DNA of 56,726 bases from an uncultured Ignavibacteriota bacterium. GTDB taxonomy: Bacteria > Bacteroidota > Ignavibacteria > Palsa-1295. The stretch lies in NCBI GenBank assembly GCA_903900335.1, contig CAIUMP010000034.1, positions 1 to 56,726 of the forward strand, in the 5' to 3' direction. Under the pieces are notes generated by a model. That model worked only from the letters and a program-made list of their open reading frames with translations, made no database searches and was not told the DNA's origin. Positions 1 to 56,726 of the stretch are shown piece by piece; within the stretch, counting starts at the first letter, position 1; each line of letters opens with the position of its first letter. The translations under genes were made by a program, and so were the position numbers.

Positions 1-2
1 CC

Positions 3-1355
3 CTCGTCGAGTACGATATTGCCGATCTCTTCCCGCTAACCGACGCCGAAGAAAAGCGCATCAAGCCCTTCAGCTTCCAGTCAGCATTCAAGGAGGTCAT
101 GCAGCGAGGTGGGTTCGATGCGATTGTGGGGAATCCGCCGTTCGTTTCCTATTACGGGGGAGATGCGATGGAATTGTCTGATGGTATGAGGCTTTACTAT
201 TCCAAGAATTACGACGTAGTAAGAAAGGTCAACGATCGCATAAATTCATTCTGTCTCTTTATTGAGAGAGCCTCTAAAACTGTTAAGCCTGATGGTAGGA
301 CTGGTTACATAGTCAATAAGACACTTCTTGAACTCCCCTCATACCAATCGACAAGGGAGTATTTGATCAAAAAGACACTTCTTGATCAGATAATTACCTT
401 CAACCTCAATGTTTTCAAGGTGGTAGTTGACACCTGCGTTCTCATCTATCGGCCCTCAACTTTGGTGGAGGGTAATTTTACGAATGTGTTCTGGGATTGC
501 AACTCTGAAGAAGCGTTGACTGCTGTCAATTCAGAACCCATTCTACAGAGTTCCTTCCTTGAGAATCGTTACTCAGAACTTGTCCAAGTGAGGGAGAGCT
601 CCCTATTCCGAAAAATGGAGGCCGTCTCCGTTCTTGCGGACAAAATTGTTGTGGTTAATCGGGGAATGAACATTGGAGGCAGAGCGGAGTACTTTCTCTC
701 TAATAATAAAAAAAGCGATTACTTTCACAGGTATTTATTGAAATCACCAAACGTTAGTCGCTATTCTCTTCACTGGAGCCCTGATGAGGAGAATTGTTAC
801 GTATTATTCGACACAGAATTAGAGAAAGATCTAAAGCGCAAAGGTGCAACCATCGCTTTGGGGCAGGAGGCAAGATTCAACCAGGAAAAACTCTTAATCA
901 ATGAAGCTTCTCAAGTACTGACTGCAACGTATGATGATACTAATTTCTACGCTTCGTATAGTTTCCACGTTGCCACACTCCTTGACTCTAGATATTCGCT
1001 GAAGTATGTACTTGCACTTTTTAACTCAAGGTTACTTAGCTATTACGCAATCGGGAAGAACATCCTGCGAAAGGGAAAGCTTGCAACGCCCCATCTAGGA
1101 ACCAAGGGGGTTAGCGCCCTGCCGCTCCGTTCCATTGACTTTTCAAACTTGAACGATGAGACGAGACACACTGCACTTGTTGCCCTCGTCGATCAAATGC
1201 TCGACACGAAGAAGCGCATAGCAACGGCGCAACGTGACTCAGACAGGGAGCGCCTTCAACTCAAGTGCGATTATTTGGATGGGGAGATTGATAGGCTGGT
1301 TTATGGGCTTTATGGGTTAACGGCGGAGGAGATTGGGATAGTGGAGGGAAGCTGA
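3..1355 (+). CDS. Type IIG-like restriction enzyme/adenine methyltransferase, C-terminal part (5' end outside window)
   Basis: The reading frame is open from the first bases of the window, so the start lies upstream and only about 450 residues are visible. The motif NPPF (bases 132-143), preceded by FDAIVG, is methyltransferase motif IV of N6-adenine DNA methylases, the catalytic site that flips and methylates adenine. What follows is long and of the kind seen as target-recognition region in Eco57I-type enzymes that combine methylation and cleavage in one polypeptide; the nuclease part, if any, would be outside the window. Bases about 200-1150 look more AT-rich than the neighbouring core genes, which suggests transfer. 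The last ~160 bases (from 1197) recur four more times downstream. Confidence is high for a DNA adenine methylase, moderate for type IIG. Confidence 0.85.
   Translation, partial: LVEYDIADLFPLTDAEEKRIKPFSFQSAFKEVMQRGGFDAIVGNPPFVSYYGGDAMELSDGMRLYYSKNYDVVRKVNDRINSFCLFIERASKTVKPDGRTGYIVNKTLLELPSYQSTREYLIKKTLLDQIITFNLNVFKVVVDTCVLIYRPSTLVEGNFTNVFWDCNSEEALTAVNSEPILQSSFLENRYSELVQVRESSLFRKMEAVSVLADKIVVVNRGMNIGGRAEYFLSNNKKSDYFHRYLLKSPNVSRYSLHWSPDEENCYVLFDTELEKDLKRKGATIALGQEARFNQEKLLINEASQVLTATYDDTNFYASYSFHVATLLDSRYSLKYVLALFNSRLLSYYAIGKNILRKGKLATPHLGTKGVSALPLRSIDFSNLNDETRHTALVALVDQMLDTKKRIATAQRDSDRERLQLKCDYLDGEIDRLVYGLYGLTAEEIGIVEGS
1197..1348 (+). repeat. Methylase-tail repeat, native copy 1
   Basis: This is the 3' end of the intact methylase gene, from ATGCTCGACAC to GTGGAGGGA. 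It encodes the run MLDTKKRIATAQRD followed by CDYLDGEIDRLV and a final IVEG. The GTGGAGGGA that encodes VEG also looks like a Shine-Dalgarno sequence for the ATG at 1357. The four downstream copies were recognised by matching against this segment. Confidence 0.9.
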
Positions 1356-1356
1356 A

Positions 1357-1650
1357 ATGAAAAATGGGAATATGATCGAGCAAGCGGAGCTGGCGAAATT
1401 CGAGAGCAATCTAACCGAACGGCTTCGGAAGAGACTACCTTCTACTTTCAATCATATCTATGCCGAGAGCGATCCTGCGCTTGGTAGGCTCAACCTGATA
1501 GACACTGCCACACGTATTGAGAATTACGAAGAACAGCGCACACTTATTTTATATCAAAAGCGAGCTACCTTTTGGATTAAGTGGGCAACCATTGTAATGG
1601 CGCTGGCGACCGTCTCGCAAGTTATCGTGGCAATTTGCAAAAAGCCTTAG
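1357..1650 (+). CDS. Small membrane-anchored protein of unknown function
   Basis: A 97-residue protein I do not recognise. The first ~70 residues are hydrophilic and charged; residues about 73-93 (WIKWATIVMALATVSQVIVA) form one hydrophobic segment close to the C-terminus, so it is probably a tail-anchored inner-membrane protein facing the cytoplasm. The ATG lies one base after the methylase stop codon and 9 bases after GTGGAGGGA, which is both methylase coding sequence and ribosome binding site, so its translation is probably coupled to that of the methylase. This suggests a partner role in the restriction locus, but that is inference. An ATG at 1372 is an alternative start. Confidence 0.6.
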   Translation: MKNGNMIEQAELAKFESNLTERLRKRLPSTFNHIYAESDPALGRLNLIDTATRIENYEEQRTLILYQKRATFWIKWATIVMALATVSQVIVAICKKP

Positions 1651-1875
1651 TCGCGGAGCGACGGCGTACTCGCAGCCCAGGGTGAAGCGTAGCGGAACCC
1701 TGGGGTAGGGATTGCCAGATAAGCTATGAGTCCTGAAAGGACGGAGTACTCCTGTCACGTTCGCACACACCGCCCTTTCAGGGCTCCATACAATTTCCCA
1801 CTCGTTCCCTGGGGTTTCGTCCCTCGGACTTCACCCCAGGCTGCGGGTACATCGTCGCTCCGCGACTGGGGGGTG
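1651..1875. repeat. Block of short palindromic repeats
   Basis: About 225 non-coding bases packed with small hairpins: TCGC/GCGA at 1651-1661, an arm pair CCCAGGGT/ACCCTGGGG at 1676-1705 around GAAGCGTAGCGGA, GTCC/GGAC at 1730-1742, GCCC/GGGC at 1772-1784, CCTGGGGT/ACCCCAGG at about 1808-1840, and GTCGC/GCGAC at 1854-1866. These are REP-like elements. The last ~70 bases resemble 3813-3885, which likewise precedes a methylase-tail copy, so palindromes and tail travelled or were duplicated together. Confidence 0.75.
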
Positions 1876-2036
1876 ATGCTCGACACAAAGAAGAAGCCCG
1901 CCACGGCGGGCCGCGACGCGGGACTCTGACCGCGAACGTCTTCAGGCGAAATGCGATTATTTGGATGGGGAGATCGATCGGCTTGTTTATTCGTTGTATG
2001 GGTTGACGGAGGAGGAGATCAGGATAGTGGAGGGGG
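1876..2036 (+). repeat. Methylase-tail repeat, decayed copy 2
   Basis: This repeats the 3' end of the methylase gene: ATGCTCGACACAAAG, then a GCCCGCC-AC-GGCGGGC palindrome (1896-1911) in place of part of the native sequence, then a region that still encodes DSDRERLQAKCDYLDGEID and SLYGLTEEEIRIVEGES after a one-base frame change. Its reading frame would end in the TGA that overlaps the GTG start of the next gene at 2041 (GTGA), and its GTGGAGGGG supplies the ribosome binding site. It is a remnant of another, related methylase gene end. Confidence 0.85.
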
Positions 2037-2040
2037 AATC

Positions 2041-3195
2041 GTGAAGCTTCGGAATTATATTTTCATAACTAACCTCTTGTGTGCTTTTCTACTGCTGCCG
2101 AGCGCGCCTTGTCGTGCGCAATCGGATTTTTTGGGCGTTAACATTATTGAATTCGAGCACGATGTCTTCGGTAGATCGCTGGACCAAAAAACCGGCAAGC
2201 TTATCGATTGGGAGGAGACGAAGAAAGAATATGCCCGGATGATGTCGGATGTGCTGCAAGCGTACCTCCGACAACCTGACGTGCGGCTCCCACTAACGAC
2301 GGAAGGGGAGAAGCAAGCGGTGCGATTCTTTCAACAGCATGTATTCGAGGCCGGAAAATATGTGCATAATACCGTCTATCTCATCTCTCAGACCGTTACC
2401 GAGCGTCAAATCGACTGCGATATGGCGTGCCTCTACATTGTGGATTTTCTGCATGCGCTTGGCGTGCCGTTGCACGACATGGGGTTGCTGACGATCGAAG
2501 ACATGCACTCGATCGAAGGACATGTCATCGTCCGCGTTGGAGAACGGTACTATGAACCGGAGCCTGTCCTGAAAGCTCCGGATTCGAATTCCAAATACCG
2601 GAGCTATTCCCGAATGGAGGTGATGAGTAAATACCCGGATGGATATCTATTTTCCGCTACCGATTCCGTCGTGACACAAAACTGGTTAGGCGTTGTAGAA
2701 GCATACTCCTGGCAGGTCGAACGATTGGACCCCTTCGTGAACGGCCCGGAGGATACGGGTGCCTTCCATCCGTACCCTGAACTTCCCAAATACCTTCGCC
2801 AGTGTAATCTCTTTCTCGACGAAGCACTGCCATTCGCGGAACATGCTGTGGAACAGCATCCGAGGTGCGCGGACTTGTTATCAAAACTTGGGACGCTTCA
2901 GTCTATCAAAGCTCGAACGATAATTCTGAGCGGGGATACAGCGGCTGCGATCCTCATGGTCCAGACCGCAATTGAGAATTTGCATGAATGTACGGTTATC
3001 TCCCCGTGGTGTGTATCGGCGCGTATGAATCTCGCAATGTGCTATGATAGTCATGTCCTGCACATTCCCGAGGCAGCAATTACGGAGTCCGAAAATGCGC
3101 TCTCTATGATGCCACCCGATGGCACCTATGAGCGTTCCGTTCTGCTGGGGCGGATCGAAAAATGGAATCGGGAGATGAGGGAGGAAAAGAAATGA
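2041..3195 (+). CDS. Exported protein with transglutaminase-like core and helical C-terminal repeats
   Basis: A 384-residue protein. The GTG at 2041 is chosen because it follows AGTGGAGGGGG and gives a proper signal peptide (KLRNYIFITNLLCAFLLLP, cleavage near CRAQ, residues 24-27); the longer frame from 1951 only runs back into the methylase-tail repeat. Residues about 120-175 resemble a transglutaminase/cysteine-protease fold: Cys126 or Cys130 in IDCDMAC, His161 in EGHVIVRV and an acidic site in YYEPEP. The C-terminal third (about 265-385) is helical and TPR-like. It would act in the periplasm. The enzymatic assignment is tentative; no catalytic activity can be claimed. Its stop codon overlaps the first base of the next methylase-tail copy (3194). 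Confidence 0.6.
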   Translation: MKLRNYIFITNLLCAFLLLPSAPCRAQSDFLGVNIIEFEHDVFGRSLDQKTGKLIDWEETKKEYARMMSDVLQAYLRQPDVRLPLTTEGEKQAVRFFQQHVFEAGKYVHNTVYLISQTVTERQIDCDMACLYIVDFLHALGVPLHDMGLLTIEDMHSIEGHVIVRVGERYYEPEPVLKAPDSNSKYRSYSRMEVMSKYPDGYLFSATDSVVTQNWLGVVEAYSWQVERLDPFVNGPEDTGAFHPYPELPKYLRQCNLFLDEALPFAEHAVEQHPRCADLLSKLGTLQSIKARTIILSGDTAAAILMVQTAIENLHECTVISPWCVSARMNLAMCYDSHVLHIPEAAITESENALSMMPPDGTYERSVLLGRIEKWNREMREEKK

Positions 3196-3353
3196 TCAAA
3201 TGCTCGACACGAAGAAGCGCATAGCCACGGCGCAACGTGACTTGAGACAGGGAGCGGCTTCAACTCAAGTGCGATTATTTGGATGGGGAGATTGATCGAT
3301 TGGTTTATTCGTTGTATGGGCTGACGGAGGAGGAGATTAGAATAGTGGAGGGA
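3194..3353 (+). repeat. Methylase-tail repeat, decayed copy 3
   Basis: This copy begins at GATCAAATGC, which matches 1191-1200 of the native gene, exactly inside the TGA stop (3193-3195) of the preceding gene, and it lacks the GC-rich palindrome of copies 2, 4 and 5. It is the copy closest to the native sequence (CGCATAGC-ACGGCGCAACGTGAC is kept) apart from a small frameshift near 3242. GTGGAGGGA at 3345-3353 serves the ATG at 3363. Confidence 0.85.
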
Positions 3354-3362
3354 AAATAAACG

Positions 3363-3812
3363 ATGCCACGAACAATCGAAGGTGTAACATACGAGTCCGT
3401 AGCCTGGGACGTGCGGGAGTTTCTTGATACGGCACCCATGGGCCAACCCGGCGAGCGGCAGGAAGTACAGCAATCTGTTCGGATAGACTGGGAAACCAGC
3501 GCAGCAAAGCAGCAACTCTTCGGACGGCTCACCGTGCAATTTTTCGACGCTGCATCGAAAAAAGAACTCATCCGCATTGTGCTTATCGGCCAATTCGTTG
3601 TGGATCGTGTCCTTCGCGATGCGCTGCACGGCGATATGGTCGCACTCCCCAAGCCGGTTTGGGCAGCGATGGCGCGAGAGATCTATGACACGGCTCGCGG
3701 TATCGTCTTAGCCAAGTCGAAGAAGCTAAAATTCTCTGGCATCCCAACCGTGCCGGATGAGGCGTTCCTTTCCGATATCGCACCGGATGATTATGGATTA
3801 TCGCGAAATTAA
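3363..3812 (+). CDS. Conserved-looking hypothetical protein, possibly SecB-like
   Basis: A 149-residue soluble protein without signal peptide or membrane segment. I do not recognise it securely. The central and C-terminal pattern (IGQFVVD, then LPKPVW, then IYDTARGIVLAK and a short SGIPTVP stretch) resembles SecB-like fold proteins, which bind unfolded chains and occur both in export and as chaperones of toxin-antitoxin systems; I see no toxin or antitoxin next to it. The start at 3363 sits 9 bases after the GTGGAGGGA of tail copy 3. Alternative: an unrelated family-specific protein. It is the last of the inserted genes in this island. Confidence 0.5.
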   Translation: MPRTIEGVTYESVAWDVREFLDTAPMGQPGERQEVQQSVRIDWETSAAKQQLFGRLTVQFFDAASKKELIRIVLIGQFVVDRVLRDALHGDMVALPKPVWAAMAREIYDTARGIVLAKSKKLKFSGIPTVPDEAFLSDIAPDDYGLSRN

Positions 3813-3885
3813 TCCGTTACCTTGGGTTTGTCCTTCGGACTCCACCTTGGGCTGAGGGTACATCGGCGCTCCGCGACTGGGGACA
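3813..3885. repeat. Palindrome block preceding tail copy 4
   Basis: Non-coding. It contains an imperfect ACCTTGGG/CCACCTTGGG arm pair around TTTGTCCTTCGGACT and ends in CATCGGCGCTCCGCGACTGG, closely parallel to the last ~70 bases (1806-1872) of the block before copy 2. The parallel shows that the block plus tail is one duplicated module. Confidence 0.7.
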
Positions 3886-3975
3886 ATGCTCGACACAAAG
3901 CGGAAGCCCGCCACGGCGGGCCGCGACGTGGGACTCTGACCGCGAACGTCTTCAGGCGAAGTGCGATTATTTGGA
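3886..3975 (+). repeat. Methylase-tail repeat, truncated copy 4
   Basis: This copy has the ATGCTCGACACAAAG start and the GCCCGCC/GGCGGGC palindrome of copy 2, then CTCTGACCGCGAACGTCTTC, and breaks off after GCGATTATTTGGA. The part that would encode DGEIDRL and the ribosome binding site is missing, and no gene follows it. Confidence 0.85.
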
Positions 3976-4203
3976 CGCAGCACCGTAGTCCCGAAGGGAC
4001 GACCTGTTAATAGCCGGGGATGAAGCGTAGCGGAATCCCCGGTCGGCGAATCACCACCTCGCCAAAAAGTCCCGAAGGGACGACATGTCCACCGTTGTGA
4101 CATGCCGTCCCTTCGGGACTACTCGCTCCACCTCTTTCGCATCCGGTGACTCACGTCACCGGCTATTAACATACCGTGCCTTCGGCACTATAACGTCAAT
4201 CCA
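3976..4203. repeat. Block of short palindromic repeats
   Basis: Non-coding and hairpin-rich. GTCCC/GGGAC around GAA occurs at 3988-4000 and 4069-4081, the same motif with the loop TTC occurs at 4107-4119, and CCGGGGAT/ATCCCCGG around GAAGCGTAGCGGA lies at 4014-4042, with GGTGAC/GTCACC at about 4145-4161. The inner GAAGCGTAGCGGA is identical to that of the hairpin at 1676-1705, so these are members of dispersed REP-like families. Confidence 0.75.
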
Positions 4204-4381
4204 CTGCTCGACACGAAGCAGAAGCCCGCCACGGCGGGCCGCGACGCGTGACTCTGACCGCGAACCGCATCGTAGGCGATGCTTGCTTCAGGCGAAGTGC
4301 GATTATTTGGATGGGGAGATAGACCGTTTGGTTGATGCGTTGTATGGGTTGACGGAGGAGGCGATTGGGATCGTGGAGGGA
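4204..4381 (+). repeat. Methylase-tail repeat, decayed copy 5 with palindromic insert
   Basis: The copy runs from CTGCTCGACACGAAG through the GCCCGCC/GGCGGGC palindrome to a complete 3' end with GTGGAGGGA (4373-4381). It still encodes DGEIDRLVDALYGLTEEAI and IVEG. Within GAAC|CTTCAGG about 21 bases are inserted that contain the perfect arm pair GCATCG-TAGG-CGATGC. No convincing gene follows the ribosome binding site; the next ~100 bases hold further palindromes. Confidence 0.85.
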
Positions 4382-4480
4382 CGGTCATTGTCGCGGAGCA
4401 ATGGAGGGATGAGCTACTCGTGTAGCGCGGACCATTCGACAAGCTCAGGGCATGCTTTAGTCTGTGACCGGGGTGGGGTT

Positions 4481-4760
4481 CCAGACTAAAGTCTGGGCTA
4501 TACGGGTAGAGCCGCATGGCTACAAATGTGCCGTGCCTCCGCCATTCCAGTGTTGGGTAGAGACGCCCGACCTCAATAAAGTTGAGTGCAGGCTTTACGC
4601 GCTTTCCAGATTTCTGCCGGTATTTGGGAATTTCGGGAACAGCAAAAAATTTATGGAAAGCGCTTTCTGTCGTAGAGACAAAAAGCTGTAAGTTGTTGAT
4701 TCATATGAGAAGTTCATGAACTATGAATTGACACACACAACAAAATGTGTTTACGCACGC
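4481..4760 (+). repeat. 280-base dispersed repeat, copy A (inverted partner at 39064-39343)
   Basis: This non-coding stretch matches the reverse complement of 39064-39343 over its whole length with only scattered differences. It begins with the palindrome CCAGACTAAAGTCTGG, includes AAAGCGCTTT and the perfect palindrome GTTCATGAAC, and ends ACAACAAAATGTGTTTACGC. No convincing reading frame runs through it. It lies 88 bases beyond the 3' end of coaE, and its orientation relative to coaE is the same as that of copy B relative to rlmD. Together with the flanking bases 4382-4480 and 4761-4848 it fills the gene-free space here. Confidence 0.9.
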
Positions 4761-4848
4761 GGCTGGCTGGGCCCGAAGCGGTGAGGCGGTGGGCATCGCG
4801 GCAAATTAATTTACCCCACGGAAATTGTCACAAAGAAAGATGCGCGTA

Positions 4849-5505
4849 TTACTCTTCCTCTTCAATGCTTCTCAGCGGCTCTTCCGGTAGTGGCCGCAGC
4901 GCGAGAGCGTTGAGCATGGCAAGCAGAGCCGCGCAGCGCTTTTCAAATTCGGCTTCGGTGCCGTAGTTCTCCACCACAAAATCGGCTTCGGAGCGGTGAA
5001 CGGTCTCCCAATGCTGTTCGGCTAAGCGCTTTCGTGCGTCCTCTTCAGTCACGCGCCCGGAGGCGGCAAGCCGAGCAATCACTGCATCGTCCGGGGTATC
5101 GACGAGGATGATGTAGTCGAAATCTGTATCGAGATCCAGTTGCAGCAGTATTGCTGACTCCACCGCTACCATCTTCCCCGGTTGGGACCTCCGAAAGACC
5201 TCATCCACTGCCTGCATCACCGCTGGGTGCACGATCGCCTCCAGCATCTGGCGCTTCTCGGCATCCTGAAAGATCTGCGATGCGACAAATCCGCGATCCA
5301 GCTTGCCATCTCGGTATGCAGCCGCGCCGATTAGCTCCGCGATCCGCGCTTGGAGGCTGGGGTCGCCTTGCATGAGCTCTTTAGCGAGCTGGTCGGTATT
5401 GACGACTTCGATCCCGCGCTCGGTCATCATCCGTAGCAGCGTGGATTTCCCACTGCCAATCTTCCCGGTTACCCCGATACGAATTGCGCGTGTCATAGTC
5501 GTCAT
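4849..5505 (-). CDS. coaE: Dephospho-CoA kinase
   Basis: A 218-residue kinase that phosphorylates dephospho-CoA at the ribose 3' hydroxyl, the last step of coenzyme A synthesis, in the cytoplasm. The P-loop GVTGKIGSGKST lies at residues 12-23, followed by NTDQLAKEL, the conserved HPAV and a LID region with RVTEEDARKRLA; length is normal for the family. The C-terminal ~25 residues are acidic (EEPLRSIEEEE). The first ATG is at 5505, with a second at 5496 that would remove three residues. It stands alone on the minus strand, although coaX, another CoA-pathway kinase, is 3 kb away. Confidence 0.93.
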   Translation of the reverse strand: MTTMTRAIRIGVTGKIGSGKSTLLRMMTERGIEVVNTDQLAKELMQGDPSLQARIAELIGAAAYRDGKLDRGFVASQIFQDAEKRQMLEAIVHPAVMQAVDEVFRRSQPGKMVAVESAILLQLDLDTDFDYIILVDTPDDAVIARLAASGRVTEEDARKRLAEQHWETVHRSEADFVVENYGTEAEFEKRCAALLAMLNALALRPLPEEPLRSIEEEE

Positions 5506-5616
5506 TGTGATGGATATCGGAAGAACAATTGCTAGGCTGACTTCCTTCCTGAGACTCCATCATCCGAAGCTCTATTATCAGGGGTAACAAATCCTCCTCT
5601 GCGGGATCAGTATGCC

Positions 5617-5823
5617 ATGCGAACGACAGTACGATTCCTCTTGACCACGCGGCTGGCTGGCTGCGCGGAGCCCACCAGCACGCCGGATCAGATATACCCG
5701 AATGCTGCAAACTCGGGTAATGTCTCGTCCCTCTATTCTGTCAGCGCTCCCTCGGCAGGCGTGTCTCCTACGAATTTCAAGTGGCGGATTCGGTTGGCAA
5801 AGTTCACGCACTCGCCGAGCTAA
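5617..5823 (+). pseudogene. N-terminal fragment of frameshifted TlpA-like lipoprotein
   Basis: From the ATG at 5617 this frame encodes a short signal sequence ending in the lipobox LAGC (Cys16) and a Ser/Pro-rich linker ending SPTNFKW, then runs out of frame. The thioredoxin domain continues in another frame. One extra G in TGGCGG near 5781-5786 would join SPTNFKW to ADSVGKVHAL and give one ~190-residue lipoprotein. Either a base was lost in the genome or the sequence has an error here. Confidence 0.6.
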
Positions 5824-6185
5824 AGGGCAAGAGCGTTCTGCTAAACTTCTGGGCCACCTGGTGCGAGAATTGCCTCGAGGAGATGCCTGCGTTGCAGGAT
5901 ATTCAAACAAATTCGAGTGGTACGGTCGTCGTCAATGGTGTCTCTGCGGACATGAACGCCAACCCCTTCACGACTGTCTGCGGATTTGCACGTGCCAATA
6001 ATATCAACTATCAGCTGGTCGTGGACTCGATGGCGTCGCTTGGGACGAGCTACCTCTTCGCTGCAAATCGCTCGAGGGCCACGCCGGAGACGTTCGTGAT
6101 CGGCAAGGACGGGAACATCAAGTATCTATTACAGGGCGCGCGAACGAAAGCGCAATTTCACTCTTTCATCCGCAATGCCAACTAA
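5781..6185 (+). CDS. TlpA/ResA-like thioredoxin domain protein (C-terminal part of frameshifted gene)
   Basis: This frame encodes the thioredoxin fold of a TlpA/ResA-type thiol-disulfide oxidoreductase: VLLNFWATWCENC with the active-site Cys pair WCENC (residues 27-31), a conserved acidic EEMP, and the cis-proline region ATPETFVIGKDG. Such proteins keep periplasmic cysteines reduced, for example for cytochrome c maturation or CuA assembly, which would fit the respiratory genes in this window. A GTG at 5781 could start it, but that would give a protein without export signal; the signal and lipobox lie in the other frame upstream (5617). I read the two as one gene broken by a one-base deletion. 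Confidence 0.75.
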   Translation: MADSVGKVHALAELKGKSVLLNFWATWCENCLEEMPALQDIQTNSSGTVVVNGVSADMNANPFTTVCGFARANNINYQLVVDSMASLGTSYLFAANRSRATPETFVIGKDGNIKYLLQGARTKAQFHSFIRNAN

Positions 6186-6217
6186 GCGGTTGAGCCGCAA
6201 TTCGAGAGCGTCCACGC

Positions 6218-7654
6218 TCATACCTCGATAAGGTCGTGATGTGCCTTCTTCAGTCCCGCGACCGCACCGGCCTCATCCACGATAGCTACGACACTTTGCT
6301 CCACGGGCAGCAACGCGTGGGTATGAAACGCTCTCAGGCTTCGCCCGAGTGCGGCGGCAAATCGAGGGTCTGCTGCCTCCTCCGCAGGCTTGCGTAGGAT
6401 AAGCGAAATGACGGCAACTGCGCGTTCACTTCCGATCACTTCCATTTTCGCCGCTTCCACTTCGCGGACAAATGCCGCTCGATCTTCCTTCTGAATAAGA
6501 ACGAAGTGCTCCAGCGGCGTGGACCACTGGATTACCGGGGTAACCGAACTGCTTTGCCGTTTGCCGCCAGTTGGTCGGCCGGGATTCTTCGGTAATATGT
6601 TGCCAAGCCAGGTGATGTCTGCCTCGCTGAGCGGGCGCATTCGTAAGAGGATCAGTCGCTGCCGCACGGCAAGTGCAAGCGCCTTTTGCGAGGTGGCGTT
6701 GCGGGAGCTCTGTATTGTGCGCTGTAGCATCGTGTGTCGCCCGGCCTTGCCAAAGGGCGTTGCGATGCGAAGCAATGTTTTCGCCTCCGCGCTCAGCAGC
6801 GGATGCGCGAACGATGGATAGAGTATTCGCGCCCCACGTCGCCCCAGCTCTTCCGCCTCGTCAAAGCTGAGTGAGCGAATAAGTCTTGCAGTGGGTACCA
6901 GCTCAGGGTCGGCAGTGTAGAGACCCGGCAAGGATTTCCAGATCACGACTTCGGAAGCGGCCAGGGCACCCGCCAAAAGCGTTGCCGTAAGATCCGAGCT
7001 TTCCGCGCCCATTGTGGTTGTGATGCCATCGCGCGTTGCTCCTACGAACCCTTGCGTCAGCACGATGTCGTGCCGATGCAGCCGGGGCAATACGCGCTGC
7101 CGAACGTTGTGCTCGGTTTCTTCTGCAAGTGCGGCCGCATTACCGTGCGATTCATCGGTTACGATGAGGTGTCGTGCATCCACGAAACGCACGGGCAACT
7201 CCTGCACCTCTAGCAGTGCCACGATCAAGGCGGCCGCAAGCTCTTCCCCTGCCGCAAGCACCGCATCGCGGGTGCGTGGCGAAAGCTCCCGTACGATCGC
7301 TATGCCTTCCAGGAGTGAGCGAACTTCGGTGGTGATCGTGTAGAAGGAATCTGCGACAGTATCCAGAATGCCTAGTTGCCCCGCAAGCATCTCATGCTGG
7401 CTCAGCGAACGATCCAGTGCCTGCTCCGCTTCAGACAGCTCTCCACGCTCCGCGAGTTCTGCTGCACGTGAGAGATGTCGCGTAGTGTGACCAATTGCGC
7501 TGACAACGAGCACGAGTCCGTGCGTCGTCACCGAGGTCTTCTGCCGCTTTGCGCGTGCGAGCTCCTTCCGGTACGCTTCCTGCGTAAGCCGAACCAACGC
7601 ATCCATCCCGCGCTTTGTCCTAGCGAGCGCTCCACCAAATTTATAGACTATCAT
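6218..7654 (-). CDS. lysC: Aspartate kinase
   Basis: A 478-residue aspartokinase, which phosphorylates aspartate at the entry to lysine, threonine and methionine synthesis. The N-terminal KFGG (residues 5-8) is the phosphate-binding signature, although the usual TSV that follows is replaced by ALARTKRG. The nucleotide and substrate region GFVGATRDGITTTMGAESSD is clear, followed by WKSLPGLYTADPE and RRGARILYPSF. The C-terminal ~150 residues would hold ACT domains for feedback control; they are weakly conserved to the eye. The gene is monofunctional, with no homoserine dehydrogenase attached. It converges with the TlpA-like gene and diverges from birA with only 58 bases between starts. Confidence 0.88.
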   Translation of the reverse strand: MIVYKFGGALARTKRGMDALVRLTQEAYRKELARAKRQKTSVTTHGLVLVVSAIGHTTRHLSRAAELAERGELSEAEQALDRSLSQHEMLAGQLGILDTVADSFYTITTEVRSLLEGIAIVRELSPRTRDAVLAAGEELAAALIVALLEVQELPVRFVDARHLIVTDESHGNAAALAEETEHNVRQRVLPRLHRHDIVLTQGFVGATRDGITTTMGAESSDLTATLLAGALAASEVVIWKSLPGLYTADPELVPTARLIRSLSFDEAEELGRRGARILYPSFAHPLLSAEAKTLLRIATPFGKAGRHTMLQRTIQSSRNATSQKALALAVRQRLILLRMRPLSEADITWLGNILPKNPGRPTGGKRQSSSVTPVIQWSTPLEHFVLIQKEDRAAFVREVEAAKMEVIGSERAVAVISLILRKPAEEAADPRFAAALGRSLRAFHTHALLPVEQSVVAIVDEAGAVAGLKKAHHDLIEV

Positions 7655-7712
7655 CGAGACTCGATGACACCAATGTAATTGTAGAGGTTCCGATTGTGGA
7701 AGTACAATTCAC

Positions 7713-8552
7713 ATGGATTCTGTTACAGCCCCCTGCATGACCAGATGGAAGATCACAGAATTAGCGGAAGTTGCTTCGACAAATACTCTTGCGAAGGAGC
7801 TACTCCTCGCTGGTCAGGCTCGGCACGGTGACGTCATCCAGGCCCGCCATCAAACTGCAGGACGCGGACGCGCTCCCGGCCGTCAGTGGCAGGACGAAAC
7901 GGGGAATGCTGTACTCATGACGCTTGTGATCGAACGCGTTCCTGTGCGACCGGAGTGCATGCAATACATGGCAGCGCTGGCCACGCTTACTGCCATTCGT
8001 GAGCTCGTCCGCAAGAATGGCGGAGATGCAGCGTCCGTCTTTCTCAAGTGGCCCAATGATATTCTCATGTCCGGTAAGAAGGTGTGCGGGATCCTGACCG
8101 AAGCGATCTGGCAAGGCACAGCGATGAGGGCAGGCTTGGTTGGTATCGGAGTGAACGTACATCAGAAATTGTTTTTTGGTGCATTGGAAGCGACGGCCAC
8201 TTCGTTTCATCAGTTGGGAATCGAACTCACTGTAAATGAAGTACGTGACGCTATACTGCACCGACTGCAACTGGACGTCAGGCGGTATAAGGCAGTGGGG
8301 ATGCCAAACGCACAGGAGCGGTTGCTGGAAGCACTGCGCAAAGAGCTCGCGTGGATGTCCGACACTCCGCCGCTCTTCGTGACGGTTCACGGTCGGCCAG
8401 TATTGCACGACATGATCTACGCGGGAATTGGAGAGGCAGGGACGTTGCTACTCCGCAACTCACATGGAGAGATCGTTACGCTACATGCCGGAAGTATCGA
8501 GTGGGACGAACCTGTTCGCGGAATTGCGGTGACACCTTTAACGGTGGAATGA
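7713..8552 (+). CDS. birA: Biotin--[acetyl-CoA carboxylase] ligase
   Basis: A 279-residue enzyme that activates biotin with ATP and attaches it to the biotin carrier protein. The core motifs are present: STNTLAKE, the biotinyl-AMP loop QTAGRGRAPGRQW (about residues 48-60), FLKWPNDI and KVCGILTE, and GIGVNVH. There is no N-terminal helix-turn-helix, so it is the class I type without repressor function. GTGGAAG ten bases before the ATG supports the start; an ATG at 7737 is possible. It leads a plus-strand run birA-coaX-small ORF-priA with short gaps. Confidence 0.93.
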   Translation: MDSVTAPCMTRWKITELAEVASTNTLAKELLLAGQARHGDVIQARHQTAGRGRAPGRQWQDETGNAVLMTLVIERVPVRPECMQYMAALATLTAIRELVRKNGGDAASVFLKWPNDILMSGKKVCGILTEAIWQGTAMRAGLVGIGVNVHQKLFFGALEATATSFHQLGIELTVNEVRDAILHRLQLDVRRYKAVGMPNAQERLLEALRKELAWMSDTPPLFVTVHGRPVLHDMIYAGIGEAGTLLLRNSHGEIVTLHAGSIEWDEPVRGIAVTPLTVE

Positions 8553-8568
8553 TGGTTAGGATGAGAAC

Positions 8569-9381
8569 ATGGCACTACTGGCTGTTGATATAGGAAATAC
8601 CTCGACTACGATCGGACTCTTCGCTGAAGACGGCCGAATCGAAACGCGTTTCGATATTCCTACGCGCACACTGACGCATCGTGATTCTACGCGAGAGCTG
8701 CTCGATGCACCGCTCGCGGGTGTGGCCGAGCCAACCATTATTGGTATCGCAAGCGTGGTGCCATGGGCTTCGGACGAATTGACTGCCGTACTTCGCGAAA
8801 GATTTCCCGAGGCGAAATGCTATGTGCTCACAAGTGCGAACATCCCGATGGAGATCGACTACCCCCAGCCAGAGGAGTTGGGGACCGATCGCTTGCTCGG
8901 CGCGCTAGGGGCGTTCAAGCAATGGGGTGAAGCGGCGAAGCGGCCATGCATCGTGGTGGATCTGGGAACGGCCACCACTTTCGATTGCGTAACGGAAGAG
9001 GGAGTCTTTTTAGGCGGAGCTATTGCACCGGGGCTGGATCTGGGCGCCGAGGCCCTTGCCAATCGCGCCGCGCAACTTCCCTCCATCGAGTTATCGTTTC
9101 CCTCAAGCGTTATTGGTCGAACGACGGTCGAAAGCATGCAATCCGGTGTGCTTTACGGAGGCCTTGGGATGATCGAAGGACTTGTTCAACGCCTGAGGGA
9201 GTTTCGCTTTCCTAACGCGAACCCCATCGTTGGTGCGACGGGCGGCTTGTCCGGGCTGTTCGAAGGCCGGACCAACGTAGTCGATCATTTCGACCCAACA
9301 CTTGTGCTGAACGGAATACGCATTGCATCCGAGATCATCGCACGGAATGAGGCCATCCTAAATGCTGAAGTTTTATTGTAG
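8569..9381 (+). CDS. coaX: Type III pantothenate kinase
   Basis: A 270-residue kinase for the first step of CoA synthesis (pantothenate to 4'-phosphopantothenate). It belongs to the ASKHA fold: phosphate-1 motif LLAVDIGNTSTTIGLF at residues 3-18, the TDRLLGALGA region, the conserved VVDLGTATTFD and GGAIAPGL, and ATGGLSGLF near the C-terminus. The length is typical. The start has AGGATGAG upstream and lies 16 bases after birA. The combination birA-coaX in one operon is common, because the two are sometimes fused in other bacteria. Confidence 0.93.
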   Translation: MALLAVDIGNTSTTIGLFAEDGRIETRFDIPTRTLTHRDSTRELLDAPLAGVAEPTIIGIASVVPWASDELTAVLRERFPEAKCYVLTSANIPMEIDYPQPEELGTDRLLGALGAFKQWGEAAKRPCIVVDLGTATTFDCVTEEGVFLGGAIAPGLDLGAEALANRAAQLPSIELSFPSSVIGRTTVESMQSGVLYGGLGMIEGLVQRLREFRFPNANPIVGATGGLSGLFEGRTNVVDHFDPTLVLNGIRIASEIIARNEAILNAEVLL

Positions 9382-9390
9382 CAGAGACAC

Positions 9391-9594
9391 ATGAGAATTG
9401 GTGACGAGGAATTCGAAATATTAGTAAGAAGACAAGGTGAAACCGGTTACTCCGCGTTTTGCCCCCAGTTAGAGCTGATCGTGCGCGGCACCGCCCACGT
9501 CCAGGTAGAACAGAAGATGCAGGAGCTGATCACAGAACATGTCGCAAAGCGAGATCGCGAAAAATCCCAGGGGACGCAAGCCAGCGGCAGCTAA
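9391..9594 (+). CDS. Small HicB-like domain protein
   Basis: A 67-residue protein. The pattern EFEILVRRQGETGYSAFCPQ, then a QKMQELITEHV helix, resembles the short partial RNase H fold of HicB-type antitoxins (GGYSAYCPEL in the family). No HicA toxin gene is adjacent, so this is not a standard toxin-antitoxin pair. The last 56 bases overlap the start of priA (9539) in another frame, which suggests coupled expression or a role unrelated to antitoxins. The ribosome binding site is weak. Confidence in it being a gene is moderate, in the HicB likeness moderate. Confidence 0.6.
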   Translation: MRIGDEEFEILVRRQGETGYSAFCPQLELIVRGTAHVQVEQKMQELITEHVAKRDREKSQGTQASGS

Positions 9595-12166
9595 TGCCGC
9601 TGCGAAGCCATCTCTTTTCGCCACCGTCGCTCTTTCCCTTCCATTCAAGTTCCACTCCGGCGGCACGGATGGACTGACCTACTCCGTACCCGATGAAGTG
9701 ATAGCGCAGGCACGCGTAGGATCCCGCGTGCTCGTTCCACTTGGCAAACGTGAACGAACGGGCGTTCTTGTTGAGCTTTCAACAGAGAGTCCGGCCATCA
9801 CTGGCAAAACTCGCCCTATCATTGACGTCCTTGATCCTGAACCCGTCTTCGACGAGGCGTTCTTACGTTGGACAAAATGGATTGCTACGTACTATCTCAC
9901 CTCGTGGGGTGAGGTCCTAGCCGCGGCGCTGCCAGAGGGATTGAAGCCGGAATCCAAGAGCCGCGTCCTTCCTGTGATGGAATCCATCATGCCGGACACG
10001 CAAGCTATGTTGCAAGCACGCGCGCCTCTTCGTGCTGCGATTCTGGAAATTGTTCTCAAGCATCCAGACGGCATATCCACAGAGAGACTTCAGAAGGAGT
10101 GTGGTACGAAGAGCCTCTATGCCGCTCTGCATTCTCTCGAAGCGCAGATGCTAATTCAAGTAGATCGCCCGCTCTCCAAACGGCCAAAGCTCAAGATGGA
10201 GACCATTGTTGGACTTTCCCCTGAGTTGGCTCTTGGTTCGGAAGCACTTTCGATGGCACTCACCGAACGCGAAAAGCATGCTCCGCGTCAGGCGAACATC
10301 CTGCTCACCATCATCCAGCAGATGCACATGGCACCGGACGATCCGCTCACTCTGCCATTGCTATTGAAGAAGTCGGGCGCCAATGCAACAACGTTCAAAG
10401 CGCTGCAAGCGAAAGCCCTGGTCGTCTTATCACAGAGAGAGCCAGCGCCAAGGGATTTCCGTGGCGTCGTTGCAAATGTTGGTGAGGATGATATTACGAA
10501 AGTCTCTCTCTCTGCCGAGCAGATGGTTGCCGTGGATCGGATCGCTGCGCAGCTCAAGAGCGGTAAACCGAAGACATTTCTTCTTCATGGCGTAACAGGG
10601 TCTGGCAAGACGGAAGTGTATATCTCGCTTGCACGACAAGTGTTGGCCGAAGGTAGTGGCGTGCTCATTCTTGTTCCAGAGATCGCTCTCACGCCGCAGC
10701 TCATTGATCGCTTCAAACGGCGACTGAGCCTCGATCATGACGACCGCATCGCCGTGCTCCACTCGCGAATGACGATCAACGAACGATATTCCGCGTGGCG
10801 CTCACTGGTGAAAGGGGAGACCAAGCTTGCCATTGGTGCACGCAGTGCCGTCTTCGCACCCATCCACAACTTGAAGCTTATCATTGTGGATGAAGAGCAC
10901 GAATCTACCTATAAACAATACGACAAAACGCCTCGGTATCACGCACGTGACATGGCGATCGTTCGCGCATCGATGATGAAGGGTGTCACAGTGTTGGGTA
11001 GTGCGACGCCGAGCGTGGAGTCGTATTACAATGCGAAGGAAGGCAAATACGAACTAATCGAGTTAACACAACGCGCAAAGATGGCGCAGCTTCCAAAGGT
11101 GAAGATCGTTGACTTGCGTACCGCGGAGAATCGTCGTGACTTCGCGAAGGTGAAGGTCTCTCTCTCGCCCGAATTGCGAACAGCGATCCAGCAGCGCATC
11201 GACCGCAGAGAGGGCGTAGTGCTCTTCCAAAATCGGCGAGGGTTCTCCACCTATCTCGAATGCCTCGCATGTGGCGAACCGGAAATGTGCAAGAACTGTG
11301 CAGTGACGATGACGTATCACCGTCCAAGCGATCAGATGCGCTGCCACTACTGTGGGGCTTATGCGAAGAAGCAAAAGACCTGTTCAACGTGCGGAAGCGA
11401 TTCGCTGCGATTGGGCGGCATGGGAACACAGCGCGTGGAGGATGACATCGCGAAGGCCTTTCCAGAAGCGAAAGTCCTCCGCATGGATCTCGACACAACA
11501 GCTCGGAAAGGGGCATATCAGAAAATCCTCTCGGCATTTGCAGCAGGTGAAGCGGACATTCTCCTCGGTACACAGATGGTCGCGAAGGGACTGGACTTCC
11601 CACGCGTATCGCTTGTTGGAGTGGTGAGTGCGGACACCAGCTTGTGCATTCCGGATTTTCGAGCAGGGGAGAGGACGTTCCAATTGCTTACACAGGTTTC
11701 GGGTCGTGCCGGACGAAGCCTCGAACTTGCGGGGGAAGTGTTGATTCAAACACTGCAGCCAACGCATCCATCTATCGAGATGGCGGTGGCGCATGACTAC
11801 AAGGCGTTCTACGAACAAGAGCTGAAGGATCGTCAGCCATTACTCTATCCGCCGTACAGCCGACTAATTCTGATTGAATTTCGCGGATTGCACGAGGCTG
11901 TTGTCAAGCAGCGCGCCGAACAATTTGCGACGTTGTTTCCCGAGAAGGGGAGCTTCTACGAGCGACTTGGCCCCACGCCCCCACTCATTTCAAAACTGCG
12001 CGGTGAATTCCGCTGGCACCTACTCATTAAAGACTCCAAAAAGCAAGACCCCAATGGTGAAATGATACGCCGTCTCATCTCCGGCGCGCTCGAAGCCTAT
12101 CAAATGCGCTTCGCCTCTCCGCACGTCCGCGTGACGGTGGATGTGGATGTGCAGGGGGTGGGGTAA
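9539..12166 (+). CDS. priA: Primosomal protein N' (replication restart helicase)
   Basis: An 875-residue superfamily 2 3'-5' helicase that recognises stalled replication forks and reloads the replicative helicase. The N-terminal DNA-binding domain includes TYSVPDEVIAQARVGSRVLV; Walker A is GVTGSGKTE near residue 351, the DEEH box near 450 with KQYDKTPRYHARD after it, and a zinc-binding cysteine region (CLACGEPEMCKNC, CHYCGAY, CSTCGS) at about 577-622. The helicase C-terminal motifs LLGTQMVAKGLDFP and QVSGRAGRS follow. The first ~30 residues are a basic, Ala-rich extension that overlaps the preceding small ORF, so the true start could be later. Convergent with rsmE, seven bases apart. Confidence 0.95.
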   Translation: MSQSEIAKNPRGRKPAAANAAAKPSLFATVALSLPFKFHSGGTDGLTYSVPDEVIAQARVGSRVLVPLGKRERTGVLVELSTESPAITGKTRPIIDVLDPEPVFDEAFLRWTKWIATYYLTSWGEVLAAALPEGLKPESKSRVLPVMESIMPDTQAMLQARAPLRAAILEIVLKHPDGISTERLQKECGTKSLYAALHSLEAQMLIQVDRPLSKRPKLKMETIVGLSPELALGSEALSMALTEREKHAPRQANILLTIIQQMHMAPDDPLTLPLLLKKSGANATTFKALQAKALVVLSQREPAPRDFRGVVANVGEDDITKVSLSAEQMVAVDRIAAQLKSGKPKTFLLHGVTGSGKTEVYISLARQVLAEGSGVLILVPEIALTPQLIDRFKRRLSLDHDDRIAVLHSRMTINERYSAWRSLVKGETKLAIGARSAVFAPIHNLKLIIVDEEHESTYKQYDKTPRYHARDMAIVRASMMKGVTVLGSATPSVESYYNAKEGKYELIELTQRAKMAQLPKVKIVDLRTAENRRDFAKVKVSLSPELRTAIQQRIDRREGVVLFQNRRGFSTYLECLACGEPEMCKNCAVTMTYHRPSDQMRCHYCGAYAKKQKTCSTCGSDSLRLGGMGTQRVEDDIAKAFPEAKVLRMDLDTTARKGAYQKILSAFAAGEADILLGTQMVAKGLDFPRVSLVGVVSADTSLCIPDFRAGERTFQLLTQVSGRAGRSLELAGEVLIQTLQPTHPSIEMAVAHDYKAFYEQELKDRQPLLYPPYSRLILIEFRGLHEAVVKQRAEQFATLFPEKGSFYERLGPTPPLISKLRGEFRWHLLIKDSKKQDPNGEMIRRLISGALEAYQMRFASPHVRVTVDVDVQGVG

Positions 12167-12172
12167 GACTAC

Positions 12173-12913
12173 TCATTCTATCACAATCGCCAGTGCCGCT
12201 ATCGCTGCCGTCTCCGCCCTCAATCTCCGCGGCCCCAACGAGATGATCTGTGCACCGTACTCTCCCGCTGCTCTCGCCACTTCTTCATCACTGAATCCCC
12301 CTTCGGGTCCAACAACGACCGCTATTGCTTTCGAATCAGGCAGCGTTGCGACCCGTTCAGTCAAGCCAACAGAGTTTCCCTGAGCTGCCTCGTGGAGCAA
12401 AAAAATACTTCGATCCTCCTTGCTTGCTTCAACCAATGCCGTCTCAAGCGTTGTAAACTCGCCAAGACCAGATAAGCGAATCCCCGGCTTACGTGCGCGT
12501 TTGGTTTGCTTGACGGCGGCACGAAGAATGCGCTCGGAGCGATCGGCTTTGTAGTGCGCACGCTCCGTGTGCTCGGTGATGACTGGCGCGATCGTGCGAA
12601 CGCCCAACTCAGTCGCCTTCTCGATCAGGAATTCCCAGCGTGCGGGTTGACTAATGAAGCCTTGAATGAGCAGCACTTCGCGCGCGGGTTCGCCAAACTC
12701 AGGAAGAATTTCTTGGATGGAGCAAGATGCCCATGTAGCATCGCGATCATCGTCGGATAGCAGGCATCGGTAGCAAGTGCCGATGAGGTTGGTGGCAAGC
12801 AGCGCGTCGCCGCTTCGAAGTCGTAACGAGCGGATTGCATGATGCGCCTCTTCATCCCGAAGCAGCAGCGTCTCGCCAGCGACATCCTCCGGCTGAACGA
12901 TGAAGCACTCCAT
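12173..12913 (-). CDS. rsmE: 16S rRNA (uracil-1498-N3) methyltransferase
   Basis: A 246-residue SPOUT-family methyltransferase for U1498 of 16S rRNA. The N-terminal PUA-like part contains EEAHHAIRSLRLRSGD; the knot region shows EKATELGVRTIAPV, KQTKRARKP and the SAM-binding loop VVVGPEGGFSDEEV, followed by ISLGPRRLRAETAAIAAL. All are standard for RsmE and the length is typical. Its start codon is directly next to the stop of the CoA-binding protein gene upstream (12914), so the two form an operon. Confidence 0.93.
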   Translation of the reverse strand: MECFIVQPEDVAGETLLLRDEEAHHAIRSLRLRSGDALLATNLIGTCYRCLLSDDDRDATWASCSIQEILPEFGEPAREVLLIQGFISQPARWEFLIEKATELGVRTIAPVITEHTERAHYKADRSERILRAAVKQTKRARKPGIRLSGLGEFTTLETALVEASKEDRSIFLLHEAAQGNSVGLTERVATLPDSKAIAVVVGPEGGFSDEEVARAAGEYGAQIISLGPRRLRAETAAIAALAIVIE

Positions 12914-13327
12914 CTATGCGATGGTCACTCGGTTGAGCGCGGCATCCACAGCGGTGCATCGATCCTCAACATAAAAGATGCCAGCGTTTTCAGTGAGTTG
13001 ACGAGCTTCTTCGTTGAGAATATCCTGCTGCAACCAGATGCAGCGCGGCTTGGCGTTCCTCCTCAGGACATCCCGAACAGTGTCCGGGGTGAATTCTGAT
13101 TTGCGGAAAATATCTACGATGTCGATCTGAATATTATTGGGGATCGCCGAGACAAAAGGGTACGCAGAGATCCCCTGCCACTCCTTTAGCCGTGGGTTGA
13201 CTGGGATGATTGTGAACCCTCGACGGATCAGTGCGCCCGCAACCTCAGCGCTTGGTCGATTGAGGTCATCGCTGATTCCAACAATGGCAATGATCTTGGA
13301 ACTGTGAAGCAGTTCAGGGATTGTCAT
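12914..13327 (-). CDS. CoA-binding domain protein (YccU-like)
   Basis: A 137-residue Rossmann-fold protein of the small CoA-binding family. The signature is KIIAIVGISDDLNRPSAEV near the N-terminus, then GFTIIPVNPRL, and the late DIVDIFRKSE and CIWLQQDI segments; the C-terminal VEDRCTAVD matches the conserved Cys of the family. The biological role of these proteins is not settled; they bind CoA and are sometimes persulfidated or CoAlated. It sits upstream of rsmE with no gap and 24 bases downstream of the DAHP synthase gene. Confidence 0.85.
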   Translation of the reverse strand: MTIPELLHSSKIIAIVGISDDLNRPSAEVAGALIRRGFTIIPVNPRLKEWQGISAYPFVSAIPNNIQIDIVDIFRKSEFTPDTVRDVLRRNAKPRCIWLQQDILNEEARQLTENAGIFYVEDRCTAVDAALNRVTIA

Positions 13328-13351
13328 ACGGCTTCAGAGTGTGAGCCAGAA

Positions 13352-14434
13352 TTATACAGACTTTACGGCGACTGGGCGATCGGTCTTCTGCGCGGTCGTG
13401 TGATATGGCTCAACAAGTATTGGCCGATTGACCGCATCACCCACTCGGACGAGTTCACCCATCAGCTCTTCGAATTGTTCGAAGGTCAGGCTCTGTGCAC
13501 CGTCGGAAAGCGCACGGTCGGGATCCGGGTGGACCTCGATCATGATGCCATCGGCACCGGAGGCAATCGCCGCACGGGCGAGGCTGCCTACATACTCGCG
13601 GTGGCCAGTGCCATGTGATGGATCAACGAGGATCGGTAGATGAGAAAGCTTCTTAACGACAGGTACAGCACTGATGTCAGTCGTGAAACGGGTAGTGGGC
13701 TCGAAGGTGCGAATCCCGCGCTCGCACAAAATGACTTTATCATTGCCGCCGGAAAGAATATACTCCGCTGCCATCAGCCACTCCTCGACCGTGGCAGAAG
13801 CGCCGCGCTTGAGCATCACTGGCTTGCGGATGTTCCCGATCTGCCGGAGAAGCGGGTAATTTTGCATGTTCCGGGAGCCGATCTGGACAATGTCGGTAAA
13901 CTCCGCAATGGAGGGCACATGAGCCGGCTCCATGACTTCCGTTACGATGAAGAGCCCAAATTCTTCGCTGACTTTCTTAAGCAATTCTAAACCGTCGAAG
14001 CCAAGGCCCTGAAAAGCGTATGGTGACGTACGTGGCTTGAACGCTCCACCGCGCATGAAGCGCACACCCGCTTTGCGGATGCACTCTGCTGTTCGACGAA
14101 GCTGATCCTCGCTTTCAACAGAACACGGTCCCGCGATTACGATTGCCGGGGCCTTGCCGCCAATGCTGGTACCGTCCGTCATCGTGATGACCGTGTCTTC
14201 CGGATGCCCAGTTCTGGCGCTCAAGCGGTAGGGCGAAGACACGCGGACGACCTCCTGGACACCAGGCATCGCGGCCATAGAGGCAATATCATTACCACTG
14301 CTTCCGCCGATGACGGTGAGAATTGTCTGCTGCTTCCCAGTCGTTCGCTCGACGTTTACGCCGCGGCTGGTGAGATGCTTGGTGATGTGCTGAATTTCCG
14401 GCTCAGTCGCGCCGCGATGCATTACAATAATCAT
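13352..14434 (-). CDS. aroF: 3-deoxy-7-phosphoheptulonate (DAHP) synthase
   Basis: A 360-residue enzyme joining phosphoenolpyruvate and erythrose 4-phosphate in the first step of the shikimate pathway. Residues 1-~70 (MIIVMHRGATEPEIQHI) form the ferredoxin-like regulatory domain of the Thermotoga-type (I-beta) enzymes, which allows feedback by aromatic amino acids. The barrel is marked by IAGPCSVES, RGGAFKPRTSPYAFQG, QIGSRNMQNYPLL, LKRGASATVEEW, CERGIRTFE, and the metal-binding DPSHGTGHR and EVHPDPDRALSDG. A minus-strand operon with the CoA-binding protein and rsmE is likely. No promoter could be assigned with confidence in the 100 bases upstream. Confidence 0.93.
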   Translation of the reverse strand: MIIVMHRGATEPEIQHITKHLTSRGVNVERTTGKQQTILTVIGGSSGNDIASMAAMPGVQEVVRVSSPYRLSARTGHPEDTVITMTDGTSIGGKAPAIVIAGPCSVESEDQLRRTAECIRKAGVRFMRGGAFKPRTSPYAFQGLGFDGLELLKKVSEEFGLFIVTEVMEPAHVPSIAEFTDIVQIGSRNMQNYPLLRQIGNIRKPVMLKRGASATVEEWLMAAEYILSGGNDKVILCERGIRTFEPTTRFTTDISAVPVVKKLSHLPILVDPSHGTGHREYVGSLARAAIASGADGIMIEVHPDPDRALSDGAQSLTFEQFEELMGELVRVGDAVNRPILVEPYHTTAQKTDRPVAVKSV

Positions 14435-14540
14435 TCTGAGCTATTTCTTACGTGGCTTAGCGGTAAACAGGGGCGTTCCGCTTATTGTGCCGTACCTGAG
14501 GCCGACCTGCCGTAAATTAGCGAAGGGGATTCGTCATGAC

Positions 14541-14576
14541 AAAAAGAAAGGCCGGAAGCTCATCGCTTCCGGCCTT
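14541..14576 (-). terminator. Rho-independent terminator
   Basis: On the minus strand an 11-base perfect stem (AAGGCCGGAAG with CTTCCGGCCTT) and a seven-base loop are followed by a T-rich run (TCTTTTTG). It lies 23 bases after the stop of the membrane protein gene and separates it from the aroF operon. Confidence 0.9.
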
Positions 14577-14599
14577 TAGTCTAAGATTCAAGCGAAGGG

Positions 14600-15592
14600 T
14601 TATCCCTTCGTCACAAGGTCGAGAGCGATGCGGCGAAGCGCGTCGTCGTCCTTGTCGGACATGACTTCGAGGATCTTCTTGTCCATCTGCTCGCGAACGA
14701 TACGCTCATAGTCACCACGTGTAAGCTGAAGCTCCGGCACGGCCTCTGGCTCGTGCAGTGCGCCACCATGCTTCTTACCACCCTTGACGGCATCGACCAT
14801 CTGCTTGAGGATACGATCGGTGCGCTCTTCTTCCATAGTGAAGAACATCGTCGCAGCGAGGAGCACAAGCATGGAGAACTCGATACCAAGCGCGAAGAGA
14901 ATGAACGACGGTTTCGTAGCCGGAATGAACTTCAATCCACGGATACCGACGACGAAGATAAGGAATGCGGCACCGCCATACGCCATACCGGTAACGACGT
15001 TCGAGTACTCTTCCGTGAAGTGGAAGCGCATATAGGCGCTCATACCGGAAAGCCAGGAGCCCTTACCAGAGAGGTAGGCCATCGAACTATTGACTGCCGA
15101 AATTTCCGCATGGACGCTGTCCAGATTGATGTCTTCGCGGCGTGCGAGGAGGCGCGCGTTGTTCTCCGGGTCATTGCGAAGGATCGACTCGACCTCTTCC
15201 ATCGAGGCAGAAAGCTGAAGCATGAGTCGCTTCTTCAGATCGACCACCGTGTGGTACACGCGATCCTTAAAGAACGGTGTGCGAATGATGAACCCAGTGA
15301 CGACTGCTGCGGCGAATCCGAAAAGGAGATCGAATGGCAGGAAGCTCAGAATCGGGTTGATGATGAACTGCGCCTCTCCGAAGCGGACGTTGGCGTCGAT
15401 CGCATAGGGATGCCACTTGATCTCGTCACCGAGATTTGACAGTGCCATGCAGAATAACAAATGAACACCGATTCCGAATGCGATCGTCAGGAGTGTGACG
15501 AGCATGCTGCTCGGCTTCTTGGTCTTGTTGCCTGCTGGGGCGGCCTTGGTACCCGGCTTGGCCGGTCGGACTGCGACTTCTGGAGTTGCCAT
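14600..15592 (-). CDS. Polytopic membrane protein of unknown function
   Basis: I do not recognise this protein. From the ATG at 15592 it has 330 residues; a longer frame starts at 15646, but GAGAAGG 11 bases before 15592 and the low-quality sequence of the extension favour the shorter form. A basic Ala/Pro/Lys-rich N-terminus is followed by four hydrophobic segments: roughly residues 32-52, 65-90, 180-205 and 213-235. A charged helical loop of ~90 residues between segments 2 and 3 (DLKKRLMLQLSASMEEVESI) and a charged C-terminal tail would lie in the cytoplasm. It is a single gene with its own terminator. Confidence 0.75.
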   Translation of the reverse strand: MATPEVAVRPAKPGTKAAPAGNKTKKPSSMLVTLLTIAFGIGVHLLFCMALSNLGDEIKWHPYAIDANVRFGEAQFIINPILSFLPFDLLFGFAAAVVTGFIIRTPFFKDRVYHTVVDLKKRLMLQLSASMEEVESILRNDPENNARLLARREDINLDSVHAEISAVNSSMAYLSGKGSWLSGMSAYMRFHFTEEYSNVVTGMAYGGAAFLIFVVGIRGLKFIPATKPSFILFALGIEFSMLVLLAATMFFTMEEERTDRILKQMVDAVKGGKKHGGALHEPEAVPELQLTRGDYERIVREQMDKKILEVMSDKDDDALRRIALDLVTKG

Positions 15593-15824
15593 GATGATGT
15601 TTACCTTCTCGTTAGAAGTTTCTTGTAACTCTGCGGGGCCGATCACTGCCCTGGTTAGAGGGGATTTGATGAGACCTGCTCCCGCCGGATCTGCGTTTCA
15701 AACACTTTTTCGAGGCTAAAAGCAATTTAGGGCACCAATTCGCACTCCTTAAAGCTCCTAGCTGTTCCGCCACCGGTATGCAAGTCATCCGTGACCAACA
15801 CACATCGAAGACGGCCAACAATCT

Positions 15825-16745
15825 ATGAATTCCTCTTCTATTATCTCCTCAATTTCCTCAGAACTCGACCCAAAAGCTCGATATTCGTCAGAACTCGCAC
15901 GTCAAGACGAGGGGGCGCTCGGAGCGCTTCGCGATTTCATACTCATTCTCCGGCGCTTGCGCACAGAATGCCCGTGGGACCGCGAACAAACCCACGATTC
16001 GCTCCGGCCTATGCTCATCGAAGAAACCTACGAAACCATCGAGGCCATCGACCACGCACTAGATACTGGAGACTACACTGAACTAAAAAAAGAACTCGGT
16101 GACGTACTCCTACACATCCTATTCCATTCCGAATTAGGTAGGGAAGAGGGACATTTTACCCTTCAGGAGGTGATCGAGACCGAGTCAGAAAAGCTGATTT
16201 ACCGCCATCCGCACATCTTTGGCGAAGTCAAAGTAGAGGGGGCAGAGGATGTCCGCCGTAACTGGGAACAGCTAAAACGACGTGAAAAGGGCAGAACCAG
16301 CGTTTTAGATGGCGTTCCGAAGCAACTTCCCGCGTTGCAGCGGGCGGCCAGAATCCAGGAGCGAGCATCCAAAGTTGGCTTCGATTGGACCGATTCCAAA
16401 AGTGTATGGGAAAAAGTACGGGAGGAGATCCTGGAGTTTGAAGCCGAGCTCCACCCATCATCCGCTCCGGACTCCCCCACCTCCGTAGGAGGAGGAGGGG
16501 GCCGGGGGGTGGACAGTCCCGCCAAACGAAAGACCGACGAATTCGGTGATCTCCTCTTCTCCCTCGTCAACCTTGCCCGCCACCAAGGCATAGACCCCGA
16601 ACATGCCATGCGTGGGGCCACCGAGAAGTTCGAGCGACGTTTCCGAAAAGTGGAGCAGTCGGTCGAGGCTACTGGCAGAGAGCTGCAGTCATTCTCCTTG
16701 CCAGAACTCGACGAGATCTGGGATCAAGTGAAGGCTTTGGAATAG
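15825..16745 (+). CDS. mazG: Nucleoside triphosphate pyrophosphohydrolase MazG
   Basis: A 306-residue two-domain MazG that hydrolyses (d)NTPs to monophosphate and pyrophosphate and clears aberrant nucleotides. Domain 1 (about 33-150) has CPWDREQTHDSL, LIEETYETIEA with the EExxE metal site, and KKELGDVLLHI. Domain 2 (about 195-290) has REEILEFEAEL, then an insertion, then TDEFGDLLFSLVNLARHQ and EKFERRF. The insertion of 17 or more codons (16469-16519) is a palindromic, G/C-rich DNA element read in frame, placed between the two halves of the second metal site. No clear ribosome binding site is seen before the ATG. Confidence 0.92.
   Translation: MNSSSIISSISSELDPKARYSSELARQDEGALGALRDFILILRRLRTECPWDREQTHDSLRPMLIEETYETIEAIDHALDTGDYTELKKELGDVLLHILFHSELGREEGHFTLQEVIETESEKLIYRHPHIFGEVKVEGAEDVRRNWEQLKRREKGRTSVLDGVPKQLPALQRAARIQERASKVGFDWTDSKSVWEKVREEILEFEAELHPSSAPDSPTSVGGGGGRGVDSPAKRKTDEFGDLLFSLVNLARHQGIDPEHAMRGATEKFERRFRKVEQSVEATGRELQSFSLPELDEIWDQVKALE
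16469..16519. repeat. In-frame palindromic insertion inside mazG
   Basis: A 51-base element with nested complementary arms: outer GGACT/AGTCC, then CCCCCACC/GGGGGGTGG, and inner CCTCC-GTA-GGAGG. The length is a multiple of three, so mazG stays open. It encodes a Ser/Pro/Gly-rich stretch absent from the MazG pattern I know. It resembles, in principle, the palindromic elements known to invade Rickettsia genes. Confidence 0.65.
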
Positions 16746-16780
16746 ACTAGTTTGACCGCCTGGGCGATGTCGCTTCAGTC

Positions 16781-16827
16781 TTTACATTTTGGTGACAACC
16801 TTCCGGATGGCCTCGACTATATTGTCC
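16781..16827 (+). promoter_or_regulatory. Duplicated promoter-like leader, copy 1
   Basis: TTTACATTT, then GTGACAAC, then CGACTATATTGTCC, 26 bases before the ATG of the lipoprotein gene at 16853. The same three blocks with the same spacing occur before the paralogue at 17577-17623. TATATT could be a -10 box. Shown by conservation between the copies, not by a known consensus. Confidence 0.5.
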
Positions 16828-16852
16828 CATATCCTAAACCAAGGGGGACAGT

Positions 16853-17539
16853 ATGCTTTTTCACCACAATAGAGTCGTCGAGATCGCATTCGCAATGGTG
16901 CTGATGCTGCCCTCCGGCTGTGCTTCTCATTTGCCACTCAACACCGATCCTGAGACGGCAGAGAAGATACTTCGAGCAAGCGAATCGGACCCGGTGCGGG
17001 TGATATTTGACAGTGGGGACACTGCGGTTTGCTATTCCGTGATTATTCGTGAAGATTCGACCCGATGGAAAGAAGCGAAGAGGCCTCATTGGAAAACCTC
17101 AAATCAGGCGACGGAATTGGTGGTACCCACGGCCAAAATAAAAGCCGTAATCGTCAGCACACCCAGGCCAGGGATCGGCTTCTTGATCGGTGCGGCGGTA
17201 GGCTCATTCGCAGGCGGATTGATTGGCAATGCCTCGGGCAGCGCACCTACTCCGCCAACATCGAGCAATCCGTTCCTTGCGACCGGGCAAGCGATTGGAT
17301 CAGCTGGACAAGCCTATGAGACGATGCTCATCGGCGCGGGGGTGGGTGCCCTTGTTGGTGGATTAACAGGGATGATCGTTGGCGGTTCAAGCCAGACCGT
17401 TTATAGCGGGGAAAATGGCGAAAACAGCAGCGTGCCAAAATGGGGATTGGTATGGGATGCCGCACATTCGTGTTGGGTGGCCCCAAAACCGGAAAAGACT
17501 TCCGGCCGGGACTCGCTGACGAGCGCACCTCGAAAATAG
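16853..17539 (+). CDS. Glycine-zipper lipoprotein of unknown function, paralogue 1
   Basis: A 228-residue envelope protein. The N-terminus is a lipoprotein signal with lipobox LPSGC (Cys23). Residues 30-60 (DPETAEKILRASESDPVRV) are shared with the next gene. Two glycine-rich hydrophobic stretches, about 103-120 (IGFLIGAAVGSFAGGLIG) and 162-183 (MLIGAGVGALVGGLTGMIV), are glycine zippers of the kind found in outer-membrane-associated or pore-like proteins. The C-terminus is polar. Function unknown. AAGGGGGACA precedes the ATG. The neighbouring paralogue and its duplicated leader show a tandem gene duplication. Confidence 0.8.
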   Translation: MLFHHNRVVEIAFAMVLMLPSGCASHLPLNTDPETAEKILRASESDPVRVIFDSGDTAVCYSVIIREDSTRWKEAKRPHWKTSNQATELVVPTAKIKAVIVSTPRPGIGFLIGAAVGSFAGGLIGNASGSAPTPPTSSNPFLATGQAIGSAGQAYETMLIGAGVGALVGGLTGMIVGGSSQTVYSGENGENSSVPKWGLVWDAAHSCWVAPKPEKTSGRDSLTSAPRK

Positions 17540-17576
17540 CAAGTATATTCCGCTCCCTTGAGTGCATTTTCGCCAT

Positions 17577-17623
17577 TTTACATTTCCGTGACAACGGCGT
17601 CTCGGGCCGCGACTATATTGTCC
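17577..17623 (+). promoter_or_regulatory. Duplicated promoter-like leader, copy 2
   Basis: This is the partner of 16781-16827: TTTACATTT, GTGACAAC and GCGACTATATTGTCC, with the same 26-base distance to the ATG (17649) and a GGAGGGGACA ribosome binding site. The conserved spacing suggests that both paralogues keep the same promoter. Confidence 0.5.
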
Positions 17624-17648
17624 GATAACCTGAAACGGAGGGGACAAA

Positions 17649-18237
17649 ATGCTATTACACCACAAGCAGATCACGACGTTTCCTTTGGTAATCCTAGTCG
17701 CTTTGCTTTCCGGTTGCTACACTCAAGCTGCCTTCACGACTGATCCGGCGACTGCAGAGAAGATACTCCGCGCGAGCGAATCGAATCCTGCTCAAGTGAT
17801 CCTTGACGGAGATGACGCCGTCGTCTGCTATGCGGTGATTATCCGGCACGATTCCATCAGATGGCAAGCGGTGACCACTCATGCCCAGAAAGCAGTTCCG
17901 AGCTCGAGGGTTAATGCCGTAATCGTTAAGAATGGGAGTCCGGGCATTAGTACGGGGGGGCGGTGCATTGCTTGGACTTACTCTGGGAGGCTTGATCGGA
18001 GCTGTTAGCACGAGCTCCACCGAAGATCCGAACTTGCATGGTATTACAGGATTGGAAAATTTCAGTAGGAATACGGAATACACCCTTACCGCAGCGGGCT
18101 TGAGCGCCTTGGCCTTTGGGGTCGCACGCGGGTGCGCAGAAAACCACTCCAGCCTTGAATTCCTAAAGAGCCGAACCCATGGTTTGGTGGGCGGCAGGCC
18201 GGGGGGCGGTTCAGAAAGGATTGACTCGATCGTCTGA
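17649..18237 (+). pseudogene. Glycine-zipper lipoprotein paralogue 2, frameshifted at a poly-G tract
   Basis: The first 119 codons (17649-18008) encode a lipoprotein signal with LLSGC (Cys23), then DPATAEKILRASESNPAQV, matching paralogue 1. After the seven-G run at 17954-17960 the frame leads into an unrelated tail and stops. In the next frame (open to 18237) the expected glycine zipper continues (GALLGLTLGGLIGAV). Removing one G restores a ~195-residue protein. The region after 18110 resembles paralogue 1 only weakly, so further changes are possible. It may be a decaying copy, a sequencing error in a homopolymer, or a contingency tract that switches expression. Confidence 0.7.
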
Positions 18238-18442
18238 CGCCGCATTTTCACGCCATCTTAACCGCAAGGTCGCACCAGTAGGACCAGCATTGGATGAGTA
18301 ATGCCATTCAAATTAGGCTCGTTCTAGCTCGATTCTCGACGAAGCCGGATCAGGATCTAGCCAGTTGCAGGAAGTACCGTTTGCTCGCAGTGGGGCGCTC
18401 AATAAGGAACGCGGAGCTTCGGCTACGCCTGATCCAACTCAT

Positions 18443-18685
18443 TTACGCCTCGTCCAACTCTTCCAGCAAATCGTCGTCGGCGGTTGCGATGAGCTCTTGT
18501 GCGCGCTTCAAGTCTTCTGGCTCGACATAAAGATGATAGCCTCCGGCGTAATCGAGGGAGGGCATCATTGCCGAAAGATCCTCGGCTTCGAGCATTGCTT
18601 CAATGCCTTCGCGTTCAAGTTTGGTGCGGACAAACTCAGCTTCGAATTCGGTTTGGTAGGTAGCGAGTAGATCGAGGTCTTTCAT
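18443..18685 (-). CDS. DUF2007 domain protein
   Basis: An 80-residue acidic protein of the DUF2007 family, proposed to be small signal-transducing or regulatory proteins; no biochemical role is known to me. The typical start is present: DLLATYQTEFEAEFVRTKLEREGIEAML, and later YHLYVEPEDLKRAQELI with an acidic tail. It is a single minus-strand gene with its own promoter-like sequence 25-55 bases upstream. Confidence 0.85.
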   Translation of the reverse strand: MKDLDLLATYQTEFEAEFVRTKLEREGIEAMLEAEDLSAMMPSLDYAGGYHLYVEPEDLKRAQELIATADDDLLEELDEA

Positions 18686-18709
18686 GATTCGTTGTTAATG
18701 TTCTTCTTA

Positions 18710-18739
18710 CAAAAATACGATTTTGCGGGGGACGCGCAA
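18710..18739 (-). promoter_or_regulatory. Bacteroidota-type promoter for the DUF2007 gene
   Basis: Read on the minus strand: TTG (18739-18737), 19 bases, TATTTTTG (18717-18710), which fits the -33 TTG / -7 TAnnTTTG pattern of Bacteroidota. Transcription would begin near 18703, some 18 bases before the start codon. It overlaps a plus-strand promoter candidate. Confidence 0.6.
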
Positions 18740-18755
18740 TAATTTGTTATTTTTG
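18723..18755 (+). promoter_or_regulatory. Bacteroidota-type promoter candidate for the act-cox operon
   Basis: TTG (18723-18725), 22 bases, TATTTTTG (18748-18755). It is the only full match to the TAnnTTTG pattern that I found on the plus strand between 18690 and actA. The leader to actA (19003) would be about 240 bases. The stretch 18686-19002 otherwise holds only a doubtful minus-strand ORF. Confidence 0.5.
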
Positions 18756-18793
18756 CATCACATGATCGAGTAAACGATGCATGAATCATGCCG

Positions 18794-18988
18794 TTACGAA
18801 GGTGTTTGCGGTCCTCGGAATAATTCGTTCATTTCTTTTTTGAAAAGTAATATACGACCGGCAAGGTCGGATATGACTTGCCGTTTTTTGGAAGCAGCGA
18901 GTTTTTTGACCGTATTTTTGTAACGTTCGTGTTCGTAACGGCCCCATCTGAGGGAGGGCCGGTCGCCGTTCTCAATGTAGGTTACCAC
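18794..18988 (-). CDS. Doubtful small ORF
   Basis: A 64-residue frame starting with GTG, rich in Lys and Arg (YKNTVKKLAASKKRQV), without signal peptide or membrane segment. No ribosome binding site is seen, and the frame lies antisense to the presumed leader of actA. It could be a short real gene or chance. I list it with low confidence because the peptide is evenly composed. Confidence 0.28.
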   Translation of the reverse strand: MVTYIENGDRPSLRWGRYEHERYKNTVKKLAASKKRQVISDLAGRILLFKKEMNELFRGPQTPS

Positions 18989-19002
18989 GAGTTGATGGCT
19001 TA

Positions 19003-19665
19003 ATGGGGCAAATTTTCAAGCGGAGTGCAAACGCGCTCGCAAGGGCATCTATTATTTTCACCGGAATTATCGTCGCTGTTGCGCTCTACGCGGTGCTTCT
19101 GGGGATTCCGCGCTCGTCCTACTGGAACCAGACGGATATCGTCAAGACCCAGCCCGTGCAGTTCAGCCATAAGCACCACGTTGCGGATGATGGCATTGAC
19201 TGTCGTTACTGCCATACCTCCGTCGAGAGTTCGAACTCCGCCGGTATGCCCCCGACAAAGACGTGCATGAACTGCCACTCGCAACTTTGGGCTACAACAA
19301 CCTACCTTGAGCCGGTGCGTCAAAGCTGGAAAACAGGAGTGCCGATCAAGTGGACGCGCATTCACGACCTTCCGGATTACGTCTATTTCAACCACTCGAT
19401 CCACGTCAACAAGGGTGTCGGCTGCGAAACGTGCCACGGCCGTGTCGATCAGATGCCGCTTGTAACGCAGAAGTCTTCGCTTCAGATGGAGTGGTGCATC
19501 AAGTGCCATCGCGCACCGGAGCAGTTTATTCGTCCTCGCTCGCAGGTCTTCAACATGGCCTACGTCGCGCCGGATAATCAAGAAGAAGTCGGTTTGAAGC
19601 TCAAAAAAGAGTATCACATACTCGGCTCCGATGTGTTAACCAGTTGTTCGACCTGTCACCGCTAA
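19003..19665 (+). CDS. actA: Alternative complex III pentahaem cytochrome c subunit ActA
   Basis: A 220-residue subunit of alternative complex III, the quinol:electron acceptor oxidoreductase that replaces bc1. One N-terminal membrane helix (about 15-35) anchors a periplasmic domain with five CxxCH haem c sites: Cys67-His71, Cys88-His92, Cys141-His145, Cys165-His169 and Cys215-His219. Additional His residues (KHH at 57-59, FNHSIHV near 129-135) are likely distal ligands. The length and haem number match ActA. It opens an uninterrupted plus-strand block that runs to 33.2 kb; only nine bases separate it from actB. Confidence 0.95.
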   Translation: MGQIFKRSANALARASIIFTGIIVAVALYAVLLGIPRSSYWNQTDIVKTQPVQFSHKHHVADDGIDCRYCHTSVESSNSAGMPPTKTCMNCHSQLWATTTYLEPVRQSWKTGVPIKWTRIHDLPDYVYFNHSIHVNKGVGCETCHGRVDQMPLVTQKSSLQMEWCIKCHRAPEQFIRPRSQVFNMAYVAPDNQEEVGLKLKKEYHILGSDVLTSCSTCHR

Positions 19666-19674
19666 GAGTTACCT

Positions 19675-22600
19675 TTGATGACCTCTGAGAATCAAACATA
19701 CGCGGGTGCTGGCTCCTCCTTCGATCGGAGCAAGGCCGTATCCGGACTCGAAGTAAGCATGAGCGATCTCGTGCTTAGCCTGCCGGTTATCGAGCAACCG
19801 AAGCTGAGGACGGACTCCGTGCGTAAAGATGTTGACGCCAAGGGTAAAGAATATTGGCGCTCCATGGACGAACTCGCTGATAGCCAGGAGTTCGACGCTT
19901 TCGTCCGCCGTGAGTATCCCTCGCAGACAGAAGTGCTGATCGACCCTGTTAGTCGCCGCTCGTTCTTAAAGCTGATGGGGGCCTCGGTCGGTCTCGCGGG
20001 TCTTGCCGCGTGTACTGTTCAGCCGAAAGAAGAAGTAATTCCTTATATCAAGCAGCCGGAGGAGATGGTCCCCGGAAAGCCGCTCTACTTCGCGACGGCA
20101 ATGCCACGTTCAGGTGGCGCGGTTGGGCTTCTGGTGCGTAGCAACGAAGGGCGGCCGACGAAGATCGAGGGTAATCCGGATCATCCCGCCAGCCTTGGTG
20201 CCAGCGATGTGTTTGCGCAAGCGGCGCTTCTCGGTCTGTATGATCCTGACCGCTCTCAGTCCATCGAGCATTTTGGTGGCGTTCGCACCTGGGGCGATTT
20301 CCTGACGTCTATCATGGGTCGGGTCAGCCAAGCTTCCGGCCAAAGGGGCGCTGGTCTGCGTTTCCTCTCTGAGTCCATCAATTCGCCATCCCTCGCGGCT
20401 ATGATGCAGGGAATTCTGGCGGACATGCCGCTGGCTAAGTGGCACCAGTGGGAGCCAGCTAAGGGTAGTGGGGCATTTAGTGCTTCGAAAGATGCTACTG
20501 GAGCCTCTGTTGCCACTCGCTACCGATTTGATAAGGCCGACCGCGTTCTCGCGCTCGACTCCGATTTTATGGCGGACTATGCCTCCGGTACGCGCTACGC
20601 ACGTGATTGGGCGCAGCGCCGCAAGGTTAGCACTTCGAGCGATGAAATGAGTCGTCTCTACGTCGTAGAAACGACCATAACGATGACCGGCGCGAATGCC
20701 GATAATCGCATCGCCATCCGTCCGAGCCAGTTCGAAGCATTTGTTGGTGCGCTCGCTTCGGCATTCGGAATTTCTGGTGGTGCCTCCAGTGGTCTGACCC
20801 AGGCGCAAGCAGAGTTTGCGCTTGCGGTCGCGAAGGACCTGCGCGCAATGGGAGGCCGATCGATCGTCATCGCCGGTGAGTGGCAAAGCGCGTATGTGCA
20901 AAGCGTTGCGCATCAGATCAACGCGGCTCTTGGCAATGTCGGACAAACCGTGTTTTATTCCGCTCCCATCGAGGCAAGCCCGGCAGATCACCTCGCCTCG
21001 ATTACCGACTTGGCGCTCGACATGGCCAAAGGCAAGGTCGAGACGCTCGTCATGCTCGGCGGTGTTAATCCGGTATATTCTGCGCCAGTCGATCTGAACT
21101 TTGTCGATGCGATGCAGAAGGTGCCGTTCATCGTGCACCATGGTCTCTATCGCGATGAAACTGCGGAGCACGCACACTGGCACATTCCGGAAGCTCACTT
21201 CTTGGAGTCGTGGAGTGATGCTCGTGCTCATGATGGAACGGTCTCGATCATCCAGCCGCTCATCGAGCCGCTTTATAAGGGCAAGACTTCGCACGAGGTT
21301 CTAACCACATTCACGAAGAACAACTCTGCCGAAGCACACGATATTATCAAGGGTTATTGGACAAGCAGTTCCAAGAGCACGGATGTTGAACGCACGTGGC
21401 GCGAGTCACTTCATAACGGTGTACTCGCTAACTCCTCGACTTCCGAAACTGGAACGCCAACGATGGTTGCGATCGCAGCGACTGGTGGTGCTTCCAACGA
21501 TGGCATTGACATTGTCTTCCGCCCTGATCCTCACGTCTACGATGGCCAGTTCGCGAACAACGGTTGGTTGCAGGAGCTACCAAAGCCGATATCCAAGCTG
21601 ACGTGGGATAACGCCGCATATATGAGTGCGAAGACGGCGAAGTCCATGGGGCTTTCGGCGTCGCTAAACGCAAAGGGTGGAGACTACGAAGCAGACGTCG
21701 TTTTTATCGAAGTTGATGGACGACATGTTGAGGCGCCGGTCTGGATCGCTCCCGGTCATCCGGATGCTACTATCACTCTCCACTTAGGCTACGGACGCAA
21801 GAAGGCGGGCCGCGTTGGAAATGACCTCGGGTTCAATGCCGGACGTATTCGCAGTTCGAATGCAATGTGGTTCGCAAGTGGCGCAAAGGTTCGGAAGACC
21901 GGCAAGACCTACTCCCTTGCCGGTACGCAAGTCCATTTCACGATGGAAGGCCGCAATGCCGTTCGGGAGTCGAGCTTCGAGGAGTACAAGAAGAATCCGC
22001 ATTTCGTCAACGAAGAGGGGCCAGGTCCAAACAAGGATATGTCGCTCTTCCCGAAGTACGAGTACAACGGGTACGCGTGGGGAATGACGATCGACCTAAA
22101 TTCCTGTGTTGGCTGCAATGCCTGCATGATTGCATGCGTCGCGGAGAACAACATTCCGGTCGTTGGAAAAGAGCAAGTGCTCAAGAGCCGCGAAATGCAC
22201 TGGATCCGCGTAGATCGTTATTACACAGGTGCCGCTGAGGATCCGGAGACATACTTCCAGCCTGTTCCGTGTATGCAATGCGAGGACGCCCCGTGCGAGC
22301 TCGTCTGCCCGGTTGATGCCACATCGCACTCTGCCGAAGGTTTGAACGACATGGTTTACAACCGCTGCGTCGGAACACGCTATTGCGGCAACAACTGCCC
22401 GTACAAAGTGCGTCGCTTCAACTTCCTTCTGTATCAGGATTGGACTACGCCTCAGTACAAACTGATGCGCAATCCCGAAGTTTCGATTCGCAGCCGCGGC
22501 GTCATGGAAAAGTGCACCTACTGTGTGCAGCGTATCCAGAACGCGAAGATCGATTCTGAGAAGGAGAACCGTCAGGTTCGCGATGGCGAGATCGTTACGG

Positions 22601-22821
22601 CGTGCGAATCCGCATGCCCGACCGATTCCATCGTTTTCGGTAACATCAACGATCCGAACAGCCGCGTCGCGAAGTTGAAGTCCGATACCCGAAATTACTC
22701 GCTGCTCGACGATCTTAACACGCGTCCACGCACCACGTATTTGGGTGCCGTTCGCAACCCGAATCCCGAGATCAAGCGTGTTCCGGCAACGAGAGAAAGT
22801 CTTTTGGAGGAGAGCGCCTAA
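19675..22821 (+). CDS. actB: Alternative complex III molybdopterin-like/iron-sulfur subunit ActB
   Basis: A 1048-residue protein with a molybdopterin-oxidoreductase-like domain (no cofactor expected in ActB) and a C-terminal four-cluster ferredoxin domain. A twin-arginine signal [10 protein letters not shown] lies at 93-102, ending near AACTVQP, an arrangement normal for ActB. Iron-sulfur motifs: [11 protein letters not shown] (~811), [14 protein letters not shown] (~865), [12 protein letters not shown] (~898), CTYC (~946) with CESACP (~976). The first ~57 residues before YWRSMDEL look longer than usual and have low complexity; a later start is possible but no better ATG with ribosome binding site was obvious. 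Electrons pass from the quinol site in ActC/ActF through these clusters to ActA or ActE. Confidence 0.95.
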
Positions 22822-22824
22822 GCA

Positions 22825-24261
22825 ATGAGTTCTACTAATAGCAACGCAGGGGTTATGGACGCTCGCAAGCTGGATTTCGGCCAGGTGCCGATCATTGCGC
22901 GCGGACATACTTTCGACACGGTCACAGAGAAGATATCCGACATCGTTCTCAAGAGTGGTACTCCAAAATGGTGGTTTGGTGCCTTCCTGGTGGGCGGTGC
23001 GCTTCTGACGGGTCTGCTTTTTGCCCTTACCGTCCTCGTCTTCAAAGGCGTTGGCATTTGGGGCAACAATCAGCCGGTTGGTTGGGCTTGGGATATTACC
23101 AACTTCGTTTGGTGGATCGGTATCGGTCACGCCGGAACGCTCATCTCCGCCATTCTTTTGCTGCTCAAGCAAGAGTGGCGCACCTCGATCAGCCGCTTTT
23201 CAGAGGCAATGACCATTTTCGCGGTTGCTTGCGCAGGAATCTTTCCAGTATTTCATACTGGTCGTCCGTGGTTGGCCTACTGGCTTTTCCCGCTTCCAAA
23301 CACGATGGGTGTGTGGCCTCAATTTCGCAGCCCACTCGTATGGGACGTTTTTGCCGTCTCGACGTATGCGACCATGTCCATAGTATTCTGGTATGTGGGG
23401 CTCATTCCAGATCTCGGCACGATGCGCGATCGCGCAAAGAGCACGTTGGTCAAGAAAATCTACGGTGCGCTCTCTATGGGGTGGCGTGGCTCGACAAAGC
23501 ACTGGAGCCGATATGAAACGGCTTGCCTGCTGCTCGCCGGACTCTGCACGCCGCTTGTTGTATCCGTTCATACAGTTGTTAGTTTCGACTTCGCCGTCGG
23601 TATTATCCCTGGCTGGCACACGACGATCTTCCCGCCATATTTTGTGGCAGGTGCTGTCTATTCCGGCTTTGCAATGGTGCTGACGCTCGCTATTCCAGCG
23701 CGAAAGCTGTTTCATCTCGAAGACTTCATTACGACACGCCACTTGGACAATATGGCGAAGGTTATGCTGGCAACGGGGCTCATCGTTGGCTATGCGTACG
23801 CATTCGAGCCGTTCTTTGGCATCGTTTACAGTGGTAACAAGTACGAACGCTTCCTGATGTACAACCGTATGTTCGGACCCTACGCGACATTCTACTGGCT
23901 GCTTGTGCTCTGCAATGTCGTGACGCCACAATTCCTGTGGTCGAGAAAGCTTCGGAGCAATACGGTAGCGCTATTCATCATTGCTATTATCGTCAATGTT
24001 GGTATGTGGTTGGAGCGATTCGTCATTATCGCAATTAGTCTTACCCGCGACTTCCTGCCATCATCGTGGGGAGCCTTTAAGCCTACCATCTTTGACATCA
24101 TGACGTTCACCGGGACGCTTGGGTTATTCCTTACGTTGATGCTCCTATTCCTGCGTGGGCTACCGTCGATCCCAATGTTTGAACTCAAGGCAATGCTGCA
24201 CGGCGAGACGGCAGAAGGGCATGATGAAGTTGTTGGCTTAGAAGCGGAGGCCGCCGTATGA
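22825..24261 (+). CDS. actC: Alternative complex III membrane subunit ActC (NrfD-like)
   Basis: A 478-residue polytopic membrane protein of the NrfD/PsrC family. It begins with a soluble segment ([21 protein letters not shown]), then around ten hydrophobic segments, including [21 protein letters not shown], a typical quinol-site region, and [21 protein letters not shown]. It is one of the two proton- or quinol-handling membrane subunits of the complex. Four bases separate it from actB and its stop overlaps the actD start (ATGA), indicating tight coupling. Confidence 0.95.
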
Positions 24262-24809
24262 AGGAAGTGAAAACATATCCCATTTACGGCGTAATGGCCG
24301 AGTTCGAAACCCCGCACGCGCTCATCCTCGCGACCAAGGCCGCCTATGGCGCAGGTTATCGAGTTATGGACGCTTACACGCCGTTCCCGATCGAAGAGGT
24401 TTCTGAAGTCATTGGCTTCCATCGCAAGGATAACAAGGTGCCTCTGGCAACCCTTATCGGCGGAATCCTCGGCGGCATAGGTGGATTCTCCTTAGCGAGC
24501 CTTGCGTCATCGTCTTGGTATCCGCTGAATATCGCCGGACGTCCACTCATTCCGTGGCCTGCATTTATTCCAGTGACGTTCGAGTGCACCATTTTGCTGG
24601 CGGGGCTTAGCTGCGCGTTCGGAATGCTCGCAATGAACGGCTTCCCGCAGCCTTACCACCCAGTTTTTAATGTACCTAGTTTTAGTCGTGCAAGCAACGA
24701 TCGCTTCTTCCTCTGTATTGAGGCTCGCGATCCAAAGTACGACGAATCTTCTGTCATGGACTTATTGCGGAAATCGGACGCGACGGAGGTGACAAGAGTC
24801 GATGGCTAA
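24258..24809 (+). CDS. actD: Alternative complex III subunit ActD (DUF3341)
   Basis: A 183-residue membrane subunit. The soluble N-terminus with [14 protein letters not shown] and YTPFPIEEV is the DUF3341 signature; two membrane segments follow (about 56-80 and 103-125), then a C-terminal soluble tail with [13 protein letters not shown]. It pairs with ActC and ActF in the membrane; its exact role is structural as far as known. It overlaps actC by four bases and actE by eight. Confidence 0.93.
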
Positions 24810-25407
24810 TCCAACCAAACTTCTGCTCGGGCTGGGTGTTGCGCTGCTGTTTTCGGCGTGCCGATACGACATGCAGGATCAGCCAAAAGGTAAGGCCTAC
24901 CGCGGCAGTGAGAATTTCCCGGACAGCATGTACTCCCGCTCGTTGATCGAAGGTACAGTGCCGCGCGGGTATCTGCGCGATGATCCGGCTTACTATACCG
25001 GGAAGTCTGGTGCAAGTGCAGCATCGAAGGACACCGGAGCAAAGGCCACGGCGGGCGATGTCAACGAATTTCCGTTTCCAATTACGCGAGAAATTCTCGA
25101 TCGCGGCCAGGAGCGATACAATATTTATTGCTCGCCATGCCACGGTGTAGTCGGTGATGGTCGTGGAATGATCGTCATTCGTGGGTTTCGTCAACCGCCG
25201 TCGTATCATATTGACCGCTTACGGACCGCGCCACTCGGACATTTCTTCGACGTGATTACAAACGGATTTGGCGTCATGCCGGACTATGCAATGCAGGTTC
25301 CGCCGCACGAGCGATGGGCCATCATTGCCTACATCCGGACATTACAATACAGTCAGAACGCGCAGGTCACCGACCTAACGCCGGCGGAAGTTCAGAACAT
25401 TAAGTAG
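24802..25407 (+). CDS. actE: Alternative complex III monohaem cytochrome c lipoprotein ActE
   Basis: A 201-residue periplasmic lipoprotein with lipobox LFSAC (Cys20) and one haem c site CSPCH at 110-114, with GVMPDYAMQ supplying the distal Met. This is the subunit likely to hand electrons to the caa3 oxidase. Residues 65-88 form an Ala/Gly/Lys linker. It starts inside the end of actD. Confidence 0.94.
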   Translation: MANPTKLLLGLGVALLFSACRYDMQDQPKGKAYRGSENFPDSMYSRSLIEGTVPRGYLRDDPAYYTGKSGASAASKDTGAKATAGDVNEFPFPITREILDRGQERYNIYCSPCHGVVGDGRGMIVIRGFRQPPSYHIDRLRTAPLGHFFDVITNGFGVMPDYAMQVPPHERWAIIAYIRTLQYSQNAQVTDLTPAEVQNIK

Positions 25408-25417
25408 CATCACAGTT

Positions 25418-26605
25418 TTGGCACCGAACTCCTACGCACCCACAGCCACCTTAGATGGCCATCAGCGCATCGGCATGATCGCGGCCGTCATCGGGCTCGC
25501 GCTTACGCTGGCATCGATCGTGCTCGTCTCTCCGACGCAGTTCTATCATTCCTATCTGCTAGGCTTTTTCGTCTTCTTCGGGCTCTGTATGGGTAGCCTC
25601 GGGCTGCTCTTGTTGCAATACCTATCTGGTGGCGCATGGGGTGTTATCGCTCGCCGCGTATTCGAGGCGGGTACTCGGTTGCTGCCATTCGCGGCAGTGC
25701 TGTTCATTCCAGTGCTTCTCGGGGCGACGCACATCTACCGCTGGACCGATCCAGCCGAACTCAAAGCGAGTGCAGTGATCGCAGATAAGGCCCCGTGGCT
25801 GAATTTATCCTTCTGGATGATTCGTGCCGTGATCTACTTCGCCTACTGGATACTCATCGCAACCATTCTCAATAAGTACTCACTCAACCTGGATAATCAG
25901 CCAGGGTTCAAGTGGAGTCGGAAGATCGAGAATTTCTCAGGCGGAGCGTTCCTATTCTACTTTATCACCTTGACGCTAGCGGTTATCGATTGGTGGATGT
26001 CGCTGGCGCCAGAATGGTACTCCACGATCTATCCGCTCATCATTGCCGTCGGCCAGGCGATCATGACGATGGCCTTCACGATAATCGTACTCGTTACGCT
26101 TTCACGTGATGAGCCGATGAAGTCTGTGCTGAAGCCATCCCACATTCACGATCTTGGCAAACTACTGTTCGCTTTCAACTTCTTATGGGGGTATCTCATG
26201 TTCTCGCAGTGGCTCATTACCTACTCGGGTAATCTGCCGGAGGAGATCGTATGGTATCATCATCGCATCCGCGGGGGTTGGCAATACGTTGCCTACTTCG
26301 TAATCATACTGCACTTCTTGTTGCCATTCGCAATTCTGCTTTCGCGCGATTTGAAGCGCAACGGGCGCAGGCTGATCCTTGTCGCAGGATTCCTCATGAT
26401 GATGCGAGTGGTAGATCTATACTGGCTCCTTGAGCCCAATTGGCATCGCGAAGAGTTTTTCGTTAGCTGGGTAGATGTAACGGCCCCCATCGGATTTGCG
26501 GGACTCTTCATGTATCTATTCGTGTGGCAGTACAAGAAGCGGGCGATGATTCCAACCGGAGAGCCCGATCTCGCGACCGCACTCCATCCAAAAGGAGCGC
26601 ACTGA
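25418..26605 (+). CDS. actF: Alternative complex III membrane subunit ActF
   Basis: A 395-residue polytopic membrane protein, distantly related to ActC and forming the second half of the membrane part of the complex. Around ten hydrophobic segments are present. The start is a TTG at 25418, directly after actE; no strong ribosome binding site is visible, and an ATG at 25475 is an alternative that would remove 19 residues. WYHHRIRGGWQYV and VGQAIMTMAFT are conserved-looking loops and helices. Confidence 0.92.
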   Translation: MAPNSYAPTATLDGHQRIGMIAAVIGLALTLASIVLVSPTQFYHSYLLGFFVFFGLCMGSLGLLLLQYLSGGAWGVIARRVFEAGTRLLPFAAVLFIPVLLGATHIYRWTDPAELKASAVIADKAPWLNLSFWMIRAVIYFAYWILIATILNKYSLNLDNQPGFKWSRKIENFSGGAFLFYFITLTLAVIDWWMSLAPEWYSTIYPLIIAVGQAIMTMAFTIIVLVTLSRDEPMKSVLKPSHIHDLGKLLFAFNFLWGYLMFSQWLITYSGNLPEEIVWYHHRIRGGWQYVAYFVIILHFLLPFAILLSRDLKRNGRRLILVAGFLMMMRVVDLYWLLEPNWHREEFFVSWVDVTAPIGFAGLFMYLFVWQYKKRAMIPTGEPDLATALHPKGAH

Positions 26606-26614
26606 CGACTCGTT

Positions 26615-27187
26615 ATGAAAGAAAACGATAGCCATTTGAACAACGCGAACAATTTGCACGAAGCACCGGTCGGCCACGAGATGGGGGACATTAATCCTAC
26701 TCCCGTCTATAAGTTTTTGGGATGGCTTGCCGTTCTCATGGTCTTTACCTATGTGCTCGTCTATGGTATCATTAAGTGGAATGATGCTCGTATGGACAAG
26801 ATGAACGGCATCGTAACTCACATGCCGAAATCAAAAAGCGAACAGCTCCCACCAGAGCCGCGACTTCAACTCGCTCCTGGTCACGCGATTCACCCACTCG
26901 CAGAAGGAATTGCGTATCGCGATTCGGTCTATCAATACCTAGCAAGCTACGCGTATCTAAACAAGAGCACAGGCTCGGTCCGCATCCCGATTGATCGTGC
27001 AAAAGAGATATTTCTTCAACATGGAGTCGCCGTTCGCGCTTCTGCCGCGAGCACGATACCTGCATTAATGCAGCCGGAGTTTTCGAGCGCCGGTAGAATG
27101 ACCATTGCCCGTGATCAGCGAGTTCCGGGTGGGACCTTCACCGTAACAGGCGGGGCTCCGCAATCCAAGGAGAACGCGGCTGAGTGA
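26615..27187 (+). CDS. Small membrane-anchored protein between actF and the oxidase genes
   Basis: A 190-residue protein with one membrane helix at about 32-54 (YKFLGWLAVLMVFTYVLVYGII) after a hydrophilic N-terminus, and a periplasmic domain containing PPEPRLQLAPGHAIHPL and a YLASYAYLNKSTGSVRIPIDRAKEIF segment, then a low-complexity tail. The region around RLQ and IPIDRAKEI is a pattern I associate with proteins encoded in act-cox clusters of several phyla, probably assembly or structural parts of the act-caa3 supercomplex. The function is unproven. Its stop overlaps the GTG start of the SCO gene. Confidence 0.7.
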   Translation: MKENDSHLNNANNLHEAPVGHEMGDINPTPVYKFLGWLAVLMVFTYVLVYGIIKWNDARMDKMNGIVTHMPKSKSEQLPPEPRLQLAPGHAIHPLAEGIAYRDSVYQYLASYAYLNKSTGSVRIPIDRAKEIFLQHGVAVRASAASTIPALMQPEFSSAGRMTIARDQRVPGGTFTVTGGAPQSKENAAE

Positions 27188-28041
27188 AGAAGCTCCTCCT
27201 CATCGGCCTTTCACTGATACTTGCCACACCTACGTGGGCAGGGAATTCGCCTTTCTTCAAAGGCGAAGTTCAGGGCAGGAAGGTGGAGCAAGGGTTGCCA
27301 AAGAGCGTTCGCAACGTGGGTTTCGATCAGCATTTGGGTGATCAGGTAACCCTGAGTCTTCCAATGCACGATGAGAATGGCGCTGCAACCACGCTCGGCA
27401 GCTACTTCGGTAAGCGGCCGGTCATCCTCGTAATGGCTTACTACGAGTGTCCGAATTTGTGCACCATGGTGATGAACGGCGTTTTCGGTTCTATGAAAGC
27501 ACTACCGTTTGTTGCAGGGAGAGATTTTGATGTAGTCTCGGTGAGCATTAATCCTCACGAAACTTCGGCGCTTGCGAAAAAGAAAAAGGATTCCTACCTC
27601 GCGGGTTATCACCAGGAATCCCAGGCGGATGGGTATCACTTCCTGACTTCGGATCAGTCGTCGATCGATGTGCTGACGAAGCAAGCAGGCTTCCGATACT
27701 CCTATGACTCCGTCACGAAGCAGTACTCCCATGCAGCAGGGATTGTGGTGCTCACGCCGGATGGCAGATTATCAAGATATTTTTTTGGCGTTGAATTTTC
27801 GCCACGAGATTTGAAATACGGTTTGATGGACGCTTCCGGTGGGAAGATAGGATCGGTCGCAGATAAGCTGTTGATGTTCTGCTATCACTACGATCCAACG
27901 GGCGGGACCTACGGCGCAGACATTCAGATGGCTCTTCGCATTGGCGGAGGCTTAATGCTCGCCGCGATGTGCCTGATGTTTTACTCATTCCACCGCAAAG
28001 CCAAAATGAAGTTGCAACCACAGATAGGAAAGACCGCCTGA
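27184..28041 (+). CDS. sco: SCO1/SenC family copper chaperone
   Basis: A 285-residue thioredoxin-fold protein that inserts copper into CuA of the oxidase. An N-terminal signal peptide (KKLLLIGLSLILATPTWA) precedes the domain; the copper-binding CxxxC is CPNLC in YYECPNLCTMV, and the third ligand is His in QYSHAAGIVVL. A membrane segment near the C-terminus (LRIGGGLMLAAMCLMFYSF) anchors it, which is somewhat unusual because many SCO proteins are anchored at the N-terminus. The start is GTG at 27184, overlapping the previous stop. It lies directly before coxB, its likely client. Confidence 0.93.
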   Translation: MKKLLLIGLSLILATPTWAGNSPFFKGEVQGRKVEQGLPKSVRNVGFDQHLGDQVTLSLPMHDENGAATTLGSYFGKRPVILVMAYYECPNLCTMVMNGVFGSMKALPFVAGRDFDVVSVSINPHETSALAKKKKDSYLAGYHQESQADGYHFLTSDQSSIDVLTKQAGFRYSYDSVTKQYSHAAGIVVLTPDGRLSRYFFGVEFSPRDLKYGLMDASGGKIGSVADKLLMFCYHYDPTGGTYGADIQMALRIGGGLMLAAMCLMFYSFHRKAKMKLQPQIGKTA

Positions 28042-28042
28042 G

Positions 28043-29158
28043 ATGATGATCCATAAATTTCTGCTGGGGATGTCGATGTTGCTGCCTGAGCAAGCGTCGT
28101 CGTACGCCGCGGACGTAGATAATCTCTATCTGTTCCTGGTGGGTCTGACGGTATTTTTTACCGTGCTGATAACGGCGGCAATCGTCTATTTCTTCGTGAA
28201 GTTCCGCCGCCGCGCGAATGACCCCATTCCCGCGCATATCGAGGGTTCGGTGCTCTTGGAGAGCATTTGGTCGATCATTCCGTTCATCATCAGCCTCTTC
28301 ATTTTCGCGTGGGGTGCCAAGATCTACTTAGAGCAATACACCATCCCGAACGATGCTACCGATATCTACGTCGTCGGCAAACAGTGGATGTGGAAATTTC
28401 AGCATCCCGAAGGGCAGAGGGAAATCAACGAAGTGCATATTCCGATCGGCAAGAAGGTGCGCTTCGTGATGGCTTCCGAAGATGTCATTCACAGCTTCTA
28501 CGTTCCGGCTTTCCGCATGAAGGAGGACGTGGTGCCAGGTCCGAACCGCTATTCGACGGTCTGGTGCGAACCCACAATGACTGGCACATTCCATATATTC
28601 TGCGCAGAGTATTGTGGAACAAGCCACTCCGCGATGATCGGAACTGTCACCGTAATGAGCGAAAAAGATTACCAGGTCTGGCTCTCCGGTGGTGCACAGC
28701 AGGGAACGATGGCGGAGCGCGGAGCGGCACTCTTTTCACAGTATGGCTGCGTGACCTGCCACAAGTCCGACGCAACAGGTCAGTGTCCGAAACTTGAGGG
28801 GATTTACGGCACTGAAGTATTGCTTGAGGGTGGGCAAAAGGCAGTCGCAGATGACAGTTACATCCGGGAGTCGGTTCTGAGCCCGATGGCCAAGATTGTT
28901 CTGGGCTACAAGCCGCTTATGCCTTCTTTCCAGGGACAGGTAAGTGAGGAGCAACTTCAGCAGTTGGTTGCATACATTAAGTCTATCGGACCTGCCGAAA
29001 CACCCGCTGCGGCTCCAAAGGCCGGGGCCGCTGCCCCTGCCGCAAAGGCACCCCCGATCATGATGTCAGGGTCACCGGAACCGGCTCCCGTTGCTCCGAC
29101 AACGACTGCCACTACACCATCTCCCGCTGCCTCATCGCAGCCTGTACAAAAGCGGTAA
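28043..29158 (+). CDS. coxB: caa3-type cytochrome oxidase subunit II with fused cytochrome c
   Basis: A 371-residue subunit. A signal-like N-terminus is followed by two membrane helices (about 28-52 and 72-92), the cupredoxin domain with CuA ligands His150, Cys187, Glu189, Cys191, His195 and Met198 ([12 protein letters not shown]), and a fused haem c domain with CVTCH at 236-240. LMPSFQG supplies the likely distal Met. The C-terminal ~45 residues are an Ala/Pro-rich tail. The fusion marks a caa3 enzyme that takes electrons directly from a cytochrome c or from ActE/ActA. Confidence 0.95.
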
Positions 29159-29181
29159 TTTACAGCGCGCACAGAAAGTTT

Positions 29182-30864
29182 ATGAGCTTAACCGCACAAC
29201 AATCGGCACCAATGAAATCCGCAATATCGCAACAGCGATTCAATCGGGATGGGGAGCCGCAGACGTACCTTAATAATGGACATGGCCTCCGCTCCTGGTT
29301 CCTTACGAAGGATCATAAGCGGATCGCAATGTTATACCTCGTATCGGTGGCCTTCTTTTTCGCGGTTGGCGGCATCTATGCCTTGCTGATCCGCATAAAT
29401 TTGCTGGCACCTAACGGCCTTTTTGAGTCGGATACCTACAATCGCATCTTCACGACGCACGGGATTATCATGGTCTTCTTCTTCCTGGTACCCGCTGTTC
29501 CAGCGGTACTCGGGAATTTCTTGTTGCCCATCATGATCGGCGCGAAAGACCTTGCCTTCCCGAAGATTAACCTCCTTAGCTGGTACCTGTACATTTTTGG
29601 CGCGGCCTTCACTGTTATCGCTGTTATTGCAGGCGGTGTGGATACCGGCTGGACCTTCTACACGCCGTATAGCTCTACCTATTCCAACTCGAATGTTCTG
29701 CTTGCGGGGGTCGGTATCTTCATCGTTGGCTTCTCGTCCATTCTGACCGGACTGAATTTCATCGTTACCGTTCACACCATGCGCGCTCCGGGCCTCACCT
29801 GGTTCCGACTGCCGCTCTTTGTGTGGGCCAATTACGCCACATCGCTCGTAATCATGCTCAGCACTCCCGTGCTGGCCATCACGGTATCGCTTCTGGCGAT
29901 CGAACGCGTTGCACACGTCGGCATCTTCGACCCTGCTATCGGTGGAGACCCTGTTCTCTTCCAGCATATGTTCTGGTTCTACTCGCATCCGGCAGTTTAT
30001 ATCATGGTTCTCCCTGCGATGGGTGTGATCAGTGAGCTGATCGCGAACATGTCGAAGAAGAATGTGTTCGGGTACAAACTCGTCGCAATGTCTAGCCTAG
30101 CCATTGGCGTGTTCGGCTTCCTTGTGTGGGGACATCACCTTTTCGTTTCCACGCAGTCTGTCTATCTTGGCATCATCTTCTCGTTTTTGAGCTTTGCGGT
30201 TGCCATTCCATCCGCAATTAAGGTATTTAACTGGACGGCGACACTCTTCAAGGGTTCGATCTCTTACGATGCACCGATGCTCTACGGTCTCGGCTTCATC
30301 GGGCTCTTCCTCATCGGTGGAATGACCGGACTCTTCGTTGCCGCAGTCGGACTTGACGTCCACTTGACGGACACCTATTTCGTCATTGCACACTTCCATT
30401 ACGTTATGGTCGGAGGCTCGCTCATGGGCTTCCTAGGTGGCATGCATTTATGGTGGCCGAAAATGACCGGTCGCATGTATCCAGAGGCGTGGGCCCGGGC
30501 AGCAATGGTGATTCAGTTTGTCGGGTTTAATCTGACTTTCTTCCCCCAATTCATACTCGGATATTTGGGAATGCCGCGTCGCTACGCGACCTACCCTCCA
30601 GAATTTCAGGTTCTCCATATCTTCTCTACGGCGGGCGCAACGATTCTCGCTATCGGAATGGCGATCACGATCTGCTATTTGATTTGGTCGTTAAAGAAGG
30701 GACAGCGGGCAACACCGAATCCATGGGGAGCCGCTGGACTGGAGTGGATGACAACTTCGCCGCCACCCACGGAGAATTTTTACGAGACACCGGTGGTAAC
30801 CTGGGAAGCGTACGACTTTACCGTCGTCCGACCTGAGGATGTGACCGGGATGGCTGCTGAGTAA
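29182..30864 (+). CDS. coxA: Cytochrome c oxidase subunit I, A2-type
   Basis: A 560-residue haem-copper subunit with 12 expected helices. Haem and copper ligands are present: [10 protein letters not shown] (low-spin haem His), [10 protein letters not shown] (CuB His), VWGHHLFVS (CuB His pair) and [16 protein letters not shown] (haem His). The sequence YSHPAVY in place of GHPEVY shows that the glutamate of A1 oxidases is missing and the Tyr-Ser pair is used, which defines the A2 subfamily found in Rhodothermus and Thermus caa3 enzymes. Proton pumping is expected. The preceding ~45 residues are a hydrophilic extension. Confidence 0.96.
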
Positions 30865-30924
30865 GTTAGAGTAGCAGCACACTGGGATAACCACACGACT
30901 CATCACGTTTAAGGCAAGACGAAC

Positions 30925-31695
30925 TTGGCAACGGTAGATACACAGGCGATGTCGAACAAAGTGAAGTCGGACGAACATTCGTCCGCGCATGGTCACGGAG
31001 GCCGCCATCCGCGCCTGGTCCATCACTTTGATAGTATGGAGCAGCAAAACGAGGCTGGCAACTTCGGGATGTGGTGGTTCCTATTGACCGAAATCATGTT
31101 TTTCGGTGGTATGTTTACGGCCTATACCGTGTACCGCCACATGTATTTCGATGCGTTTGCCGCAGCGAGTGGCGCGCTCGATATTCGCTGGGGTGCCTTT
31201 AACACGGTCGTCCTTATCACAAGCAGCTTGACGATGGCGCTTGGCGTGTATCACGCGCAAATGGGGAATAACAAGAAGCTGACGATGTTCTTGCTCCTGA
31301 CCGTGCTGCTCGGCGGCGTATTCTTGGGCGTTAAGTACATTGAGTATAGCGCGAAGTTCACCGAGCACATCTTCCCCGCAGCAAGCAACTTCCAGTGGCC
31401 ACCCTACGAAAAGCCCGTTGCCGGTCATGCAGAAACGCAGCAATTAGCAGACCCGGTATTTACCGGCCACGTGAAGATCTACTTCTTCCTCTACTTCGTA
31501 CTTACCGGTTTCCATGCCACGCACATGATCATCGGTATGGGAATCTTGCTGGTGCTTGCTTGGCAATCATGGAAGGGGAAGTTCTCAAAAGAGTATCACT
31601 CTTACATTGAGCTGTTCGGGCTGTATTGGCACTTTGTCGATATTGTCTGGATTTTCCTCTTCCCGCTACTGTATCTGGTCGATCGACACCTATAA
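30925..31695 (+). CDS. coxC: Cytochrome c oxidase subunit III
   Basis: A 256-residue membrane subunit. After a His-rich hydrophilic N-terminus ([18 protein letters not shown]) there are five helices: [20 protein letters not shown], a second near 85-105, a third near 115-135, then the [20 protein letters not shown] and [18 protein letters not shown] segments typical of subunit III. The long start is TTG at 30925, with AAGG ten bases upstream; ATG at 30949 is an alternative. It stabilises subunit I and its proton uptake. Confidence 0.93.
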
Positions 31696-31708
31696 TTTCT
31701 CGCGTAGC

Positions 31709-32005
31709 ATGTCAGAACACATCGTATCCAAAAAGGTCTATTACGCGATATTCGCAGCGCTGCTGATCGGCACAGCGCTGACGATCGGCGCAGCCTTCAT
31801 CAATCTCCACAATTTCAATATTGTGGTTGCGCTGCTCATTGCGGCTGTGAAAGCAACGCTCGTCATCTATTTCTTCATGCACGTGAAGTACGCCTCACGG
31901 TTGACCAAGCTCTGTGTTGCGCTTGGATTCATCTGGCTTTTCATTATCGTATCCATTACGATGACAGACTATCTGACGCGCGGATGGTTCACTTACGTGC
32001 CGTAA
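31709..32005 (+). CDS. coxD: Cytochrome c oxidase subunit IV (CoxD-type)
   Basis: A 98-residue protein with three membrane helices: about 11-32, 38-58 and 69-90. The pattern AAVKATLVIYFFMHVKY is the hallmark of the prokaryotic subunit IV (COX4_pro). The ATG at 31709 lies 13 bases after the coxC stop; a longer frame back into coxC is not credible. It closes the classical part of the oxidase operon. Confidence 0.93.
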   Translation: MSEHIVSKKVYYAIFAALLIGTALTIGAAFINLHNFNIVVALLIAAVKATLVIYFFMHVKYASRLTKLCVALGFIWLFIIVSITMTDYLTRGWFTYVP

Positions 32006-32254
32006 AGGGCTCAATGTATTCCTAGAGGGCTGGTTATAACTGCTAACTCGATATGCAATTGAGTTTCCCCCGAAAAGCGAATGGCGACCAATCATGACAA
32101 GCAAGTCATGACTTACATCCGCAAAGCCGGAACCCAAACCTGCACTTTTTTTGTAATCTAAAGCCATTCCGATGCTCCGAAGCGTCAAACTCGGATCACG
32201 GACTGTGTTCGAGGTTCAGGTCAACATCAGTTTATTGCAATTTTGTAAAGCATT

Positions 32255-33175
32255 ATGAAATCTCGCATCGCCTACATACTCCCTTCTATCGTAATCGTCG
32301 CTCTCGTTGCGGCGTATGCGCTTGTTCCTTCGCGGTTTGACGGTGGTTTGCACGCAGAGCGTACCATTCCCGTCGATAGCACTAAGAAGGGCGCCCAGAT
32401 CGACCTCAAGGAAGACACCTACGATTTCCGCGACATCGAGCAAGGCACTAAGGCTGAGCATAATTTTATTATCGGCAACAGCGGTACGGATACCCTCGTC
32501 ATCATGGGCACGCACCCATCATGCGGTTGTACCGCTGCGGTGATCGAGGGCAATTCCCGTATCGCCCCAGGTAGGACCGTTCAGCTGCGCGTAACGTTTG
32601 ACGCGAACAACAAGCCAGAAGGACCGATTATCAAATCCGTCACAATTACATCGAACTCCAAAGATCGCTCGGATGCGCAGGTTCGCATTCAGGGCCGCGT
32701 CGTGAAGTCCAAACTTGCACACAAGGTGACAATGCACTTGGATGGTCTCTTCCAGGGTGACTGCGCAAGCTGCCACGTCACAAAGGGCAAGGGCGAACTT
32801 GGTGCTCGCCTCTACGAAGCAGATTGCGCCATTTGCCACGGTACAAAGGCCGATGCTAAGCCAGGCGCTGAACTCGCCAGCGAGGCAATGATGAAGCACA
32901 CGCCGAAGCAGTGGAAGTCCATAATCGAAAATGGTATCCCGAACACGGGCATGCCTGCTTTCCACACGAAGAACAAAGGCCCGCTCGGTGACGAAGAGAT
33001 TGCGTCGCTCGTCGAGTACATGGGTGCCTTCAAGAAGGAAGCTGAGAGAAACAATATGTTGAAGTCGTTGTCGCCTTCAAGCTCCTCGGGTGCAAACTCT
33101 GGCACAGCAACGATGAGCCACGACATCATTCCCGCGCATGGCGGAGCCCAAGCCACCCCAGCCTCGAAGAAGTAA
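32255..33175 (+). CDS. DUF1573 domain-cytochrome c fusion protein
   Basis: A 306-residue exported protein. An N-terminal hydrophobic segment (about 5-25) anchors or exports it. Residues ~45-150 are a DUF1573 domain, an Ig-like fold, with the signature THPSCGCT at 88-95. Residues ~160-265 are a cytochrome c module with two haem-binding sites, CASCH and 24 residues later CAICH, and a distal-ligand type motif NTGMPAFH. The tail is Ser/Ala-rich. The pairing of the two modules is uncommon in my experience. The position after coxD, 250 bases away, suggests an electron carrier or assembly factor for the act-caa3 system. It is followed by a strong terminator. Confidence 0.85.
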   Translation: MKSRIAYILPSIVIVALVAAYALVPSRFDGGLHAERTIPVDSTKKGAQIDLKEDTYDFRDIEQGTKAEHNFIIGNSGTDTLVIMGTHPSCGCTAAVIEGNSRIAPGRTVQLRVTFDANNKPEGPIIKSVTITSNSKDRSDAQVRIQGRVVKSKLAHKVTMHLDGLFQGDCASCHVTKGKGELGARLYEADCAICHGTKADAKPGAELASEAMMKHTPKQWKSIIENGIPNTGMPAFHTKNKGPLGDEEIASLVEYMGAFKKEAERNNMLKSLSPSSSSGANSGTATMSHDIIPAHGGAQATPASKK

Positions 33176-33192
33176 TCTTCTTTAAGATTCAT

Positions 33193-33227
33193 AAAAAAAG
33201 GCTGACCAAATGGTCAGCCTTTTTTAT
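33193..33227. terminator. Bidirectional rho-independent terminator
   Basis: AAAAAAGGCTGACCA, a two-base loop, then TGGTCAGCCTTTTTT: a near-perfect stem flanked by A- and T-runs, so it can end transcription from both sides. It closes the act-cox block on the plus strand and the purine/phospholipid operon on the minus strand. Confidence 0.95.
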
Positions 33228-33245
33228 TTCCCCCAAAGAATAGAT

Positions 33246-33410
33246 CTACTTCTTGTAATCCAGGATCCATCCGTCACCCTTTTTGCTGTGTCTGTATGAG
33301 GTGATCTTCTTCGAGCGGGTGACAGCCTTTAGCGCTCCACCGACGATTACAAGGCCGGCAAGAGCGAGGACGCCAAACATTGCGAGTTGTACGATAAGAC
33401 CGATGTCCAT
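33246..33410 (-). CDS. Very small membrane protein
   Basis: A 54-residue protein from ATG 33410 (MDIGLIVQLAMFGVLALAGL), with one membrane helix at about 5-28 and a basic tail with KKGDGWILDYKK. A TTG at 33440 that overlaps the purQ stop would add ten residues. It is not a family I know. Its place at the end of the pur-pss operon and before the shared terminator shows that it is transcribed with it. Confidence 0.6.
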   Translation of the reverse strand: MDIGLIVQLAMFGVLALAGLVIVGGALKAVTRSKKITSYRHSKKGDGWILDYKK

Positions 33411-33432
33411 GATGTAAGCGGTTTGTGTATAC

Positions 33433-34152
33433 TTATGCAAATTCGAGTTTGGCCCCGGAATGAATTGCCGAGCGAAGGCTTTGGAAGACCTTAAGTCCGT
33501 CGGCGCTACCGAGGATGGATTCGCAGGCGCGTTCCGGGTGAGGCATTAGACCCAAAACATTACCGGTGCGGTTGATAATGCCCGCGATATTATTTCGTGC
33601 GCCATTTGGGTTCGATTGCGGTGTGGTATTGCCGCTGGCATCACAATATCGAAAAACTACTTGGTTGTTTGCTTCGAGCTCTGCGATCACTTCATCATCG
33701 GCGATATAGTTGCCTTCACCATGAGCTATCGGGATTCGTATGACGCTACCTTTCGTAAGCGAGGAGGTGAACTCTGTATCGACTCTTTCGACGCGGAGCG
33801 ATACTTCTTTGCAAACGAATTTCAAAGACTCGTTGCGAATCAGAACCCCGGGGAGCAGTCCGCTCTCGCATAGAACCTGAAATCCATTACAAATGCCTAA
33901 CACCCTACCGCCATCATTCGCGTGGCGGACAACGTCTTGCATGACAGGGGAGAAGCGGGCGATGGCACCTGTTCGAAGATAATCTCCATAAGAGAAGCCA
34001 CCTGGGAGGATCACCAGATCCACGTCTTGTCCGATCGAATCCTCCTTATGCCAGACGAACTCAGTGTCCATCTCGCCAAGCACGTGCTTGACGGCGTGCA
34101 TCGCGTCGTGATCGCAGTTCGAGCCGGGGAAAACAATGATTCTGGTTCTCAT
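33433..34152 (-). CDS. purQ: Phosphoribosylformylglycinamidine synthase glutaminase subunit
   Basis: A 239-residue class I glutamine amidotransferase providing ammonia to PurL in step four of purine synthesis. The nucleophile lies in GICNGFQVLCESG (Cys near residue 88), the oxyanion region is LPGGFSYGDYLR, and the catalytic His/Glu pair lies in MPHPER; AHGEGNYIADD is a conserved family segment. It overlaps purS by four bases. purL is not in the window, so the FGAM synthase is of the three-part PurSQL type with PurL encoded elsewhere. Confidence 0.95.
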   Translation of the reverse strand: MRTRIIVFPGSNCDHDAMHAVKHVLGEMDTEFVWHKEDSIGQDVDLVILPGGFSYGDYLRTGAIARFSPVMQDVVRHANDGGRVLGICNGFQVLCESGLLPGVLIRNESLKFVCKEVSLRVERVDTEFTSSLTKGSVIRIPIAHGEGNYIADDEVIAELEANNQVVFRYCDASGNTTPQSNPNGARNNIAGIINRTGNVLGLMPHPERACESILGSADGLKVFQSLRSAIHSGAKLEFA

Positions 34153-34430
34153 GCCGGACGGGAGGTTGATAGGAGAGGCTTATCCGTGATCTGAATAACC
34201 GAGAAAGTCTCCATGATCGGATTCGCAAGCAGCTTTTCCGCGGCTTGTCCTGCTACAACACTTGCCTCAGCAGGTGAGGCAGCTTCGACTGTCAGCCTTA
34301 CGAGCTTGCCAATGCGGGTATTCTCGATCTGCCGAAATCCAAGCGAACCCAACGAGTGCTCTACGGCCTTGCCTTGGGGGTCAAGAATGGCCTCCTTGCG
34401 TTCTATCGCAATATAAACGAAATATTTCAC
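34149..34430 (-). CDS. purS: Phosphoribosylformylglycinamidine synthase subunit PurS
   Basis: A 93-residue subunit that bridges PurQ and PurL. The GTG at 34430 is chosen because it gives the normal PurS start VKYFVYIAIERKEAILDPQG; the open frame runs further upstream with no family similarity. ALGFxxV-type family positions are seen as SLGFRQIENTRIGKLVRL. It overlaps purQ, consistent with equal expression of the two. Confidence 0.9.
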   Translation of the reverse strand: MKYFVYIAIERKEAILDPQGKAVEHSLGSLGFRQIENTRIGKLVRLTVEAASPAEASVVAGQAAEKLLANPIMETFSVIQITDKPLLSTSRPA

Positions 34431-34452
34431 GCTGTCTAATTTCTTCGTTATC

Positions 34453-35247
34453 CTAAATCCCGAATGTCGATTCTTCTTCGTGCTCCAAAGCATCCTCATC
34501 CATCAGGGCCGAGGCATTGCGCTCTTTCAGCAATCGGCTGATCCGCTGGTACACCGAACGCACAATGCCATACGAAACGAAGAGAACAAACAGCGGGAAG
34601 ATCGCGCTCCCTCGCGTCGCAAACACAAGAGTTACTCCTATGGAATATATTGCGAACTTGACGGGATGGGCCAGAATATTTTTTTTCGAAGGCTTCGGGA
34701 TGGTGTCGTACTTAATCGTGCTCACCATTAAAAGTGAGGCGGCGGCGGTAACGACAAATATTAGTGGATCACTAATACGCTCCGCTAAGGGGAGCTGCAA
34801 GTGATGATAGCTCACATACGAAATGATGAGTATCGCCGCCGAAGGAATAGGCAGGCCACTAAAATAATCCTTATCAAATCCTACAAGCTGCACATTGAAC
34901 CGCGCCAGGCGTATCGCGCCGCACATCGCTGGGAGCGCAGCCAAAAGAAGTCCGGTGCCGGGGTATTGGTAAAAGAAAAGCTTGTACAATATGGCGCTGG
35001 GCGCCACGCCAAACGTCACTATGTCGGCCAAGGAGTCGAGCTCCACACCGAACTCGCTGGAGGAATTCGTGAGCCGCGCCATGATGCCGTCGAACATATC
35101 GAAGAGCCCACCTATAATGACGAACCATCCGGCCCGTGCGAAATCGTCATCCACCATCGCGCACTTGATCGCCACGAACCCCGAAAAAAGGTTCATGATC
35201 GTAAAGAGGCTTGGAATAATGGATCGTGCGCGGCGGCGAGTTTTCAT
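34453..35247 (-). CDS. pssA: CDP-diacylglycerol-serine O-phosphatidyltransferase
   Basis: A 264-residue integral membrane enzyme that makes phosphatidylserine from CDP-diacylglycerol and serine. The CDP-alcohol phosphatidyltransferase signature DG-xx-AR-x8-G-xxx-D-xxx-D is complete in FDGIMARLTNSSSEFGVELD plus SLAD (about residues 53-75). Eight hydrophobic segments are apparent. The acidic C-terminus is cytoplasmic. It lies six bases after psd, which decarboxylates its product to phosphatidylethanolamine. Confidence 0.94.
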   Translation of the reverse strand: MKTRRRARSIIPSLFTIMNLFSGFVAIKCAMVDDDFARAGWFVIIGGLFDMFDGIMARLTNSSSEFGVELDSLADIVTFGVAPSAILYKLFFYQYPGTGLLLAALPAMCGAIRLARFNVQLVGFDKDYFSGLPIPSAAILIISYVSYHHLQLPLAERISDPLIFVVTAAASLLMVSTIKYDTIPKPSKKNILAHPVKFAIYSIGVTLVFATRGSAIFPLFVLFVSYGIVRSVYQRISRLLKERNASALMDEDALEHEEESTFGI

Positions 35248-35253
35248 ACGTGC

Positions 35254-35916
35254 TTACTGGAATTCCGCGAGCACTGTCTCGCCAGATCGTACGACGTCGC
35301 CCAATTTCACGGCGAGTTTAGCATCCATTGGAAGCCAAATATCCACTCGTGATCCGAACTTGATCATGCCAAATCGCATACCCTGATGCAGCGTGTCCCC
35401 GACCTTAACCGGACACACGATGCGCCGCGCGATATAACCTGCTACCTGTGAAAAAAGAACCTTCCTCCCGGCATTATTCAAACCTACCATCGCACGCTCG
35501 TTACGTCGCGTGGATTCCGGGTCATCTGCCACCAGGAATTCCCCCTTGATGTACTTTGAATACTCGACTGCACCAGTAATGGGGGCTCGATTGACATGCA
35601 CATCCAGCGGCGACATGAAGATCGAGACGAGCATTGCCGGCCCGCGTATATATTCGGACTCCTGATCCTCCCGCACAACCACGACCTTTCCATCGGCTGG
35701 GGAGACCACCAGCTTATCTAAGGGTCTCCCGTTTGCCGCAATGGTTCTATCCGGATCGCGAAAGAAGTTTAGCGAAAAGATCGAAAGAAAAAGCGCGACT
35801 GCAATGAGGATACAGCGCAGCCAGATTTCATCGGTCCAAACGGCAAGCCCCACGAAGACGATCGAGATGATGAGGACCGCAAGTAGAACGTCGGTGCCGT
35901 AACGAGTTAGACTCAT
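35254..35916 (-). CDS. psd: Phosphatidylserine decarboxylase proenzyme (short type)
   Basis: A 220-residue membrane-associated proenzyme that cleaves itself to form a pyruvoyl group and makes phosphatidylethanolamine. Two N-terminal hydrophobic segments (about 8-46) are followed by LVVSPADGKV, FMSPLDVHVNRAP with the catalytic His, and the self-cleavage site in MIKFGSRVD (Gly-Ser). The compact length fits the short type in which the cleavage motif is GS rather than LGST. It sits between purC and pssA. Confidence 0.94.
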   Translation of the reverse strand: MSLTRYGTDVLLAVLIISIVFVGLAVWTDEIWLRCILIAVALFLSIFSLNFFRDPDRTIAANGRPLDKLVVSPADGKVVVVREDQESEYIRGPAMLVSIFMSPLDVHVNRAPITGAVEYSKYIKGEFLVADDPESTRRNERAMVGLNNAGRKVLFSQVAGYIARRIVCPVKVGDTLHQGMRFGMIKFGSRVDIWLPMDAKLAVKLGDVVRSGETVLAEFQ

Positions 35917-35919
35917 CTG

Positions 35920-36639
35920 TTATACGGGCTCCGTGACTCTCTTCAACATCTCCGCATAGGCTTCCTCGACTCCACCCAGATCCTGGCGGAAGCGATCTTT
36001 GTCCAGCTTCTGCCGTGTCGCCGCATCCCAGAAGCGGCAGGTGTCCGGGGATATTTCATCGCCGAGGAGGATCTCACCCTTGTGACGCCCGAACTCCAGC
36101 TTGAAATCTACAAGCAGGATATTTCGCTCACGGAAGAACGCCTTCAGGATCTCGTTGACCTGTAGTGCGGTCTTTCGAATGTGGTCTATCTCCGCTTGCG
36201 TTGCAAGCCCGAGCGCGAGAGCATGGCTATCGTTGATGAGCGGATCGCCGAGCGAATCATCCTTGTAGGAGAATTCAAACGTAGGCGTTGCAAACTCTTG
36301 CCCCTCCTTTGCGCCGTATCGTTTCACGAACGAACCAGCCGCAATATTGCGACAAATCACTTCGAGTGGCACGATCTGCAACTTCTTGATGAGCATGTCG
36401 CTCTTTGAAAGCTGTTCGACGAAATGCGTGCGAATGCCTTTGCCTTCGAGCATCGTGAAGAGCGCGCTGGACATGGCGTTGTTCACTTCGCCTTTGTGAG
36501 CCCAGCTTCCGCGCTTCTCGCCATTAAAGGCAGTTGCGTCGTCCTTGAATTCTTGAATGACCAGGTCGTCTGATCCCTTCACCGACCAGAGTTTCTTCGC
36601 CTTCCCCTCGTATAGCAGTTGTACTTTTTCAGCAGTCAT
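35920..36639 (-). CDS. purC: Phosphoribosylaminoimidazole-succinocarboxamide synthase
   Basis: A 239-residue SAICAR synthetase for purine step eight. LLYEGKAKKLW at the N-terminus, the FKDDATAFNG aspartate region, PLEVICRNIAAGS and VDFKLEFG followed by DEISPDTCRFW are all characteristic. It is the first gene of the minus-strand run purC-psd-pssA-purS-purQ, with three bases to psd. Confidence 0.95.
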   Translation of the reverse strand: MTAEKVQLLYEGKAKKLWSVKGSDDLVIQEFKDDATAFNGEKRGSWAHKGEVNNAMSSALFTMLEGKGIRTHFVEQLSKSDMLIKKLQIVPLEVICRNIAAGSFVKRYGAKEGQEFATPTFEFSYKDDSLGDPLINDSHALALGLATQAEIDHIRKTALQVNEILKAFFRERNILLVDFKLEFGRHKGEILLGDEISPDTCRFWDAATRQKLDKDRFRQDLGGVEEAYAEMLKRVTEPV

Positions 36640-36647
36640 AGAAAAGA

Positions 36648-37469
36648 TTATTGGAATATTCCGACAAAAACACCAAGGCTCCCGACGATCCCGGAGCCAT
36701 TAATACCTGTGAGTGGATCCGTATTGCCTAATTCGACATTCCGATCCACCGACCATGCACCCATGGAAGTCCCCTGATACGCCGCCGTCAAACGGAACAT
36801 CATGTAGCCAAGGGGAGCCCACTCAAACTGAAGCTGAGGCATGTACAGAAAGAAGTGGGAAGTGTATGTATGGGTAGTATAAAGGGATGATCCATTGAAA
36901 TCATCCAGCGTGAAGTTCAACCGATTCGCTGCCTGGCGTGCGAAGATGTTAACGGAGCCGAATCCCAACGCTACGCCTGGCACAATGTGGAAGCGGCCAG
37001 TTCGCAGTGGCAATACGTAATCGATCGTCATCGCGCCGTAGCCGATCTCATAATCCATGAACCGGTTGACGGTGGCATTGGCACCGGTATGGGGATCCGT
37101 CACCGTGTCAGTGCCGCAGCCGCAATCCGTGCTCACGCCGCTATAAGCCATTCCGCCAACACGCAAGTTCTTCACCCATGGTAGTGTAACAAATCCCTGG
37201 CCACCAACCATCCAAACCTGTTCACGGTAGGTCTGCTTGGTAAAGGGCACAGCAACATTCGGATTGAAGGTCGAAAAATCCGGCTTAAAGTAGGCGCCCA
37301 TTATTCCACCACCGACGGAGAAGAAGGAGGGAGCACCCTTGTCTTCGACGTAGAGATCCTCGTCATTCCAGTGAGTCGTATCCTTCTGTATCTGAGCTTG
37401 CGAAATGCGCGGAACAAGCGCCAGCAGCGTGGCGACAAAAAGAAAAATGGAACGTCTGGAGAGATTCAT
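36648..37469 (-). CDS. Exported outer-membrane-like protein of unknown function
   Basis: A 273-residue protein from ATG 37469, where a clean signal peptide begins (NLSRRSIFLFVATLLALVP, cleavage near SQAQ); an ATG 15 bases earlier is less likely. The mature part alternates hydrophobic and polar residues and ends in an aromatic residue pair near the C-terminus (GVFVGIFQ), as in outer-membrane beta-barrels. VSTDCGCGTDT is an odd cysteine cluster. The function is unknown. It is eight bases upstream of purC and may be co-transcribed with it, although the promoter-like -7 motif before it suggests that this is the operon's first gene. Confidence 0.75.
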   Translation of the reverse strand: MNLSRRSIFLFVATLLALVPRISQAQIQKDTTHWNDEDLYVEDKGAPSFFSVGGGIMGAYFKPDFSTFNPNVAVPFTKQTYREQVWMVGGQGFVTLPWVKNLRVGGMAYSGVSTDCGCGTDTVTDPHTGANATVNRFMDYEIGYGAMTIDYVLPLRTGRFHIVPGVALGFGSVNIFARQAANRLNFTLDDFNGSSLYTTHTYTSHFFLYMPQLQFEWAPLGYMMFRLTAAYQGTSMGAWSVDRNVELGNTDPLTGINGSGIVGSLGVFVGIFQ

Positions 37470-37495
37470 TGCGTATAGCGTCATCTATTATCTAG

Positions 37496-37503
37496 CAAAT
37501 TTA
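37496..37503 (-). promoter_or_regulatory. -7 element (TAAATTTG) of a Bacteroidota-type promoter
   Basis: On the minus strand TAAATTTG fits TAnnTTTG. It lies 26 bases before the ATG at 37469. The nearest upstream TTG is only 15 bases away, shorter than the usual 19-23, so only the -7 part is convincing. Confidence 0.4.
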
Positions 37504-37531
37504 CGAACGTTCGACTTCCAAAGCTTATAGA

Positions 37532-39025
37532 ATGCAAGAATCGACAGATTCCATCCCAAAGCAACCGATCGACCTTCCGACGGCGGCAGACCCGACTCCC
37601 CCTAAACGCCTTCCCAAGCCGGAACGTGGCGAACGTTTGGAAATTTTTACCGATTCTTTTGCTTTCGAAGGAAAAGCAGTCGGGCGCCGCGAGGACGGCT
37701 ACGTCATTTTCGTCGAAGGGGCCCTCGCAAAAGAGCGCGTTATTGCGGAAGTCTTCAAAGCCAAAGGCTCCTACGCCGACGCTAGGATCATCGAGGTGCT
37801 GGAGCCATCCCCCGAGCGCCGAACACCGCTTTGTCCTTATTTCGGCATTTGCGGCGGCTGCGCCCAGCAGCACATGACCTACGAATCCCAGCTCTACTGG
37901 AAAAAGGAGCAGGTTCGCGACCTCTTCAGAAAAATCGGCAAGATCGAAGAGCCGCCAGTCCGCGATGTGATAGGCTCGGAGGCGGAATTCCACTACCGCA
38001 ACAAGATGGAATTCTCCTTCTCAGATCAGCGCTGGCTGACCGACGACGAGATCGGCAGCGACTCGGCGCAAGACCGCTTCGCACTCGGACTTCACGTCCG
38101 CAACCGCTTTGACCGCGTCATTGACGCCAAGACCTGCTTCTTGCCAAAGCCGATCGTCACGGACATTCTCGATTTCACTCGCCGATTCACCATCGAGCAC
38201 AAGCTCGGCGTCTATTCGCCAGACACGACCCCCGATGGCCTCATGCGCTTCCTGGTCGTCAAGACCAGCCACACTACGGGCGAGATCATGGTCAATCTCG
38301 TCACCAGCCGCGAGGAGCCCGAAACTATGCAGCGATTTACCACCGACCTGCTCTCCTCTGTCCCATCAGTGACAACAGTCGTGAACAACGTCAACACCCG
38401 CCGCGCACAGGTGGCAGTCGGGGATTTTGAGAAGATCTATCTTGGCGACGGCACCATCCGCGACACTATCGGCCGCGCCGAATACCGCATCAGCGCTAAC
38501 AGCTTCTTCCAGGCCAACACACCACAGGCGGAGCGCCTATACGCAGTCGCGGCGGAATTCGCCGAGCTTCAGAAGACGGACACCCTCTGGGATCTCTATT
38601 GCGGCACCGGCACCATCTCGCTCTTCGTCGCCGACCGAGTCCAAAGCGTACTCGGAGTCGAACTGGTCGAAGCCGCCATCGCCGATGCCCGCTCCAACGC
38701 GCTCTCCAACGGCGTCTCTAACGCCGATTTCATCGCCAGCGATTTGCGCAAGGCCCTGACCACCCCAGAATTTCTCGCCGAACATCAGCGCCCCGACGTC
38801 ATGATCATCGACCCACCACGCAGCGGAATGCACCCTGATGTCATCCGCGAGATACTCAAACTCGCACCCGAGCGCATCGCCTACATTAGCTGCAACCCCG
38901 CAACCCAGGCCCGCGACGTGGAGCTCCTCTCCGCTGGCTACGAGCTGCTCGATCTCCAGCCCGTCGATATGTTTCCGCAAACGTATCACATCGAGTGCGT
39001 TGCAAAACTGCGGAGACGCAGCTAA
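37532..39025 (+). CDS. rlmD: 23S rRNA (uracil-1939-C5) methyltransferase, RlmD/TrmA family
   Basis: A 497-residue RNA uracil-5 methyltransferase. An N-terminal TRAM domain (about 35-95) is followed by an iron-sulfur cysteine set, Cys101, Cys107 and Cys110 in CPYFGICGGC with a fourth Cys in DAKTCFLPK. The methyltransferase domain has FFQANTPQAERLY, LWDLYCGTGTISLF (SAM site), IDPPRSGMHPD and the catalytic Cys in YISCNPATQARD. The first ~30 residues are Pro-rich. RlmD and RlmCD cannot be told apart by eye. It diverges from the outer-membrane-like gene; a 280-base repeat follows 38 bases after its stop. Confidence 0.9.
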   Translation: MQESTDSIPKQPIDLPTAADPTPPKRLPKPERGERLEIFTDSFAFEGKAVGRREDGYVIFVEGALAKERVIAEVFKAKGSYADARIIEVLEPSPERRTPLCPYFGICGGCAQQHMTYESQLYWKKEQVRDLFRKIGKIEEPPVRDVIGSEAEFHYRNKMEFSFSDQRWLTDDEIGSDSAQDRFALGLHVRNRFDRVIDAKTCFLPKPIVTDILDFTRRFTIEHKLGVYSPDTTPDGLMRFLVVKTSHTTGEIMVNLVTSREEPETMQRFTTDLLSSVPSVTTVVNNVNTRRAQVAVGDFEKIYLGDGTIRDTIGRAEYRISANSFFQANTPQAERLYAVAAEFAELQKTDTLWDLYCGTGTISLFVADRVQSVLGVELVEAAIADARSNALSNGVSNADFIASDLRKALTTPEFLAEHQRPDVMIIDPPRSGMHPDVIREILKLAPERIAYISCNPATQARDVELLSAGYELLDLQPVDMFPQTYHIECVAKLRRRS

Positions 39026-39063
39026 AGCTCGCGTAACTCAGGCCTTTCAGCAAGACACATAAG

Positions 39064-39343
39064 GCGTGCGTAAACACATTTTGTTGTGTGTGTCAATTCA
39101 TAGTTCATGAACTTCTCATATAAATCAACAACTTACAGCGTTTTGTCTATAAGACAGAAAGCGCTTTCCATAAATTTTTTGCTGTTCCCGAAATTCCAAA
39201 ATACCGGCAGAAATCTGGAAAGCGCGTAAAGGCTGCCCTCCACTCTATTGAGGTCGGGCGTCTCTGCCCAACACTGCCATGGCGGTGGCACGGGACATTT
39301 GTAGCCATGCGGCTCTACCCGTGTAGCCCAGACTTTAGTCTGG
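39064..39343 (-). repeat. 280-base dispersed repeat, copy B (inverted partner at 4481-4760)
   Basis: This is the reverse complement of copy A with scattered substitutions. On the plus strand it starts GCGTGCGTAAACACA and ends with the palindrome CCAGACTTTAGTCTGG. It sits between the 3' ends of rlmD and the T9SS cargo gene. Bases 39344-39438 hold another short GGACTAAAGTCTGCTC-type remnant and nothing coding. Confidence 0.9.
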
Positions 39344-39438
39344 GAGCCATGCGCGGACTAAAGTCTGCTCTACACGGGGATCCTTCGACTTTTCCTCACC
39401 AAATCTGAGCTTGCCATAAGAAGTTTACGGAGCTGAAC

Positions 39439-41316
39439 CTACTTCACCACCTGTAGCTTCACCATCCAACCCATGATCGCATTCTGAGCCTTCACGTAAT
39501 ACGTGCCCGCCGGATAGCGCGACCCATCGAACGTGAGCCGCAGCCCCATATCTGCCTCCGGTGTGCCTTCGTAGAGCGTGGCAACCACATTATCAAGCTG
39601 GTCATACACCCGCACCCACGCCGGAAGACCACCGGAGAGGGCGGTGACGTTAACAGTTGATAAACCTGCCGACGGATTTGGGAAGACACTCAGCGACAGC
39701 GGCTCCCGGCGAGTATTATCCGAACCACCCAAAGCGATCTTGTAAGCCGGAAGTGTAATCAACTGCGCACCATACGATTCGCCAGAAGCATTATACGCAG
39801 TGACTTTGAAGTCAGGTGACATCGAGACCAAATCACCGCCGGGGTAGCCAGCACCGGTGCTGGTTGCGGTCCCAGCGAGTGTTTGCACAAGCTGATAAAC
39901 CCCACTCCAATCTTTTTGATAGACATGGATTTCAGTTGGCGGATTCTCATAAGAAGCGGAAGATGAGTAGTTCTGAAAATCCCAGCTAAGACTGGCAATG
40001 AAGTGCTCAACCCACTCCGAGACTTCCCACTCGATGTTGGTCGTATACCCACCGGAGAGATTCTTCACCTGCGCGGGCCGCATCGGAGGATGTGAGGAGT
40101 TCATATTGAACTGATAGATTGCCTCAATCGATGTGGCTTCGTCTGATAGAGTTGGCCAGCCAGGACTAACCGCTTGTTCGAGGTCGTTTGTAAACTCACG
40201 TTGCGTGGAAGAGAGTGTCGTAGCCACGGTGCTAAAAATTTTGAGAGGTTCACCAACATCATCGTTGTCGCGACCAGCGTAACGATCCGCCCTGAACGGC
40301 GCATCGTCATATTTATCGTACACATTCCAGAGAAAACTCGCATAGCCATAGATCGGATAGTAAGTATTTGCGACATCAGAGTAGGTGCATTCCTCCCGAT
40401 TGTCATCATTCCAATTAATGGCTTCATCATACACCTTACTCATCCAATTCCGCGCGGCAAATTGGTGCAATTCGCCAAAATCTTCTACGTAATCTCTGCC
40501 AAGCCAAGTTTGAGGCGCGATTGTATAGTTGAGATGATGTCCATACTCATGGCTAACGACGTGTGTGGTTATGCTGTTATCGGTAAAATTAATCTTCGGG
40601 CCGTCGCATTTACCGCCACCATTGCAAGAACCGCCCCGTGGGCAAATAACTGTCGGGGCCTGTGCAGGATACAAGCCGAGACGTGCATGATCAAACTCCC
40701 AATTCAGCTGCATGTATCGAAGGGTGCCTCCAAAAACCGGATTTAAGGTGATTTTGCCGTGGGAGTCTATGAGATTAGCCGCCGGACAGGCTTGTGCGAA
40801 TGAAGAACCTTCTTGGAAAGTCTTGGCAGGTGAGATGGCAGAACATAAACCGTTGATTGTGTAGCTGCTCAGTAAATTGCAGTGAGAGGTTGCCACACAA
40901 GGCCACCATGAAAAGGGATTGTAGGAGTCGTTACCGAGTGAGCATGCATCGTTCCAAGTGGTGACCAGGAGGACAAAATCGGTGTAGTGAGACCACAACA
41001 TTCCAATATTATTGGTATAGAAATCAAAACTGAAATTTCCATCAACATCCGCCGTACACCAATGCGTCCCGTGTGTCGTGAGCCCAAACCCGCCAATGCA
41101 CCCCGGTACGGGATGCGAGAAGTTCAAATTCACAGGTCCTAAAGGAGGCCACTGCGGCGAGGGGGAGCCGGTAACAGTAGGATCGTGAAAGAGCAGTGCA
41201 ACGCGAACGCCATACGCTCCCTTCATGACATTGCCTTCGTCGGCATTAGAATAGAGCACCTTACCACTAAATTTAAAACGAACGCCTCCCGGAAACTGAG
41301 CGGGATCTGTTTGCAT
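39439..41316 (-). CDS. T9SS-sorted metalloprotease-like protein, C-terminal part after an in-frame stop
   Basis: A 625-residue frame without signal peptide of its own. It contains HVVSHEYGHHLNY, an HExxH zinc motif, preceded by a Gly/Cys-rich PRGGSCNGGGKCDGP loop and followed by GELHQFAARNW, suggesting a zincin-like metalloprotease. The last ~80 residues are a type IX secretion sorting domain: LSVFPNPSAG, VRVYDQLDNVVATLYEG and YPAGTYYVKAQ. The same frame continues upstream through a TAG codon (41344-41346) into the segment 41347-41799, which has the signal peptide. I read both as one gene of about 786 codons interrupted by one amber codon. Protease activity is not proven. Confidence 0.8.
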   Translation of the reverse strand: MQTDPAQFPGGVRFKFSGKVLYSNADEGNVMKGAYGVRVALLFHDPTVTGSPSPQWPPLGPVNLNFSHPVPGCIGGFGLTTHGTHWCTADVDGNFSFDFYTNNIGMLWSHYTDFVLLVTTWNDACSLGNDSYNPFSWWPCVATSHCNLLSSYTINGLCSAISPAKTFQEGSSFAQACPAANLIDSHGKITLNPVFGGTLRYMQLNWEFDHARLGLYPAQAPTVICPRGGSCNGGGKCDGPKINFTDNSITTHVVSHEYGHHLNYTIAPQTWLGRDYVEDFGELHQFAARNWMSKVYDEAINWNDDNREECTYSDVANTYYPIYGYASFLWNVYDKYDDAPFRADRYAGRDNDDVGEPLKIFSTVATTLSSTQREFTNDLEQAVSPGWPTLSDEATSIEAIYQFNMNSSHPPMRPAQVKNLSGGYTTNIEWEVSEWVEHFIASLSWDFQNYSSSASYENPPTEIHVYQKDWSGVYQLVQTLAGTATSTGAGYPGGDLVSMSPDFKVTAYNASGESYGAQLITLPAYKIALGGSDNTRREPLSLSVFPNPSAGLSTVNVTALSGGLPAWVRVYDQLDNVVATLYEGTPEADMGLRLTFDGSRYPAGTYYVKAQNAIMGWMVKLQVVK

Positions 41317-41343
41317 CGTCCCTGTATCGTTACGCGGTGTACC

Positions 41344-41799
41344 CTAGTTCAATATCGCAAAAGTCGACGGCGAATGTATGATTTCGACGTTTGAAGAAGA
41401 AGCGCTCTTATATGCGGGATTCGCGCTCGGACAGCGAAGCGAAATGCTGACTAGAGATCCCCCGTACTGGAAGAGTTTGAAAGGCAGCGTGTAGGAATAC
41501 ATAGCACCTGAATCGACTCTAACAATAGAGTCCCGTTCTGTTTCGCCAATTTCTTGATTAGGCGGCGCTATGTACCCTGGGAAATGTAGATGGAGTACGG
41601 CTTGCCCAGTCAGGTTAGCTTGAAAGGCAACTACGATTTGAATCGTATCACCAACAAGCGGATGCAAACCCGCATTGACGGCAAGGTCAGCCATGCCGAA
41701 TGCTTCGCGAGGCAAAGGTGGGCACTGCGCGTATCCAAGTTCTGCGACACCCAAAGAAAGCAGAGCCACAATGAAGTATTTTCTGATGAGATTTGACAT
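41344..41799 (-). CDS. Exported N-terminal segment of the interrupted T9SS protein
   Basis: 151 residues with a signal peptide (SNLIRKYFIVALLSLGVAEL, cleavage near GYAQ) and a beta-rich domain that includes GDTIQIVVAFQANLTGQAVL. It stops at TAG 41344-41346. The next nine codons and the downstream 625-residue frame are in the same phase, and the downstream part has a sorting domain but no signal. This makes a nonsense mutation or sequence error more likely than two separate genes. If it is a separate gene, the downstream product could not be exported. Confidence 0.7.
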   Translation of the reverse strand: MSNLIRKYFIVALLSLGVAELGYAQCPPLPREAFGMADLAVNAGLHPLVGDTIQIVVAFQANLTGQAVLHLHFPGYIAPPNQEIGETERDSIVRVDSGAMYSYTLPFKLFQYGGSLVSISLRCPSANPAYKSASSSNVEIIHSPSTFAILN

Positions 41800-41825
41800 C
41801 TTGGGTTTGGTTAAGTTTGAAATTC

Positions 41826-43160
41826 CTACTTCGGTAGGGCCTTAAGAATGTACACTTGGTAACTGTCGAGATAGTCCAGGGGCTCAGGGACATGTGTTGC
41901 ACAACTAAAGACGATTTTATTGTCGTCTGGTGACCATTGCGGAAAGACCGATACCCAAGTCGGTTCAGTATTGGGAGCCGCTATCAGAATGTCCTTCCTA
42001 AGGGAGCCACGGTTTATTATTCCCACTTCACTTATGTCATTCACCACACCATCACTAAATGAACTGAGCGGATAACTGCTATACAATAATTTCGACCCGT
42101 CATGGCTGTAGCGGAGCCAAAGGGAGCGGCCAACATTAGAAGTGTTCAAGTTCACAGCGAGTGTGTCAAGCAGATGGGTGGCCAACTCAAATTCGACAAT
42201 AAGTGGCTCGAAACCCGAACGAAGGACAGGCACGAGGAGCTTCTTCCGATCAGGACTTATGTCGAAGCCATTTACAATTTCGCCAGGACCAAGATCCGAG
42301 ATGTATTGGAGAATTAGGGTTTTTGTACCTGTTAACTGGTCGAACAAATAGTAGCCAGCGTCAACAGGCTTACGATTGAGCTGTGAGTAACTGCCATACG
42401 AATAATAAACAATGCTATCCGATCCTGGAAAATAGACTGCGCTCGAAAGATTGCTATCCGCGTCTCCCAAAAGTCGTTTATTCGAGCCCGTTGCCATGTC
42501 ATGCTCTTTGATGTGACCAAGAGAAACATCTGGGTAACGTGACTTTACCGAGAGCAACTTATTGCCGCGGCTGTTCATAGACAAACTCCATTCACCAATG
42601 GTCCATGGCCCCGTCAGTGAATCAAGCAACGAATCTTGGACGACGGATAGGTTAGAATCGAGTTCGAAGCAGCGCCCGGGCTCAGAGCAGTAAATTCGAT
42701 TCCCTGACCAGACGGCACAGTTGTATCGACCTGTGCGGGGGAACTCAGGAAATTGGGGATTGATGTACGTATTGGGCAGGGCTACCAAGCTTGTGTTCGT
42801 CTGATAAATTGCGAACGTCACACTATCGACTTCGTCCAGCGCATTTGACCCTCCTCGGTTCGATTGATGATAAAGCAACGCTTCTTGATGGTTCGTATCT
42901 GATCCGAATGTCAGACTGTCGCAATTCGCTATATCAAGGTGGCGTAGGAAGGTCCCCGCGGGGCTTGGCCCCCAGAGACGGGTCTTAGTGTAATATGGAA
43001 ATGTGTCGGCTCTGAGCGTTAGCTGTTCGACACTATTTACGGAATAGTCGAGGTGCTTTCCATTCTTCAATAGTATATGCATCTGCTCAGATTGAGCGTA
43101 AGCTATATGGGCACCTACCACGCTCGCTATTACAAATAGAAGGATAGAGGTTGCTTTCAT
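41826..43160 (-). CDS. Exported beta-propeller (TolB/PD40-like) protein
   Basis: A 444-residue protein with signal peptide (ATSILLFVIASVVGAHIAYA). Residues ~26-50 (MHILLKNGKHLDYSVNSVEQL) resemble the start of the next gene product. From about 120 on, repeated blades contain SPDRKKLLVPV, SHDGSKLLYSS and SPDDNKIVFS, the PD40/TolB type, so a beta-propeller of about six blades is likely. There is no obvious sorting domain at the C-terminus. A peptide- or polysaccharide-binding role is possible but unproven. It overlaps the upstream gene by four bases (ATGA) and lies 26 bases before the following gene. Confidence 0.75.
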   Translation of the reverse strand: MKATSILLFVIASVVGAHIAYAQSEQMHILLKNGKHLDYSVNSVEQLTLRADTFPYYTKTRLWGPSPAGTFLRHLDIANCDSLTFGSDTNHQEALLYHQSNRGGSNALDEVDSVTFAIYQTNTSLVALPNTYINPQFPEFPRTGRYNCAVWSGNRIYCSEPGRCFELDSNLSVVQDSLLDSLTGPWTIGEWSLSMNSRGNKLLSVKSRYPDVSLGHIKEHDMATGSNKRLLGDADSNLSSAVYFPGSDSIVYYSYGSYSQLNRKPVDAGYYLFDQLTGTKTLILQYISDLGPGEIVNGFDISPDRKKLLVPVLRSGFEPLIVEFELATHLLDTLAVNLNTSNVGRSLWLRYSHDGSKLLYSSYPLSSFSDGVVNDISEVGIINRGSLRKDILIAAPNTEPTWVSVFPQWSPDDNKIVFSCATHVPEPLDYLDSYQVYILKALPK

Positions 43161-43621
43161 CGCACCACCTCCGTCTTCTGCGTCAGCACTTCCTCCTTAA
43201 ACCTCACCTCATAAAAATACGCACCACTCACCACCGTTGTACCTTGCTCATCCAACCCATCCCACACCATGCGGTTGTGCCCCATCTGTGCGTTCGGGGC
43301 GGGCAGACGGCGTATGAGGTTTCCCTTGTTGTCGTAAATGGCAATGGTTACGCTTCCGGCGGTTGCAATGTCGAAGTCTATGTTCGTACCGGCGCGGGAG
43401 GGATTCGGGAAACTTGGGGAGAGAGCTAATCCATGCGTTGGGCTGGCCGTCTGTGGCACGGCTGCGGTGAGTGTATCGAAGGTGATCTTTCGTATATCCG
43501 AGAGCGGAATGGCAACGCGCTGCCCGTTCTTTAAATTAACGATTAAGCTATCGCCAATGCCCTGTGCATTGGCGCATCTGGCAGTAAGAAGTAGGAACCC
43601 CAAAACAATCACTCGTTTCAT
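43157..43621 (-). CDS. Small exported protein with T9SS/FlgD-like C-terminal domain
   Basis: A 154-residue protein from ATG 43621. It has a signal peptide (KRVIVLGFLLLTARCANA), then SLIVNLKNGQRVAIPLSDIRKITFD, a motif shared by many secreted FCB proteins, and a C-terminal FlgD-like Ig/sorting domain with SPSFPNPSRAGTNIDFDI, VTIAIYDNKGNLIRRL and SGAYFYEVRF. It is nearly only leader plus sorting domain, so it may be a minimal surface protein. It is first in the minus-strand export cluster. Confidence 0.75.
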   Translation of the reverse strand: MKRVIVLGFLLLTARCANAQGIGDSLIVNLKNGQRVAIPLSDIRKITFDTLTAAVPQTASPTHGLALSPSFPNPSRAGTNIDFDIATAGSVTIAIYDNKGNLIRRLPAPNAQMGHNRMVWDGLDEQGTTVVSGAYFYEVRFKEEVLTQKTEVVR

Positions 43622-43773
43622 GGCTGGCATTTCTTTCGAATATAATACAATATTTTGTCACCCCGTTGGAAAGCCCTGGGCTTTTCATTGAGCACCAACG
43701 CACCCTGACGGAACCCCGTTCGAGGCCGTTCTGTTGGCAGTCCGCGAACGAAAAAAAGCGTTTGCATTGGTAA

Positions 43774-43847
43774 GGGCGATTGGCGCAGTTGGTTAGCGCG
43801 CATCCTTGACATGGATGAGGTCACAGGTTCGAATCCCGTATCGCCCA
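43774..43847 (+). tRNA. tRNA-Val (GAC)
   Basis: A 74-base cloverleaf. The acceptor arms are GGGCGAT and ATCGCCC with discriminator A; the anticodon arm is CATCC-TTGACAT-GGATG with anticodon GAC; the T arm contains GGTTCGAATCC. No CCA is encoded. Confidence 0.95.
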
Positions 43848-43857
43848 CTTTTTCTTC

Positions 43858-43933
43858 GTAACGAGTACCGAGTACCGAGTAACGAGAAAGCTACTCCCAT
43901 TACTCGTTACCCGTTAGTCATCCACTCGTTACT
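43858..43933. repeat. ACGAGTAA-type short repeats in the pyk leader
   Basis: GTAACGAGTACCGAGTACCG with its continuation GAGTAACGAG, followed by inverse units ACTCGTTACCCG and ACTCGTTACT. The same units form the terminator after htrA (48020-48057). The direct and inverse units can fold into a hairpin between tRNA-Val and pyk. Confidence 0.7.
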
Positions 43934-43940
43934 CCAACCC

Positions 43941-45383
43941 GTGCTTCAGACAAAGACGAAGATCATCGCGACGCTGGGTCCATCGAGCGCGACGGAAGAA
44001 ATCATCGAGAAGCTCATCCTCGCCGGGATGGACATCGCCCGCCTGAATTTCTCCCACGGCACCCCCGAGATCCACAATGAAGTTGCGAAGAAAGTCCGTG
44101 CTGTTGCAGCACGACTTGGCGAGCATGTCGCAATTTTCGGCGATCTTCCCGGCCCCAAGATCCGCACCGGTGATGTCGCCGATCCCAACGGCGTTCTGCT
44201 GATCGTCGGCACCGATGTCCACCTCGCCTATGACACGGAAGTTCACACCACCCCCGACCGCATCACGACATCCTACCCCTTTCTGGGTATGGATACCAAG
44301 CCCGGTCACCCGGTGCTGCTGGATGATGGCGCGATGGAGTTGGTGGTCAAGTCGATCATCTCGACGACCGAGATCGTCGCAACGGTGAAGTCCGGCGGCA
44401 TTCTGAAAAGCCATAAAGGCATCAATTTTCCCGCGACTGTTCTCCGCATCCCAACCCTCACCGACCACGACAAAGAGCTTGTCCGATTCGCGGTAGAGAC
44501 GATCGGTGTGGATGCCTTCGCCATGAGCTTTGTACGCAAGGCAGAGGATATTCGTGATCTCCGACACTTCCTGAAGACGGAGTTCAATGATACGACGACA
44601 CCTATTATCGCCAAGATCGAAAAACCTGAGGCCGTCGAGAATATCAAGGATATTCTTGCTGAGACGGACATGATCATGGTCGCCCGTGGCGACCTTGGCG
44701 TGGAAATGCCGCTCGAACGCGTCCCACCTATTCAGAAGCGCATCGTCGACCTTGCAAATGCGCGTGGCGTACCAGTTATTACTGCAACGCAGATGCTGGA
44801 ATCCATGATCGCCCATTCGCGCCCGACTCGCGCCGAGGCAAGCGATGTTGCGAACGCCGTGTTCGATGGCTCCGATTGCGTCATGCTCTCTGCCGAAACC
44901 GGCGCTGGAGCCTATCCTGTAGAAGCCGTCTCAACAATGCGGGAGATCATTCTTGCCGCAGAGCGCAGCGGCTATGTTCGCACCGATCGGGACTTCGTTC
45001 TTCCGCACGATGAGGTGGAGTTCGCTACCGATTCCGTCGCACGCGCCGCGTGTGTGCTTGCCGAGGAGGTTCACGCACATGCGATTATTTGTGCCACGCT
45101 CTCTGGACGGAGCGCACGCTTTGTCGCAAAATATCGCTTTTCGAAATTGGTCATCGGCATGTCAACCGACGACAAGGCGTTGCGCCGCATGGCCTTCTTC
45201 CACGGGGTCGTGCCGCTAAAGCTTGAGCAGGTAGACTCTTTCGATGAGACGCTCAAGAATATGGTTCGGGACGTGCAGAAGAAGGGCCTCGTTGGGAATT
45301 CCGGCTGGATCGTCCTAACCGCAGGTCATCCCATCTTCCAGGTGAGCCACACGAATATGGTGAAGGTACACTACCTCGGGTAA
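43941..45383 (+). CDS. pyk: Pyruvate kinase
   Basis: A 480-residue glycolytic enzyme transferring phosphate from phosphoenolpyruvate to ADP. The GTG at 43941 gives the standard start LQTKTKIIATLGPSS; the longer open frame begins inside tRNA-Val and is not credible. Key motifs are ARLNFSHG, FGDLPGPKIRTGD, the active-site IIAKIEKPEAVENI, MVARGDLGVEMPLE and TATQMLESMI with RPTRAEASDVANAVFDG. The C-terminal allosteric domain is complete. No ribosome binding site is seen before GTG; the leader is made of ACGAGTAA repeats. Confidence 0.94.
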   Translation: MLQTKTKIIATLGPSSATEEIIEKLILAGMDIARLNFSHGTPEIHNEVAKKVRAVAARLGEHVAIFGDLPGPKIRTGDVADPNGVLLIVGTDVHLAYDTEVHTTPDRITTSYPFLGMDTKPGHPVLLDDGAMELVVKSIISTTEIVATVKSGGILKSHKGINFPATVLRIPTLTDHDKELVRFAVETIGVDAFAMSFVRKAEDIRDLRHFLKTEFNDTTTPIIAKIEKPEAVENIKDILAETDMIMVARGDLGVEMPLERVPPIQKRIVDLANARGVPVITATQMLESMIAHSRPTRAEASDVANAVFDGSDCVMLSAETGAGAYPVEAVSTMREIILAAERSGYVRTDRDFVLPHDEVEFATDSVARAACVLAEEVHAHAIICATLSGRSARFVAKYRFSKLVIGMSTDDKALRRMAFFHGVVPLKLEQVDSFDETLKNMVRDVQKKGLVGNSGWIVLTAGHPIFQVSHTNMVKVHYLG

Positions 45384-45531
45384 GTTGTGCGGGAAGCTCC
45401 GTTATATGAGCGTATCCTCACGAACCTTCTCATCCCAAGGCAAGTTCGGTAACCATTAGCACCAAATGCGTCTGGACCACTCCCCAGAGGAATGGCAGCG
45501 CGGTAATTTTTAGGCTTGGAAAGACGAAATC

Positions 45532-45714
45532 ATGTTTAAGAACTTAGGACCGGTCGAGCTTCTCCTGATCATTGTGATCGTTATGGTACTTTTTGGCGGC
45601 AAGAAGATCCCCGAGCTTATGCACGGCCTCGGCAAGGGCATTAACGAATTCAAGCGCGCATCGCAGCCGGATGGCCCAGATGCAGCCAAGACCCCAGAAG
45701 CGCCGAAGTCCTAA
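45532..45714 (+). CDS. tatA: Twin-arginine translocase TatA/E-type protein
   Basis: A 60-residue protein with one N-terminal helix (LGPVELLLIIVIVMVLFGGK), the FGGKKIPELMHGLGKGINEFK hinge and amphipathic helix, and a short polar tail. It would form the pore of the twin-arginine export pathway with TatC, which is not in the window. ActB has a twin-arginine signal, so it is a possible substrate. GGAAAG precedes the ATG. Confidence 0.93.
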   Translation: MFKNLGPVELLLIIVIVMVLFGGKKIPELMHGLGKGINEFKRASQPDGPDAAKTPEAPKS

Positions 45715-45731
45715 GCAGGGGAGGGCTTCCA

Positions 45732-46166
45732 ATGTTTGAGAACGTAGGCGGCGGGGAGATCCTGCTCATCATGCTTGTCATACTTATCTTCTTCGGACCG
45801 AAGAAGATACCCGAACTCGCTCAGAGTTTAGGAAAGGGTCTTCGCAAATTCAACGAGGCGAAGGAGGGGTTGGAAACGCAGGTAAAGACCGCCATGAAGG
45901 AGCCGCTCGAGTCACTAAACAGTGCCAAGCAAGGCTTCGAATCAAAACTGCGTGAAGTAGCCGAGCCGTTGCACGCAGAGTTGAAGATTCCGCCACCCCA
46001 GGAGCCGGCAATTCCATCGGCTCGCCCACTTGTCGCGGAGACTTTGCCGCGCGGCACACTCGCCAGTGCGTCGGCTGATGAGGCTCCGGTTGGCGAACCT
46101 GCTGTCGTCGACACCACCGTGCCGAGCGCCGCTCCCACAGCACAGCTTCCCACTCGCGAGGCCTGA
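45732..46166 (+). CDS. TatA/TatB-like protein with extended C-terminus
   Basis: A 144-residue protein with the same architecture as the preceding gene: GGGEILLIMLVILIFFGPKK, then an amphipathic helix (IPELAQSLGKGLRKFNEAK), a longer charged helix and an Ala/Pro-rich tail from about 92 on. FGPKK and the longer helix suggest the TatB-like role (receptor with TatC), but TatA and TatB are hard to separate in this group. It follows tatA by 17 bases, so the two are one operon. Confidence 0.85.
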   Translation: MFENVGGGEILLIMLVILIFFGPKKIPELAQSLGKGLRKFNEAKEGLETQVKTAMKEPLESLNSAKQGFESKLREVAEPLHAELKIPPPQEPAIPSARPLVAETLPRGTLASASADEAPVGEPAVVDTTVPSAAPTAQLPTREA

Positions 46167-46394
46167 AACCGAGCGTGTGATCTTTCGCTTTGAAAGAATT
46201 AGCACGCCTGTATTCCCGGTAAGATTTGGCGCTTGCTGATTAACCCGAGCTCGCGGCTGTCCCGTGAAACAAGGATTTAACCGTTACGTTAGAAATATCT
46301 ACCTGGGCAGGTATGGAGCTCAACTCATCAACCATATCATGCCCGTTGTGAATGACAGGTCATCCACACATCCATTTTTTTCAGGAGTAGCATA

Positions 46395-47996
46395 ATGTTA
46401 AAGAAGCGTCCATTTGTAGCAGCCGCCTTGCTCGTCGTGACCGGGCTTGTCTTCGGTGCAACACTTGTCACGGGCTTTGGGAGTTGGAAGGGCGTCAGTC
46501 TCGCCTTTGGCGCGAGCGACCCCTATCTCGGCGGTCCGCTGCCGAGCTTGCCGGCGGATCCGGCTCTTTCGAGCTTGAATAACTCGTTCGTTGCTATCGC
46601 TAAGGCCGTACAGTCTTCCGTGGTTCAGGTCAATGTGAAGACAGAAGCCCCGAAGCCCGTCAAGAACAAGGGTGGTGAGAACCCCTTCCAGCATTTCTTT
46701 GGCTTTGGCGGCAACGGGAATAGTGATGGTGGTGGCGACGAAATGCCATTCCCGTTTCAAATGCCGCAGCAGCAAGGCCCCGAAGAAGGGCTTGGTTCTG
46801 GAGTGATCGTCACCAGTGATGGATATATCGTCACGAACAACCACGTCGTAAAGGATGCCGCGAAAAAGGGTGGAGTTCATGTACAACTTCTTGACAAGCG
46901 CGTATTTGATGCTCGCGTGATTGGTACCGATCCGGTGACAGATCTCGCTGTCATCAAGATTGACGCCACAGATCTTCCCGTTGCGGCGCTTGGCAATTCA
47001 GACCAGATCGCCGTCGGACAGATCGTGATGGCTGTTGGTAATCCGCTCAATCTTTCCTCTACCGTTACGCAGGGTATCATCTCCTCGCTTGGCCGCTCGA
47101 TCAATATCTTTGATTCGAAGGACAAGGGCTACGGCATTGCGAATTTTATTCAGACCGATGCCGCCATTAATCCCGGGAATTCCGGCGGTGGGCTCTTCAA
47201 TATCAAGGGTGAAGTGATCGGCATCAACTCTGCCATCGCATCGCAGAATGGCTTCTGGACCGGCTACGGTTTCGCCATTCCGGTCAACATGGTCAAGCAG
47301 GTTGCGATGGACCTCATCAAGCATGGCAAGGTTAACCGCGGCTACATTGGTGTGAAGATCGGTGCTGTCGATCAGACGGAAGCCGAAGCACTTGGACTCG
47401 ACCGCGCTCGCGGTGTGAGAATTGACAACGTGACAAAGGGCCAGGCCGGTGAACAGGCGGGTCTCAAGGAGAGGGATGTCATCCTCGCCGTCGATGGGCA
47501 CGAAGTCGCCGAAGCCAATCAACTTCAGAGCTTGATCGGCATGCACCATGCCGGTGACAAGGTAACGCTGCACATCTGGCGCGATGGTAAGGAGATGGAT
47601 AAGTCCGTCACCTTGAAGCCGCGTGCAGACCTCGCGGAAAACGACGCGAACGATGAGCAAGCCGACGAGCAGGATGCAAAGGAAGAATCCGCAAGCAAGG
47701 CAACGGCAACGCTTGACAACGTTGGTATCACCGTGCGTAATCTTACGTCAGATGATCGCGACAAGTATCATGTCACCAATGGCGTCATGATTGCGGATGT
47801 CGGTATGGCCTCCGAAGCAATGGATCGCGGCCTAGGACGTAACCTCGTCATCACAGAGGCCGGTCATCAGAAGATCAAGAATGCTGGTGACTTCGAGAAA
47901 GTCATCAATGGGAACAAGGGGAAGGCTGTCGGGCTCACCGTAGTTGACTCGAAGGGCGATTCGCACTTCTTCGCACTCAAAGTGCCCAACGACTAA
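46395..47996 (+). CDS. htrA: HtrA/DegP-family serine protease with two PDZ domains
   Basis: A 533-residue periplasmic protease and chaperone for misfolded proteins. One N-terminal hydrophobic segment (about 7-27) serves as signal or anchor. The catalytic triad is His150 (VTNNHVV), Asp183 (VTDLAVIKID) and Ser263 (NPGNSGGG). A Gly-rich loop lies at 104-114. PDZ 1 spans about 310-415 (RGYIGVKIG, AGLKERDVILAVDG) and PDZ 2 about 430-530 after an acidic linker (ENDANDEQADEQDAKEES). AGGAGT precedes the ATG. A terminator follows. Confidence 0.95.
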   Translation: MLKKRPFVAAALLVVTGLVFGATLVTGFGSWKGVSLAFGASDPYLGGPLPSLPADPALSSLNNSFVAIAKAVQSSVVQVNVKTEAPKPVKNKGGENPFQHFFGFGGNGNSDGGGDEMPFPFQMPQQQGPEEGLGSGVIVTSDGYIVTNNHVVKDAAKKGGVHVQLLDKRVFDARVIGTDPVTDLAVIKIDATDLPVAALGNSDQIAVGQIVMAVGNPLNLSSTVTQGIISSLGRSINIFDSKDKGYGIANFIQTDAAINPGNSGGGLFNIKGEVIGINSAIASQNGFWTGYGFAIPVNMVKQVAMDLIKHGKVNRGYIGVKIGAVDQTEAEALGLDRARGVRIDNVTKGQAGEQAGLKERDVILAVDGHEVAEANQLQSLIGMHHAGDKVTLHIWRDGKEMDKSVTLKPRADLAENDANDEQADEQDAKEESASKATATLDNVGITVRNLTSDDRDKYHVTNGVMIADVGMASEAMDRGLGRNLVITEAGHQKIKNAGDFEKVINGNKGKAVGLTVVDSKGDSHFFALKVPND

Positions 47997-48019
47997 CTCA
48001 GAAACAACGAGTCTATAAG

Positions 48020-48057
48020 AAACGAGTAACGAGCCTCAAACCTCGTTACTCGTTTTT
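48020..48057 (+). terminator. Rho-independent terminator built from ACGAGTAA repeats
   Basis: The perfect 14-base stem AAACGAGTAACGAG/CTCGTTACTCGTTT with an eight-base loop is followed by a T-run (CGTTTTTG). It lies 24 bases after the htrA stop and uses the same repeat units as 43858-43933. Confidence 0.88.
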
Positions 48058-48072
48058 GCTTCTCTACACCCG

Positions 48073-48684
48073 TTACTTGCGAACATACTTCCAATTTCTA
48101 ATTTTCCCTTCGGCTATCCACTCGATGGCAGTGTCAAGACGCTTCTCCCTGGTTGCATCACTCTTAGCTTCCGTTAGCCATTCGATATACTCCCGCTGTT
48201 GAGAGGGGCTGAATGCATCAAAGCATTGCTTTGCAGCGGTGTTCTTTTTGAGAGCCTTGGTGAAGTAGTCCGGGAGCTCAAGCTTGCCCTTTGGCTTTGG
48301 AGGATGCTTCGGCGTACGCTTGACGCCATTCTCGATCAGCTTCATCGCCTGCTTGATGAAGGCGATGATGATCTTATCCGATGGAAGATCCTCCATGGAT
48401 GTAATGCGCCCGAGGCTCCCCATCGCTGTCCTCGCAGCAGAGAGAATACCGTGCGGATCTTCGAGTTGATCGTTGTGCCACAATGCAAAGATCGCGTGCT
48501 GTTTGAATGCGGCGATCCCACAGAGAATTTTGCCTTCATAGACGAAGCTGGGCATACCCCACTTGATCGTCTCCTCGCACTTCGGACACGCTTTATGCAC
48601 GAGCTCACGAAGATGGGCAAGAATTGGCTGAGCGAATGGCTGCGCCTTCGCGATAACGGCATCGATACGTGCGTCTTTTGACAT
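48073..48684 (-). CDS. YdeI/DUF1801 family protein
   Basis: A 203-residue cytoplasmic protein from ATG 48684 (SKDARIDAVIAKAQPFAQPI). The N-terminal half is DUF1801-like (CEETIKWGMPSFVYEGKILC, FKQHAIFALW). The C-terminal part has LPDYFTKALKKNTAAKQCFD and YIEWLTEAKSDATREKRLDT, the signature of YdeI, whose E. coli member was linked to protection from a bacteriocin. The biochemical role is unknown. A longer start at 48738 adds 18 residues without family likeness. It diverges from the VOC protein gene. Confidence 0.87.
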   Translation of the reverse strand: MSKDARIDAVIAKAQPFAQPILAHLRELVHKACPKCEETIKWGMPSFVYEGKILCGIAAFKQHAIFALWHNDQLEDPHGILSAARTAMGSLGRITSMEDLPSDKIIIAFIKQAMKLIENGVKRTPKHPPKPKGKLELPDYFTKALKKNTAAKQCFDAFSPSQQREYIEWLTEAKSDATREKRLDTAIEWIAEGKIRNWKYVRK

Positions 48685-48773
48685 GCTACAAATATACCAT
48701 TTCCCTCCCGGCTCCAATCGGAACGAAATCCGGCGCATTGCCTTTTCGAGTGCATTAACCCCGTCTCCTAACT

Positions 48774-49547
48774 ATGCTCGATCTACCCACACCCAAACTC
48801 GGCTCCATCACTGCGATCACTATCACCTCGCCCGATCTTGACCGCTCTGTCGAGTATTGGTCGCGCCTCGGATTCAAAGAGCTATTTCGCGCTGACTGGC
48901 CATTCCCCTGGGTCCAAGTGACCGATGGCCAAATACTTATCATGTTTCGTCTTGATCCAAATCCATACATTGCCCTGACGTACTACGTCCCACCAGATAC
49001 GCTCGGCGAGGTCGTCACAAACCTCGAAGCGACGGGGATTGCATTCGTCTCACGAACCCGGCCAACTGAGATGCTGCAACGCTTTGTGATGGAGTCTCCA
49101 GATTGGCAGAAGATCAGTTTGGTAGGAATTACCGAAGGATTCTCACAACCCGCTGGGCCTTCAATGCTGACGATGGCACAATCGGATTACAGTAGGCCAG
49201 AGAAGTACACCAATCAGGTTTGTGGGATGTTCGGAGAATTTGCACATCCTGTTGCCGACCTAACGAAAGCATTGGAGTTTTGGGAGAAGCTCGGTTTCAA
49301 AGCTGTTTCCCGATTCACCCATCCATATCCCTGGTGCATTGCAACCGATGGATTGGCCGTCGTGGGACTTCACCAAACACGCGAGTTCACGAAACCGACA
49401 ATCACATTCTTCGCCAGCGATATGAAGAATCGGATCGAGAACCTTAAGGTACATGGACTCAAGGATTTCGTGGACAAAAGCCCATCGAACTGTATGCTGA
49501 CGACCCCGGAAGGCCAGCAACTCTTCTTGTTCGGGCTTGGAATGTAG
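48774..49547 (+). CDS. Tandem VOC (glyoxalase/bleomycin-resistance) domain protein
   Basis: A 257-residue protein with two vicinal-oxygen-chelate domains, about 11-125 and 145-255. Each begins with the domain start (TSPDLDRSVEYWSRLGFKE; HPVADLTKALEFWEKLGFKA) and shows the similar WPFPWVQVTDG and HPYPWCIATDG segments, so it came from internal duplication. Possible roles are a metal-dependent dioxygenase, glyoxalase or drug-binding protein; the substrate cannot be told. Confidence 0.85.
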   Translation: MLDLPTPKLGSITAITITSPDLDRSVEYWSRLGFKELFRADWPFPWVQVTDGQILIMFRLDPNPYIALTYYVPPDTLGEVVTNLEATGIAFVSRTRPTEMLQRFVMESPDWQKISLVGITEGFSQPAGPSMLTMAQSDYSRPEKYTNQVCGMFGEFAHPVADLTKALEFWEKLGFKAVSRFTHPYPWCIATDGLAVVGLHQTREFTKPTITFFASDMKNRIENLKVHGLKDFVDKSPSNCMLTTPEGQQLFLFGLGM

Positions 49548-49740
49548 CGCTCTTGCATGCGAGTCCTATGTAAACTACCAGCTCGTTCGCCCAATTCTGC
49601 ATTTAGGAAGCTCTTTTGTTTGTTTGCCCCGCCAACCGAGAGCCCTGCGTGTTTTGAGGAGGGCGGGGGAACCCCCAATTTCTAGAGGTGTTGTGAAGTC
49701 GCTTCTCCAATTCTTGATCTTGCACTCTGAATTGAGCGAG

Positions 49741-49824
49741 GCCCTCGTGGCGTAATTGGTAGCCGCAACGGACTTAAAATCCGTTGGTCGCAAGACCGTG
49801 CCGGTTCGACTCCGGCCGAGGGCA
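49741..49824 (+). tRNA. tRNA-Leu (TAA)
   Basis: An 84-base class II tRNA. The acceptor arms are GCCCTCG/CGAGGGC with discriminator A; the anticodon arm is ACGGA-CTTAAAA-TCCGT with anticodon TAA; the long variable arm is GGTCGCAAGACCG and the T arm contains GGTTCGACTCC. No CCA is encoded. Confidence 0.94.
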
Positions 49825-49830
49825 CTGACA

Positions 49831-49853
49831 CCGAAGTGTTGCGAACACTTCGG
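49831..49853 (+). terminator. Hairpin after tRNA-Leu
   Basis: Perfect stem CCGAAGTGTT-GCG-AACACTTCGG six bases after the tRNA. No T-run follows, so it is a processing or weak terminator hairpin rather than a classical terminator. Confidence 0.45.
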
Positions 49854-49933
49854 CGAGCGTGTTGGCCCATGGAGAGTACAGTAACATCTGTACTTTTCTT
49901 AGATGTTTCTTTGAGTTTGTAAGGACATAGCCG

Positions 49934-51319
49934 ATGAAGAGCCTATTCCGAAATATTGTTGCCTCGCTAACCATTATCTTGTGCGTCGCAATCAGCTCCG
50001 TTCGAGCCGAACTTCCACCGTGGACACGCTTCAAACTATCCAATGGTCTTGAAGTGCTCGTTGTTGAGAATCACCTGACTCCAATTGTTACGATCGAGAT
50101 TGCCGTCCGTAATGGCTCGTTTACGGAGCCACCTGATTACAATGGTCTGTCCCATCTGTACGAGCATATGTTCTTCACGTCGAATGCAAAGGACACCACA
50201 ACGGACGCATTCTTATCTCGTGTTGATGATCTAGGTATTGTCTTTAACGGGCGCACTAGAGAAGAGCTAGTCTATTACTATTTTACGCTTCCCCAGCAAA
50301 ATCTTGTCGAGGGCATGGATTTCATGAGTAGAGCTATCTCATCACCATTATTCAAGGAAGATGACTTGCGCAAACAGCGAGAGATCGTGCTCGGGGAATT
50401 TGATCGCGACGAAGCCCAACCGCTGTTTAAATTCAATTGTAAGATGGATGCGGCGCTCTGGGGTGCGTGGCTCTCAAGGAAGGAGCCACTTGGTGACCGA
50501 GCCATCATCAGAACCGCGACGCACGAAAAAATGCTCGCGATCAAGAACAAATACTATCTTCCCAATAACTCGCTGTTGATCGTTTCGGGTGATGTGGACA
50601 CTCGAATGATCAAGGAGTTGGCACCACGATGTTTCCAGGATTGGAAGGCAGGGCCTGACCCTTTCAAAACAACTCCACCCGTTCGAGTGCCACAACTCAC
50701 GCGCTCTTCATTAGTATTGGATACCCTTGATATCCCACAAGTGGTTTGTAACGTCAAGTGGCACGGCCCTTCCATTGGTCTCGATGACAAATCCACATAC
50801 GTTGCAGATGTCTTCAGCTATATCGTCACCCAGCCCGATCACGAGTTCTCCAAGTGTCTTCGCGAGAGTGGAATCGCTCAGGAAGCAGGCTTGGGATACT
50901 ACACCCAACGATACGTTGGTCCGATCACAGCACAAATCGTGACCTCGCCCGATCGGCTGGATAGTGCAATGCATCTCTTTTGGTCACAGGTCGCGAAGTT
51001 TGATGACCCCAATTACTTCTCGGACGAAGAATTTGAAACGGCAAAAGGTGCGGTCCGAAACTACGTCCTGTTCGAGAGCGAGAAGCTTAGCAACTTCACC
51101 CATGAGATTGCCTTCTGGTGGTCCACGGCCGGTTTGGATTACTACGAACACTACCTCGACGATCTCAGCAAGATCACCAAAGCGGATGTTGCGGAATATA
51201 TTCACAAGTACATTCAGGGGAAGCCCTATGTGCTGGGACTTGCGTTAAGTAAATCCGCAGCGATTGTCACGGAGCCATCCCTCGCGAAGTATGGCAATCC
51301 TAATATGCCATGGCGGTAA
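49934..51319 (+). CDS. M16-family zinc metallopeptidase, exported
   Basis: A 461-residue protein with signal peptide (FRNIVASLTIILCVAISSV, cleavage near VRA-E). The inverted zinc motif HxxEH is HLYEH at 74-78 in LSHLYEHMFF, with the distal Glu in REIVLGEFDRDEAQ. So it is an active-site-containing pitrilysin/insulinase-type subunit of half length, the size of processing-peptidase-like members. The C-terminal half shows the second M16 fold. The usual inactive partner gene is not adjacent. It stands between tRNA-Leu and the tricorn-like gene, both of which deal with peptides. Confidence 0.92.
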   Translation: MKSLFRNIVASLTIILCVAISSVRAELPPWTRFKLSNGLEVLVVENHLTPIVTIEIAVRNGSFTEPPDYNGLSHLYEHMFFTSNAKDTTTDAFLSRVDDLGIVFNGRTREELVYYYFTLPQQNLVEGMDFMSRAISSPLFKEDDLRKQREIVLGEFDRDEAQPLFKFNCKMDAALWGAWLSRKEPLGDRAIIRTATHEKMLAIKNKYYLPNNSLLIVSGDVDTRMIKELAPRCFQDWKAGPDPFKTTPPVRVPQLTRSSLVLDTLDIPQVVCNVKWHGPSIGLDDKSTYVADVFSYIVTQPDHEFSKCLRESGIAQEAGLGYYTQRYVGPITAQIVTSPDRLDSAMHLFWSQVAKFDDPNYFSDEEFETAKGAVRNYVLFESEKLSNFTHEIAFWWSTAGLDYYEHYLDDLSKITKADVAEYIHKYIQGKPYVLGLALSKSAAIVTEPSLAKYGNPNMPWR

Positions 51320-51518
51320 GCAAATTGTCGTCGAATCCGGGTGATTTGCCGTCCGAATCAAACTAAACCGCCTGCCGAATTGTAAACAGAGGTCGTTTGT
51401 GGATCACTCATCCATTGGGGCCGTCAATTTCTAAGAGACGGGGGGGCTTGTCTGTCTCACTTCTACTTTTTTGGCGCCTCGATTTCAACAGTATTTGTCG
51501 ATTTTATTATCTGCTCCT

Positions 51519-54500
51519 ATGCGTCGATCGTTCGTCGTTCTTCTCTTCGCTCTACTTTCGAGTACAAATCTCTTCGCCCAGGATCATTCTCAAGGGATGA
51601 CCGATCATCCACTTTGGATGCGCTATCCCGCAATCTCCCCCGATGGAAATACAATCGCCTTTGAGTACCAAGGCGATATCTACACGGTGCCAAGCGCCGG
51701 AGGGCATGCGACGGCCATCGTCACGCATGATGCATATGATTTTCACCCCGTTTGGTCGCCGGACGGAAAATGGATCGCCTTCGCAAGCGACCGCAATGGA
51801 AATTTCGATGTTTATGTCGTGCCTTCAGTTGGTGGGATCGCAAAACGGCTCACAGTGCATACCGCAAAGGAAGTACCAACCTGCTTTACACCAGATGGGA
51901 AGTCTGTTCTATTCACGGCTTCTCGAATGGATGACGTGAAAAACGTAGAGTTTCCCTCTGGCTTTTTGCCAGAGCTCTATTCAGTTTCGATTGATGGTGG
52001 GTTGCCAAAGCAAATTCTAACCACTCCGGCGATTGATGCACAACTCGACAGGTCGGGTTCGCGCATCCTCTACCATGACCTGAAGGGTTATGAGAGTGAT
52101 TGGCGTAAGCATCACAAATCGTCCGTTGCTCGCGATGTCTGGATCTTTGACACAAAGACGAAGAAACACACAAAACTCACGACCTTCGAAGGTGAAGATC
52201 GTAACCCCGTTTGGAGCACGGACGAATCCGATGTATATTACCTCAGCGAGAAGAGTGGATCATTCAATGTGTGGACGATGCCTCTTGCGCACCCCGAAAA
52301 GCCGACACAGATCACTTCGTTCGAAAAACACCCTGTTCGCTTCCTCTCCATTGCGCGATCAACTGGGCTCCTCTGTTTTGGATTTGATGGAGAGATCTAT
52401 ACGGTAAAGGGCGACGGTGCAAAGCCTAGCAAGATTTCTATCGAGATCACACCAACGGAAAAATCTAATTCGGATAAGTTAACGAACATGAGTTGGGGTG
52501 CGACCGAATTTGCTGTGGCTCCAAACGGTAAGGAGTTCGCCTTCATTGTGCGCGGTGATGTTTTCGTTGCATCCATGGATTACGAGACAACCAAACGCAT
52601 CACCTCAACGCCAGAGCAGGAGAGGAATATTAGCTTCAGTCCGGATGGTCGTTCCTTGCTCTACTCTAGCGAGCGAGACGGAAGCTGGAAGATCTACCAG
52701 ACCACGATCGAGCACAAGGATGAGCCCTACTTCTACGCAGCAACCACCTTGAAGGAAGAGCCGGTCGTCGCAACAGAGAAGGAAACATTTCAGCCCCACT
52801 ATTCACCCAATGGCGATGAAGTAGCCTATCTTGAAGAGCGCACGATCCTGAAGGTGATCAACCTCAAGAGCAAGGAGACGCGTACCATCATGGATGGATC
52901 GCACAACTACTCTTACACCGATGGTGATCAATACTACGAGTGGTCGCCGGATGGCAAGTGGTTTCTCGTCACGTTTTTAGATCATAATCGCTGGTCGTCC
53001 GAAGTCGGTTTGGTGGATGCGGAAGGTAAGAAGCCCATTGTGAATTTAACAAACAGTGGATACGATGATGTTCGTCCGCAGTGGTCTGCGGATGGGAAGA
53101 TGATGTACTGGTTCAGCGATCGCCAGGGGTTGCGCAGCCATGCAGGCGGCTTCAGTGAGTCGGATGTCTTCGGCATGTACTTCACACAGGCCGCCTTCGA
53201 TCATTTTAAGGAGACACGACAAGAGTTGGATCTGGCGAAGGAGCGTGAGAAAGAAAAGGAGAAGGATAAGCCAAAGGACACCACCAAGAAGGAGGAGCCA
53301 AAGAAGGATACGGCCGCTGCGAAGAAAAAGGCGATTCCTCCGATCACCATAGATCTTAAGAATATCGAAGATCGTGTTGCGCGGTTAACGCTCAATTCAA
53401 ATCGCCTGTCGGATGCGGTACTTTCGAAGGATGGAGAGCGTCTCTACTATCTGGCCCCATTTGCGAAGGGCGAGGCTCTGTGGGTACACAAATTCCGTGA
53501 GGATGAAACGAAGATCCTCGTCCGCCTTTGGATGCCTGGCGGCCAGCTTGCGCTCGATGATGAAGGTAAGGAAGTCTATGTGCTGAACAACGGCATCATT
53601 TCAAAGGTGGACACTGCTTCTGGAAATGAACGTCGTATGGGCTACCATGCCGAGATGCAGCTTAACACTCCAGAGGAGCGGGAGTATCTTTTCGAGCACG
53701 TGTGGCGGCAGACCTACAAGAAATTTTATGTAGAGGATATGCAGGGTGTTGATTGGAAATTCTACAAAGCTGCCTATCAGAAGTTCTTGCCATACATCAA
53801 TAACAACTACGATTTCGCGGAAATGATGAGCGAAATGCTCGGCGAGTTGAACGCTTCACACACGGGCTCTGGCTACCGACCGTCCGACCCGGAAGGACAC
53901 TCCACCGCCGCACTCGGCGCCTTCTTCGATCCAAATTATTCCGGCAATGGTCTCAAGATCCAGGAGATAATCGAACGCGGGCCGCTGGATCGCTCCGGTT
54001 CGAAGATCACCAATGGCACCGTCATCCGTAAAATTGATGGGCAGGAGATCACACCCGCTGTGGACTATGCGCTCTACCTCGATAGGAAGATCGATAAGCC
54101 AGTTCTGCTCTCGTTGTTCAATCCTGCAAAGGATTCGACTTGGGAGGAAATCGTGAAACCCACATCGCGCGATTGGGAGAATGAGTTACTTTACCAGCGA
54201 TGGGTGAAATCGCGCCGCGAGGAAGTCGATAGCCTTTCCCATGGCCGGATCGGATATGTACACGTTCGTAGTATGGGTGACGATAGCTATCGTCATGCCT
54301 ATTCGGAAATCCTCGGACGCGAGTATGAGACGGACGGAATGATTGTGGACACCCGCTTCAACGGTGGCGGATGGCTTCACGATGAGCTTGCAACCTTGCT
54401 GAGTGGTAAAGAATATGTCAAGTTCTTCCCGCGTCATCAGAACCTAGGCAGCGAACCGACAGGGAAATGGACCAAGCCATCCGTCTTGATCGTTAGCGAA

Positions 54501-54794
54501 AGCAATTATAGTGACGCACATTTCTTCCCATGGACATACAAAACGCTTGGTATCGGCAAGATCGTAGGAATGCCAGTACCGGGCACTGCGACAGCGGTTT
54601 GGTGGGAAACGCTTCAGGATAATTCGCTCTACTTCGGCATCCCGCAGGTGGGTATGCTTGACATGAACGGAAAGTACCTGGAGAACCAGCAACTTGTGCC
54701 GGACTACATTGTCAACAACGACCCCGAGTCCGTCGCACAAGGCCGCGATCTGCAATTGGAAAAAGCCGTCGAAGTGCTAATGCAGAAGAAGTAG
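51519..54794 (+). CDS. Tricorn-like protease (beta-propeller, PDZ and S41 domains)
   Basis: A 1091-residue exported peptidase from ATG 51519, where the signal peptide begins (RRSFVVLLFALLSSTNLFA); the TTG at 51471 is less likely. Repeats such as SPDGNTIAF, SPDGKWIAFAS and FTPDGKSVLFT make up the two propellers (about 25-570). A Lys/Glu-rich linker (EREKEKEKDKPKD) precedes the C1 region; a PDZ-like part lies at about 810-880, and the S41 catalytic parts carry His781 (NASHTG) and Ser998 (SNYSDAHF). Ser and His match the tricorn core. It degrades peptides, probably in the periplasm. Confidence 0.9.
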   Translation: MRRSFVVLLFALLSSTNLFAQDHSQGMTDHPLWMRYPAISPDGNTIAFEYQGDIYTVPSAGGHATAIVTHDAYDFHPVWSPDGKWIAFASDRNGNFDVYVVPSVGGIAKRLTVHTAKEVPTCFTPDGKSVLFTASRMDDVKNVEFPSGFLPELYSVSIDGGLPKQILTTPAIDAQLDRSGSRILYHDLKGYESDWRKHHKSSVARDVWIFDTKTKKHTKLTTFEGEDRNPVWSTDESDVYYLSEKSGSFNVWTMPLAHPEKPTQITSFEKHPVRFLSIARSTGLLCFGFDGEIYTVKGDGAKPSKISIEITPTEKSNSDKLTNMSWGATEFAVAPNGKEFAFIVRGDVFVASMDYETTKRITSTPEQERNISFSPDGRSLLYSSERDGSWKIYQTTIEHKDEPYFYAATTLKEEPVVATEKETFQPHYSPNGDEVAYLEERTILKVINLKSKETRTIMDGSHNYSYTDGDQYYEWSPDGKWFLVTFLDHNRWSSEVGLVDAEGKKPIVNLTNSGYDDVRPQWSADGKMMYWFSDRQGLRSHAGGFSESDVFGMYFTQAAFDHFKETRQELDLAKEREKEKEKDKPKDTTKKEEPKKDTAAAKKKAIPPITIDLKNIEDRVARLTLNSNRLSDAVLSKDGERLYYLAPFAKGEALWVHKFREDETKILVRLWMPGGQLALDDEGKEVYVLNNGIISKVDTASGNERRMGYHAEMQLNTPEEREYLFEHVWRQTYKKFYVEDMQGVDWKFYKAAYQKFLPYINNNYDFAEMMSEMLGELNASHTGSGYRPSDPEGHSTAALGAFFDPNYSGNGLKIQEIIERGPLDRSGSKITNGTVIRKIDGQEITPAVDYALYLDRKIDKPVLLSLFNPAKDSTWEEIVKPTSRDWENELLYQRWVKSRREEVDSLSHGRIGYVHVRSMGDDSYRHAYSEILGREYETDGMIVDTRFNGGGWLHDELATLLSGKEYVKFFPRHQNLGSEPTGKWTKPSVLIVSESNYSDAHFFPWTYKTLGIGKIVGMPVPGTATAVWWETLQDNSLYFGIPQVGMLDMNGKYLENQQLVPDYIVNNDPESVAQGRDLQLEKAVEVLMQKK

Positions 54795-54853
54795 GGTGTA
54801 GTGGGGTGTGGAGAGTGCCACTCTTCACGCCGTATCCCCTTTTAGCACCTCCT

Positions 54854-54961
54854 GTCATTGCGAGGAAACCCCATAGGGGTGACGAAGCAATCCGTTGTTA
54901 ATGAGCAAACCCGTCCTCAACAACGGATTGCTTCGTCGGCCTTCGGCCTCCTCGCAATGAC
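54854..54961. repeat. CATTGCGAGG palindromic repeat, complete copy
   Basis: Two arms of about 46 bases: GTCATTGCGAGG ... GACGAAGCAATCCGTTGTT, and their near-complement ending GATTGCTTCGTC ... CCTCGCAATGAC. It lies between the convergent 3' ends of the tricorn-like gene and araB, where the folded RNA could end transcription from both sides. The family is the widely dispersed GAAGCAATC repeat of many bacteria. Confidence 0.85.
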
Positions 54962-54974
54962 ACTCATAGAGTAG

Positions 54975-56612
54975 CTATCCTCGAAGTGCTCTCAACCGCT
55001 TCAACGTCTTCATCCCCCCCAACCCAAACGCATCATGCAATTCCTTGTATGCGCCGAAGAGCGCCGCATACGTATCGCGATGCGCAGCAATAGGCTCGAT
55101 CACTGCGCGCGGCTTTTTCGTATATCGCGCTGACACCTCATCCAGCGTCCCCACTCCCGCTGCGACAGCGCCAAACATTGCAGCACAAAGTGCGGAGGTT
55201 AGATCCGAGTGCGCCAGCTGGATCGTGCGTCCCGTTACATCTGCATAGATCTGCAATAGCAATCTGTTCTTCACCGCGAGTCCGCCGCAGGCAACAATCT
55301 GCTTGATCGGCACACCGCCCGCCTCGAATTGATCGATGATAACGTTCGTACCATACGCCGTTGCTTCGATGAGGGCGAGATAGATGTGGTGCGGACGAGT
55401 GCCAAGTGTCATTCCAAAGATCGCGCCGCTAAGCTCTGCATCGCAGAGCACCGAGCGATTACCATTCCACCAATCGAGCGCAAGCAATCCCGATTCACCC
55501 GGCCGCAGTTGCGATGCTTCGCGTTCGAGCAATTCAAACACATTACGATTCAGCGATGCTGCTCGGGACGTATAAGAAGCGGGCAGACACTGCTCGACAA
55601 ACCACTCGAACGAATCTCCTACACCCGCTTGTCCCGCTTCATATCCAAAGAAGCCGGGAAGAATGCCATCTTCAACTATGCCAGCGATACCCGGAATGAG
55701 TTGTTCCTCTTTCCCGAGCAGCATGTGACACGCTGATGTGCCCAACACCATCAGAAGCGTGCCTTCTTCTGTGATACCCGCTCCCGGCACAGCGGCGTGT
55801 GCATCGATCGTCGCCATCGCAACAGGTGTTCCGGCGCAAAGCCCGGACCACTTGGCAGATGCTTCTGTGATTACACCTGCAAGCGTGCCCGGTGGTTTAA
55901 CATCGCCTTCGAGCTTGTCGAGAAGCGTTACAAAGTGCGGATCAAGATTGGCAAGAAACTCCGCGTCCGGATAGCCCGTCGCTTTATTCCACGATGCTTT
56001 GTACCCGGCCGCGCACGCATTGCGCTGAAGCATGCCAGTGAGTTGCCATACGAACCAATCTCCGGCTTCGATATAGTAGTCAGTCGCATCGTACATCTCC
56101 GGCGCCTCATGCAGCACTTGCAACGCCTTGCTATGCAGCCACTCCGATGATACTTTCCCGCCGCAGCGTTTCAACCACTCTTCCTTCCGCGCGAGCGCAA
56201 TCTCGGTGATCTCCGTCGCCTCCGGTTGCGCCGCATGGTGCTTCCAGAGCTTTGTCCAGGCGTGTGGGTTGTTGCGATGCGCTGGAATGGAACTCAATGC
56301 AACACCATCGCCCCGCGATGGAACGAGTGTACATGCAGTAAAGTCAACGCCAACACCAATGACATCACTTGCCGCTGCGTTCGCCAACTCTAACGAGTGC
56401 CGAATCGCTTCACGCGTAGAAGTCTTGTAATCATCCGCATCCTGCAACGCCCAGTCAGATGGAAGACGAGTCTCCGACTCCGGCATGCGTTCGTCAACCA
56501 CACCATGCTTATACGGCGCAACGGCGCTCGCTAATTCTTCGCCCGTTTGCACATCGACGAGCAGCGCGCGCACGGACTCCGTGCCGAAATCAAGACCTAA
56601 GGAGAGCCTCAT
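54975..56612 (-). CDS. araB: Ribulokinase
   Basis: A 545-residue FGGY-family kinase, phosphorylating ribulose at position 5. LGLDFGTESVRALLVD at the N-terminus is the ATPase phosphate-1 motif. GVGVDFTACTLVP, the RNNPHAWTKLWKHHAA substrate loop, SSEWLHSKALQVL, MVLGTSACHML and LIEATAYGTNVIIDQFEAGG are typical of ribulokinase (AraB) and not of xylulokinase or glycerol kinase. The arabinose isomerase and epimerase are not in the window, so the pathway cannot be confirmed. Confidence 0.9.
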   Translation of the reverse strand: MRLSLGLDFGTESVRALLVDVQTGEELASAVAPYKHGVVDERMPESETRLPSDWALQDADDYKTSTREAIRHSLELANAAASDVIGVGVDFTACTLVPSRGDGVALSSIPAHRNNPHAWTKLWKHHAAQPEATEITEIALARKEEWLKRCGGKVSSEWLHSKALQVLHEAPEMYDATDYYIEAGDWFVWQLTGMLQRNACAAGYKASWNKATGYPDAEFLANLDPHFVTLLDKLEGDVKPPGTLAGVITEASAKWSGLCAGTPVAMATIDAHAAVPGAGITEEGTLLMVLGTSACHMLLGKEEQLIPGIAGIVEDGILPGFFGYEAGQAGVGDSFEWFVEQCLPASYTSRAASLNRNVFELLEREASQLRPGESGLLALDWWNGNRSVLCDAELSGAIFGMTLGTRPHHIYLALIEATAYGTNVIIDQFEAGGVPIKQIVACGGLAVKNRLLLQIYADVTGRTIQLAHSDLTSALCAAMFGAVAAGVGTLDEVSARYTKKPRAVIEPIAAHRDTYAALFGAYKELHDAFGLGGMKTLKRLRALRG

Positions 56613-56647
56613 ACTAAAGGATGGTATTGTTACTCATTGTTGTAAAC

Positions 56648-56726
56648 GTCATTGCGAGGAAACCCCTTAGGGGTGACGAAGCAATCCGTTGTCGAGGGAT
56701 TGCTTCGTCACCCCTACGGGGTTTCC
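56648..56726. repeat. CATTGCGAGG palindromic repeat, cut by window end
   Basis: GTCATTGCGAGGAAACCCC, then TTAGGGGTGACGAAGCAATCC, then the inverse GGATTGCTTCGTCACCCC running into the window end. It is the same family as 54854-54961; the arms around GGAAACCCC are closer to each other here. The full right end lies beyond 56726. Confidence 0.85.

Follow-up and report, generated by a model that had tools for sequence, protein, structure and literature searches.

A dispersed intergenic repeat in an Ignavibacteria genome that joins a REP-like hairpin to a core most likely derived from a leader element

The contig studied here, from an uncultured Ignavibacteriota bacterium (56,726 nucleotides, the whole of which is called the window), contains two inverted copies of a 280-nt sequence lying 34 kb apart, each just beyond the 3' end of a gene. 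An earlier note made from the letters of the window had suggested a structured RNA element, a transcription end signal or a MITE-like element, which raises the question of what kind of sequence this is and how it came to be repeated. With moderate confidence, we propose a dispersed two-part element in which a REP is joined to an amplified promoterless form of a leader, spreading in a MITE-like manner.

Composition and copy number of the repeat

A search of the genome to which the window belongs aligned positions 4481-4760 (+) with 39064-39343 (-) at 95% identity over 280 nt, a match far above chance expectation (E 1.6e-123). The repeat search of the window returned one inverted pair, with arms 4476-4760 and 39064-39348 of 285 nt that are 94% complementary. 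Gene calls, for which an in-house hexamer script was applied to the fetched stretches, place both copies in intergenic, non-coding DNA; a coaE-like gene has its stop 88 nt from the end of copy A, and the stop of an rlmD-like gene is 38 nt away from copy B. The non-coding inverted pair of the earlier note is thus confirmed, and the internal palindromes that it described are present. The features are as follows.

4476-4760 (+): copy A, composite repeat of 280-285 nt (repeat and genome search)
4481-4510 (+): REP-like unit of copy A, hairpin CCAGACTAAAGTCTGG then GCTATACGGG, the GTAG foot on the opposite strand being altered (sequence; query positions 1-30 recur independently)
4481-4496 (+): palindrome CCAGACTAAAGTCTGG (sequence)
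4511-4631 (+): spacer found in the two window copies only (other copies match from about position 120-155 onward)
4632-4740 (+): core A, member of a family of about 32 copies, with a GGGAAC box at 4635-4640 (genome search and alignment)
4665-4683 (+): inverted repeat TTCTGTC-N5-GACA(A/G)AA of core A, inner arms invariant
4685-4692 (+): 8-mer GCTGTAAG, counterpart of the site duplicated by IS1595-type transposons elsewhere (alignment with loci L077 and L112)
4711-4722 (+): dyad AGTTCATGAACT, within which TTCATGAA is the box kept in congeners
4712-4721 (+): palindrome GTTCATGAAC (sequence)
4721-4756 (+): fast-changing right end of core A
4849-5505 (-): coaE-like gene, 3' end towards copy A (named from the sequence as read, without a profile search)
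37532-39025 (+): rlmD-like gene, 3' end towards copy B (named in the same way)
39064-39348 (-): copy B of the composite repeat (repeat and genome search)
39068-39192 (-): core B
39104-39111 (-): TTCATGAA box of core B (sequence)
39132-39159 (-): inverted repeat and 8-mer target site of core B
39322-39343 (-): REP-like unit of copy B, its GTAG-hairpin reading GTGTAGCCCAGACTTTAGTCTGGG on the plus strand (sequence)
39439-41316 (-): next gene beyond copy B (gene call)

With copy A as query against its own genome, G000, which measures 4.0 Mb and has the window as contig 34, the full 280 nt is common only to the two window copies. However, further copies of parts of it were found genome-wide: positions 152-276 recur at about 30 more places with 81-97% identity, and positions 1-30 recur independently at many others. 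The earlier note had held a structured or mobile element to be unlikely if no more copies existed, which is not what the search shows. The pair is real, but the 280 nt are not a single repeat unit. Copy A is a composite of a REP-like hairpin of ~30 nt on the left and a core of ~110-125 nt on the right.

A profile run over fetched stretches together with a covariance model gave 33-37 core matches, which merge to about 32 copies (counted from sequence-search matches), all intergenic and 26 of them near-identical. One copy is split by a transposon. In another, the ends of contigs C10 and C24 overlap by 134 identical bases, so that the two end matches represent a single copy; judging from this overlap, the contigs are probably adjacent. 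In the alignment of the copies, the ~90 nt that end with TTCATGAA show a column identity of 90-100%, which falls to 0.6 within 30 nt beyond this box and to 0.4 in the flanks. The amplified subtype is characterized by GGGAACMGC, the inverted repeat TTCTGTC-N5-GACAAAA and TTCATGAA; the inverted repeat and the TTCATGAA box stand at a fixed spacing, as in the leader of the genus described below. Exact-pattern scans for the inverted repeat in public genome and viral collections, from which the own or near genomes may be absent, gave no match.

The left 30 nt combine a GTAG-type foot, a short palindrome and many intergenic copies, the features by which a REP is recognized. Read on the other strand, the unit consists of GTGTAG followed by a palindrome, and copy B retains GTGTAG with CCCAGACTTTAGTCTGGG. 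Dissemination of REPs by TnpA-REP (RAYT) transposases is treated in PMC8266576, and REPINs in PMC3116915. Unlike REP, BIME or REPIN sequences, the repeat includes a core of ~110 nt that is no REP itself and has no second REP bounding it. In 13 copies the REP lies 150-162 nt before the anchor (the end of TTCATGAA), the distance being exactly 158 in most of them and 150 or 162 in a few. The two window copies have it at 239. About half of the core copies have a REP upstream, and in these the shared DNA begins sharply at the REP; about half have none.

Six Y1 (RAYT-type) transposase genes (L083-L088) are present in the genome, and several of them are flanked by GTAG-hairpin repeats of their own, different in sequence. 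None of the six has the window REP within about 1.5 kb, and no cognate RAYT flanked by it was found among them. The possibility that the core is the end of a Y1 transposon was rejected, as no core lies near any of the six genes.

Relatives in congeners and the proposed leader architecture

The inverted-repeat pattern has diverged relatives in two congeners; a model partly built from these scores them at E about 1e-11, the training sequences matching by construction. The box AGTTCATGAAGYACARAYG occurs at 38, 18, 13 and 5 places in four congeners, at 8 in the own genome and almost nowhere in other genera. Since relatives were collected via one box, their orientation is unbiased by choice, while classes may be missed. 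The distance from the inverted repeat to the ATG of TTCATGAA is a constant 50-51 nt across species, though the linker changes. A GGCACC-type box is found upstream in 39/59 relatives (12.6% expected per search interval), and a -10-like box stands 18-21 nt before it in 34 of these 39, as against 1.6% at random positions.

Downstream of the relatives, the next gene runs in the same direction in 47 cases and in the opposite one in 5 (8 others lie inside genes and 5 are undecided), in a set that includes three non-amplified members from the own genome, one of them ahead of dnaK. By contrast, the amplified form of the own genome gives 17 codirectional against 11 convergent cases among 28 scored copies, three divergent copies included (Fisher p 0.003 for the two sets), and a -10 box at the leader spacing is found in 0/31 of its copies. 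Because of this absence and the lack of orientation bias, the amplified form behaves as a dispersed, REP-linked sequence. In species pairs, elements are found ahead of orthologous genes for an S66 peptidase, a trypsin-like protease, a DUF2520 protein, rplX and dnaK, and the loci of an aminotransferase-class ligase gene and an ECF sigma factor gene link the amplified form to this set. The downstream genes include those for GAPDH, transaldolase, LpxC, enolase, dnaK and rplX.

The congener relatives resemble 5' leader RNA elements of the riboswitch-like or regulatory type in their -10 box, conserved boxes and codirectional downstream genes, but differ from them in having no Rfam match, no covariation and diverse downstream genes, and the window form further lacks the -10 box. 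From the position of the -10 box we infer that the congener leader would be transcribed from its own promoter, with the GGCACC-type box near the RNA 5' end, the AGTTCATGAAGCACAAAYG box further down and a housekeeping gene next. The right part of the window repeat would then be a species-specific amplified form of this leader element of a Kapabacteria genus, the leader having come first and the repeat later: one subtype without a -10 box would have multiplied to its present copy number irrespective of gene orientation, while the left part would be a REP hairpin of the sequence kind spread by Y1 (RAYT) transposases. Some of the copies that stand ahead of genes may retain a regulatory role.

A contrasting explanation, which we regard as unlikely, is that every copy works in cis as a leader or intercistronic RNA element with sites for a protein or small RNA and is kept by selection, the copies placed without regard to orientation driving unannotated small transcripts. 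The core is much more constant than its flanks, and this strict conservation might equally reflect function in every copy; the spacing kept despite linker change, the orthologous positions and the housekeeping genes downstream point in the same direction. However, the 31 own-genome copies without a -10 box, the 11 copies aimed at a convergent gene and a covariation no stronger than in shuffles (see below) argue against it. Moreover, the element is absent from the rlmD site in all six congeners examined.

A broader reading, in which the leader-derived origin of the window repeat is one episode, appears possible but somewhat short of an even chance. It holds that Kapabacteria share across the family an undescribed type of leader before housekeeping genes, in which a -10 box is followed at constant spacing by RGGCACC, close to where the RNA would begin, and then by boxes that differ between lineages, TTCATGAAGCACAAAYG for example. 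In the window species, on this reading, the promoter of one such leader was lost, and the fusion of that leader to a REP gave rise to a mobile repeat that also serves an IS1595 transposon as a site-specific landing pad. Among the matches listed, TATATT-N12-16-GGCACC is more frequent than its reversed control in the majority of the family's genomes, with up to 55 per genome, and the enrichment is strong in three congeners (G005, G006, G010, G009 and G011 are examples of genomes showing it). A family-wide promoter or leader architecture is a possible explanation of this enrichment. If the fixed -10/RGGCACC spacing holds across the whole family, it would point to a hitherto unknown feature of transcription or translation starts in Kapabacteria.

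Two further observations concern the boxes. The three non-amplified box relatives of the own genome are clustered on contig C17 at 513, 2961 and 5379 (L164, L153 and L169), and one of them precedes dnaK, as in G005. In addition, a multi-copy gene of 384-454 aa (L181, L191, L199, L212, L170, L172) encodes (G)(I/T/R)(V/I)HE(A/T)QM, the DNA for VHEAQM being nearly the same string as the non-coding 3' box; Pfam gave no match for the two members scanned.

RNA structure, termination and mode of spread

The data do not demonstrate a structured RNA element. The inner arms of the inverted repeat are invariant, and the outer pairs change without compensation beyond shuffles: 2 pairs changed on both sides, a value reached in 194/500 shuffles. 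The 110-nt core folds barely better than shuffles on both strands (mean z about -0.7 and -1.0). Folding of the full 280 nt is good on either strand (z -4.2 and -4.7), which their many palindromes would lead one to expect. Rfam returned no match to the window repeat, nor to the element in 15 stretches carrying relatives.

That the repeat serves coaE, rlmD and other genes as a terminator or 3'-UTR element is highly improbable. Both window copies do face gene 3' ends, as had been observed in the earlier note, but this position does not hold for the family, in which a codirectional gene start lies ahead in 17/28 scored copies. Moreover, neither copy A nor copy B has an intrinsic terminator (a GC-rich hairpin with a T run); the one site that resembles a terminator, at 39375-39387, lies outside the repeat. 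The proposed transcription end signal thus finds no support.

Other candidates were tried and rejected. Small proteins read from ATGGGCACC or from the ATG of TTCATGAA have random lengths and frames that are not kept across species. As for a promoter of the ECF or sigma70 type within the core, inspection by eye gave no second hexamer that recurred consistently, and a sigma70 scan found no promoter. A TnpB/IscB guide RNA and an integron attC were considered and set aside, no supporting feature being apparent.

Of the kinds of sequence named at the outset, a MITE-like element fits best, given the many near-identical intergenic copies, although the aligned copies revealed neither terminal inverted repeats nor target duplications of the core itself. 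A classical MITE with short ends that escape recognition, mobilized by a DDE transposase, seems quite improbable. The many near-identical copies and a weak inverted similarity inside those of full length (CGCAAA...TTTGCG) are in its favour, but right ends vary among otherwise near-identical copies, and neither target duplications nor an autonomous partner were found. In our preferred reading of a REP joined to a former leader, the core would most likely have spread in MITE-like fashion, either carried along when REPs disseminate or through conversion, because half of the copies start sharply at the REP and occur in any gene orientation. The half of the copies that have no REP, and the fact that no Y1 transposase gene adjoins the core or the window REP type, count against it.

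ERIC and Correia-type sequences are dispersed intergenic repeats with imperfect palindromes, and Correia elements have terminal inverted repeats. Compared by description, the window repeat resembles them in its size of about 110-130 bp, its imperfect palindromes and its tens of near-identical copies, which lie between genes only and belong to one lineage, but it appears to derive from a promoter-linked leader and is without terminal inverted repeats of the Correia kind. Most probably it is an ERIC/REP-type repeat specific to this lineage that arose from a leader element. If so, it would offer a traceable passage from regulatory leader to dispersed repeat, with the ancestral form still present in sister species. 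A literature search on mobile promoters yielded nothing usable.

Insertion of IS1595-type transposons and other repeats of the window

The core copy split by a transposon lies on contig 4 of G000 (L077:4076-8273), where a 4.2-kb element with an IS1595-type transposase (PF12762, PF12760) and one passenger gene with a GmrSD_N domain is flanked by an 8-bp duplication, GCTGTAAG. In G010 (L112:4029-7134), an IS1595-type transposon with other passengers interrupts a copy in the same register, with the 8-bp duplication CCCGTAAA. These are separate insertions, since the flanking genes differ. Apart from one weak match, no further copies of the transposon ends were found in 13 genomes. The two transposons are thus the only copies of their kind in the two species, and they occupy the same nucleotide of the element at different loci; under uniform insertion, we estimate such a coincidence at about one in 10^9. 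The inverted repeat is a preferred landing site for an IS1595-family transposon. Copies A and B themselves carry no such insertion.

Insertion sequences that target REP palindromes, such as IS1397, ISPsy8 and ISPpu9, have been described (PMC1525189). As in those cases, all the IS1595-type copies found here occupy one and the same base in a palindromic element that is itself repeated; however, the target here is the core and not the REP, and IS1595 is not named among the families listed there (IS3, IS110, IS4, IS256 and IS5). A transposon that selects a single base of a repeat as its target would provide a tractable system for the study of target recognition in the IS1595 family.

Finally, we noted other repeats in the window. 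An Rfam match to Acido-Lenti-1 RNA (RF01687) at 4143-4189 (+), with 45.6 bits against a gathering threshold of 37, sits within a cluster of other short repeats shortly before copy A, and the interleaved direct-repeat families D1-D3, D6 and D7 have copies at 1191-4382. A 45-nt direct repeat (GTCATTGCGAGGAAACCCC...), 98% identical, occurs at 54854-54898 and 56648-56692. At 16809-17868, families D4 and D5 recur in register, 796 nt apart, with 73-80% identity, which suggests a tandem duplication of this region.
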